A DNA stretch of 64,000 bases from Sipunculus nudus (lineage: Eukaryota > Annelida > Sipuncula > Golfingiida > Sipunculidae). The position numbers and the translations under genes are program-made. Each line of letters opens with the position of its first letter. The stretch's first letter is position 1. Of the stretch, positions 1 to 64,000 are shown piece after piece. The stretch lies in assembly GCA_026874595.1 (NCBI GenBank), contig CM049316.1, positions 53,577,676 to 53,641,675 on the forward strand. The letters are read 5' to 3'. The notes under the pieces were generated by a model. That model was not told the origin of the DNA, searched no databases, and saw nothing but the letters and a program-made list of their open reading frames with translations.

Positions 1-3000
1 CACACAATAAGTATTAGAATGTTACATAACTGGCTGACATAAGTGCTCAATATAAAACATGACAATATGCCCCCAACCTAAAGTATCTCTATGCCCAACA
101 TTTAGACAACACCTTTACTAATAGCTAATATCCTGATAACACACCGCAGTATAATGAAGCCAGCTTCAACTATGATATTACATAAGGTGCTGTGGTGACA
201 AGTATTCAGTAAAATTTGATGTACCATCAGCCTTGGAGCAATCTTGAGGTAACATATCAGAATGACAATAAACCAGTGATATATTGACAAATATGATAAG
301 AATTAATAGCCATATCAGTTTCTCCACAGACAATATTATGCTGACCAGTTACATCTGCCACTTTTGATATTCATACTGTGTTTGTTTGTGTATTTGGTAA
401 CCTCGTATATAAGACTACGCTCACTTTTTAGGTCCAAATATTGGTAACAATTATCTGCGAATATCCATGAGGTGGCACCTGCTAAGAATTAGCATGTCCA
501 GAGTCTTCAGTACAGGGCATTGATACCCTCTTTTTTTAAATTAAAAATGTCAGTCTTCATATACTATATCCCACCACTGTACTGCCACTTTGGTAAACAC
601 AAGGCCACATGTACGTCTTCACCTAGACACAGAACATGACTGGTCACATAACATATGCTAATAAACAGTTAAAATGTTGAATTAATTTCCCTTGTTACAT
701 CCTGATACAACATTAAGTACACTTGGATTACACCAAGCATTTCTCCATGGCAAGAATATATCTGTTTCTATCTGCCTCCCCCTTCACTGTGCAAACCTTA
801 TATCCCCCCCCCCCCCCCCCCCCGCCTCCATTCATTTAAACAAGTGCCAGGTATGGTAATTATTCTTACAGACTAACAGCTGATCAACATATATGGAATG
901 CTGTGACACTTCCATTAATTAATATAATCTTCAAGTGAACTCTTAAAAAAAAAGTACAGAAATTTACAATCACTGCCATCTTTGTACTTAGCACATAGCT
1001 CACTCCTGAACAATTGAGACCAAAAGCATCCACTTTGAACCACATGATTCTTAGAGTTATACGGAATAAAATGTTTAATATGGGCCTTTCAAAGGAAGAG
1101 AACAGGATTGCCACAAATCCCTCCTCCTGCCCCCCCCCCCCTTTGCCTGAGTTTGGGGTTAACATTTACAAAATCAGGATTGTCATAAATAACCCCCCCC
1201 CCCCCCCCAACTCCTGTCCCCCACCAAAAAGTTTTCCAACAGGTTTTCTAGTGGTCACAGCTCAATTGGATGTAGTGTTTTAACTAGCTTTTTGTATCAC
1301 TGTTGAATTATGACTTTAGCTGAAAATCATGAATATTCATAGTTACATTCCTGTTACTGACCATCCAGGCTAAGCTCATTCTGGTAATGTCCAGCAATGA
1401 AAGCTGATACTGAATAATATGATGAGTTTTATGCATACTCATGACTAAGGTCATAAAGCAAAAGATCTGTTCTCATCCACATCCCAGCCATCATAAAGAT
1501 CAAATCAAAACCAAATCCAGGGAAGCCTATACTTAACAAGTCACCAGACACTGACATGTACTAATGATTCCCAGGGAAAATCCAATGCAGGGCCAGTGTT
1601 CTCAGTGAGCAATTTAGTAATGTTTGAGGAAACTAGTTCTTTCAGAAGTTGCGAGTGTGATTAAGGATCAAATTATCTGAATCAGAACAGGCCAATCAGC
1701 CTTATTAAAATGCATGAAAATCCCACAAGATACTCCCAGAAACAGTATGACACACAGAGGCTGCCATGTCATCTACAAAAAGGATACACTAGTTTGGGCA
1801 ATAAACAAGTTTTTAATTATGCAGCTAATTGGCCAAAAGCATACAAAAAAAACATCTCATTGAATGGCACACCAATGATTGCTATGATTCACTCTTGCGA
1901 TCTCAACATATAGAAACCTACACAGAGTAGAGTTTGGTCATAAGTACACGATGTATTGTATCCCCAGTCTGAGAATTAAGTCAGGGATACTATGGTTTCA
2001 GTATTGTTTTGCTCAAAATATTTCACACATCTTTTTCAAACTCTACAGGCTGGTTTAGAGGACAAAGTCCATGAAAACTGAGTTAATTACATCTATTAGG
2101 AGAGTGACCTTGACCTCAAATACATACATTTCGGGTGAAAATCATGTAACACTTAAGATTTTTCAAGACAGACTGCTTGGATTCTAAAGGTCAAGTAGCT
2201 ATAAGATCTTGGAATGGATAGGTTTGTCTTGTCTGGAAGACCGATGGAACTGTCTGTGGTCTTTTTGCCATTTTTGCACAGTTAAATATACTTCTAATAC
2301 TGCATGCCACAAGAAAATACTTTTGCCAATATAATTTAAAAAACTATCAGACAGATTTCTCTCATATTGTGCACATGCATGCATACATGCGGATCAGATG
2401 AAGAACCTGATTGACTTTGAGGTAAAAAAAATCTTTGATGAAAGCAAGAATTTAATGGTTCTCCTAGTTATCAGGACTTTCCAGTATATTTTATGATGTT
2501 TACAAGAGCTGTTCAGTCTAAATGACAGATCTATAAAAATCACACAATGAGTATGATGAGATGAGACAGTAGCAATTCACTGTAGAGTTAATGAATATGT
2601 TGTAAACAGCAAAACACTAAAAGCCATTCATAGAAAATCCACCGTAGTTTAATGTATTATCTTAATTGTTTGCTGACATTAAAAAAAGGAAAACTTTCAC
2701 AGAGCAGAGTTGAAATTGTTTAACCATGGTCTTTGTCTTACTCTGTAAAATTGTATATGACTGGTGGTCGGGTTGGGTCTTGCTTGATGGAGCTTTCTTT
2801 TGAGTAGTGAAATCTTGGCAGCATAAACCTCCCACATGACTGCAAGTAATGGTTTCTGGATTATATCTAGTCTGATGGGTAAGAACATCGAAATTGTTAG
2901 AATTATCAAATAAATAAAATATTCTTATCACATGGTTGGTTTCATCTTCGTTCAAAAAGCATTTCCATAAGCATGTCATATAGACTATCCTGTGAAAAAA

Positions 3001-5614
3001 AGTGTTACCCTGCCGTGAAGCAAGATAGTTCTGGTTCATTATAGCTACCCATATCAGACTCCAGTAGATGGATGTCACAGCTATTTGCCATGACAGTGAC
3101 ATACTCAGAGAAGTATCCTGTTTAATAATAGGCTTAAACATTAGCAGAAAGCAAGTAAATTCAAGTGGCCTGTTGGGGATTCTTTTTAAAAGATATGTTT
3201 ATTTGTGGCATGATCAGTAACAAAAACTTCACTGGTGTAATTTCCATAAATTGAATTGGATTGCCGTTTGCCAGACACAGGAGTTGCTGAAGGTAATTGA
3301 GTAGGTAATGGTTGCTTTCTTTTGTTGGTAATATTATATAATGGGTTAAATTCATTACATATTTATAACTATTTTCCAAGGAGTACACAACTTTGTCTTT
3401 GATATTTTGTGAGACAGTAGTAACATATACTTCAGTTATTCTTCAAAGAAAGCTATGCTAATGTAGTTTTAGAAGTTTATTGGTATAGACAAGTATTTGT
3501 TGTCTTTGAAAAACAGTAAATAATCAAAGACACGCCTTCATTATACTTCCTTACAGAGCATTGAGAAAAAATAAAAGAATGCTTGGCAGAACATGTCATT
3601 CATGGCCCCCTCCTGTACAACTTTTATTTTTTTCCAGGCCAGGTAGAGGTAGAAATGTTTAACTCCCATTCATGAGTGCACACCAGTGGATAAAACACAA
3701 TCAGGCTAACTTACAGCAGTTTGGAAGTAGGAAAGTAGGAGTTAGTGGCACCAGAAGCTCAAACTGATAATGAACAGTGCTTATTTATAGCAGTGACAGA
3801 TTCAACTGTTCAGTTCTTGCCTCAGTTTCCAAATTTCTTCACTAAATGGCACCAACTTGCCAGAAAAAAGCATACACAGAATGTGAGCCTACATGAATAT
3901 CTGGATCCATGTGTACAAAAACACTAACATTTAAAAATTTCCTCTGTAATACTAAATGCTACTGTCAACAGGATTACTGGTTATACAACCCCCATCTCAA
4001 GTTTCTAAGATCAATAACATGAGGATAAGATCAATAACATGAGAATAATGTAAATGAGATGGAGGATGAATTCATACAATGAAAATCCTTGGCTGTAGAA
4101 AATCCAATTGTTTTTAATTAAGTCATGCATGTAATCTAACAGCACTCAGACATCAGAAACAACTAGGATGTTGTATAAGTTGCTAGGCCCTTTTGATGAA
4201 ATCTGGTAGAAAACTAAATATAGTATGTCTGTATTCCAATGCACAATACTTGATTACTCTTTGATAGTTTGTTCTGTAGTCCAGGTCATAGGAAATCCAT
4301 TAGTAGAAACAGGATTTCAACTTTGGTTGTCCCTCCTCCAGTGCCATCCAGACTTGTTATGGGTTTAAATGCATAGAATTTTGGATGAACTTCTATAAAA
4401 TTAATAACTAATATTAAAATATATTAATCATTACCCTTCAGGGCATCAGAATGAAAAGAATGGCTTATTTTGGAAAACCTCTCCTTATGGGCATTTCTCT
4501 TATGGTGACACCTGTCTGTCAGGGAAACATGAAGACTATGAGGGTCATAACCTCTCTTAAATGGCCACCTCTGTTATGGACAAACACAGTACTCCAGTAA
4601 CAGTAAATCTGAATTTTGTGACATGGGATCCTGAGCTGTAATGATCACCAACTGACTTTTAAGTGTAAATTTCTTAATTATGTGAAAGTTTGTACTAGCT
4701 GCCTTCATAGTGTGCAGTCTCAATTCAGAGTTCGTGAACGATCCCTTTACCTTTGCCATTTGAATTAACTTAAAAGTTATACTTCTTTTGTGAAAGATTA
4801 CTAAAATATAATCAATCTAGTTTCACTTCAAGAACACAATATTTAGCATATTACTCAATGAAAAGAAAAATGTCTTGAAGAAGCATTAATCTGGACTTGG
4901 ATTTAAAACCTGTCATAGGTTTTTGTTGTTGTGATTATGACAGTAAAGTGGTCAGAAACGATTTCGTTGATCAAATCTGAAAGTGAAAAATCTGAAAGTA
5001 ACAGAATTTACATTCTGTAGGCCTGTACTCCAGTAAGTTTCACATTCAAGATGGTCTAGTTCCTTTTTTTGGGCAGAGTTATTCAATCATAACTTACAGT
5101 ATGTTTTTCAGATCCAATTGGTCAGTTTACCAGAAGACACTCAAGTGACATCTGATAAACATGTCTCTTATAACTACAAAACTGGAAGCATTTAATTTGT
5201 CTGGTTAGGAAAAAGTTACTTTAACAAGCGCATGCTAATCATTAATAAACTCCTAGCCTGAATGCTGCCACAGACATATGACATTAATGCAGCTGTTTGT
5301 GAAGAAAACGAGTCTGGCCATCTTTGTAGATCAAGAGAGTAACCAGAAACTCATTAAAGACAGCTCTAAAAGTGCAAAAACACTGGCCAGATGGTTCCAT
5401 CAAGCCAGGGCCTTGTATGTCTAGATTTAGATTTAAGTATGGTTTTGAAACCTCCCGCCAGCACTGTTGGTTCTGCTTTCCCACAGTTCAGGCATCTTGA
5501 GTGTAAGTCCTTAGTGTATATGCATGTTCATGGTGGCAATAAAAATGGTGTGCTCTTCAGAGCAAGTGTTCTGACACTTTACCTCACTTACCAGAATGAT
5601 TTGGTCTTCAATAC
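1..5614. other. Non-coding, probably LRRCC1 intron
   Basis: No exon with good splice sites and coiled-coil or leucine-rich-repeat content was found. The stretch is AT-rich. It holds C homopolymer tracts at 804-823, about 1130-1141 and 1192-1208, the last two inside two rough copies of a ~70-base sequence with AGGATTG and a C run. A short duplication with AGATCAATAACATGAG lies at 4008-4043. Assignment to an LRRCC1 intron is inference from gene orientation; the upstream exon could also lie before the window. Confidence 0.5.
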
Positions 5615-6256
5615 ACACTTAGTCATACAAACAGTTGTTCTCTAAATATGTTCTGCAGTCCAAACACTTAGTCATACAAACAGTTGTTCTCTAAATATGT
5701 TCTGCAGTCCAAACACTTAGTCATACAAACAGTTGTTCTCTAAATATGTTCTGCAGTCCAAACACTTAGTCATACAAACAGTTGTTCTCTAAATATGTTC
5801 TGCAGTCCAAACACTTAGTCATACAAACAATTGTTCTCTAAATATGTTCTGCAGTCCAAACACTTAGTCATACAGACAATTGTTCTCTAAATATGTTCTG
5901 CAGTCCAAACACTTAGTCATACAGACAATTGTTCTCTAAATATGTTCTGCAGTCCAAACACTTAGTCATACAGACAATTGTTCTCTAAATATGTTCTGCA
6001 GTCCAAACACTTAGTCATACAGACAATTGTTCTCTAAATATGTTCTGCAGTCCAAACACTTAGTCATACAAACAGTTGTTCTCTAAATATGTTCTGCAGT
6101 CCAAACACTTAGTCATACAAACAATTGTTCTCTAAATATGTTCTGCAGTCCAAACACTTAGTCATACAGACAATTGTTCTCTAAATATGTTCTGCAGTCC
6201 AAACACTTAGTCATACAAACAATTGTTCTCTAAATATGTTCTGCAGTCCAAACACT
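5615..6256. repeat. 49-bp minisatellite, 13 copies
   Basis: Unit: ACACTTAGTCATACAAACAG, then TTGTTCTCTAAATATGTTCT, then GCAGTCCAA. Unit boundaries return exactly every 49 bases from 5615 to 6251, with a 5-base partial copy at the end. Copies differ mainly at two sites (ACAAACA or ACAGACA; CAGTTG or CAATTG). Near-identity of copies implies recent expansion or homogenisation. Confidence 0.95.
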
Positions 6257-7725
6257 AGAGGCCCGATGGTGTTTCATGAAGAGTCTTTATTTTTTGTATC
6301 AAAAGTGATTGATGTATGGAAGATGTTTATTTTCTTACCGATTGTTATTTATGACATATGTGGATATGTCTCCAAGTATGTAATTCAAGAATGTGTCTTC
6401 TAGGTTTGGGAGTTATTTGTTCAGTATTTATGTGTTTCATCTGTAGAATCATCTTTGTCTTTGTACTGAGTGATGTATTGAACAGTTTTGTTTTGCCTCA
6501 TAGAGAGGGACAGATATAGCAATGTCTTGCTTACAGGTATGTTATACATTCATAGCCAGAAAGAATGTAGTTAAACATACACTATCCTTTGGGAATCTAG
6601 ATGTCTGAAGAAGGAACCATTAATACAAGTATTATTCATTGATCAAGAGAGTCAGACCTGTAGCTGAGATGACTTGCATTGATTCATTTGCTGTTCAAAG
6701 CATCTATATCTGTCGTCTCAGCAAGGTGTTACACTCCAACTCTGCTCTGCTCTGCTCTGTCATTTTCTTTCTTTTTTTCTCTGTCATTTTCACTATATTT
6801 CCTTCTCGTTCTGTCCTTCTTTCTTAATCTTACATCCCTGAGACATACCAAGTGAAAGAGAGTCATAACAAACACATGTTTGTTAAAGCTATAACTTTTG
6901 TTTTGCACAGTTTTCATATATGGGATGTTTTTTCTAATGATGTTATTCATGTTTGCAATATATAAATGACTCAGAATAAAAATTATTTACATAAAAAACA
7001 GCAGGAGAGAACAGCAGGAAACACAATAATCCACTCATATACCCTTATTGATACACATGAATGATGCAGTCATAAAAATGTGTTAAGTCCTAGATATGTT
7101 TCTGGGGGTCATTTTGAATTAATTACTTTGCCTGTGTCCAGAACAGTGTGGGAGCAGTGATAGTTTGGACATGTTTTATTGAAAGATTAAAAGTTAAAGT
7201 AGTTTTCATTCACAAAATTCAACACAAATATATTTGATTAATAGCTGGCAAAATCAAAAGTAAAGTGTTAGTTTAACATTGTAGGTTTTAGATAGGGAGT
7301 TTTTCCTCAGATTTGAAACCTAAATTAATGTCTGTACAGAAATCTCTCTGAAACAATTTTGGTAAAAGTGATATTTGGTCCCACAGTTTCCTGATTATTG
7401 TTTTCAACATATCAGACTCTGTGTTATTGCACCATTAAAATGCAGTTTGAACTACCTATAAAGATGGGTACACCATGGTACATATTAGAAAACCTATCTG
7501 ACATGTGACAACCATGATCGACCTATGCAAAATTGTCATCAAGCAAGTATTTTTGAAAATAAATCTGAAATATCCCTATAACAGAAGAATCATTATACTT
7601 AAGGAAGACAAAATCAAATTTAATCAAAATATTTACATTTCCATCATAAATAAAGAATGAGCACATGATGGAATATTTGGTGAATGTACATCATAAGAGT
7701 TTAATACATTTTATTTTGTCTTCAG
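6257..7725. other. Non-coding, probably intron
   Basis: AT-rich sequence with a small CTCTG run near 6741-6760. No gene, RNA or element was recognised before the acceptor of exon a at 7725. Confidence 0.5.
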
Positions 7726-7860
7726 GAACAAACAGAGGAGGTCACGAGAAAGTTGGTAGAAACACAGGACAGGGAACAAGAACTCAGACGCAGCTTGAAT
7801 AGTCTTGAGGAATCAGCCGCCAAAATGGAAGCAGAAAAACTGAAGCAGCTTGCACAGGAG
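7726..7860 (+). CDS. LRRCC1: LRRCC1 exon a (coiled coil)
   Basis: The exon is 135 bases (45 codons, phase 0 at both ends). The acceptor is TTGTCTTCAG and the donor is GAG|GTAAAA. The peptide starts EQTEEVTRKLVETQDREQEL and ends KLKQLAQE, a typical charged coiled-coil segment. It is the first exon I can recognise in the window; the upstream exon must also end in phase 0 and was not found in 1-7725. I do not remember the vertebrate sequence here well enough to claim residue matches, so assignment rests on frame continuity with the next exon, good splice sites and coiled-coil composition. A further small exon in the 9.6-kb intron that follows cannot be excluded. Confidence 0.8.
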
Positions 7861-10307
7861 GTAAAATCATAAACTGTTATATATATAGGAGCTGAGGATA
7901 CCAGGTTCAGTCCAGGATCCAACTGCTGACACCAAAATGTTGAAAGCTTAATGCAACTTCTGAGATATACTTAAACTTATAATCAATAAGGAAATTTCAC
8001 TATTATTTGCCCTTTTAGAGTATAACTTTGTTAAAAAATTCTAATATCCCTATAAATGAACTGCTTTTACAGTAAGTGTAGTGATCATAATTATACCTTT
8101 AACATTTATGGTTGACAATAGCTGAAACAGCTTCATGGTCAATGGGTTACTTGTTCAAAATTTTGAAGCTGGTGAAGGTTTGAAGCAAACGGTTTGTAAC
8201 TTGGAAAATGTTAATGTTTAAAATCCATGGCACACTTAAGTGTTTGAATATTTTCTGATTTTGTACTTTCATATAAAACCTGTTGACTTTGTTAAGTGTC
8301 ATTTGATATCCACAGGTGTTCCGTATGATTGATAATCAATGTGTGCAGATTTTAATTGTAAAATCCTGAACAAAAACTCAAGATTATCAAATAGCTTCTG
8401 TGGACAATAACAAGTGCGATTATCAAATTACTAGCCATGAATGACAGGCCTGAAATTTCAGGTGGCATTGTGGAGGAAAATCGGTAAATCTTTTATGGCA
8501 GCTAGACTGAAGACATCTGGTTGTAGAGAATCGTGGCTACTTTATTACAAAGAATTACCTGACACCTGTCAGCTTAACAGATGATTAGTAAACCCTAGAC
8601 CTGGCTGCCATCTAGTGCTTGTCTTCATCTGTCCAGGCAAAGTGATTACTCTTACACCTAGTTGCCATTTGTTAAAATAAGGACAGAACCTTGCTCTTGT
8701 ATATGATGTGACCAAATGTTTCAGAAGTAAGCTACAACATGATGATTGGTAATGATCGAAGCATTTAAGATTAAATGCTTTCTGCTCATAGGCTTTGGAA
8801 TAAACCAGGTATCATAGATGTTTCTTCAGAGATGTTCAATATTACAATGGAGGATTATATGCCATCCATCACAGTACCAGTAACTGGTTTTGTAACATGA
8901 AAGCCTGCTTGTTATATAACCAGGCTGTATTATCTCACCACCTCCCACACCGATCTACCTGTGGCTGTTTGTCAGAGCTTGCTGATAAGTTCCTTCATTT
9001 TTAGTGATTTTAACCACTTTTTTAACACCAATCGTGAATTTATGTTTTATATTTGATTATAATTTAAATATTTCAGCCTGTTAAAATGTTTTCAAAATCA
9101 TCACTGCATGTTGTGGTGATAAATCTTGTCTTTTTCATTGTTTTTCTTTTCAAGATTGTTAATCAGTTTTATAATTTATCAACCTGTTACATGCCTCTTG
9201 CTTATGTTTCCTTGTTCATATGACTTTTAGTTTGGTAGATAATATGAAAGAAGTTCACATTTTCTTTATTAAATTTTCCTTTTAGGCAATACTAAAATAG
9301 AGAAAGTTGGCAACTTAGTTTGCAAATACATTGATAATATTGTTGCATTACTATTTTGACCTGAAAAGATAAACATGAATATGAAAGAGTGTTTATTTTT
9401 ATAACTGCTCTTACTTTTTTACAAGAAAATGTACCAGAAATAAAAAAAATTTGTTAGGGCCTGGGATGTTTGAAAATATATACTTGTTTAAATAACTTGT
9501 GTTTTACATTGATTTGACATTAAACGGGTCTAAAACTTCCTGAACTGACAATACCATACAGATAAGTCTAATCACATAAGGCAGATCAATGGTATAATGC
9601 ACATTTGATTTGTTTGGCTGAGTTCTCAACAGAAAGAGAATCTCTTGATTTAACAGCAGCTACAAGAGTGTCGATGAAAACTAGGAAACAAAGCTAATCT
9701 GTGAACAAAAACTAAATGACTCTATGTGGTGAATGGGGAAGTGTGTCAGACAGATGCAGATATGACATTTCAGTAAATGGCTCATGCATAATAACTTCCC
9801 AGTAAACTACAGCCTGCCTGAGAGGCCATATTTGTGCCATGTTAAGGTGGATATAATAAATTAAATGGCGGCTTAGTCTGTGTATAGGGTCATCAGTGAT
9901 CACGGCATATCAGCTCGCAAAACCTGCGTGGGCATAGTAAAGGTCAGAGGGAATGGCATTCTACTAGAGTCACGTGGACCTGAAACCACTGAGACATATA
10001 TATATACCTGTTCCTTAACTTTTTGATTAATTAAAATGTCTTTGTGAATAGACCAGAAGTTCCATGTCCTCATAGTTCTAATTGAATACATAATGTCACC
10101 ACATGCAGTCCTCTAGCCATCATACATTCAAATTTGTTTTACTTCTCCATAAATTGAGACATTTTTTTTACAGAAATGTTACTGTGGCCACGGTAATGTT
10201 TCTTAAATTATTAATTAAAAGTTTTAATTTGTTAGTAAGTTTAGTAACTCTGATTAAATCAATCAGGATATAATATTAAGAATTACATTAAAAATAAAGA
10301 CAATATA
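7861..10307. other. Intron sequence without recognised features
   Basis: First part of the 9.6-kb intron between exons a and b. No coding exon, RNA gene or clear transposon end was seen. Confidence 0.5.
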
Positions 10308-10796
10308 CAGGCATGCCAAATCACTCTTTAAAAAAGTCACACTTTCTTTGAGAGAATTTCCTGAAAATGAGGCTAATAACTCTTTTTTCTCCCTTTTTTT
10401 CAGCAGCACTCTTTTTATGCTCTTTTTTTCAGTGAAAGATTCAGATTTATAGTATTTCTCTCCTGCTTTAACAGTCCAGTTCGAGCAAGAATTGGAAATT
10501 TCACAATTTTTATGTGTGCAAAGGTCCAGCATATGTGTCACAATGTTGAATATCACATATGTGGGATATGCCTTTTCCTTTGTGCAGGGGGATGTGCACA
10601 GTGTATGTTTCTGACTTTGGGAAGGAAGAATATACATTTGTAGTATGCGAAGCACATTTTTATTCAGTCTAAGATAAAAAAATGTGGAATTTGGCACTAA
10701 CTTTACTCTTTTTTCACTCTTCATTTCAAAGATGTCAACTCTTTTTTTCCAGAGCATTGACTCTTTTTTTTTGGTCATTTTCTTTTGGCAGGCCTG
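10308..10796. mobile_element. Candidate hAT-like MITE, 489 bp
   Basis: The ends are a 13-base inverted repeat with one mismatch: CAGGCATGCCAAA at 10308-10320 and, read on the other strand, CAGGCCTGCCAAA at 10784-10796. CAG.G..TGCCAAA ends and short length are like non-autonomous hAT elements. The 8-base flanks (ACAATATA and ATATAGCA) are not a clear target duplication. A 181-codon minus-strand reading frame inside has no recognisable domain and is K-rich because the DNA holds many CTTTTTTT runs. Confidence 0.4.
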
Positions 10797-11189
10797 ATAT
10801 AGCATCAACAGTTATCTCTTAAGAATGCCTGGTGAGCATGTTTGATGCTTGAGCTCACTCCTAAATTTTTTGTCCCCAAATCTGATTAAATAAAGAACTG
10901 TACCATAAGTGTCCTTCATGTAGGTTTAATGACACATAAAGGTCTCCTGAATTAGGTTTTCTGACAAATAATGTTATTAATTTGCCTGAGTAGACTGATG
11001 TACCTGATGGTTTAATTTTTATTATTATTTATTTTTTTGTTGTTGCAGTTTAGGCTTTGCATCAGCTTATTCACCATAAGAATTAGGGTTTGCCTGTAAA
11101 AATGTGGTACAGCAGCAAGATGTTTTATATATGAACCTAAAAGCTTACCCTCAAGAAGTCAGCGTAATACTACTTCTTCAGTGACCTTA

Positions 11190-11560
11190 GTTTTTAGAAG
11201 CCTTAGAGGCTTAAGGGCTATTGTCGTCACCCAAGCCGTCCGTCCGTCCAGCGTGTGTTACCATTCACCTTGTTAGCAGGATATCTCAAAAAAGATTTAC
11301 TGTAGGAATTTTATTTCTTTGGTGCTGATGTACGTATATTAACAAAATCTCAGTAAAGTTCAAAGATGGGTGACTTTGACTTATTTTTAGATGTTTTACA
11401 GCGTATTATAGAAAAAACATTCTCAGGAACCACTGGGTGGATTGTTATAAAACATGCTATGATTATTGGCACTGATGATCTGTAACTGCTGCACAAGGTT
11501 TGGGGCGCCACCTCCAATTCTGATTTTAAAAGCTCTTTTAAGCAGTGTTAAATGTTATTA
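11190..11560. repeat. Interspersed repeat remnant with GTCCGTCCGTCC
   Basis: Sequence with AGCCGTCCGTCCGTCCAGCG at about 11232 and phrases such as CTCAGTAAAGTTCAAAGATG, of the style seen in dispersed bivalve repeats. Both boundaries are unclear. It looks related in style, not clearly in sequence, to the elements at 19.7 and 26.7 kb. Confidence 0.4.
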
Positions 11561-13020
11561 CCTTCTTAATAAGATTTGCTTAACAGCATACTTAATAAAG
11601 GTTAGGATCTGATAGGTGACATGTGTTGCCATTTATGTGAACCAGGCTCCCAGTCTGTCTTGTCCATGGCTTGTCAGTGCTTGTCTGTTAAGTTAGCTTT
11701 GCCTGATCAGTACCGGTAAACGGAAATCCTCCATATGCAGTTCACAAAATTTAGTCTATAAATATGGTGAATTTGTCATTTTCTTGGATGTAAGAAAGTA
11801 TACTTCCTTCCTTACCTTCCTATATTTGTGCAAATGAAGGCATATCTTTTATATTTCTGTGTATAGACAAGCAAACATTAAAACAAAAATAGAAATAGGT
11901 ATCCTAAATTATTTAACTGGGGTTTACATGATTACGTGTCAGTTGGACGGGCACCAGCTGGACGGGTCCCATTTAGATGGTCCCAGTTGGACGGGTCCCA
12001 TTTAGACACTATGTTATATTTATGTGACTTAATTACATACCTAAGAAGCCAGGGATTGAAGCTTTATGAGAAAGCCTAACTAAAATAATAAAACTTTATA
12101 TATGTTGATCAAACACGGTATAGCTTTGAAATTTTATGCAAGCCCTGATACCTGTGTACATGAATTACTGTTCAAAGAGCTTTAGATTTTAACTGTTATA
12201 TTGTTGTCTTCCTTGACGTAGCTTTCGTGAAAACTGAAATCATTATATTCTAATATTTTCTAATTCATCAGAGTTACAATGACGAATCAACATGCAATCA
12301 AATGTCAAATAAATTTGCGATATCTACTATAATAACCGTCGTGCAGTCGACATGCTCTGCCAATTAATGTTAATAAGCAAAATATATAGGCTAGGTTTTG
12401 GAGAATTCCCATATTTTATTCCGATATATCACATAATCCATGTGCTGCCATATTGTCAGACCAAAATTATGCACATTTCCAAGAAACAAGAGTAGAAAAT
12501 CAGTTTGGAAACTCCTTACCACATCAGGGATATATGAAAGAGAAACCTGTACCTCTATATCACGGTCAGCGCACTTCAAAGGGAAGCGAGGTCTCATTCT
12601 AATTAACTTATTGTTTGAATAACGGGACTAATTAAGTTGCGTTTCACAATGAATATTATGGTAAGGCATTTTATAAGTGCAGTAAAAACAGCCGTTACCC
12701 TTTGATAGGTGTTTAATTAATCAATAAGACACAACCCCACAAACAAGGTAAACAGAACAACAGTTATCTCTCGTGGTCCCTTCTATTATTTACCGAAAAT
12801 GAACAGAGGAAAGGCTTTATGCATGTAAATATACACATTTATGTTTTTCTGTGTTGTTGTATATATTTTAGATAAAGTTGGTATTCACTTATACAAACAC
12901 TGCAAGATGGTCGCCCTCCGATACGATTTAACTTTTATCCCATAGCCTATGCTTTTCTCCTACGCACAAATGATCCTCTTGTTTGTATCTGATAGTATAC
13001 TAATAGTATACTGTCTCTCT

Positions 13021-13032
13021 CCTCTCATTCTC

Positions 13033-13071
<39 letters not shown>
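13021..13071. repeat. CT microsatellite
   Basis: Run of TCTC with a few interruptions. Confidence 0.9.
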
Positions 13072-13072
<1 letters not shown>

Positions 13073-13282
13073 ATTCCTTCTATCAAACAATTTTTTTAAT
13101 TACACATAATTTATAAATATGTTCTATTACAATCTTTCAACTTATTTTTTCACCTTCTGTTTCTCTCTGTGCTTTGTTTTAAATATTACCCCTGTCATTA
13201 TATATGATTTATTTTCCTTTACATTCCATTATATTCGGTTTATTTATAACAGCTATACTTCAGTCTCCCATACTTTTATTCA

Positions 13283-13283
<1 letters not shown>

Positions 13284-13334
<51 letters not shown>
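13284..13334. repeat. CT microsatellite
   Basis: Nearly pure CT run. The serine-leucine reading frames across it are artefacts of the repeat. Confidence 0.95.
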
Positions 13335-13877
13335 AGTTACCCCTTTAATCAATCATTCTCTTCTTAATTACCCATTAATTATATATAAATATGTTTCATA
13401 TATTACAATCTTACTTTTGGACTTTTTTTTCACATAATCATTCTTTTCTTTTCGATTTTTGTTCAAGTAATTTTTTCCCAAATTTTTATAGTTTTTCTTC
13501 TATGATCCACTCAGTTTTTAATTATATTTTCATTTTTTATTAGGTATGTCATCTATTATTCTTACTCTCAAAATTTTCACGTTATTGCTCACATGTATAA
13601 AATCATATATAACATTTGTTTATTACGTATTTATTACTGTTTTTGTTCTCTTTTGCTTTTTTTCCTTCATTAGTTGTCTCTTGCATATAAAACTATTATG
13701 GTTTATTTAATATTTTCAAAATAATAATTCACGTGTTTTTTTTTTTAAATTTCCCTGATTATTTCAGTTACAACAGTTACAACATGGCTTAGACAACCAG
13801 TGCAGAACGAAACTTAATCACAGTAACTGGTTAATTAACATGAAGATGCACTTATGTGGTTTCCCTTTGAAACGTGG

Positions 13878-15889
13878 TACCGTAAAAGTCGTTGCAGAAG
13901 TCGCGACTTGTACTAGGAAATCGAATTCTAAAAACTAGAATTTTCTAGCAAAGTCGGGGTGCGACTTGTAATACGTACTTATCCCGTTTCTGTCAGCTTT
14001 CCCGGTACATGGAACGACGTCAGTTGAGCGATAATCGGCAATACCTTTAACCAGAGCTTTGTGAAACGTCTTTCCCCAATAATTTACACTTTTAACCATC
14101 TCTTATGTTATATTTTGTGAACTGACGAAATTTTCATTTTATTAACATTAAATGCAAATTTTATATTTGCCCAGTTCAAGACCTACCCGTTCTGACAAGT
14201 CGCCATTCAAGTGACACTTCCTAATCTGCGTTACTATTATATCATGAGTCAATTTGACGCATATGCCAGTCTGCCGCTCTTTGATGTACATTTCCTTTCC
14301 GTTTAACTATATGGGTATGCTTTCCATAATGAAAAACTCGCGGTTCCATATCCGTTTATGCATGTAAAGTTGCGTCACATTCAAGCTTGATCCACTACAC
14401 ATACGTCGTGAATTTTTTTTGCCTGCCCGGTTGATCGCTGAATACCAGCTGACCTTTGAAGCCGTGTAGCGGAAGTTCAAGCCCCGGGTCACCCGTGCAA
14501 TGACCTTTACATCCCCATGTCAACTAAGCCTTCCGTGACTGATATCCACAATTATAAACTCTCATATTAAGAACCATTAGGTCACTGTCACCATCTCGTG
14601 GTTTTCAAGCGTTTTGGATAACAATGTTATAACGTTTCACGTGAGCTACAAATATACGATTTGCTTCGAGTGTTACCCGTGTCTCTTTCAGGACGATCGT
14701 ATGCCCAACAATATGGCGGCACGCATGCATTACGGTCAATCGTGCGTTGACGTATTCGTGATTTTTTTTAATGAAGACACATTAATCAATACAATGAAAT
14801 AACAAACACCATTTAGGTATATATTTTATTTACTTAAAATGCCACATACGCACCTAAATTCCACGGGAACCGGCACCGTTTGGTGTCATGACGGATCTGG
14901 TTTAACACGGCTGAGTTTGCCATACATCCAAGCCACTTGAATATAATCACTGATAACGATGGAAATTGGGTTTTCCAGATATTATCAAAGAAAAATAAAT
15001 CATTAGTCCCAGTAAATATAATATCTGTAAATTCAATTATGTTTATTTTACGTTAACTGACCGGTCAATAAAGCGTTCATTATCCCCCTGTTGACTGACA
15101 TATATTTCAGTGATTTCAGTAATACCGTGCATGTGCCGCGCCTAGATGGTAAGTTGTAACACTTAATTGAAGGGTTACTAAATTCAGTTTTAGAGCCCCT
15201 TTAAGAAATTAGGTGAATAAATTCAAACTGAATTAATCTTTCCATCTTTCAGTTGTCTTAAGTCAGTTCAAATCATGCCCAATGCGACGGATTGGGACTC
15301 GTCACGCGTACGCAAACTAATCACAGTCTAATGAATCCACCCTACGTTTGACGATCTTTAACAATTTAAAGAGTAGCTCGATTGTGATAGAATTTTGCCT
15401 CATACTCTTTTAGTTTATTAATACAGTCATTTAACTTGATATTTGTATTCTAATGTTACCTAACCTAGTAAGAAACGGCAACAATAACATCGTTTCACAG
15501 CACAAAATGTTATCCGACGCAGCTGACTTTGGCACTGTACAAATCTTACCTGACAATTGAACCCCGACTTTATATGTTAAGATTCTGTTGTTATTCCTTA
15601 AATATAAACATTGTATTAAAGCTGTCCAATTATTTTTACGTTTAAATGGTTTATCTAGTTTATAAACCACAAAAGTACTACGGGGACGTTGGTTGTAGTC
15701 TTGCATCGCAAGGAATGATACTCAAATTCCAAAAGTATCAGGTGGTTGGGACGCCTCCGAAGTCTGGGTGCGACCTATATTATGGACTTTTCCTGAAACT
15801 AAACTTGAACGGCTATTCCCCAGGGGGATCCTAAAAGTCAGGGTGCGACTTGTAATAAGGATGCGACTTCTGCAACGACTTTTACGGTA
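13878..15889. mobile_element. 2.0-kb DNA transposon with perfect 27-bp inverted ends, TA-flanked
   Basis: TACCGTAAAAGTCGTTGCAG and seven more bases at 13878-13904 are repeated exactly, inverted, at 15863-15889. Both ends carry TA, consistent with the TA target of Tc1/mariner/pogo-type elements (known for that superfamily). A motif like GGGTGCGACTTGTAATA occurs in the same orientation near both ends (about 13965 and 15841) and in variant form at about 15767. No long reading frame exists, so it is non-autonomous. It lies inside the larger 11.9-17.2-kb candidate element. The family name is not settled. Confidence 0.75.
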
Positions 15890-15972
15890 ATATGGGATGT
15901 ACAGTTTTCTCATTCCTGTTAAGGTCTGTGAAGACAGTGATTTATACATACATTTATTAAAGAAGTTAATAA

Positions 15973-16041
15973 ATCTGTGTGAAATCTATCTATCTATCTG
16001 TCTGTCTATCTCTCTATTTAACTATCGCTCTATTTATCTAT
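15973..16041. repeat. ATCT/GTCT tetranucleotide-rich tract
   Basis: Imperfect ATCT repeats with CTGT interruptions. Confidence 0.85.
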
Positions 16042-16429
16042 CAACTAAAATAATAGGCATTGTAGGATACAAGTCCGTAAAGAAGCACTGAATTTAATAC
16101 TAAAATAATAGGCAGTCTAGGATAGTCCACACATGTGAGTATAGAAGCACTGAATTCAATAACTAAAGGATATTTATGAAAGAAAAATATATAACATTTG
16201 AAATGAATAACTCATATTTTATTGATTGACCACGTAACTCGGCTTTCAAATAAGAACAATTCTGATTTTATTGATATCATAAACAAGCAATAAAATTTAA
16301 GCTCTGTTCTCATTCCAATAAAAAATTCTGAACTGCATTTCTTTTAAGATAACATCTCATAAAATATCTTTCCAATAAATAAATTTGATATATACTTCAA
16401 CGATGCCAAATACATGACGTTTTGATGAT

Positions 16430-16965
16430 TGCATTTTATGTCGCTAGTTAGCCGGGTGTTCTATGTATATAGGCCATAAATCTTTCATGGCGTTGCAAAT
16501 TGTTCGAAATTTTCATATATACAATTAAAATATAACAATTTTATATATATATAAAACAAGACAAAAATATTACAAATTATCCTTGATATTACAAGTTAAG
16601 TGATAATAAAACGAGACATTGTAACGCTTGCACATGATGTCGGCGTCGCCAGTCAGCCGGATGGTCTATGTAAATAGGCCATTCTTCCTTCATGGCATTG
16701 CAAATGGTTCGATATTTTCATATATACAATAAAAATGCTAAATAAATGTATTTCTTTATATTTATATATCGATGTATATATATGTAATAAGACAGCAAGA
16801 CAGCAAAATACCCTAGATATTGCTAGGTTAGTGATAATAAAACGAGACAATGTAACGCGTCGCCATATAGCTGGGTGGTCTATGTGAATGAGCCGTTCTT
16901 CCTTAAGGACATTTCCAACTGCTTGATATTTTCATATTTACATTCATAATGCTATATATAATATA
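16430..16965. repeat. Three diverged ~210-base tandem copies
   Basis: Copies start at about 16441, 16646 and 16860. Each contains TCGCCAG-like sequence, then GCCGG.TGGTCTATGTA.AT and, further on, GATATTTTCATAT. Spacings are 205 and 214 bases. They lie just inside the right end of the candidate 5.2-kb element, so they may be part of it. Confidence 0.75.
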
Positions 16966-17450
16966 AAAAATGCATGTATTATAGCCTTTGTTTATTAAAC
17001 CCATATGTTATTGATAGAGCGTCTGACTGGGACCCGTTCAACTGGGACCCATCCGACTGGGACCCGTCCAGATGGGATCGAAAAAATCCGACACGTCTAT
17101 CTGAAACCCGTCCATTTGGGATGACACTGTTTACATTATTACATAATCAGTTGATTCATCATGTAACCATATAATATGAATTTATGGTTCTTCTAGTTTT
17201 ATGTTTTCTATACATGGGGCATGGGATAACCCTTGTTACCTGGAGCAAATCTGAAATGTTCTAGCTGTTGTTATATTACCATGTAACTTCGGTGGATGTG
17301 GCATTTAAATCTTTACTCTAAGCTGCAAAATTCAAACTTAAACCCTACAGTCTAGCTTGTATTTGACTAAGATATTAAGTTTATTTAAGGTTGGCAAAGC
17401 TTTGGTTATGTTAGATTAGTTGATGCAGTGTCTTTCTCTTATTCTTCCAG

Positions 17451-17590
17451 ACTAAAAATGCACAAGAGGCAGACATGAGAGCAGCAGCCAGCAGAAGAGA
17501 GTGCGAGATGTTAAACCACAGTGTTAATGGGCTGAGGGAGCAGGTCCGTCAACTACAGGAGCTGTTATCCAGCAGAGAACAGGAACACAG
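17451..17590 (+). CDS. LRRCC1: LRRCC1 exon b (coiled coil)
   Basis: The exon is 140 bases, beginning in phase 0 and ending two bases into an arginine codon. The acceptor is TTATTCTTCCAG and the donor is CACAG|GTCAGT. The peptide has QEADMRAAASRRE near the start and LQELLSSREQEHR at the end. The latter leads into the KE.E.RV..ESP segment that starts the next exon, as in vertebrate LRRCC1. Reading runs open past the donor for about 100 bases, but that extension is unlike coiled coil and the GT fits the phase of exon c. Confidence 0.88.
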
Positions 17591-19710
17591 GTCAGTCAGC
17601 AGTCACACCTTTACTGGTACAGACCCCTCACCTTGTCTGTCCACTACATACTGTCCAATTACCCACACCCTCAACAAGACAAAGTAATTAAACAGTCACT
17701 CCATATCACTAACTGAGTTCTTTGGTTGGAACAGAGGTAGTTTATTTACACTGGAAAGTAAAATTATCATATAGAAAATGCATCGAGTCTTTTCAAGAAT
17801 TCTCCACACTTAGCTAAATTGCTGATAACATTGTAAATTTAAAAAAGCCAAAAGTTAAAATTAATGTGTTTCATTTACTTGAAATGGGATATCTGACTGT
17901 CCACAGGGCTAGAAATTTGCGAGATTTTTCACTAGACAGAAGGATCCTTGGATTGTTGTCTTATTGTTGGTATCGATTAGCCTAACATTTGTTTCCAGTT
18001 GTCATGCTTGTACATGGAAGGGGTTTATTTCTGTAAATTGTCTTATTTGAAAGGAGGATTAAATTAACATGTTTCCTTGCTAAAGCAGTTAAATTTTGTT
18101 TGCATTCAATAACACTATAGTTAGATTTAAAGAGCTATGACAAGGTCCAGAGACATTTGATTCTGCTGTTAACTTTACTTTGCATATTGGATAAATTCTG
18201 TCAAAAAATTTTAAGGAAAAAATAAATAAGAAAAGTGGATTTTGTCCTTATATCATTCTTTTTGTTTAAATACAGTTGTCATTATTCATTTGATGAAACC
18301 ATTTTGTACAATTTAATATTACAGAAAAGCTGCCTCAGGATCAGGGTTAATTTATCTACTTTGATATCATATCTAGCAGAAAATGATTTGATCCAGGGAG
18401 TAATTAATGTTCCAGTTGATTACAGTCTAAATGCTTATAATGAGAGATGATGTAGGGAGAGTTACAGACCATTGAAGTGTAATGTGAGCTCATCCAGAGG
18501 TTTAAAGGAGGGAGAAGAGTAAACCTTGATTGGCATTTTGTAGGGATGAGATGACCCATTTGATAGGGGCTTATACAATTTCCTAGAAGACACACAGCCA
18601 CAAATGATATTTTATGACTGAGATCATACACTTGATAATTGGTTGTAAAACACCCGTAGTGACACTTGGATGAAAAACACCATCCATCTCCAGGCCATCA
18701 GTCTTGTGGTAGCCAGATGTACTAAGAAGAACAGGTTTACCTTCTGTAACAAAAAGGAGGCAGAAAGTGCAAACGGAGCATGGTATGTCCTTAACAATTA
18801 CGCAGGAATATTGAGATTTTCCTCATGCAAGGACTCTATATGTTATCATAATAACATATTTGATAACTTGTATTTCATGCAAGATACCTATATGGAAACG
18901 TTCATTACTGACATACATATTACATGTTGTATTGATAGATCTGTTACTCCTGTGTTTATCGATCACTTAGCATGGTCACCTGCCAACATCAAAACAAGCA
19001 CTTAATTGACTTCAGCAGCACCCGGCAAACTTGGATAGAGGCGAAAATAGGATTAGAGAGTGATCAAGTTTGTCTACAACCAAGGAAACAATTCATGTTG
19101 ATTTGCTTAGATCAAAGGTCAAGGTCAAAGAAATATCATGTATTGTAAAATCTTCAGTCCTTTTATCACAGAATGATGTGCCCTGGTCCGGTTTATAGTA
19201 TGTAAAATCAGTGATATGTAGGTCAAGGTTATAGAAAATATCAAAGTGTATTGGGATGTACTTTGATATAGTATCATTAATTTATGTTTCTGCCAGTCAA
19301 AGATAAAGATATCTTTAATTTTCCTACATTCCTCTTGTTTTCTTAAAAGTGTCTGAATGATTCAAGTTAAAGAAAAAGAAAATCATCAGGTATCCTTTAT
19401 TATCAGGCATTATTCTCTTGTTATTTTCTAATCTACTCTGAACACTCAGTGACTACAGAAGTACTGTTGCCTTTTTGTTGATGGTATATTGTGAAGGGAA
19501 TGCCATGCAAACTCCTTTTTCAGTGCATATTTTCAAAGACAAAGTTAATATCTCTGTGTTTTCTTCTGAGAAATATTCCATTGCTTTATAACAGGTTTAA
19601 AAGTAAAAGGAATGTCATTAGGCCAAACAAAATAGTAAGGTTTTGTTCTCAGGCATGCTTTTTCAGAAAAAAATGTGGGCGGGCAATTTTATTTTTTTTT
19701 TTACCTTTTT
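17591..19710. other. Intron sequence without recognised features
   Basis: First part of the 11.5-kb intron between exons b and c. Contains AAAGGTCAAGGTCAAAG near 19114. No gene or clear element was seen. Confidence 0.5.
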
Positions 19711-21838
19711 AGCTCAGCTGACTATAAGTCATCTGAGCTATAGTCATGGGCCATTGTCCATCATCCGTCCGTCTGTCCGTCCGTTAGACTGGCACATTTT
19801 GAAAAACGTTAGACCTATGAATCCAAAATTTGGCAGACTGTTAGATGTCCCCAATACTGTCCCACCATACCAAATATCGGGTCAATATGACTTTGTTCCT
19901 TTAAGATATTTAGGAAAAACCACAAATTTCCATTAAAAACCTATTATCACACTTGAGGACCAACTTATATAAAAAACACTCATCTGTTTCTCTTAATATT
20001 TACCAGAAGTAATCTCCTATATATTTCCTATATACATGCCAGAAATTAAGTCCGTTAAGTATAATTTCTATAAGTTATGGGCCCGAACATAATGGACTTT
20101 GTAAAAAATCAGGAAAAATATTTACTCACTTAACATGAAAAATTTTGAAACTAGAGACTATTTTCCCAAGTATATAACTTTGTTTAATAAAGATTAAGTT
20201 GTTTACCCAAAATAAGATCTGAATTATGTAAATTTGTTAAGTTATTAGCATAAAAATAAAATCAGTACCTTAAATTTTGCCCAACTTTGACCATGGCACG
20301 TTTTTTTCCTGTTAGTACTTTTGATTTAATTTTCACAGCATGTAAACATAAGTATTTAATTTGTTTAAATCTGAAATTTGAAAATAAAAGCTTGAAAATT
20401 AGACTAGTTATGGATTTTTTTTCTTGAGGCTCTATTGTAGTCATTTGCTCTGTCCAGATGCAGGGTCCCACTCCAGGTCACTGGAAGTCAGCTATGCCAG
20501 GGTTTCTGATTTGTTACAGTCACTGGGGGAGATGCCCTGCTGTGACAGGTGTACAGTTATATCACCACCCCAATCCCCCCCCCCTCCCCCCCCCCCTCCT
20601 CAGAATTGTGAAATCTGAATCAAGTATTATTTTTAGATATTTATTGATTTGCAAATTTAAAAGATATATTTTAGTGGTAAAAAATAAATATACATTTGTA
20701 TGCATGATGTGGTGTTATCTGACAAGATTGAGATTTATGATGATGCAATTTAGAATTATGAATCAATGTTTATATTCAGATACATATGTTATATTGGAAA
20801 TGTATAGAAATATAAACTTAAAATAAAAAAAAAAATTGATGTGATAAAAAGTGAGGATCTAATACAAACATTTTTTCATTATTGATTCCTGTGCACTGAA
20901 ACATTAGTTTTTATTGCAAATGTGTAAAATATATTTAATTAAAAAAATAATAGGATTAGAAAATAATTAAGATCTTATTGAAACATATTCTTGCCTTAGG
21001 AGAATATAACATTAAGTGATCAGCTCTGTCCATCATCTCTCAATTATCATTAAATATATATTAATTATGAATTTTTTCCTATAAGCACTGTTGAAATAAC
21101 TTTCATATGCTGTATGTTTTTGGAATTAAGCTATTTAAGTCTGAAATTTGAAAGCAAATTATATATTCAGTTCTGTTTTATTGCAGATGTTAAACTTTAA
21201 AAACAATTGATATAATAAATAAATTAATAAAAAATTGAAACTTCATATATTATCAGCTTTGTTTGTCTACCAGTCTGTCTGTCCTTTTTTAAATATTATT
21301 TACTTATGAATGAACTTTTTTATCCTGTAAGCATTTTTGAATTAAGTGAAAATCCTATGTATGTACACTATAATAATACAGATATGTTGTAACTCCCACC
21401 ATTCCCCCCGCCCCCACCACCACCAAGTCTTTTCATCTGTGTACTGGGGACATTAGTTATAATTCAACTGTATATATTTCATAAAAAAATACATAGATTT
21501 AATAATATATATCATAAAAAATAGGTTCAGTTGAACAGTTGAACTACTGAAATGTCAACAGTTAATCAAAGAGCCAGCTAATGAACATGGTAATAGTAAA
21601 GATCATTTGTTCACAAACTGCTCATATGCTTCAGTTTCAACATTCGGAAACACATGGTCATGTCACAAAATATTATTTACAACAATTTCTTGCTCATCAA
21701 TACAAACCAATCATATAAACCAACCATGCATGGCCTATATTACCTCTTCCTCTTACACTATCTCCATTTGATATTATTTTAGACTTTTACCTTCAAGGTC
21801 AACTTCAGCTGAGCACAGTGACCCATGGGTCCCTTGTC
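19711..21838. mobile_element. AGCTCAGCTGAC-family element, copy 1 (2.1 kb)
   Basis: Begins AGCTCAGCTGACTATAAGTC followed by ATCTGAGCTATAGTC, then GTCCGTCTGTCCGTCCG. Ends near TTCAGCTGAGC, then GACCCATGGGTCCCTTGT. The outer GCTCAGCTGA and its inverse form short terminal inverted repeats. Shares long stretches with 26722-28288, for example TTAGATGTCCCCAA and TTGTTCCTTTAAGATATT. The interior is AT-rich with no transposase frame; a C-rich tract lies near 20576-20598. Confidence 0.65.
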
Positions 21839-23211
21839 TGTATGTTCAGATAAAAATGTTATATGACCAGGGAAAAGAAGAATAGCAGATACTTTTTGCT
21901 AATAGGTAAAAGCACACTACATAACAAAGGAAATTTTTTTTATCAAAATTGTATTATCTTATCTCCTTGAAAGAAATGTCTTGGCAGCTGGAGCTTAAAA
22001 TTGGTAAGTTTCTATTGAAAATCAAATAAAAATTATTGATGCGTGGGAAACGCAGACAGTGCCTCAGAACCATACTTTATTTTTTTTGGCCTTAGGTTTT
22101 GAAATTGTAGGGGAAAGTCTCTTGAAATTTGTTCTTCCTGGAATATGAGTATGTAGGAATGAGACCCATTGTTAGAAGTTGTGTCTATTAGGGCCTAAAA
22201 TGTTTGGAAACTCTAACCCTTTACCCATAGATGAAAAAAAATTTTCAGAAATCTTAAACCTTTTGTCCCTGTGTCTGTTGTCGAATTAAAACAGTGTCAA
22301 GACCACCTAATTTGTCAATGAATGTAAAAACATCAAACTCAGCTTTTGTCCATGGATTAGAAAAAAGTTTAATGTTTGCTTTATGTTCATGGATTAAAAA
22401 CGTGCTGAAAATTAACTTTTGTCCTTTGATAAATATATTTTGAAACCTGTGGAATGGTCGCAAATATTTCAAAATTCTTGTCCAGCAGACATTGGAATAC
22501 AAAAACAGTATTTGAAAGAACATTAACTATCAGTTACAGCCATGAAATTTCTGGGTTTTTTTCTATGACATTTTATCTGTGTGAGCTTTCCTCTAGGAAT
22601 ACAGACAAATGAAGTGCAATCTTTTTGCTCCAGTTGATCATAATTTATTTTGGCAGTGTGTCACTTTCAGTAATGTTGTAATGTCCATATTCTTTTCCAA
22701 TGACATAAAATCATTGGTTATGACAGTCAGTAAAAATGTGTTTGTAATACCACATATTGCTTCTAGCCTTGGATAAATCATTTAATAGCTGCTTGGTACT
22801 CATATATAATATTTATGGCAATCAAATCAATGCTAGCTAGGCTACAGAAATGTCCCAGCATGCGCAGATATTAAGGTGACTCTCATTCAGTCATAAATGT
22901 ATGTTTTGTGGCTTCTGTTGTCCTGGTGATATTTTTGGCTGTAAGATTGATATACTCATTTCCATTGTAGCTGGAATGTTTATTTTAATTAAAATGAGTA
23001 ACTAGGGGAATGGTTTCATAGCCGGGTTTATATTTGCTCATTAAAATCATGCTCATTTTATGTCTAGATATAAAACCCTTCAGTCTGATGTTTATCTTCT
23101 TGGGTCTTTCAAAAGAAGAAACACAGATGTGACTGCATCATAGATTTCATGCCAAAGAGGTTCTTCAACTACAGTGAATTGGTATTTTAGCTGGAGAACC
23201 ACAGGCATGGA
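21839..23211. other. Intron sequence without recognised features
   Basis: AT-rich. No gene, RNA or element was recognised. Confidence 0.5.
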
Positions 23212-25450
23212 TTTTTTAGCGAACCTTTGAGCTTATGCGATGGTGTGGCGTCGTCAGGCGTCCTTCGTCTGTACCTTACCCATACTATCTTGAAAACAGC
23301 AAGAGTTAGCATCCCAAAATTTTATGCAAAAAATTAGTCATTTAAAAAACTCTATCGGATTTTGTTTTTTTTTGGCTAACTGCATTTTCATAGATTTTAA
23401 TGGGAAAAAGCTAAAAAAGCTTTAAAAATCTTCTTCTCCAACAACTGTTCAGCCAAATAGTCCAATATTTCACAGAAATGATTCCTGGAACAATCTTTTT
23501 CAAGTTTGTTTGAATGGTTTAAGTTCGGTGATTTTTGGCCGAGTTACAGGAAGTTGAACTTCGTCATCTGTCCAAAAAAGCATACTAAAATTACAGTCTC
23601 AGAAACAGCAGGAGCTATCATCACCAAATTTTAAGCCAATGTTGGTCACAGGAGTCATATCTGAAATTGAGGTATTGGTGGCGCCACCTGCATCGGCCTT
23701 TTTTGTACAGGGGTCATCAGTGCCCGTATCATACTGACGGCTATAAAAATCTTCTTCTCTGAAACCATATGGCCAAATTGTTTAATATCGCACAAAAATA
23801 TTCCTAGGGTAGTGCTTTCTGAAGTTTGTTCAAATGATCTCAGTTCAGTGACTTTTGGCTGAGTTATGGGAAGCTGAATTTAGTCATATGCCGTACAGCC
23901 CATTTTAGCTCAGTGGCTACAAAGATCTTCTTCTCAAAAACCACTGGGCCAAATTCTTAAATCACCCACATTAATCATCCTTAGATGTTGATAATTCAAG
24001 TTTGTTCAAATAGTTCTGGTTCAGTGATTTTTGGCTGAGTTATGGGAAGCTTAACTTAGCCATTTTGCTGTATTTTCCCATATGAGTTATAAACCTGTAA
24101 AATGCTTTTTGACTGACGCCAATTTGTTTAATATTTTACAAGAATAATCCCCTGAATAATTCTTATAATAATTGTCTTTTATGGTTCCAAAGAATGAATT
24201 TTGGCTGAATTATAAGGATTGAATTGAGTCATTTTACCATATATGTTAGCTGTGTGAAGCAGATACATCTAGCCTGGCACCAGTTTATCCGCATCCGTTA
24301 CATTTTGCCTCTAGACATTTAGATTTCAGGTTATCTATGGAAAATATTGGCAAGAATGTATTTAAAGGCTTTTAAAAAATGTAGATTTATGATTTTAGAT
24401 ATTCCTCATGCCAGGCAATGTTTACCATCACAGGTATACAGCTCTCTCTGGGTATATAAAGAATCCTGTACATGGATTATAAATAATTAGATCCATACTC
24501 AACTTAATTCAAGATTTTGCCATCAGTGAGATGTATCTGTATTATAATTTTGCATTCAATATGCATCTGTAGTAATTTTAGCGAACCTGTGAGCTAATGC
24601 AATGGTGTGGCGGCGTCCGTCGTCTGTACATTAACCCATACTATTTAGGAAATGACTGGAGCTAGCATCATGAAATTTAATGCAAAAAAATTAGCCATCT
24701 GAAAAACTCTGCATTTTCATAGATTTTATAGAGAAAAAGCTAAAAAACCTTTAAAAACCTTCTACTCTGAAACGGTCAAGCCAAAGTGTTCAATATTTCA
24801 CAGAAATAATCTTTTGTACCATCTCTCTAAAGTTTGTTCGAATGGTTCAAGTTCTGTGAATTTTGGCTGAGTAACAGGAAGTTGAACTTAGCCATCTCCA
24901 AAAAAGCATACTAAAATGACAGTCTCAGAAACAGCCAGAGCTATCATCACCAAATTTTATGCCAGTCTTGGTCAGATTAGTAATATATGAAATTCAGGTA
25001 TTGGTGGTGCCACCTGCATTGACCTTTTTTTGTACGGGGGTCATTGGTCATCTGTACATTAACCCATAATTTCTCAGGAATAGCAGGAGCTACCATCCCC
25101 AGATTTTAAGCAATAATCTGTCACATATCAAATGTTGTGGGATTTGGCTTATTTTTTTTGCTATCTGCATTCACTTAAATTTCATAGGAAAAAAACTGAA
25201 AAACCTTTAAAAATCTTCTTCTTGTAAACAGTCAAGCCAAATTGTTCAATATTTTACAGAAATGAACCCAGAGGCAAACCCTCTCAAGTTTGTTCAAATG
25301 GTTTGCATTTGATTTAGTGGACTTACACAAATTTGAACAGTCATTTGGCAAAGTAGGCATACTAACATAGTAATTTCAGAAATGACAGAAGCTAGTATTA
25401 CCAAGTATTGTGCAAATGTTGGTCACATGACTCATATTTTGAAGTTGCAG
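23212..25450. repeat. Interspersed repeat with internal ~1.36-kb duplication
   Basis: TTTTAGCGAACCTTTGAGCT at about 23214 recurs as TTTTAGCGAACCTGTGAGCT at about 24577. Each is followed by GCAATGGTGTGGCG-like sequence, GTCTGTAC, ACCCATACTAT and several phrases of the type AAATTTTATGC and GTTTGTTCAAATGGTT. Sub-repeats of a few hundred bases recur within each half, for example AGTGATTTTTGGC.GAGTTA. No coding capacity was seen. Confidence 0.6.
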
Positions 25451-25574
25451 ATTTTGTGATTATGTCAGCTTGAAGAATAAAGCATTTTAGCCCAAGTCTT
25501 TCAGTATGTGTAAACAGATTTACCAACAGGCCAAGATTGTGTGTGCATCTTTAAAACTGTTTCAGATTTGGCAA

Positions 25575-26290
25575 CAGATCCAGAGTTCATTCAGTGCAGC
25601 CAGATATAGGTCAAGAGTTCAATCAGTGCAGCCAAGCACAAGGCATGTGATCACCTCATGGGTGACATGTGAACACCTCATGAGCACCATGTGATCACTT
25701 CATGGGTGTCATGCCCCTCAGGGCAGGGCCCCTGCATGAGCTTATGCAATGGTGTCGCTACTATTTCAGTGCTTTGGTGCAATGATTGAACTCTTGAGCC
25801 AGATAAAGGTCAAGAGTTCAATCTGTGCAGCCAAGCACAAGGCATGTGATCACCTCATGGGCACCATGTGATCACTTCATGGGTGTCATGCCCCTCAGGG
25901 CAGGGCCCCTGCATGAGCTTATGCAATGGTGTGGCTACTATTTCAGATATGGTAAACAGGCTAGAGGTCAGTCTTGATCTATTTATAGCTATGGCAGACT
26001 GCCAACTGTATCAGATTAGGCAACAGGTCAAGAGTTCACTCAGTTCAGCCAGGTATGTGCCAGGAGTACTATCAGTGCAGTAGCTGCATTCTATTTATAG
26101 CGTTGGCAGACTGCCCACTGCTTCAGATTTGGCACCAAAGTTCAGCCTGGATCTATTTATAGCTTTTGCAGACTGCCAACTGTGCCAGATTATGCAACAG
26201 GTCAAGAGTTCACTCAGTTCAGCCAGGTACAGGTCAAAAGTTCCCTCAGTCTAGCCAGGTGCAGGTCATGAGTTCACTCAGTGCAGTAGC
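25575..26290. repeat. Cluster of tRNA-B-box-like motifs, with a long direct duplication
   Basis: Motifs like GGTCAAGAGTTCAATC recur at about 25609, 25809, 26028, 26202 and more weakly near 25575, 26231 and 26265, mostly followed by AGTGCAGCCA-like sequence. They resemble the T-arm/B box of a tRNA-derived SINE (GGTTCGA..CC), but are degenerate. A segment with TCATGGGTGTCATGCCCCTC and the following GCATGAGCTTATGCAATGGT is present twice, 179 bases apart. A 14-base perfect stem lies at 25784-25823. Confidence 0.45.
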
Positions 26291-26378
26291 CTGAGCCAGC
26301 AAATTTGTCACAGTTCACTCGGGTCAACTGCCTTTCTCACCTAAGCCTGGTCAGCCCCATGCATCAGACTCAAGGTAA

Positions 26379-26720
26379 GTTTGATGTATTGGCCTGATAT
26401 TTTGACCTGTCTATGTGTCTTTGATGGCTTTCTCGTTCACAAGACAGGTGTCGCCACCTTCAATGACTTTTGCACAGTGAATGTGCCTGCTTATTTCTAC
26501 AGTGGAATTTGATATATCAGCCTGAAATTGGGCATATATATACATATCGAATACCTTTGTTGTATACAAGACTGGTGGTGCCACCTACAATAATTTTTGC
26601 ACAGTGTGTGTCCCTGCTTATTTTCAGGAGGGGTTTGATATATCAGTCTGAAATTGGGCATATGTATATATCTCTGATAGCTTTGTTGTATACAAGACTG
26701 GTGGTTCAAGCTACAATCAT
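26379..26720. repeat. Three ~127-base tandem copies
   Basis: Units begin with TTTGATRTAT near 26380, 26507 and 26634 and share CCTGA.ATT, CAAGACTGGTGGT and TTTTGCACAGTG. The last unit runs directly into the AGCTCAGCTGAC element at 26722. Confidence 0.75.
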
Positions 26721-26721
26721 T

Positions 26722-28288
26722 AGCTCAGCTGACTATATATAAGTCATCTGAGCTATAGTCGTGGTCCATTATCCGTTGCCGGATGTCTGTCGTGCCGTCC
26801 GTCCATCCAGATGTCCGTCCGTAAGACTGGCACGTTTCGACACCATTGGACCTGCGAATCTGAAATTCGGCATACAGTTAGATGTCCCCAAAATCTCCTA
26901 CCATGCCGAAAATTGGGTCATTAGGACATTGTTCCTTTGAGATATTAAGGAAAAACCTCAATTTTTTATTAGAAATCTTTTTTCACACTTCAGGACTGCC
27001 TAATATCAAACCACTCATCTGGTTTTCTTCATATTTACTATAAATATTCCTCTATATAGTTCCTATGTACATGCCAGAAATTAAGTCAGTATTATTTAAT
27101 TTAAAAAAGTAATGGGCCCAAATATTATGGACTTTGTAATGAATTCAGGAAAGACATTTGGTCACTTAAGACCAAAAGTGTTAAAGGTAGGGACTTTATT
27201 TCAGTAATACAACTTTAATTAACCAAAATTTAATTGTAAAGCAAAAATTAGATCAAAATCTGTTAAATTTTTTTTAAATATTAGCAAAAATAAAAATTGG
27301 TACCTTAAATTTTGCCTAACTCTGGCCACGGCACGTTTTTTTCCTGTAAGTACTGTGGATTAAATTTTCACACCATGTGCACATAAGGATTTAATCTGTT
27401 AAAATCTGAAATTTGAAAATAAAAGCTGCAAAATTAGGCTAGTTATTGAATTTTATTTGGAGGCTTTTGTTGTATTCCCTTACATTGTCAAGCAGTCCAC
27501 TTTGGTGACTGTAGATCATTCAGTGCAGCTCTCTCCACTAAGTTGAGCTTGATCAGGCTGTCTGCAGTTAATACCATACCACAGGGAGCCTTTTTTTCTG
27601 GCACCCCCCCCCCCCCCTATTCTGTTGACAGACCTGTACTATGAACTAGATGAATCTTAAAATTAACATTTTTTTCAGCAACGAGCAGTAACAATGGAGA
27701 CCCCTCCCCCCACCCACCCCTTCAATACACAGGACTAATAAACAAGATGATTTATAATTTTAATGTTAAATAAATTCTTTTTTATGAGACTTGGACAATT
27801 TTGATTGTTTTAAGAAAAAAAAATCAGGAATTTAATCCTAATATTCAAATGTGATAAAATATTAGGATCTAATGTAAGTGCTAACTTACAAGATTTAAGA
27901 AGATATAAATACTTTGTAGCATTTCATTCATATCTCTTAGAGTATTAAAATTAGGAATATTTGACAAACTTTGTGGGATTAATTTTCAACTCATATGGCC
28001 ATATATTTAACTTTTGAAAACTTAATTACCTTCAAAAATTATTTGTTTATGAAATGTTACTTTTATATGTTACTTACCGTAGGCCTATTTGTTCCCTTGG
28101 TGCATCACTAAATGGTTTACCTCATGTCCATTATTCTATAATTTGCAGAGTTTCATTTTAGCAGGGCCATTTTCTCATAGCTTTTCTAATAATAATATAC
28201 ATGAAAAACCAAAAGAAATAAAAAATATTTTGCAGTTACTAATATTTTCCAAAATTCAGCTGAGCGATGTGACCCATGGGTCCCTTGT
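26722..28288. mobile_element. AGCTCAGCTGAC-family element, copy 2 (1.57 kb)
   Basis: Same start (AGCTCAGCTGACTATA, then GTCATCTGAGCTATAGTC) and same end (TTCAGCTGAGC, then GACCCATGGGTCCCTTGT) as the copy at 19.7 kb. The interiors are alignable but diverged. C runs occur near 27606-27618 and 27704-27720. No transposase frame is visible. Confidence 0.65.
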
Positions 28289-29130
28289 TTTTGTGTTATG
28301 TGCACTCATGCCAGAATTTCAGCAGTGATGTTTGTGTAATTGTTTCTTATTCAAAATGTTTAGTAATTGCATCATTCATATACATGAGAAGTAATGGTCC
28401 AGCATTGAAGCATTAAACCTGGTGTATTTCCCGATGCACAGGTTCACATTAGGCCTGTAGGCCTTGTTTAAATTAAAATATGAGAATCATAGTCATTAAA
28501 AAATTAGAACATTATTCAATTAATATGGAATACTTATACACATGTAAAATTGTTCATGTTTGACATGACATTTTTAGGTGGATATGACTGGATTCAGCAT
28601 CATTATAAATACACATAATCATGGGCACATATTTGTCAATTATTTACCTTATCATATTGTCAATCTTGTCACTTCAGAGTGTTGTTTGACTGTCACACTT
28701 TGTGAGACTAGCTGCAAGGTTAACTAACTGTGTCAAAGTCCAAGGCCAGAGATTATGTAACATAAAAAATTACATCAAACTTGAAACTGAATCTATAGTG
28801 CTGCCGATCCCATTTATAAATTTAAAAATATATTTGGACATTTCTCATATGAGGTTAACAAATCTTAAACCTGCCCTTTGCAACACTGTCATATACATTA
28901 TTAATTTTAGATTATAATAAAATGGAAATTAGATATGCTGTAATTATGGTATTTGCTGAACACTAAAATATACATTGTATGATTGTATTATGAAGATTGT
29001 ATTATGACTCAATGCAAAGTCTCTCAGCTGAATATCATGACCAAATGGTGACTTTTTATAATAGTAAAACTTTGAGTTCAAACTAAATACTCATAAATAA
29101 AACTCATGTCTTTTCTCTCATGAATTGTAG
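28289..29130. other. Intron sequence without recognised features
   Basis: AT-rich. Ends at the acceptor of exon c. Confidence 0.5.
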
Positions 29131-29247
29131 GAAGGAAATGGAAAGAAGAGTCTCACTTGAAAGTCCAAAGCTTCAGGAAATAATAAACCGTGAGCGTTCC
29201 AAACAGGAGTCACATCACACTCAACAGCTGCAGCTTCAGCAACAGCA
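29131..29247 (+). CDS. LRRCC1: LRRCC1 exon c, whose 3' end lies in an 82-bp tandem array
   Basis: The exon is 117 bases. The acceptor is ATGAATTGTAG, its first base completes the AGG codon from exon b, and the donor is AGCA|GTAAGTATA, leaving CA to be completed by G of exon d (CAG, Gln). The peptide runs KEMERRVSLESPKLQEII then a Q-rich tail ending LQLQQQQ. It resembles the LRRCC1 segment with LESP. The last 58 bases, the donor and the first 24 intron bases form the first unit of an 18-copy 82-bp array. If the first donor is skipped, the next codon in frame is TAA at 29249-29251, so only the first copy gives a full-length protein. The Q-rich tail is the part exposed to repeat turnover. Confidence 0.88.
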
Positions 29248-30665
29248 GTAAGTATACCCACATGTTACATGGTCAGCGTTCCAAACAGGAGTCACATCAC
29301 AATCAGCAGCTGCAGCTTCAGTGACAGCAGTAAGCATACCCACATGTAACAAGGTCAGCGTTCCAAACAGGAGTCACAGCACACTCAACAGCTGCAGCTT
29401 CAGCGACAGCAGTAAGTAAACCCACATGTTACACGGTCAGTGTTCCAATCAGGAGTCACAGCACACTCAACAGCTGCAGCTTCAGTGACAGCAGTAAGCA
29501 TACCCACATGTTACATGGTCAGTGTTCCAAACAGGAGTCACAGCACACTCAACAGCTGCAGCTTCAGTGATAGCAGTAAGTATACCCACATGTTACACGG
29601 TCAGTGTTCCAAACAGGAGTCACAGCACACTCAACAGCTGCAGCTTCAGTGACAGCAGTAAGTAAACCCACATGTTACACGGTCAGTGTTCCAAACAGGA
29701 GTCACTTCACACTCAACAGCTGCAGCTTCAGCGACAGCAGTAAGTATACCCACATGTTACACGGTCAGTGTTCCAAATAGGAGTCACATCAAGCTCAACA
29801 GCTGCAGCTTCAGTGACAGCAGTAAGCATACCCACATGTTACATGGTCAGTGTTCCAAACAGGAGTAACAGCACACTCAACAGCTGCAGCTTCAGTGACA
29901 GCAGTAAGTATACCCACATGTTACACAGTCAGTGTTCCAAACAGGAGTCACAGCACACTCAACAGCTGCAGCTTCAGTGACAGCAGTAAGTATACCCACA
30001 TGTTACACAGTCAGTGTTCCAAACAGGAGTCACATCTCACTCAACAGCTGCAGCTTCAGTGACAGCAGTAAGTATACCCACATGTTACACAGTCAGTGTT
30101 CCAAACAGGAGTCACATCTCACTCAACAGCTGCAGCTTCAGTGACAGCAGTAAGTATACCCACATGTTACACAGTCAGTGTTCCAAACAGGAGTCACAGC
30201 ACACTCAACAGCTGCAGCTTCAGTGACAGCAGTAAGTATACCCACATGTTACACAGTCAGTGTTCCAAACAGGAGTCACATCTCACTCAACAGCTGCAGC
30301 TTCAGTGACAGCAGTAAGTATACCCACATGTTACATGGTCTGTGTTCCAAACAGGAGTCACTTCACACTCAACAGCTGCAGCTTCAGTGATAGCAGTAAG
30401 TATACCCACATGTTACACGGTCAGTGTTCCAAACAGGAGTCACTTCACACTCAACAGCTGCAGCTTCAGTGACAGCAGTAAGTATACCCACATGTTACAT
30501 GGTCAGTGTTCCAAACAGGAGTCACAGCACACTCAACAGCTGCAGCTTCAGTGACAGCAGTAAGTATACCCACATGTTACATGGTCAGAGTTCCAAACAG
30601 GAGTCACATCTCACTCAACAGCCGCAGCTTCAGCGACAGCAGTTAGTATACCCACATGTTACGCG
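29190..30665. repeat. 82-bp tandem array spanning an exon-intron boundary, 18 copies
   Basis: Exactly 18 x 82 bases with no length change. The unit starts GTCAGTGTTCCAAACAGGAG, continues through CAACAGCTGCAGCTTCAG, and ends with the donor-bearing AGCAGTAAGTATACCCACAT and GTTACACG. Copy 1 (29190-29271) contains the last 58 bases of exon c and its donor at 29248. Copies 2 to 17 keep GTAAG at the same place; copy 18 has GTTAG at 30642. Most later copies carry CAGTGACAG where copy 1 has CAGCAACAG; copies 3, 7 and 18 have CAGCGACAG. 82 is not a multiple of three, so the overlapping 70-codon frames here are artefacts. Confidence 0.97.
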
Positions 30666-32429
30666 GTCAGTGATGATAATTTCAATGTCCTCAGATCCAT
30701 GGAAATCCTGCACTTTGGACATTCTAAGTCCTCATGAAAAAAATAAATGCATCCACACAGAAAAAATAGGAAATACTATTATTGAAAAAAATAATGAAGA
30801 AATTTCTGTATATTTTCAATAATAACTGTTCTTGTATCTTTTGACATCAAGTTTCATTCTTGTGCAGATAATCAACATTTAAAGTATAAAAATGACATTT
30901 ATGCCCATTGTTTCCTTTGTGAATATGGAGCTGTTAGTATGATTGTAGGTAAACTTCAATCCTTACTATGAACATGCGATCATGTTTGTGTTCTCTATCT
31001 GTTCCCTTAACTTGATGAGCTGGCCTTGTCCATATGACAAGATCTTCACAAATTTAGTTTTATAGAACAAAATTCAACCTTCAGCTTGTTAAATTTTCAA
31101 TTTCATCCTTTTTCATGTACACCTAATAATAGCAAGTGATATGTGAGGAAACAGGATTTGGGAACATTATTGTCCTTGGTGATCAAAACCTTAATGAACC
31201 TGTCAGAACCGTGTGACTATATCTGCAGCGATAATAATATCAGCTAATAATAGGAGGCAGATTCATGGCCATGAGAACGGGCCACAGAGGAAGAATTCTA
31301 GTTCCACAGTACTGACTTTCATGACCTGAAACACATCCAGTCTTTAATATTGTTGACACAAGTGTCTCATTTCTGTTCTATCTTTGTGTCATATTTTCAT
31401 TTGATATGTTTGTATATACCCAGTATTATTTTGTTATTTGTCTAACAGGAACATTTTTTCTTTCTGCTTCCTTTTCACTTGCTGTTTCATAGTCATGTAT
31501 CAGTTATGCATTTCCATGGGCTTTATATTTAACCAAATATTCATAACATAAAACACTGTATCTCCAGTCTATGTACAGCCTAAGAAAAGGCCCACTCATT
31601 GCCAGTGATGCCCCCCATATGTCCTGGTCTGACATCGGCTTAACATGGAGTTAACATCGGGATATGTAGAGGACACAATTCGGTGACATAGGAATAACAT
31701 TTGGAAGTGGAGAATCTGAGAAATATTGGGATATATTTCAATATGTTCAGAAATGTTTATAATCAGCATGATGTCTGGACACGTCAGGGTGACATCATGA
31801 GATATTGGGGTGACATCGGGACACGTGGGGTTAGGGAAGACATCTGGACAACACGTCAGGGTGACATCAGCAATATGTGAGCCAACCTTTAGACCTATTA
31901 AAAAAGGTCAAAATGCATCTTTCTTTGAAGTTGTTTTATACTTAGATTAAATGTTGGTTTCTTTTGCTACTATTTTGTTACCTGCAGGGTGAAGGACTAT
32001 TTATAAATGCTTCCTCGCTCTTTTTGATGCTGTTCTTATAATTTTTGTTTTCATTGGGGAAGATATGTTGTTTCATTATAAATTACTAGCTACCATAGAT
32101 GTGCTGAGTGTCTTTTAGTCAGGACGTGGTGTATATAACCATTATCATTATCATGCAATGTGTCCTTTGTTATGAGACCTTTGAAGTTTTATTGTATCTT
32201 TGAGGCTAGTCTTTGATGTCATGAAATATTGAGAGAAAGTGGTTTTGTAATAATTGATTGTACCATCCCATACCTCCTGATAGAGAAGTTTTCCAACCTT
32301 AGGGCGGAGTCCTACAATTAAAGATGGTTATTTTCAATTAATAATTCAAAGTTATTTTTTTGCCAATGTACTTATGACATGTCTGATATCCCTCTCCAAT
32401 ATTTTTCGTACATTCCAGAAAAAATTCAG
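30666..32429. other. Intron sequence with a degenerate short-repeat patch
   Basis: No gene was seen. Around 31590-31880 there are scattered repeats of ACGTCAGGGTGACATC and TGACATCGGGA, too irregular to give a period. Confidence 0.5.
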
Positions 32430-34712
32430 TTACAAGACGCAATAGCTTCTATACCATTACCTGGCCAATAACAAGAAACAATAGTTTCTACACCACTACC
32501 TTGCCAATAACAGGAAAACAATAGTTTCTACACCACTACCTGGCCAATAACTAGAAACTATAGTTTCCGCAGCAGTACCTGGCCAAGTACTAGAAACAAT
32601 AGTTTCTACACCACTACCTGGCCAATTACTAGAAACTATAGTTTTCGCAGCAATACCTGGTTAAGTACTAGAAACAATAGTTTTCACAGCAGTGCCTGGC
32701 CAATTACTAGAAACAATAGTTTCCGCAGCAGTACCTGGCCAATTACTAGAAACAATAGTTTTCACAGCAGTGCCTGGCCAATTATAAGAAAAACAATATT
32801 TTCTACACCACTACCTGGCCAATTACTAGAAACAATAGTTTCCGCAGCAGTACCTGGCCAATTACTAGAAACAATAGTTTTCACAGCAGTGCCTGGCCAA
32901 TTATTAGAAACAATATTTTCTACACCACTACCTGGCCAATTACTAGAAACAATAGTTTCCGCAGCAGTACCTGGCCAATTACTAGAAACAATAGTTTTTG
33001 CAGTAGTATCTGGCCAATTACTAGAAACAATAGTTTCTACAGCACTATCTGTCCAGTAACAAGAAACAATGGTTTATACACCAATACCTGGCCAGTATCA
33101 AGAAACAATAGTTTCTACACCACTATCTGGCCAATCACTAGAAAAAATAGTTTCCACAGCAGTACCTGGCCAGTAACAAGAAACAATAGTTTCTACACCA
33201 CTACCTGTCTAATAACAAGAAACAATACTTTATTCAGCAGTACCTGGCCAGTAACAAGAAACAATAGTTTCTACACCACTACCTGTCCAATAACAAGAAA
33301 CAATAGTTTCCACAGCATTACCTGGCCAGTATCAAGAAACAATAGTTTCTACACCACTATCTGGCCAATCACTAGAAAAAATAGTTTCCACAGCAGTACC
33401 TGGCCAGTAACAAGAAACAATAGTTTCTACACCACTACCTTTCCAATTACAAGAAACTATAGTTTCTAAACCACTACCTGGCAAGTAACAAGAAACAATA
33501 GTTTCTTCACCACTACCTGACCAATTACTAGAAACAATAGTATCTACACCACAACCTGGCAAGTAACAAGAAACAATAGTATCTACACCACTACCTGGCC
33601 AATTACAAGAAACAATAGTTTATACACCAATACCTGGCAAGTAACAAGAAACAATAGTATCTACACCACTATCTGGCCAATTACAAGAAACAATAGTTTA
33701 TACACCAATACCTGGCAAGTAACAAGAAACAATAGTTTCTTCACCACTACCTGGCGAATTACTAGAAACAATAGTTTATACACCACAACCTGGCAAGTAA
33801 CAAGAAACAATAGTTAATTCACCACTACCTGGCCAATTACTAGAAACAATAGTTTATACACCAATACCTGGCAAGTAACAAGAAACAATAGTATCTACAC
33901 CACTACCTGGCCAATTACAAGAAACAATAGTTTATACACCAATACCTGGCAAGTAACAAGAAACAATAGTTTCTTCACCACTACCTGACCAATTACTAGA
34001 AACAATAGTATCTACACCACAACCTGGCAAGTAACAAGAAACAATAGTATCTACACCACTACCTGGCCAATTACAAGAAACAATAGTTTATACACCAATA
34101 CCTGGCAAGTAACAAGAAACAATAGTTAATTCACCACTATCTGGCCAATTACTAGAAATTATAGTTTCCGCAGCAGTACCTGGCCAGTAACAAGAAACAA
34201 AAGTTTCCGCAGCAGTACCTGGCCAGTAACAAGAAACAAAAGTTTCCGCAGCAGTACCTGGCCAGTAACAAGAAACAAAAGTTTCTACAGCACTACCTGG
34301 CCAGTAACAAGAAACAATAGTTTCTACAGCCCTACCTGGCCAGTAACAAGAAACAAAAGTTTCTACAGCCCTACCTGGCCAGTAACAAGAAACAAAAGTT
34401 TCTACAGCCCTACCTGCATTAACAAGAAACAAAAGTTTCTACAGCCCTACCTGGCCAGTAACAAGAAACACTAGTTTCTACAGCCCTACCTGGCCAATAA
34501 CAAGAAACAATAATTTCTACACCACTACCTGGCCAGTAACAAGAAACAATAGTTTCTACACCACTACCTGGCCAATTACAAGAAACAATAATTTCTACGC
34601 CAGTACCTGGCCAGTAACAAGAAACAATAATTTCCACACCACTACCTGTCCAGTAAAAAGAAACAATAGTTTCTACGCCACTACCAGACCTGTAACAAGA
34701 AACAGTAGTTAT
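32430..34712. repeat. 39-bp minisatellite, about 58 copies
   Basis: Typical unit: CTGGCCAGTAACAAGAAACA, then ATAGTTTCTACACCACTAC. Variants fall into groups, such as ACTAGAAACAATAGTTTCCG with CAGCAGTAC, and GGCAAGTAACAAG with GTATCTACACC. Because 39 is divisible by three, long minus-strand frames arise with a 13-residue repeat like VSCYWPGSGVETI. These are repeat artefacts unless transcript evidence shows otherwise. Confidence 0.95.
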
Positions 34713-36611
34713 TTTGACATGGCACCATTTATAGACAGTTTATAAAAATAAACACACAGGTCTTGGATCCATTTGAATGTGAAATCAATCTAAGAAACTT
34801 TACAGAATGTCACTCTGGAGCCTAAGTAATTTCCTGACCTTACAGCTTAAATATTAACAACCAATCATGGTCACTTGACAAATATCACTTCATCATGCAC
34901 AATAACTTAAGTTGGAAATGACATCAGTATAAGTAGTGTCATACTACATCACCAGCCTGCATTCAGTTTACAAGTTTGTGGCCATACACAATGTAAACCT
35001 CTCAGGTTCCTTTAAAAAATATGGTACATACAGTATTAATCAGACACTTGTTTCAATCAGACAAAAAGCTTGACAGCATCAGGAGGCTCTAAATGCTGTT
35101 ATCCTGGTAGTTAGACTAAAACCTTTCCTTTTGACCACATTTCCTCATACTTAGACTGGTCTTTAAAGTACACCACTGTGAAAATTGCAGCTTGAGTAAG
35201 GACAAGTCACACCTGTGAGTGATCACGTAACTCTTAATGGTCATCTCAGTCTGCTACAAAATAGATGAAGCCATCAGCAGAAAACCAAGCTGCAGCAAAA
35301 TAACATTCTACCATAGAGTTTGAATACTATTCCTTGGAAAAAAAAAAAACAGTCACTATAGAGTCATAGTCAAGCATTGCCATATCTTCATTAACATGTA
35401 ATTTATAATGATACCTACAGCATGGTGTGAGTTATAATCATATATTCTTGTATGTCCTGGTAGCTCACTTGTTATCTGTATACCGGTACATCATTAAACA
35501 TCAGGCATGTTATCAACTGGATATACATTGGCGGTGAAGCAAAATATTCATTGGGGGGCCTAATAGTAGATATCCATGACATACAAATGGAAAATTTTTA
35601 AAAACTGTTTGTATACTACTGCATTCTAATGCATTTTTTGCTGTCATTTATTGGTCAATGCTTACTTTAAAAGAAAAAAAAAGAATATATATATCAACTT
35701 TGCAATATTTTTTTTTGCACCTCAAATTCTAGGGGGTTTATATATATATATATATTTATATATATATACATATATATATATGCACTTATGGGGTTGATAT
35801 AGGGATGGGGCAGTCTATTACAGTCCTGTACAGGAGAATATACTAACTGTACTGAGAAATACTGGTACTCCTTATGTTTTTCCATCATAATGTGCCACTG
35901 GGGGTCCCCCCCCCCCCCTCCCAGTTCCATGGGGTATGATGCAAGATGCCAAACCTGTTTCATGGCCTGTCTATTACAGAGTTTAATAGCCCAACTAGTG
36001 AAAGCAATCAGGATCAAATTGACAAACTGCACTTCCCTGGATGTACCAAACTCTGCACTTATCCTTGTTGAAGTTTGTGCATTGTGCAAGTTCATTTTAG
36101 TTTGAGCTAAGAGAGAGTGATCATATTTGCTTGATAACATGGGTCGTTACGTAAGATGTTATGGATTTTTCTGATTGGGCAGGCCAGTATGGAGGCTTTA
36201 CCAATCGATGTGCCAGCTTGTCCTATTTATGCACAACTTGGAGAAAATACTTTGCATGGTTCTTCATGTCCATGTTTATGTATAAATGACTTTTTTTGTA
36301 AAACTCTGTTCACACATTAGTCAGACATTACATGTAATGTCATTTTTAAAGTGCTGTTGTTGTATGTATTTGGACCTTTCTAATGGACCAGGGTATATAG
36401 GTGCTGATCTTTCCAAGACCTAGGGCAAAGGTGTTTGCCATAGTTTTTCTCACTCTTCTGACAGTAGTATATAGCAGCTGGTCATGAAAATTTATTGTAC
36501 CCATGTTTTGCAAAAAGGTTCTTCCATTTCACCCATGAGTGACAGGCACTAGACCCTGGTCAAGGACTGTCAATTGGATGCATCCTTTTTACCAGGAGTT
36601 TGACTTTACCT
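34713..36611. other. Intron sequence with a TA-rich tract and C run
   Basis: A (TA)n-like tract lies at about 35739-35782 and a C run at about 35907-35918. The two reading frames across this area are shaped by these simple repeats. Confidence 0.5.
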
Positions 36612-37274
36612 TAAGGTGTGGCACAATGGTTTGTCTTTGACTACATGGAGGTGTGGCACCATGGTTTGTCTTTGACTACATTAAGGTGTGGCACCATAGT
36701 TTGTCTTTGACTACATTAAGGTGTGGCACCATGGTTTGTCTCTGACTAGATTGAGGTGTGGCACCATGGTTTGTCTTTGACTACATGGAGGTGTGGCACC
36801 ATGGTTTGTCTTTGACAACATTGAGATGTGGCACCATGGTTTGTCTTTGACTACATTGAGGTGTAGCACCATGGTTTGTCTCTGACTACATTAAGGTGTG
36901 GCACAATGGTTTGTCTCTGACTACATTGAGGTGAGGCACCATGGTTTGTCTCTGACTAGATTGAGGTGTGGCACCATGGTTTGTCTTTGACTACATTGAG
37001 GTGTGGCACCATGGTTTGTCTTTGACTACATTGAGGTGTGGCACCATGGTTTGTCTTTGACTACATTAAGGTGTGGCACCATAGTTTGTCTTTGACTACA
37101 TTAAGGTGTGGCACCATGGTTTGTCTCTGACTACATTAAGGTGATGCACCATGGCTCGTCTTTGACTACATTAAGGTGTGGCTCCATGGTTTTTCTTTGA
37201 CTACATGAAGGTGTGGCACTATGGTTTGTCTTTGACTACATTAAGGTGTGGGACCATGGTTTGTCTTTGACAAC
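36612..37274. repeat. 35-bp minisatellite, about 19 copies
   Basis: Unit: TTAAGGTGTGGCACCATGGT, then TTGTCTTTGACTACA. Variation is mainly TTAAGG / TTGAGG / ATGGAGG and TCTTTG / TCTCTG. The period is 35 bases, with occasional copies differing in length by a base. Confidence 0.95.
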
Positions 37275-39284
37275 CATTACAAGCAAAAATTATGACATTT
37301 GGAGACATCTTGAGGGTGCAATGAAAATTAAAACATAGCCACTATGACATGTGGAGACATCTGCAGGGGATAATAAAAACTAAAACATATTGATAGGACA
37401 AGGGGCGGACATAAATTCCATGAGCTTGTTAATGCTAGCCATTGATAACTATCAAGCACTATTATTTATTACTGCTACTGCATGTCACTGTAGACTCGAA
37501 AAGAGAAAAGTGTCTCAGACCCAGAGGCAAAGTGCATATGACTGTTAGTGTTATCATCAGATATATCAGACTATAAACCCTGTACCCGTAGATTAACATG
37601 AAAAGAGCAATTCCTAAGGTCAAGCTGCTGATTCTACTGATTTTTTTGTCATTTCACCTTGAATGCATACCTCCTATGAGCAGATGTCCCTAGTTCAACC
37701 ATAGACCATCTATTTTTGTCTCTTTTACTGTCACACTTCATGTTTGAAATACATTCATTTCTTAATTAATCAGTGAACCTGCCTTTTGCCCATCCATTGT
37801 AACTCATATGCGAAGAAAATTCAAATATGACATCCAGCCAGCTTTTGGTAAGTCTTCATGGAAACCTGGAACTGGGTCATTGACCTATAATCAGTGAGCA
37901 ATATGGCAAAAATTCATTTTTTCCTCACAATAAAAGTCAAGTTATTTATTCTTTGTTTTCAAGGTTGCTGAACACATGTTTTCCCATTGTATCATAAAAT
38001 TGAACTAATGTGCTCCATTTATACGTGTCTTTGTCAAAAGCTTTAAATACACTTTTAACTAACATTGGTGAATTACATCCAGTCCATTTTGAGCTCAATT
38101 TAAAAAAGCTACAGCAGTTAATGATATATTGAAATTTGCCTAACATGTTGATCATACTTGTATTTTGTTATCAATTGATCAGGAGCAGTGCAAACATCTG
38201 TAATTAATTTTTTAAACAACAAATTCCTATGCATGCATCTTTAAGAGAATTTTGTCAGGTTTATAAGTTTGTGTCCTGCAGCTGAGTTCTTACACCTGGA
38301 GGTTTTGGCCCTGGGATGGTTAAGCTATTTAGGAAGCTAAAAATCAAATCTTTAGTTTAGCAGATTGGTCACAGTTCAAATGTTAATCTGCAAGGTAGAC
38401 TCTTCTAAAGACTGAAGGGCTGTATTAGAGGCAGCACATGTGACTGTCCCGTCCATGTGACAGAACCAGTAGCTCCCACAGGGCAGTCATATAATGGACA
38501 TCACATGACCAGGAGGTGTCATCCCACAATTCCAATACCAATTACCACCAGGGCAGCCTGGTTGGGTGGTGATGCAGGCAGGGAGGGATGCCTGGTATGA
38601 TGCAGTGTCTTAGCACTAGTGTGATTTGATCGTTCTTCTGAGACGCTGCCAGCAAGATGAGGACAGACTATCCAGTGTTAATCGGGTTACTGCTCAGCCA
38701 CACTTGATGTTCCTGCGGACACCAGACCACTTATCTGGTTTCATGTCACAGAAAGCGAAGCAAGTCTTTTGAAACAGAATCACGGTCACATTCTCCTTGT
38801 CATGACAGAGGAACATGAAGGGCGTAGATTGTTAATTTAATTAACTATATCCTACTCTCATTACATCTTATTCTTACTGCATAATCAAAAGGGCTGTCCA
38901 TCATTTCTTTGATATCAAGGGATGTAATCAAACTAAATTCAACACTCATCAAAAGTACCTTCCAGGATTATTAGAATAACTTGTGCAAATATTAGTCATT
39001 GTTATTTTCATTAAGAGTAAATGCTTAAATGTATTACCTTTTCTGTCCATTGTCCTTATTACCCATCAGTGCTGAAAGCTTACCCATGGTCATTTATCAT
39101 TTCATTTGACATTCTAATGGTTATGATTTAGAGATTTTGAGTCAAATGCCTATAAGCTGTTCATGTGCACCAAAATATCAGATATTCCTATATCAGACTT
39201 TTCATCAGACTGTTTAAAGAGTTTTTCACAGGTCACATCTCTGATCATTTTTATTGGGTTTGACAACAAAGCTCTTTCTTTATT
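37275..39284. other. Intron sequence without recognised features
   Basis: No gene, RNA or element was recognised. Confidence 0.5.
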
Positions 39285-39350
39285 TCTCTCTCTCTTTCTT
39301 TCTCTTTCTCTCTCTCTCTATCTCTCTCACACACACACATACATATATGT

Positions 39351-39422
<72 letters not shown>
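39285..39422. repeat. Compound CT-CA-TA microsatellite
   Basis: A CTTT/CT run (to about 39327), a short CA run (39328-39339), then about 70 bases of (TA)n to 39421. Such TA runs are length-unstable and hard to assemble. Confidence 0.95.
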
Positions 39423-39426
<4 letters not shown>

Positions 39427-39940
39427 TTAGAGTTTTTCATCCTTTGGTCATCCTGATTGTAAATTAGAACTTAAATTAAGTGAAGATAGACTTATGCTGT
39501 CAGAGAAAAAAAGTTTAAATAGTTTAAATGAAACATGGTATTTCTTTGATTTCTGGGATCTTAAATTAAGGAGAGTCAATTTGTGATGTTTTTGGTTGGC
39601 ATTAATTATTTGTCGAGTTAAATAAAATCAGGTCATGTTTAACTGTATATATGTTATGGCTTGCCTGTGATCTCCATTGAACCATGGATATCACACAGGA
39701 TTGATTCATCATACAGTGATACAGTGAAGGCATGTACATTATGGAAACTTAAATATTTTTTATAAAAAAGTTGTTACTTTATTTTTTTTTAGTTAAATGC
39801 AAAAGGATTCTGATTTTCTTGATCATCCACATAATTCATCCCAGCTATCTTTTCTTGATCATCCTGCAAGCCTTGGTGGTTAAGAATTCCTGAGTTTAAA
39901 TTTTGATTTTGTCAGTATTGTTTCTTGGTTGTATTTTCAG

Positions 39941-40025
39941 GCTAGATCAGTTAACCCGACAGTACTCTGAGCTGGAGGACGAGTTTCGGGCAGCCCTCCA
40001 GATTGAAGCTTCTCGGTATAATGAG
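39941..40025 (+). CDS. LRRCC1: LRRCC1 exon d (ELEDEFR coiled coil)
   Basis: The exon is 85 bases. The acceptor is TTGTATTTTCAG and the donor is GAG|GTCAGT. Its first base completes a Gln codon with exon c, then LDQLTRQYSELEDEFRAALQ and IEASRYNE follow. This is one of the best-preserved LRRCC1 blocks; the vertebrate protein has LDQ.YMELEDEFR.AL.IEA.R as I remember it. It ends in phase 0. Confidence 0.93.
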
Positions 40026-40984
40026 GTCAGTTTGTCCCATTTAATCATCATGAAACACTTATATATAGCTATAAATAGTTTGATTTTTCTCTGAATATTT
40101 GTGGTAATCAGTTATTCCAATTTCACTTCAGTTAGAATTTCCAAAAAGATGGCATAGAGGTTTAGACATGGATTGAAGATCATGTCATATGTTCTGGAGA
40201 TGCTTTTACTTCTAATAATTTTGTATAATAATTCATGTTAAAAAAGAATGTTACAATTGAGTCTCAGTATTCAGCATTTTCTGTAATACTTTTCCAGAAG
40301 CCTTGGCCATTTCCTTGACATGGCAACATTCACCAAACAACTTAGTGAACAGTCATACAAAACTAGAAGTCAGTATTTATTCTAAAAATATGTGGCTGAC
40401 ATATTGATTTTGGCTTTTTACCTTGTTTACTTGGGGGCACTCTAATCCTGATAGTACCTTTATAATCAAGTAATACGTCCTGATCATGTGGGACATACTT
40501 TATATGGCATCACATTTAAGGTGATGTCAGTCTGTGTGGAGAACACCCCCTCACAGATGACCAGATGACGTCAACCCTGCCTGTTGTGTTGTTATGTACC
40601 AGGGATTATGACCAGGGATTTCCTGCATGGGTGCATCTTATGAGTATTTCCTTTGATGTAGAGTCATGTGAGGTCATGTGATATATAATGTCTGTGCTGC
40701 ATCAACTACATATGACCTGTTGGGTCTGACATCCATGCGGATGTCACAGTGTGAACACAGGGAATAGATTTTAATGTTTGATTAAGACACCAGAGGTCAG
40801 CATGTTAATGCAAGCCAGGATCGCTGTCTGATCCACTGAGATTGAGTTATCTACTGTTATGGTAGCCTTTTTTCAAGCTTACTTTGCAGTTCTGACACCT
40901 CCATACTTGAACAATTAAATTGTGGCCATGCAGGAACCTCTTAATTGTCAAGACAACTGTGTAAATACATAGTTGTTAATTTTA

Positions 40985-41220
40985 TTATTAACTCACCTGT
41001 GAGCTATAGCCAAGGTGTATGTCTGTAGTCTATCATCTGATGCCTGTCAGTACAAGCAGCTTATTTCAGGAATGGTTTGACAGATTTTCCTGAAATTTTG
41101 TATATAGGTGTAAATTAAACGGGCTAAGTAAGTCACAAACCAGATGGCTCCACCAACATTTTTTGTGTGATTTTTTGTGCTTTTTTGTGTGTTATGGGCT
41201 CATGAGAAATTGTATTCTAT
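40985..41220. repeat. Interspersed repeat remnant
   Basis: CTCACCTGTGAGCTATAGCC followed by TCTATCATCTGATGCCTGTC and TTTTTTGTGTGATTTTTTGT. Resembles the dispersed elements elsewhere in the window but is truncated. Confidence 0.4.
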
Positions 41221-41320
41221 TGAGCGTTGTTAATTCCCAGCTTCCACAGTAAACCTGACCATCTGATCCTATGTAACAAAATATGACATAATGATTTACT
41301 GAGTGGTAGTTGAAGAAACC

Positions 41321-41576
41321 AGATAGGACCACCGCGTCACTAATATCTGTGAAATCAGATAGAACCACCGCGTCACTAATATCTGTGAAATCAGATAGGA
41401 CCACCTCATTAATATCTGTGAAATTAGATAGGACCACCGCGTCACTGATATCTGTGAAATCAGATAGGACCACCGCGTCACTAATATCTGTGAAATCAGA
41501 TAGGACCACCGCGTCACTAATATCTGTGAAATCAGATAGGACCACCGCGTCACTAATATCTGTGAAATCAGATAGA
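41321..41576. repeat. 36-bp minisatellite, about 7 copies
   Basis: Unit: AGATAGGACCACCGCGTCAC, then TAATATCTGTGAAATC. One copy is 33 bases (CCACCTCATTAATATC). Divisible by three, so both strands show long repetitive frames: SDRTTASLISVK on plus and SDFTDISDAVVL on minus. CpG (CGCG) in each unit is unusual against the AT-rich surroundings. Confidence 0.95.
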
Positions 41577-41870
41577 ATATATGAAGTATCTGGAACATCA
41601 ACAGTGCAGTCTCTTACACAAAGTATTTTTATTTGGTTTTGGTTGTTTAAGAGAATGTCAGAATACCATACAGACTTACTTTGTGACCTGTCACACATTG
41701 TTGAAGGTCTGACCAATCAAGAACAGGCTGGACAGTCAGGGAAGAGGGATGTACCAGTATCCCCATGAACCTACACAAACCAGCCATACCCCCAGTACTC
41801 CCTACTAAGACACTCTAAACTAATTGTTGTAATCATCACCAGTGAGTAAGAATCACATGCCAGGGGCAGG

Positions 41871-41945
41871 ATGAAACATAGTGGTGAAGTCCTTAGACTA
41901 CTGAACTGGAGGTCACAAGTTCACACCCCACTGATGCCTCAAGGG
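41871..41945 (+). repeat. tRNA-like SINE remnant
   Basis: AACATAGTGGTGAAGTCCTT then AGACTACTGAACTGGAGGTC and ACAAGTTCACACCCC has the order of a tRNA gene: A-box-like TAGTGGTGAAG, anticodon arm, and B-box-like AGTTCACACC. Two expected B-box bases are changed, so it is probably an old tRNA-derived SINE head and not a functional tRNA. Confidence 0.5.
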
Positions 41946-42074
41946 CAACCTGGTGAAATCTCACATGTGAAAAAACACATAGTCTTTATGGTATATGTTT
42001 ATACCTTCAGCCTCATTCAATAGACACTGACACTAACAGACCATGGACCCATAAATCAGGAAAACTAAAAAAAA

Positions 42075-43263
42075 AACTAGAATACGGGTAGTCGACAAGC
42101 GACTACGTGTATCCGCCTAAATCAGAGTGGAACGGGTGAAGTGAGGCATGGATTGAGTGGCAAGGGGAAATAGAGTGAAGTGTTGCATATTAGCATGGAT
42201 GTCTGCAGCCAAATGGTGTATGTAGGTTGCGCCACCTACCACAAAATCCAGAAAGCCGCCCAAGTTGTATACATATGTAAAATTTGAGGCAGACAAGTCA
42301 AACCACTATATGTTTATGAGTGATTTTAGCCCCTGGCAGACAAACAGATGGACGCTGTGCAAAAATGGTTGTAGGTAGCGCCACTAGTTTTGCGTATGAT
42401 AAAGAGCTATGTGAGAACTAAACACATGCAAAAGTTTGGCCCAATCGGTCAAACGGTTCCCAAGATATGAGCTTGGATGTCTGCTGCATAAACTAGAATG
42501 CAGGTGGCGCCACCTGTCATAAAATCAAGAGAGCTGTCGGGGATGTATAAACCTGCAAAATTTTAGGCAGATATGTCAAACCACTGCCCAGATATGAGTG
42601 ATTTTATCCCATGGCAGACAAACAGACGGGAGCTGTTCAAAAATGGCTGCAGGTGGCGCCACCAGTTTTGTGTATGATAAAGAGCTATGTGAGATCTATA
42701 CACATGCAAAATTTTGGCCCAATCGGTCAAACGGTTCCCAAGATATGAGCTTGGATGTCTGCAGCGTAAACATGAATGTAGGTGGCGCCACCTGTCATAA
42801 AATCAGAAAAGCTATCCAGGATGTATACGCATGCCAAATTTCAGGTGAATTAGTCAAATAACTGCAGAGATATGAGTGATTTTATCCCAAGGCAGACAAA
42901 CAGACAGGAGCTGTGCAAAAATGGCTGCAGGTGGTGCCACCATTTTTTGTGTATGTTATAAAGCTCTCCAAGGGCTATATTTGTGCAAAAAAATTTTCCT
43001 GATCCGTCAAATGGTTCCCGAGATATGTGGGTTTATGTGTGGAAACAGACGCACAAACGGACAGAGAGCGCAGAGGAAAGGTCAGAGGTCAAAACAAAAA
43101 TCGGGGCGCAGCAGTTCACTTGTGACCCGAACATAATCCCGGGTTTCGTAAAATTCCGCCCAGCAGTTACGGAGGAGTTCTCCGGACACCTACGCTGCGG
43201 CGGCGGCGGCGGCGTGCAGAGAAAACATAGTATCCGCAAAACTCTGTTTTGGCGGATACAATA
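42075..43263. mobile_element. Palindrome-bearing ~1.2-kb element, copy A
   Basis: The left end holds GTAGTCGACAAGCGACTAC (a 7-base stem) and GTATCCGCCTAAATCAGAG. The right end holds GTATCCGC and GGCGGATAC around AAAACTCTGTTTT, a strong hairpin whose outer arm is the inverse of the left end. Between them lies a 278-base repeated unit with two GGTGGCGCCACC-type palindromes, at 42225, 42374, 42503, 42652, 42781 and 42930. The spacing alternates 149/129. No transposase is present. Subterminal hairpins plus a tandem core recall pearl/Helentron-type non-autonomous elements known from bivalves; that naming is inference. Confidence 0.65.
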
Positions 43264-43875
43264 ATACATAGCCCAGCACTGTGCTGTCTTGAGTCAAGCA
43301 TTTTGTATACTACCACAATTTTTGAACATTTCCCCACAGATGTACTAAAATATCAAACATATGAAAAATTGGAATTTCCTGTAACACAGTGTTCCTACAT
43401 TTTATCAGTGCTAAAGTGATACCCTTAATATGTTCAAATGCCCACATTGTCATATGATAGCACACAGGGGCATATACAGTTTTTTGTTTCATTTTTAAAG
43501 TACTGGGATTGTTATCTGTTAATTTCTTTTTCCCTTATTAGAAATGTTAACATTTTGCACAGTTCGGTAAAAAAGGTTAATTGGTGATCACATATCACTC
43601 TGTTTAAAAATAAAAAATGGGACCATGTTCATGTAAATAATGACAAAGAGATAACATAAACAATATTAAGTCTTTCATTTCTTTTTCCATCACAAGAATC
43701 CGTACATTTGTCATAATGGATGTTACAGATGGTTTTTTATCTGATTGTTCTGACTTTCTGCCCTGAATCTGTATTTGTAATAACCATTAGTTGTCTGTCT
43801 GTGAGAGGACCATGATGATGCCTAGCATGCCACCAGGTGATTAGGAAAACTCTCATTATCATCCAGCACATCCTC

Positions 43876-44893
43876 AAACTAGAATATGGGTAGTCGACAA
43901 GCGACTACGTGTATCCGCTTAAATCAGAGTGGAACGGGTGAAGTGAGGCATGGATTGAGTGGCAAGGGAAAATAGAGTGAAGTGTTGCATATTAGCATGG
44001 ATGTCTGCAGCCAAATGGTGTATGTAGGTTGCGCCACCTACCACAAAATCCAGAAAGCCGTCCAAGTTGTATACATATGCAAAATTTGAGGCAGACAAGT
44101 CAAACCACTATATGTTTATGAGTGATTTTAGCCCGTGGCAGACAAACAGATGGATGCTGTGCAAAAATGGTTGAAGGTGGCGCCACCAGTTTTGCGTATG
44201 ATAAAGAGCTATGTGAGAACTATACACATGCAAAACTTTGGCCCAATCGGTCAAACTGTTCCCAAGATATGAGCTTGGATGTCTGCTGCATAAACTAGAA
44301 TGCAGGTGGCGCCACCTGTCCTTAAATCAAGAGAGCTGTCGGGGATGTATAAACCTGCAAAATTTTAGGCAGATATGTCAAACCACTGCGGAGATATGAG
44401 TGATTTTATCCCATGGCAGACAAACAGACGGGAGCTGTTCAAAAATGGCTGCAGGTGGCGCCACCAGTTTTGTGTATGATAAAGAGCTATGTGAGATCTA
44501 TACACATGCAAAATTTTGGCCCAATCGGTCAAACGGTTCCCGAGATATGAGCTTGGATGTCTGCAGCGTAAATGTGAATGTAGGTGGCGCCACCTGTCAT
44601 AAAATCAGAAAAGCTATCCAGGATGTATACGCATGACGAATTTCAGGTGAATTAGTCAAATCACTGCAGAGATATGAGTGATTTTAACCCAAGGCAGACG
44701 AACAGATGGACACTGTGCAAACATGGTTGCAGGTGGCGCCACCATTTCTTGTGTATGTTATAAAGCTCTCCAAGGGCTACATTTGTGCAAAAAAATTTTC
44801 CTGATCCGTCAAACGGTTCCTTAGATATGTGGGCAGCGGCGGCGTGCAGCTGAAAACATAGTATCCGCAAAACTCTGTTTTGGCAGATACAAT
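43876..44893. mobile_element. Palindrome-bearing ~1.0-kb element, copy B
   Basis: Collinear with copy A in the same orientation. All six palindromes lie exactly 1802 bases after those of copy A (44027, 44176, 44305, 44454, 44583, 44732). Near the right end it lacks about 170 bases that copy A has between 43030 and 43200, including the (CGG)n stretch. It ends with the same CCGCAAAACTCTGTTTTGGC hairpin core. Confidence 0.65.
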
Positions 44894-47189
44894 TACATAT
44901 AGTATACATCAAATACATCAAACCAAGCTCTTACTGCTGAAATAGCTTTTATATCGACTTGTTTTCGCAGCTGTCCCAGAACCAGACTTTTGTGTTCTTT
45001 CAACTTTTCTTGAATAGAGAATTGTAAAAGAGGACCACAAGATTATGAATAACCGTGCCAGTACTGTAGTGGTTCAATTGTCAGCCTCAGGAGTCACAGT
45101 CTAAAGGTCCATGGTCCAGGCCAAGTCATGATCTAGCTTTCTCCATTGATTTATTTTTTTTTTCTGCTTAGAACTTCAGATTTTGTTTAATTTGCACTTA
45201 AGTGAGTAGATGATGTTAAACACAGAAAGTAGAATGTGAATTCAGTATTGATTATGTAATGTTTGTCCTCATCTTGATGCAGTACATACTGCCACCATTA
45301 AGTAGGTCATTGTATTATTCCTGTAGAAAGCTGATATTTTATGGTACATAAGTCTTCATTGAAGGATTTATGCCTGTGGGGATTTGTTTTTTAAAGTTAA
45401 GGTGCTGGACTAACTGTCAGGGAGTATATCCAGCAAGGTTTGCTTATATTATGTTTGTGGTATGTAAGTCCAAGAAATATATTCCTCTTACTGAGAAAAA
45501 TATTGTCCTTCGTCAGCTCTGTCCATCAGAACCAAGGCAACTCCAGTTAGGTCACACCATGCATGTAAGTGGGGGAAACAGTCACTCTGCATGCTCAGAT
45601 AATTACACTGAAGGTTTCCTCTACTGTTAGTGAATGACATCAGTCATGCCTGAAGATGGGACAAATAAATCACCCTATCTCTGAATGTTAAAGCTTCCTT
45701 TTAACAAAAACATATTATCATTATTCAGGTTTCCCCTAAAATGTAATGTATTGTTCTTTAGGTCTTACCTTTACCTTCTACAAAATTTCATCCAAATATC
45801 CTAAACTTTTTTTTTACATTTTTTATATATATATATATATACTTATATATTTTAGTGTCTCTTTTTTTGTTATGCTGAATGAACTTTTTTTTTATCTGAA
45901 TATGAACATCTGTAGAATTCAGTTTTGGAAAGGACTATGTAAAGGGGGTTAATTCATGCTTCCTGTCATTTATATCCTTATGTTAACCAGGCCTGATGTT
46001 TACCCAGCTGTGGACCCTTGGGTCATAACAATGAGCAAACCTCCAAAGGTACATTTGTTTGTTACTCACGCATGTCCATGGGGCATGGCCTTCCAATCAC
46101 ACCTACAGTGCGCTCACCCAAGATGGAGGCCATTCTTGAAAGATCTCACAAGAGATCTTGAAAGATCCACCAGATTAGCTGAGGGTCAACTAACAAGTCC
46201 CCCGGCTTTCATTCCTGTGCTCTTCCTCTGTATCACAGAATCCAGTGCTTTTTGAGAAAATTTACAACCAACAAACAGCTGCAACAATATACATCACCTG
46301 GTGGAGGTAGTCATCCTTCCAATTCTCATTTAACTTTAATCTCTGTGTAAAACTAGCCATAAGCAACATGTGAACATGATACAACATGAATATATATCAT
46401 TACAGATGATAATCCATAATGTGATTAATGGATAATTTTATGGCATAATGGTGAGACTGATAGCTAATCAGCATCTGTTATTCTTTAGTTCAGGCATTTT
46501 TGCCAAAGTTTTAATTAACTTGTTTGATACAGCTGGTTTATGGACACTTTAGGACATTTCTATAATAATAAATTCCATAATAATATGTTGGTTAATTTCT
46601 TGCCTCCATTACACCAAAGCTACTTCTCCCATCAGTGCTCTGTCATTATTAAATTGAGCAAATTTGCTGAGCTATAAAGCTAATAAACCATGTGATTGTC
46701 TTTTCAGCCAGATATAAATCTGAATCATTCTTGATATAAGGCTGGAAAATTGCGAGGTTTTAATTGGATATGATAACTCCATTGATCTGATTCAATTTCA
46801 TCTGATTATTACTGATGTTCTTCATGTCATTTTTAGACACAGACATTTATTATTGCAGTATAGTCAGTTTCTAAAATAGACTGCCATATTCTCCAAGGAG
46901 ATTAAAAACTGGAGAGTTTGACCCTGATCTTCAAAGTAAAATTTGCAGAAATCTGGGTGATTGTGAACCCTATAACTTTTGAAGTACTGATGAGTTCCCC
47001 GCATATTTTGCACAGATATTGGGTCCACCATGTTCTTTGACATGGTCAAAACATGTGACCTTGATCTACAAGTTCAAACAGCCAAATTATAGTTAATCAT
47101 CTTTTTTATAAATATAAACTTATTTATTTAACATGGATTGTACAAATAGTTGTTATAACTAATTGCGGCATTCTCCCTGGCTTAGATTG
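44894..47189. other. Intron sequence without recognised features
   Basis: No gene was seen; short TA and T runs occur near 45810-45895. Reading frames up to 99 codons show no domain. Confidence 0.5.
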
Positions 47190-47336
47190 TGGTGTTTGGT
47201 AGAGGAAACTGGAGAACCCGGAGAAAACCTCTGGCCTTGAACGGGCAACTACAACCCACTCTCATAGCCACTCCCAGATCGAACCTGGGTCACCAGCAGA
47301 GAGCCAAGCATTTTACCGCTCAGCTGTCCGACCCCT
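47190..47336 (-). repeat. tRNA-derived SINE with conserved-looking central domain
   Basis: On the minus strand: GGTCGGACAGCTGAGCGGTA (A-box-like), then TGACCCAGGTTCGATCTGGG (a good B box), then a ~60-base body and GGTTTTCTCCGGGTTCTCCA with GTTTCCTC. The last block resembles the conserved central domain shared by SINEs of many invertebrates and fishes (V-/Meta-type); I state this from memory. No poly-A or simple tail was clearly seen. A functional tRNA is unlikely because the anticodon and acceptor stems are not convincing. Confidence 0.7.
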
Positions 47337-47794
47337 TAGTTTCTTTAGGAAACCTTGTGAATGTGATATCTTATATTTTGTTCTGAAATATTTTGAAAAA
47401 ATGTTTAAACCAAGTTCTCAGAGGGGTGTGAAAACTGGTTACCTTGATCTTAGTCTTATTCTTCTCTTTGGCTTTTGTGAAAGAGGGTCAAAGATCTCAC
47501 AAGTTCACATATGAAGTTGATCCAAATTTGGCTTTCAGATGATTAAATTCCTATTGTAAATGTAAGGCTAAAATGTCATGCTAGTCGGCTGACTGACATG
47601 GCCCATAGGTCATGTAAATTATTCTTCATTTCTGCATGATGGTGTTGTTAGAAAGAACACAAACATATATACATATTAAGTTGTCATTCTGGTTCATTTT
47701 AAATAAGAACATATACTTAAGACCTTGTCAAAAATGACAAAAAAATATTTGTCCTGTTTTGTTTTCAGTGTGATTTTTGGTATCTCTCTTATGT

Positions 47795-50700
47795 ACGAGT
47801 ACTGTAGTCAAGGCTGCCAGCTTCTTACCTTACATACATACACGCACAAGGTACAGTAGTCCAGGCTGCCAACCTCTTACCTTACATACACACATACACT
47901 AGGTACAGTAGTCCAGGCTGCCAACCTCTTACCTTATATACACACATACACAAGGTACAGTAGTCCAGGCTGCCAACCTCTTACCTTATATACACACATA
48001 CACAAGGTACAGTAGTCCAGGCTGCCAACCTCTTACCTTATAAACACACATACACTAGGTACAATAGTCCAGACTGCCAACCTCTTACCTTACATACACA
48101 CATACACAAGGTACAGTAGTCCAGGCTGCCAACCTCTTACCTTATATACACACATACACAAGGTACAGTAGTCCAGGCTGCCAACCTCTTACCTTACATA
48201 CACACATACACTAGGTACAGTAGTCCAGGCTGCCAACCTCTTACCTTATATACACACATACACCAGGTACAGTAGTCCAGACTGCCAACCTCTTACCTTA
48301 TATACACACATACACAAGGTACAGTAGTCCAGACTGCCAACCTCTTACCTTATATACACACATACACAAGGTACAGTAGTCCAGGCTGCCAACCTCTTAC
48401 CTTACATACACACATACACTAGGTACAGTAGTCCAGGCTGCCAACCTCTTACCTTATATACACACATACACAAGGTACAGTAGTCCAGACTGCCAACCTC
48501 TTACCTTACATACACACATACACTAGGTACAGTAGTCCAGGCTGCCAACCTCTTACCTTATATACACACATACACAAGGTACAGTAGTCCAGACTGCCAA
48601 CCTCTTACCTTATATACACACATACACAAGGTACAGTAGTCCAGGCTGCCAACCTCTTACCTTACATACACACATACACTAGGTACAGTAGTCCAGGCTG
48701 CCAACCTCTTACCTTATATACACACATACACTAGGTACAGTAGTCCAGGCTGCCAACCTCTTACCTTATATACACACATACACAAGGTACAGTAGTCCAG
48801 GCTGCCAACCTCCCACCTTATATACACACATACAAAAGGTACAGTAGTCCAGGCTGCCAACCTCTTACCTTATATACACACATACACAAGGTACAGTAGT
48901 CCAGACTGCCAACCTCTTACCTTATATACACACATACACAAGGTACAGTAGTCCAGGCTGCCAACCTCTTACCTTACATACACACATACACTAGGTACAG
49001 TAGTCAAGGCTGCCAACCTCTTACCTTATATACACACATACACAAGGTACAGTAGTCCAGACTGCCAACCTCTTACCTTACATACACACATACACTAGGT
49101 ACAGTAGTCAAGGCTGCCAACCTCTTACCTTATATACACACATACACAAGGTACAGTAGTCCAGGCTGCCAACCTCTTACCTTATATACACACATACACA
49201 AGGTACAGTAGTCCAGGCTGCCAACCTCTTACCTTACATACACACATACACTAGGTACAGTAGTTAAGGCTGCCAACCTCTTACCTTATATACACACATA
49301 CACAAGGTACAGTAGTCCAGACTGCCAACCTCTTACCTTACATACACACATACACTAGGTACAGTAGTTAAGGCTGCCAACCTCTTACCTTATATACACA
49401 CATACACAAGGTACAGTAGTCCAGACTGCCAACCTCTTACCTTATATACACACATACACAAGGTACAGTAGTCCAGGCTGCCAACCTCTTACCTTACATA
49501 CACATACACTAGGTACAGTAGTCAAGGCTGCCAACCTCTTACCTTATATACACACATACACAAGGTACAGTAGTCCAGACTGCCAACCTCTTACCTTATA
49601 TACACACATACACAAGGTACAGTAGTCCAGACTGCCAACCTCTTACCTTATATACACACATACACAAGGTACAGTAGTCCAGGCTGCCAACCTCTTACCT
49701 TACATACACACATACACTAGGTACAGTAGTCAAGGCTGCCAACCTCTTACCTTATATACACACATACACAAGGTACAGTAGTCCAGGCTGCCAACCTCTT
49801 ACCTTATATACACACATACACTAGGTACAGTAGTCAAGGCTGCCAACCTCTTACCTTATATACACACATACACAAGGTACAGTAGTCCAGACTGCCAACC
49901 TCTTACCTTATATACACACATACACAAGGTACAGTAGTCAAGGCTGCCAACCTCTTACCTTATATACACACATACACTAGGTACAGTAGTCAAGGCTGCC
50001 AACCTCTTACCTTATATACACACATACACTAGGTACAGTAGTCAAGGCTGCCAACCTCTTACCTTATATGCACACATACACTAGGTACAGTAGTCAAGGC
50101 TGCCAACCTCTTACCTTATATGCACACATACACTAGGTACAGTAGTCCAGGCTGCCAACCTCTTACCTTATATGCACACATACACTAGGTACAGTAGTCC
50201 AGGCTGCCAACCTCTTACCTTATATACACACATACACTAGGTACAGTAGTCCAGGCTGCCAACCTCTTACCTTATATACACACATACACTAGGTACAGTA
50301 GTCCAGGCTGCCAACCTCTTACCTTATATACACACATACACTAGGTACAGTAGTCCAGGCTGCCAACCTCTTACCTTATATACACACATACACAAGGTAC
50401 AGTAGTCCAGGCTGCCAACCTCTTACCTTATATACACACATACACTAGGTACAGTAGTCAAGGCTGCCAACCTCTTACCTTATATACACACATACACTAG
50501 GTACAGTAGTCAAGGCTGCCAACCTCTTACCTTATATGCACACATACACTAGGTACAGTAGTCCAGGCTGCCAACCTCTTACCTTATATGCACACATACA
50601 CTAGGTACAGTAGTCCAGGCTGCCAACCTCTTACCTTATATACACACATACACTAGGTACAGTAGTCAAGGCTGCCAACCTCTTACCTTATATACACACA

Positions 50701-53562
50701 TACACTAGGTACAGTAGTCCAGGCTGCCAACCTCTTACCTTATATACACACATACACTAGGTACAGTAGTCCAGGCTGCCAACCTCTTACCTTATATACA
50801 CACATACACAAGGTACAGTAGTCCAGACTGCCAACCTCTTACCTTATATACACACATACACAAGGTACAGTAGTCCAGGCTGCCAACCTCTTACCTTATA
50901 TACACACATACACTAGGTACAGTAGTCAAGGCTGCCAACCTCTTACCTTATATACACACATACACTAGGTACAGTAGTCAAGGCTGCCAACCTCTTACCT
51001 TATATGCACACATACACTAGGTACAGTAGTCCAGGCTGCCAACCTCTTACCTTATATACACACATACACTAGGTACAGTAGTCAAGGCTGCCAACCTCTT
51101 ACCTTATATACACATATACACTAGGTACAGTAGTCCAGGCTGCCAACCTCTTACCTTATATACACACATACACTAGGTACAGTAGTCAAGGCTGCCAACC
51201 TCTTACCTTATATACACACATACAAAAGGTACAGTAGTCCAGGCTGCCAACCTCTTACCTTATATACACACATACACTAGGTACAGTAGTCCAGACTGCC
51301 AACCTCTTACCGTACATACACACATACACTAGGTACAGTAGTCAAGGCTGCCAACCTCTTACCTTATATACACACATACACAAGGTACAGTAGTCCAGAC
51401 TGCCAACCTCTTACCTTACATACACACATACACTAGGTACAGTAGTCAAGGCTGCCAACCTCTTACCTTATATACACACATACACAAGGTACAGTAGTCA
51501 AGGCTGCCAACCTCTTACCTTATATACACACATACACCAGGTACAGTAGTCCAGACTGCCAACCTCTTACCTTATATACACACATACACAAGGTACAGTA
51601 GTCCAGACTTCCAACCTCTTACCTTACATACACACATACACAAGGTACAGTAGTCAAGGCTGCCAACCTCTTACCTTATATACACACATACAAAAGGTAC
51701 AGTAGTCCAGGCTGCCAACCTCTTACCTTATATACACACATACACTAGGTACAGTAGTCCAGACTGCCAACCCCCTTACCTTACATACACACACACACTT
51801 GGTACAGTAGTCAAGGCTGCCAACCTCTTACCTTATATACACACATACACAAGGTACAGTAGTCCAGACTGCCAACCTCTTACCTTACATACACACATAC
51901 ACTAGGTACAGTAGTCCAGGCTGCCAACCTCTTACCTTATATACACACATACACAAGGTACAGTAGTCCAGGCTGCCAACCTCTTACCTTACATACATAC
52001 ATACACAAGGTACAGTAGTCAAGGCTGCCAACCTCTTACCTTACATACACACATACACTAGGTACAGTAGTCAAGGCTGCCAACCTCTTACCTTATATAC
52101 ACACATACACAAGGTACAGTAGTCCAGACTGCCAACCTCTTACCTTACATACACACATACACTAGGTACAGTAGTCCAGGCTGCCAACCTCTTACCTTAT
52201 AAACACACATACACTAGGTACAGTAGTCCAGACTGCCAACCTCTTACCTTATATACACACATACACTAGGTACAGTAGTCCAGACTGCCAACCTCTTACC
52301 TTACATACACACATACACTAGGTACAGTAGTCCAGGCTGCCAGCCTCTTACCTTATATACACACATACACTAGGTAAAGTAGTCAAGGCTGCCAACCTCT
52401 TACCTTACATACACACATACACTAGGTACAGTAGTCAAGGCTGCCAACCTCTTACCTTACATACACACATACACTAGGTACAGTAGTCAAGGCTGCCAAC
52501 CTCTTACCTTATATACACACATACACTAGGTACAGTAGTCAAGGCTGCCAACCTCTTACCTTACATACACACATACACTAGGTACGGTAGTCAAGGCTGC
52601 CAACCTCTTACCTTATATACACACATACACTAGGTACAGTAGTCAAGGCTGCCAACCTCTTACCTTACATACACACATACACTAGGTACAGTAGTCAAGG
52701 CTGCCAACCTCTTACCTTACATACACACATACACTAGGTACAGTAGTCCAGACTGCCAACCTCTTACCTTATATACACACATACACAAGGTACAGTAGTC
52801 AAGGCTGCCAACCTCTTACCTTACATACACACATACACTAGGTACAGTAGTCCAGGCTGCCAACCTCTTACCTTATATACACACATACACTAGGTACAGT
52901 AGTCAAGGATGCCAACCTCTTACCTTATATACACACATACACTAGGTACAGTAGTCAAGGCTGCCAACCTCTTACCTTATATACACACATACACTAGGTA
53001 CAGTAGTCAAGGCTGCCAACCTCTTACCTTATATACACACATACACTAGGTACAGTAGTCAAGGCTGCCAACCTCTTACCTTATATACACACATACACTA
53101 GGTACAGTAGTCAAGGCTGCCAACCTCTTACCTTATATACACACATACACTAGGTACAGTAGTCAAGGCTGCCAACTTCTTACCTTATATACACACACAC
53201 ACTAGGTACAGTAGTCCAGGCTGCCAACCTCTTACCTTATATACACACATACACTAGGTACAGTAGTCCAGGCTGCCAACCTCTTACCTTATATACACAC
53301 ATACACTAGGTACAGTAGTCAAGGCTGCCGACCTCTTACCTTATATACACACATACACTAGGTACAGTAGTCAAGGCTGCCAACCTCTTACCTTATATAC
53401 ACACATACACAAGGTACAGTAGTCCAGACTGCCAACCTCTTACCTTACATACACACATACACTAGGTACAGTAGTCCAGGCTGCCAACCTCTTACCTTAT
53501 ATACACACATACAAAAGGTACAGTAGTCCAGGCTGCCAACCTCTTACCCTACATACAACACC
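47795..53562. repeat. 52-bp minisatellite, about 110 copies (5.8 kb)
   Basis: Unit: GGTACAGTAGTCCAGGCTGC, then CAACCTCTTACCTTATATAC, then ACACATACACAA. The period is 52 bases throughout. Main variable sites: TCCAGG/TCCAGA/TCAAGG, TTATATAC/TTACATAC/TTATATGC, and CACAAGG/CACTAGG. The first copy (with GAGTACTGTAGTCAAGG) and the last (ending ACCCTACATACAACACC) are the most diverged, as expected for array edges. One copy near 49500 is shortened by 4 bases. Confidence 0.97.
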
Positions 53563-53743
53563 CTATAGGATGGTAATGGCTAAAGATAAATATACAGGAT
53601 CTAGGAGAGAACTATGCCAGCTTTATGCCTAAGGGACAGTAGCCTAGCATACTAACTACTTCCCACTGACTGTATACATGGTTAATGATTGTAAAGTTAT
53701 TACTTTGACAACTCTAACATCTTTCATTCTTTATTTGGTTCAG

Positions 53744-53857
53744 CTTCAGAATGCATATGAGAAAATCAGCACAGAATCAGCAGAAAACAAACAGGCTCTC
53801 ATAGCTGCTCAGAGGAAAGATGAGAAGTCTTCAAACATAATCACTGAACTTACCGCA
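53744..53857 (+). CDS. LRRCC1: LRRCC1 exon e (coiled coil)
   Basis: The exon is 114 bases (38 codons, phase 0 both ends). The acceptor TTATTTGGTTCAG follows a pyrimidine-rich stretch and the donor is CCGCA|GTAAGT. The peptide contains AYEKISTESAENKQALIAAQ then RKDEKSSNIITELTA, matching the vertebrate segment with ALIWAQRKE.ESS and I..LT. It begins only about 180 bases after the end of the 5.8-kb 52-bp repeat array. Confidence 0.92.
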
Positions 53858-56437
53858 GTAAGTGTCTTCTCCTGTAAGTTGGTTTGTGAACTGAGCATAG
53901 TTTCACTGCAGTTTGTAATAGAACTGCTACTAGTGTATACATCTGATGGGGAAGTTATAATGTACTGCTAAGGCATGGAGGTCATGAGGATAACAGGTAC
54001 ATTATTCATGAGCTGGAGTTGACAGCAGTGTGAGAGTTTTGGCCATGTTGTGTATTAATTGTATTGGAGGAAATATTTGCTTTGTGAGGGCGGTGAGGTT
54101 TAACATTCCCCTTCCCCCAGCATTACTAAGGCCACATTGTTTACTCATTCTTTTAGCTAATTAATACTTCTCTCATTGCATTGTTTTCAGCTTCAACACC
54201 ACCCCTGGAACTCCCCAAGCTAGGCCCAATCTTTTTACTTCAAAATGTCATGACTTGTTTTAATTAAAAACAGTTTAGAACCAACTGTGAAATTTGTACC
54301 TTTTTTGTCGTTGAATATTTCTGGAAATTAATTTCATTTACTTTGTAAAGATTTATGTCATTTCTTCTGGCATTTAATGTGGAGAAATTCATTTTGGAGG
54401 AACTGATTTCAAGAATCATGACTATCTGCCTTACACATAAATCAAAACCAGTGTGACTCTGTTACTTGTCACAGCTGGAATGTTGGATATTTTTATTGTT
54501 CTTGTGCCATTCATCTGAAGATAAAACCTGCAGTTGTGAGAGTAAGTGGTTCTGGTATTGTTTAACTTCTGGATGCGGTAATGGCCAGCAAATAAGGGAA
54601 GCATATAGATTTTCAGGGCTAAGAGGAGGTATGATAAACATTGGGAACTTGAACTTGGCACTTTACCTCCTTTTTAGCTTAGTTTAAGTTCTTTTATGGG
54701 ATATAGAAATCAGTCTTATTTCATTGTCCATCCAGCCATCTGTCCTGCTGTTCACTGGGAAAACATCATTGATTTTATACCTAAATATATCATACAGTTA
54801 TAACATCCATTCAGGTCCTGATGAAATCTCCATTCTTATATAAAATAGATTGTCATGGCCTGTTTCCTTTAATTCAATTCTAGGCATGTTGAAAGTTGGA
54901 CTCATGTTAGTGAGTCATTATATCTTAAATTTAAAATTTACAATAATCATTTTTTTCACTCATACATCTTGGTCAGAATGTAAAATTTGAACAAATTTAC
55001 CCCCAAAATGCCAAAAGTATTTTTGGAATTTCATGGTATGGGCCCTGTCATTTCACATTTTCAGTTCAGCAGTCAAATCTTTTCCATTGGATCTTAAAAT
55101 TGAAATGATGTACTTCAGACAGATGTATAACAGTATCCATGTTATAGGAAGTTTTGCTGTGAAAATTAGCCAGTTTTGAAAAATAAATACCAATTGCTCT
55201 ATCATCAGAATAAATTTTCAATAATGACTGAATCAGTTGTCCTGAAATTTGTTTGAATGTGGTGCATATTGATCTGCGTTAGCATTTTCTGTTGTTTAAG
55301 ACCAGTGCTGCCACCCATAATCCCCATGTTTTAACACATATTTTCCAGAAGTATCATAGGTTGAGCTGAGCAGACAAATGGTTTGCATGGAATAAGAGGT
55401 TATGTTTCACTGACAACTATATGTATGTGTCATGATTCTTCAGAACTGCTTTTGTCACATTGGTGATTTTGGGAAATTAATTAACAACTATTTAAGTAAA
55501 ATCAGTATTGATGTTTCTTTCCATTTCCTGTTTTCTTTCTCTTGGAGCCAGATTTCTTGGATGATATCAGGTCATATAAGTGGCAAGTTCTGGACATCAG
55601 ACTCAAGCCATGATCGATCTATGTCTCACTCATTTGTGACAACATAGTTGTTGTATGTTTATACTGTAAAATCATTTTGAAAAAGTGTATGGAATCGAAG
55701 CATATTTGTTTTTATGTATTCTAAAATTGTAAGTAACTGAAGGGATCAAATGACTGTTCTCCTTTATGTAGTCTATATTGATCAGATGTTCCATCCTGCA
55801 TAACAAATAATCTTTTTATTGGATTTTGAATTCAGAATACTAAGCAGAATTTAAGGCCAAAATGTCCTGAAAAGTACTAATATAACTTCCAGACTGAACT
55901 CTTTAATTTGTGTCCAAATTGAAATGCTGGGGACAGATTGTTCATGCGTGTGTCATCACTATGTCAGTGCTGTGAACCCTGAGAGGTAAACTCAGATTTT
56001 CCGTCAAGAAAATTGGAGCTGAGATCATAAACTGTTTGGACGTAATGATTTTGTAGTCTGTTGCAATCTGCTCGACGCTGGACAGACACATATCTGCCTT
56101 GTGATTTATGTTTGTTGATATGAATCTCCATATTGTATTTTGATGATCACAGCCAAGGCTTGAAGCCCTGCACTTCTTTTGTCAGGAAAGTACAGGTGTT
56201 TACATAATAAGTAATCTTTTTTCGTTTTGTGTATTTCTTCTTACAGTATTCTACCCGTTGATGTGATAGTCTTTGTGAATCAGCAGAGTACGTTGCATGG
56301 ACTAATATACTTTTAAGTACCACCTGATCTGATACTAATAAGTACTTGTATTTTGTTTTAATCCCTGTGATATATTTGTTACCCACACCATCCAACTCCA
56401 GTTTAACATACCAGGTTAAAGTCAGAGCAAACAAAAA
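53858..56437. other. Intron sequence with a possible old repeat
   Basis: TTTTTAGCTTAGTTTAAG near 54672, CATCCAGCCATCTGTCC and GGTTGAGCTGAGCAGAC near 55360 could be a worn copy of the AGCTCAGCTGAC family (about 54.7-55.4 kb). No gene was seen. Confidence 0.35.
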
Positions 56438-56771
56438 TACTGTGGTTGCTTTTTTATTTGCAAGGCTGAAATTTCACGCTTTCTTCACTTTGAAAGTCTT
56501 GCAAGGGTTTCATTTTTGTGATTGCACCAGAATCTGTGTACTCTGAGTACAGCAGTATTTGTACTGATTTTAAATTTAAGATGACAAACCTTCACTTCCT
56601 CATTCATTTCTAGTTCATTGATTTACTTGTGATTTGTGTTACAGTCAATATTTCCCCTGCAAATACTGCATATTTTGCAATAATTAATGCTTGTATTAAT
56701 TTATATTTGTGATTACTTTACATTACTTTACTTTACATAAAACCATTGCAAATAACAAGGCAACCACAGTA
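56438..56771. mobile_element. TA-flanked MITE, 334 bp
   Basis: TACTGTGGTTGC followed by TTTTTTATTTGCAA at the left, and inverted at the right as TTGCAAATAACAAG then GCAACCACAGTA. The two ~26-base ends differ at about two places, and both carry TA. Length and TA target are like non-autonomous Tc1/mariner-type MITEs. The interior is AT-rich and non-coding. Confidence 0.75.
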
Positions 56772-57008
56772 TAAGGCTGCAATAAAAACAAATATGTCTT
56801 GATTTGGTATTTCTCTTCAAAATTATTATGAGACTGGATGAGAGCAGAGAGTATTTGAGTCCTGTCACTGGTTATTCATAGATTTTTATCAACCAAGGAC
56901 ATTGGCCTTGGACTTTTTGAAGAGGTAGACCTAGCTTGGTGGTCAGGTACCCATGTACATCTGTGTGTTACATCAGGTTAAGGTTACTATGTGTTTTTGT
57001 TTGTGTAG

Positions 57009-57080
57009 ATGGTCAAGGAGCAGAAGGGAAGAATCTCAGAGTTATCCAAGTCAAAACATGAACAGACATCACAGTACAAG
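57009..57080 (+). CDS. LRRCC1: LRRCC1 exon f (MVKEQK)
   Basis: The exon is 72 bases (24 codons, phase 0). The acceptor is TTTGTGTAG and the donor is AAG|GTACGA. The peptide MVKEQKGRISELSKSKHEQT then SQYK matches the LRRCC1 segment beginning MVKEQK. The pyrimidine tract before the acceptor is mixed with purines, so the acceptor is weaker than its neighbours. Confidence 0.92.
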
Positions 57081-57414
57081 GTACGAGGAGGCAAATATTA
57101 CTGATTTGATAAAGAACAGAAAATCAGTTACACTTTAAAGTGCAGTAGTGCAGTGTATGGCAAGAACTGCTGTGGATAAAACCAGTGTATGGCAGTAGAT
57201 AATTATAACAGAAGTAAAGTTGTGACTCTTCATAGTGTCCAAATTAGGTTTTAATAAATAGATTTCAATGCAGTTGAATGCATGGGAACATTGAATCATA
57301 GAAATATTGAAGACTAAAAATAGAGAATAAGCCTCTTAGTGTAAGGACCAAGCTGTTTGTTTCCATAATCTTCCATAGATTTAATTAATAATGTTTTCTC
57401 TATTTATACTTCAG

Positions 57415-57489
57415 GAAAGAATTGATGTTTTAGAAGCTCATGTTGAGGAAGCCAGGAAAAGAATGGTGCAGTTGGAACTTTTAAAGAAG
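57415..57489 (+). CDS. LRRCC1: LRRCC1 exon g (coiled coil)
   Basis: The exon is 75 bases (25 codons, phase 0). The acceptor is TTTATACTTCAG and the donor is AAG|GTATGT. The peptide runs ERIDVLEAHVEEARKRMVQL then ELLKK; vertebrate LRRCC1 has I..LE..IE and Q.ELLK at the same places. The preceding intron, 334 bases, is the shortest in the window. Confidence 0.93.
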
Positions 57490-57730
57490 GTATGTGTTAA
57501 TATATATACCCTGCTAACATAATGAGATCTGTACGTTTTTATTCTGGCCAAAGGTCAAATGAGACTGATTAAACAGTATTGGTGAAAGACTTTTGCCTTA
57601 AGTCTTAAAAGAAGAAATAAGAAGTCATTGTTTTCTCACAGTAATTTACATAGTAATCAAGGATTTTGGTGAAAATTAGACTGTGGTTAAGAGAAAAAAA
57701 AAACATATGCAGCTAGTCAGATAATTTTTA

Positions 57731-58945
57731 ACTCAGCTGACTATCAGTCATGCTGGGCTATAGCGATGGGTCTTTGTCCGGCGTCCTTCCGTCTGTCCGG
57801 CCGGCCGGCCGTCCGGCCGTTAGCAGGGCACAAATCCTAACGGTAGGGGCTAGGGCCATGAACCCTATGCAGTCTTAGAGGTTATAAAAAGATCTCCTTG
57901 CAAACCTGAAATTAGGTCACTGCGACCTATATTCTCGAAGTAATGGGGTGTGTTTGCACCCCCAAGAAATAACTCTTTGAGAAAAAATTTTCATCCCAAA
58001 CCTTCCATCTTTCACATACAGCTCACCTAACAACAGGGGAAGAACCATAATTTTTTTTAGGTCAAAGGGTCAAAGGTCAAGGTCACAGGAGCCTCTTCTC
58101 TGAAAAGCCTGTGGATGCATTTTAAGCCAACCCTTTCATCCCAATTCTTTGATCTTTCACATATAGCTCACCTACTAAGTTGGAGAAGAATCCTATAGAT
58201 TTTGAGGTCACAAGGTCAAAGGTCAGGGTCACAGGATCCACTTCTTTGAAAAGGTAGTGGACACATTTCAAGCTAGACTTTTCATTTCAAACCTTCCAGC
58301 ACTGATATCGCTTCTCTGCCAACAGGGGAAAAGACCTGTTGATTTTGAGGTCAAAGGTCAAGTTCACAGCACCCACTTCTTGCGTGGAGTCATTTTCAGA
58401 CAAACTTTTCAATCTGTACCTTCCATCTATCATATATGGCTTACCTACCAATAAGGGAAGAAGCCTATTGATGTTGAGGTCAAAAAGTCAAAGGTCAAGG
58501 TCACAATATTTAATTGTTCTAAATGCTTGTGAGCATATTTCAAGTGTAATTGTTGAACCCAAACCTTCAGTCTTTCACATATGCCACATCAATGCATCAC
58601 TCAGTTTGACTCAAACTTCATATTTATGGGTCTTTTTGCTTGAATAAATAACTTATTGATTTTGGGGTCAGCTGGTCAGCAGGTTAAAGGTTGCAGGTCA
58701 AAGTTATTCACCCATTGGTTGCCAAGTAATTACACCAGATTTAAGTGGTCAGTAGTTACCCATCATTTAGAAAGAATCCAGTTGATATATGGGCAAAAGG
58801 CCAAGGTCATAGGTCAGGGATGTTCACAATTACTTATTTTATAGACCATCTCTATTTTTCTTGTATATATAACCATCCCACTCCAGCTGGTACATCTCCC
58901 TGTGTGGCTGTAATTGTTAGTGACACTGGTGACATATGACTCCCT
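57731..58945. mobile_element. Diverged AGCTCAGCTGAC-like element with ~145-base internal units
   Basis: Starts AACTCAGCTGACTATCAGTC, then CTGGGCTATAG and a CpG-rich run CGGCCGGCCGGCCGTCCGG. It continues with four to five units containing CTTTCACATATAGCTCACCT, GAAGAA, GATTTTGAGGTCA and AAAGGTCAAGGTCAC. It may end near GACATATGACTCCCTTTTGT at about 58930, a worn form of the GACCCATGGGTCCCTTGT end. Boundaries are approximate. Confidence 0.5.
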
Positions 58946-59847
58946 TTTGTATCAGCCTATTAAGTGATAGGGCTCATTGATAAGTACCTCGTTACTTCAT
59001 AACAAAAACACTGTTGTCAGAATGCTTCAGCCAGGCATTAAGACTATGAGAGTATAGTATTAAGGTTTAGCTACTGATTTATAAGATGATGGGAACATTT
59101 TGCAGTTTATTTTAATGAATCCTAGCAATCAACTTAGTTTCCTAGATATCTGAATATTTTAATATATATCACCACATATGAAAGCAAGTGTTTGTTCTCA
59201 TAATATTTGGATGTGTACCTTGATTTAGGATGGCTTTTTGTTTTATTTCAAGACTCTTAGTCATGCTTTCTGCATTTCTTTTCTTTCAGGTTTGGCAGTT
59301 TACCTACCCTGCTGACCCCATTGAAAAGCAGAGTGATAATAAAAAATATTGGACTTACACTTTTTACAATTGCATATCTATAAATCTGATATGAGGGCCT
59401 GGACATGCCTTTTGAATTATTTTGGGCATTTATTACTGGATAATTTGCCCCAAGTTTGGTCTCTTATTGGAGAATGTGGGATATCAAATGTCATACTTGT
59501 CAGAAATCCATTATGTCTGCCAGTTAGCCACCTTAGAAATTCTTTCTTCAGGGCAGTTTCAGTAATTTTTCTTTAATGTTTGGTCCGATTTAGAGAATGT
59601 TTGTTGTCTGATTTCAGACTTGTCAGAAGTCCAATATGGCCACCAGGCAACCATCTTTTAATTCCTTTTGATCATATTATCTCAAGAACAGTTAAAGTGA
59701 ATGCAGTTGGATGTATATTTATGTAATCTTGTAAAGGATTGGGTCAAATATTTCTGAATAAATATTACCATCATTTATAAAAGTGCAGTACAGTTGGCTT
59801 GTATTGAATAAAAATTCATACAGAAGCACCTGTTTCTCAATAATTGT

Positions 59848-61345
59848 ATCGCCAGACATAGTCTGGAGATACTATGGTTTAGGCACGGTCGCGCCACCGC
59901 CGCAGAGATTTCTTTTGGACACAATAACTCAAAAAATATTTCATGAATCTTTACCAAACTTGGTATATGTATAGATATGGGTGAGAGGACGACGCCTATT
60001 TAAAATGAGGTCATGACCTCAACTAGGAGAGTGACCTTGACCTTGAATAGGTTCAGTTTTGGGGAAAATCACACAAATTCTTAAATATCTCAAGAAAACT
60101 TGCATGGATTGATCCCAAAATCAAGTTGATCGAAGACCATGGATAGGGTTGTCATGTTCCAGAAACTGGTGGAGCCACCTATTATTCTTTACTTGTTTTC
60201 ATGCCGTAATATCCGCAAAATTGCTACTTGACAGTACTGTGAGCATTATAAGTCAAAAACTAATGGACAGATTTCTTTCATATTATGCAAATACATAGAT
60301 ATGGGTTATGGGATGATGTTTATTTAAATTGGGGTCATGACCTTTCCTATGAGAGTGGCCTTGACCTTGAATATTGCCATATATGGTGAAAATCACACAA
60401 AATCATTAATTTCTCAATAAGGGATGCATGCATTGGTCCAAAAATCAACTTGACCAAAGATCTTGGATAGTAATGTCATGAACCGGAAACAGGTGGCGCC
60501 ACCTGTTATTCTTTTACTTGTTTTCGTGCCGTTTAATACCCCATCATTGCCACTTAACAGTACATTTATAACCTGTGAGCATTATAAGTCAAAAACTAAT
60601 GGACAGATTTATTTCATATTATGCATATACATAGACATGGGTTATGGGATGATGTATATATAAATTGGGGTCATGACCTTTCCTATTAGAGTGGCCTTGA
60701 CCTTGAATATTGCCATATATGGTGAAAATTACACAAAATCATTAATATCTCAATAAGGGATGCATGCATTGGTCCAAAAATCAACATGGTTGAAGATCTT
60801 GGAAAGTATTGTCATGTACCGGAAACAGGTGGTGCCACCTGTTATTCTTTTTCTTGTTTTGTGCCGTTTAATACCCCATCATTGCCATTTATCAGTACTG
60901 TGAGCATTATAAGTCATAAAAAACTAATGGACAAATTTCTTTCATATTATGTATATACATGGATATGGGTTATAGGATAATGTTTATTTGAATAGGGGTC
61001 ATGACCTTTCCAATGAGTGGCCTTGACCTTGAATATTGCCATATATGGTGAAAATCACACAAAATCATTAATTTATCAATAAGGGATGCATTGATTGGTC
61101 CAAAAATCAACTTTAACGAAGATCTTGGATAGTGTTGTCATGTACGGGAAACAGGTGGTGCCACCTGTTATTCTTTTACTTGTTTTCGTGCCGTTTAATA
61201 CTCCATCATTGCCACTTAACAGTATTGTGAGCATTATAAGTCAAAAACTAATGGACAGATTTCTTGCATATACATAGACATGGGTTAGGGGATGATGTAT
61301 ATTGAAATTTGGATCATGACCTTTTCTATGAGAATGACCTTTTCT
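59848..61345. repeat. Element with ~325-base tandem units
   Basis: Opens with GCCAGACATAGTCTGGAGAT and ACTATGG (two overlapping hairpins). Then about four units of 323-337 bases follow, each with TTGTTTTCGTGCCGTTTAAT, GAGCATTATAAGTCAAAAAC, GGTCATGACCTTTCCTA, GGCCTTGACCTTGAATATTG and a GGTGG.GCCACC palindrome at 60169, 60492, 60829 and 61154. No coding capacity; the 60-66-codon frames in it are repeats of one another. Confidence 0.75.
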
Positions 61346-61785
61346 ATGAGTGTGGTCTGGTATTAATTGTTGCTGAAGATGGGGGGCCTATTCTTAAAGG
61401 GGGGGGGATTAATTGTCTGTGGATACTATGGCACCTGCGGTGCCAAGAAATATCTAGTTCTAACATGTATTTCCTTGATTTTTGCTATATATTTTGATCT
61501 TATATTTGCCCTTTGTGGTGTTCCTTTTGAGACTGACAGGTTTCAAGCAAGCTGTTGGAATAGTTCCTGATAGCTTAACAATCATGCATTTTCCTCAGAC
61601 CATCAATTCACTGTGTTTTAACCAGACATAGGTGATATATATTTCTGTTGTCATAGAAAATTTTCAACAAATTGGCAAATTGGTTCTTCAAAATTTGACT
61701 GGAAGTTGTGAATCTCAGTCCATGATGTCACAGGTCATGCTTGGCAGCTGAGCATCATGACCCATGGGTCACTTGTTTTAGAAAG
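61346..61785. repeat. Repeat end with GACCCATGGGTC
   Basis: Ends GGCAGCTGAGCATCATGACC then CATGGGTCACTTGTTTTAG, nearly the same as the right ends at 21.8 and 28.3 kb. It may be the right end of an element that also includes 59848-61345, or of one starting at 57731 with later insertions. Confidence 0.45.
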
Positions 61786-62694
61786 AACCTTGTTACTAAA
61801 TACTAACATTTACATGACATTGGTGAGCTAGGTAAGGCGAAGTAAATTGATGTATAACTCATTATAGGTGTATATCACAGGGCTGAACAACAGCACTTCA
61901 TTTTTGTTTTTAAATAGCAGAATAGCCTTTTTCTATACCCAACTATAAATAAAATATTAATATTATATAATTCGTTTTGGTTATATAGAAAAAATAAGCG
62001 TAATTTCTTGACTTATTTTTCTTGACGAGATATGTGTATGTGACTTCATTGACAAATATACCAAATGTGGGTTCTTCATAAACATATATAGATCAGCTAT
62101 ATAGAACACTTAAATGAACCTATATTAAAAAAAAAATGAGGGTTCAACACCTAACAGGCTTCTACAGTTTAATTATGTGAATAATATATAGTAGCATTTT
62201 ATAATTTAGAATATACAAAAATAAGCATCACTTCTTGACTTATTTTTCTGGACATCTTGCACAATGTCTTTGACTGCCATCAGAAATACCAAAAGTTAAT
62301 TCACTTGGCACAGAATAAATGTGGGTTAATTCACAGACAGAAATGTTGAAGTCCGTAAAATTAAAAATGTGAGTCCCCATGTTGAGTGTCTATTATGCAT
62401 TGATCTCACATTTTTCAGCATAAAAATTTGTGCAGTCAGTTTTTGAAGCCCCCAACAATGTGGGCCCTGTATAATACCCCAGTACCTATAACTCGGTTGC
62501 CCAAAATAAAAGATGTGTGTCACATAGAATACCAGTAGAGAGTGAGTAGTGATTCCTTTGTTTGTATGTTGAGTTCTGACTCTGGATAGGCCTGTGTTTA
62601 CAAGTGCACAAGAGCAGCATCATTAGATCTGGCGAACAATTTGAGAACATTGAAGCTCCCTCCAGACTGTATGCATTCAGCATTTACTTTTTAG
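61786..62694. other. Intron sequence without recognised features
   Basis: Two loosely similar phrases occur, GCGTAATTTCTTGACTTATT near 61997 and GCATCACTTCTTGACTTATT near 62225, suggesting an old ~230-base duplication. No gene was seen. Confidence 0.4.
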
Positions 62695-62794
62695 GAGAAA
62701 ACAAAGCTCCAGTCTCAGGTGCAGGCTCAGGAGTCTGTGATTGAAGGACTCAAGTCTGAGCGCAAGTTATGGGGCCAGGAGCTGGCACAGCAAG
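62695..62794 (+). CDS. LRRCC1: LRRCC1 exon h (WGQELAQQG)
   Basis: The exon is 100 bases, ending one base into a glycine codon. The acceptor is TTACTTTTTAG and the donor is CAAG|GTGAGT. The peptide has EKTKLQSQVQAQESVIEGLK then SERKLWGQELAQQ. The ERK.WGQELAQQG block is the strongest single match to LRRCC1 in the window. Confidence 0.95.
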
Positions 62795-63762
62795 GTGAGT
62801 ATTTATTGATGGTGAAGTAATTGATACTTGAGTTTGCCGGAGGAAAAGAATTGAATTAGAAAAGAGTATAGCAGCCAAGATAGGAAAGGTAGACAACAAA
62901 TGTGCATTTAAGCCTTTGGCATCCCTTGATTGGTCAGTTTCATTCATGTATTACATTTTTTAGGCCAAGACAGTCATGGCAGCTCCTGATTGACAGCTGT
63001 TGGAGTCCAACACACTGTGTTTATGTTGACGCCTGTGATCGTGCCCGGTCCATCTGTTTAACACTCCTGTACAGGAGTAAGCCAGTAGTTTTAGGGCAGT
63101 ATTTTAGCAGGTGCCAAGACACTATTTCTTTTGTTTATTTAACATGTTTTATAGGTGTTTTTTAGGTCCCTTTAAATATGATTCTGTGGAGATGTCATTA
63201 TATGATTAATCAAACTGGAAGCACAACTGAAAAAAGTTAACTTTTTGCAAATAAAGAATATGGATGAAAATACAGTTTACATTTGATAAATAGTGATACA
63301 GTGGACACATGTACCACAGATAGCTATAGACATGATGACTTTGTTTGACATATTGGTTGTTACTGTGTCTGTACATTAAGGACAGCATGGCTTGATTGTC
63401 TGCAGCACATTGTAAAAGCTGTTACTTTATGTATATCCATGTATTTATATATGAACAGCATATTATCATAAATTTGTCATTTATTAGCCATATAGACAAT
63501 TATGAATTGTACATATATTTTTATTGTTGAGCCATTTACTTGGTCTCTGAGGAGATATGTACTCAGCCCCACTAAAAAAAGGAATCCTATATGGGTCTGG
63601 CTTTTGTTTTTACCAAGAACATATAAAGTCTATTATATTCTTATGTATGACATAAACAAGAACTGCCTAGAACAAGAACACATCTGGGACACTCATAGGG
63701 TGGGGTTTACAGTTATTGAATGTCTTTAGCTTTATGCATTGAGATTATCATTGTTTTAATAG

Positions 63763-63851
63763 GGGCCTCACTTGCTCAGGACAGGGGCAGACTTGAAGCG
63801 AAGATTGAGTCCTTCTCTACGGAGGTTGTGTCTCTGAAGAAACAGCTGGAG
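63763..63851 (+). CDS. LRRCC1: LRRCC1 exon i (SLAQDRGRLEA)
   Basis: The exon is 89 bases. The acceptor is TTGTTTTAATAG and the donor is GAG|GTGATG. The first two bases complete the glycine codon, then ASLAQDRGRLEAKIESFSTE and VVSLKKQLE follow; vertebrate LRRCC1 has SSLAQ.RG.LEA.IES here. The donor is weak (GTGATG). If it is not used, the frame stays open for 30 more codons to a TGA at 63942-63944, giving a tail with no coiled-coil character. The following exon is outside the window. Confidence 0.88.
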
Positions 63852-64000
63852 GTGATGTATATGTACACTGCATCCTTTGATGTAGCTGTAAAGAATTGGA
63901 CCTTAAGGGGCCGAGTCGTAACTGATGGAATCAAACCTGTCTGATTGAATAACTGACCTAGACATTGATTGGGATCAGTATGGTAAAACTGCAGTTATTG
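63852..64000. other. Start of the next intron
   Basis: Follows the weak donor GTGATG of exon i. The next LRRCC1 exon is beyond the window. Confidence 0.6.

Follow-up and report, generated by a model that had tools for sequence, protein, structure and literature searches.

Tandem repeats that run across exon-intron boundaries have been described from amphioxus genes under the name "mirage" (PMC3087553, PMC3902484). In the parts of these two accounts drawn on here, mirages are placed in Adh3, TnC, BflGb6 and BflGb9, with similar repeats in PGBD5, and are said to duplicate 5' as well as 3' boundaries (PMC3087553, PMC3902484). They are further characterized as unstable in length and as consisting of homogenised units, the cluster edges excluded; RT-PCR is taken to suggest regular splicing without interference, and according to the same authors the splice signals of the repeats might serve as cryptic sites (PMC3087553). 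The companion account states that the Adh and TnC mirages generate no aberrant mRNA, and that the lancelet PGBD5 repeats were annotated as exon by a gene predictor, without confirmation (PMC3902484).

Related human repeats behave in more varied ways. The 6-16 (IFI6) minisatellite is reported to provide multiple splice donors, with two downstream units used and three mRNA species as the outcome (PMC4526556). The VNTR of ABCA7 intron 18 has a 25-bp unit, begins at the donor of exon 18 and varies strongly in length among people (alleles of 0.3 to 9.7 kb); retention of a single unit is given as ~2% of messages, independent of length, and longer alleles are associated with reduced expression and with more frequent in-frame skipping of exon 19 (PMC5954066). 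For human internal tandem repeats at exon-intron boundaries, minisatellite expansion has been proposed to form novel introns (PMC2812944), and intron gain through tandem duplication has been discussed elsewhere (PMC2891723). Earthworm genes are described with intronic minisatellites, and with no repeated boundary in the material examined (PMC12783039).

The window, i.e., the whole stretch of 64,000 bases of Sipunculus nudus DNA that we analysed, contains a predicted coding exon (exon C) whose 3' end, splice donor and first intronic bases are repeated head to tail (Table 1). We consider this array to be a mirage-type minisatellite that is probably nearly neutral, with the first of its donors (donor 1) expected to serve nearly all messages; judged from the sequence at hand, we give this reading a probability of about 0.73.

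Table 1. Positions of predicted exons, the exon-boundary array and other repeats and signals in the window
Feature	Position	Strand	Basis
49-bp array	5615-6256		TRF
Exon A	7726-7860	+	Splice signals and open frame
Exon B, upstream neighbour of exon C, 140 nt	17451-17590	+	In-frame model
Exon C, 117 nt, phase 2 in, phase 2 out	29131-29247	+	In-frame seven-exon model
82-bp minisatellite, 18 head-to-tail copies (exon end, donor and 24 intron bases)	29190-30665	+	TRF and unit comparison
Copy 1, exon bases	29190-29247	+	
Copy 1, intron bases	29248-29271	+	
Donor 1, GTAAGT	29248-29253	+	Sole donor of the 18 preserving the reading frame
In-frame TAA kept by donors 2-18	29249-29251	+	Translation of each donor choice
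Last donor copy (copy 18), GTTAGT	30642-30647	+	Unit comparison
Partial 19th unit, GTCAGTG, closing the array	30666-30672	+	Sequence reading
First AATAAA of intron C	30742-30747		
39-bp array, 58 copies	32432-34710		
35-bp array	36607-37279		TRF
Exon D, downstream neighbour of exon C, 85 nt, phase 2 in	39941-40025	+	In-frame model
36-bp array	41315-41575		TRF
Twin arrays, 278-bp unit, 2.8 copies each	42187-42955 and 43989-44757		
52-bp array in intron D, ~111 copies	47799-53557		
Exon E	53744-53857	+	Splice signals and open frame
Exon F	57009-57080	+	Splice signals and open frame
336-bp array	59971-61324		TRF
Exon G	63780-63851	+	Splice signals and open frame

The gene model was built from splice signals and an open frame rather than from transcripts. 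Its seven predicted exons, with agreeing acceptors, donors and phases, total 735 nt, or 245 stop-free codons; exon C itself is bounded by the acceptor gaattgtag/GAAG and the donor AGCA/gtaagtatac. The 245-residue product has the appearance of a coiled coil by eye, matched nothing in Pfam up to an E-value of 0.1, and recovered four PDB matches with E-values of 0.12 to 0.28, which we regard as chance. LRRCC1, of the LRRCC1/VFL1 family, is a tentative name for the host gene. Human LRRCC1 is described as the ortholog of Chlamydomonas Vfl1p, with a long C-terminal coiled coil (PMC8983040). Searches for RNA genes across the window found neither tRNAs nor any Rfam family at gathering thresholds.

The sequence-only reading of this locus had described 18 copies of an 82-bp unit—in copy 1, the last 58 bases of exon C followed by 24 intron bases—with GTAAG in 17 copies, GTTAG in one and TTCAG shortly 5' of the donor, and this layout is borne out throughout. 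The units are in register and of exact length, TRF recovering a period of 82, 18.0 copies, 94% matches and 0% indels over 29196-30672; since the exon is predicted from the in-frame model, the boundary that the unit spans is likewise a predicted one. Cut from 29190, the 18 units comprise 16 distinct sequences (copies 10 and 13 are identical, as are 11 and 12), with each unit departing from the consensus at 2 to 6 positions and any two units differing at 0 to 11; cutting from 29191 leaves the difference numbers the same. The donor hexamer is GTAAGT in 14 copies, GTAAGC in copies 2, 4 and 8 and GTTAGT in copy 18, the one exception to GTAAG. TTCAG precedes the donor in all 18 units.

A chance origin of the array is ruled out, as the rest of the window has no comparable sequence: ungapped comparison of the consensus with all sequence beyond 29100-30700 gives at most 38 of 82 matching bases on the + strand and 42 of 82 on the - strand. 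The core pattern of the array had no exact match in prokaryotic and viral contigs, an expected result with no bearing on conservation. There is precedent for suspecting misassembly of the array or its copy number, in that lancelet mirage records disagree, with unit counts of 7 versus 2 and 6 versus 3 (PMC3902484) and a draft BflGb6 called aberrantly assembled (PMC3087553); given the number of distinct units, their common register and the unique flanks, we regard such an artefact as most improbable here. The exact copy number of 18 may be wrong.

The differences among copies speak to how the array evolved. Divergence is greatest for copies 2, 18, 8 and 1, with mean distances to the other copies of 8.1, 8.1, 7.1 and 6.7, respectively. 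Copies that lie farther apart also tend, loosely, to differ more, the mean distance being 4.35 at lag 1 and 8.0 at lag 17. The homogenised interior and divergent edges of mirages are thus visible, but not cleanly: copy 8 lies in the interior, and copy 17, toward the edge, has the lowest mean distance of all (3.7). As far as sequence comparison can indicate, this pattern fits ordinary minisatellite turnover. A triplet in the exon frame at -7 to -5 adds a hint of history, reading CAA in copy 1, CGA in copies 3, 7 and 18 and TGA in the remaining 14; as a single CpG transition turns CGA into either CAA or TGA, CGA is the likely ancestral state.

Had the repeated donors been maintained as a set, their columns might be expected to stand out, and they do not. 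Columns -3 to +6 hold 4 differences over the 18 copies, a number that 41 of 74 stretches of equal width do not exceed; for columns +1 to +6 the corresponding figure is 54 of 77. Per column, the exonic part of the unit shows 0.62 differences (36 in 58) and the intronic part 0.83 (20 in 24). Conservation at the donor does not exceed that of the remaining unit, 18 related copies being a weak test in which mild selection may escape notice. A selected donor array, lacking donor conservation above background, is therefore unsupported.

Frame, in turn, separates donor 1 from all the others. The seven modelled exons remain in frame with donor 1 and with none of donors 2-18; the earlier claim that later donors would truncate the message proved correct for all 17, which end at one and the same TAA codon and give a product with the same ending, QLQLQQQQ. 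With the later donors exon C would measure 199 to 1511 nt, growing by 82 nt per unit. Skipping of exon C, an outcome that the sequence-only reading did not mention, would remove 39 codons with the frame intact (phase 2 on both sides); skipping of exon D would break it.

Donor strength was scored in two ways, by U1 pairing in a fixed register and by a donor matrix. Twelve of the 18 donors, donor 1 included, pair at -7.5 kcal/mol, two at -7.2, three at -2.8 and that of copy 18 at -3.6. Because 13 of the 17 later donors share GTAAGT with donor 1 and 11 of the 17 share its U1 energy, the first donor is not favoured by strength alone. On the matrix donor 1 scores 2.01; its GCA/GTAAGT recurs at the exon E donor.

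This near-equality is what lends weight to the array as a source of isoforms in the manner of IFI6/6-16, with one or a few downstream units spliced at a frequency sufficient for a regulated share of truncated protein or decay-targeted message. The product shared by donors 2-18 and the use of two downstream units in three mRNA species of IFI6 (PMC4526556) point the same way. We nevertheless hold this to be unlikely: the donor columns are not conserved above background, each further unit burdens the exon with another 82 nt, and the amphioxus accounts suggest, in the parts cited above, that splicing through mirages is undisturbed (PMC3087553, PMC3902484). A further consideration is the length that the exon would attain. 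Exon definition should disfavour long exons between long introns; since the 117-nt exon C, lying between introns of ~11 kb, would become 199 to 1511 nt long, the later donors would be at a disadvantage under it.

The thought that RNA structure hides a donor was dropped, as neither a single unit (z -0.26) nor exon C with copy 1 (z -0.56) folds better than shuffles. A second donor-like motif recurs at the unit junctions (29272 + 82n), with GTCAGTG in 13 of 18 copies; exons B and D likewise have donors of the GTCAGT type. None of the 19 instances of the motif pairs with U1 as well as donor 1 does (best -7.1 versus -7.5), whereas 11 equal or surpass donor 1 by matrix score; as use of these sites from copy 2 on would, by position, also retain the TAA, they do not change the reading. 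The antisense strand of the array has 16 sites with a U1 energy of -6.5 or better. The sequence-only reading had also raised the possibility of tiny exons formed from TTCAG in any copy, which the acceptor side disfavours: the 20 nt upstream of each of the nine AGs in the consensus unit are 45-60% pyrimidine and 15-25% T, compared to 70-90% and 55-65% for six of the seven modelled acceptors, so no unit AG has a good pyrimidine tract. The seventh, that of exon G, is at 55% pyrimidine as weak as the array AGs. Micro-exons from array copies thus appear unlikely from base composition.

The window as a whole is rich in minisatellites. Defining large arrays as those with a TRF period of at least 30 and a span of at least 250, we counted 11, the 82-bp array included, which cover 14,603 of the 64,000 bases (22.8%). 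In 20,000 trials of random placement, which allowed overlaps, included the 82-bp array and ignored selection against arrays at exons, a mean of 2.7 of the 14 exon edges fell in arrays and at least one did so in 85% of trials; one was observed. With large arrays occupying 23% of the window, an exon edge inside an array is thus unremarkable. Nor is the uniform unit length peculiar to the exon boundary: indels amount to 0% in the 49-, 39-, 35- and 52-bp arrays and 2% in the 36-bp array. The 39-bp array has open frames on both strands, up to 236 aa on the + strand, because its period is divisible by 3. The twin arrays share a near-identical unit and lie ~1 kb apart as a duplicated block.

These arrays also bear on whether the 82-bp array, as had been proposed, acts as a set of decoy donors or as a landing strip for U1, gathering U1 and shielding the long intron from early polyadenylation, or titrating U1. 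Sites that pair at -7.5 or better, counted on both strands, number 12 in the 82-bp array and 8 in the five other simple arrays together (39-bp, 5; 52-bp, 2; 35-bp, 1; 49-bp and 36-bp, 0), so that it has the most of the six, and 77 bases beyond it intron C has its first AATAAA. Set against this, the donor columns are unprotected, and donor motifs also amass where they could not act on the gene. The 52-bp array, which involves no exon, carries AGGTRAG 108 times in antisense, a far longer donor-like row than that of the 82-bp array; these motifs score 6.05 or more on the matrix against 2.01 for donor 1, with U1 energies of -6.9 in 105, -7.3 in one and -7.5 in two. In the 35-bp array, 17 sense sites equal or exceed donor 1 by matrix and one does so by U1 pairing. 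Repeated donor-like motifs arise without an exon, and the strength of those in the 82-bp array derives from a real donor having been copied. AATAAA counts show no clear link to the array either, with 5 in the 10.7 kb of intron C and 4 in the 13.7 kb of intron D, next to 20 in 9.6 kb after exon A, 18 in 11.5 kb after B, 3 in 3.2 kb after E and 9 in 6.7 kb after F. We therefore rate a U1-gathering or decoy role as very improbable.

A length-variable switch, the other function suggested at the outset, would have array length alter inclusion of a neighbouring exon or the level of message. No feature of the sequence supports it, and it owes its standing as a possibility to ABCA7, where VNTR length correlates with in-frame skipping and lower expression, and whose alleles bracket the 1.5 kb seen here (PMC5954066). 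Exon C could be skipped in frame; the counterpart of ABCA7 exon 19 is, however, exon D, whose loss breaks the frame, and the donor columns bear no sign of selection. Such a switch is in our estimation decidedly unlikely. The AATAAA past the array could possibly provide an intronic 3' end for messages that bypass donor 1. One may then conceive of the array as a dosage dial for a centriole-polarity gene, in which every added donor would slightly increase the fraction of transcripts retaining the TAA or ending at this signal and copy number sets the amount of full-length protein, but this we offer as a speculation with slim prospects. Of the original interpretation, what stands is that a donor was copied, that donor 1 is in frame and that donors 2-18 truncate; the decoy set, U1 strip and switch are unsupported by the sequence.

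Returning to the nearly neutral mirage, the array seems to be a side effect of repeat growth that the gene tolerates rather than a designed switch. It may have started with a short tandem duplication across the exon C-intron boundary; slippage between GTGAGCG (29190) and GTCAGTG (now at 30666), or unequal exchange between them, could have produced it. These heptamers match at 5 of 7 bases, and the latter is possibly what remains of a short direct repeat where duplication set in. Expansion to 18 units would have followed through ordinary repeat turnover, with the array growing into the intron, growth that could be tolerated because the authentic end and donor of exon C survive in copy 1. Donor 1 is most likely chosen for nearly all messages, the next few donors perhaps being used at a low level with inclusion of units and the TAA; such minor messages would meet nonsense-mediated decay or yield a truncated protein. 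In favour of the neutral reading, the frame is kept only with donor 1, the copies show the pattern of turnover, the donor has no extra conservation, 14 of the 17 later copies have TGA in the exon frame, random placement readily puts exon edges in arrays, other simple arrays share the lack of indels, and the Adh and TnC mirages are said to yield no aberrant mRNA. Against it count the near-equal later donors, the number of sites at the U1 level of donor 1, the use of later copies in IFI6 and ABCA7, the cryptic use considered for amphioxus repeats and the uneven edge pattern. Taken alone, the array is most likely a tolerated repeat and its role most likely neutral.

Either outcome at the RNA level would be instructive. 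Should donor 1 be chosen almost exclusively despite 17 similar cis competitors, the locus would show in nature what guides the spliceosome among near-equal donors, be it exon length, transcription order or proximity; if later donors are used, array length offers a natural dose series.

Amphioxus mirages, IFI6/6-16 and ABCA7 together provide precedents for the layout and for two of the functional ideas first attached to it. The IFI6 minisatellite is said to supply several donors, comparable with the present array, and in IFI6 downstream units are used. Turri et al. reportedly described, in 1995, several donor sites of this minisatellite in one transcript. The unit of the IFI6 minisatellite is much shorter than 82 bp. 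ABCA7 resembles the array in that the units repeat the donor, and it can retain a single unit; its unit, however, runs from the donor onward and is wholly intronic, with no exon bases, whereas 58 of the 82 bases of copy 1 here are exonic, and its length effect falls on the downstream exon. The human survey of boundary repeats concerned recent paralogs (PMC2812944), and the 82-bp array implies no new intron. With the amphioxus mirages the likeness is closest: both are minisatellite-like, with a unit laid over an exon-intron boundary and many units bearing splice signals. They differ in the gene, in unit number (18 here versus 6 and 3 in two BflGb6 haplotypes), in unit size (82 bp versus 10-72 bp in Adh3, 150-160 bp in BflGb6 and 157 bp in BflGb9) and in that amphioxus splicing was assessed on RNA, whereas the present array is known from DNA. 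The layout is thus of a kind already known from amphioxus mirages and related human repeats, and this 18-unit array is a further example, joining published mirages, which have been put forward as a source from which new introns could form.
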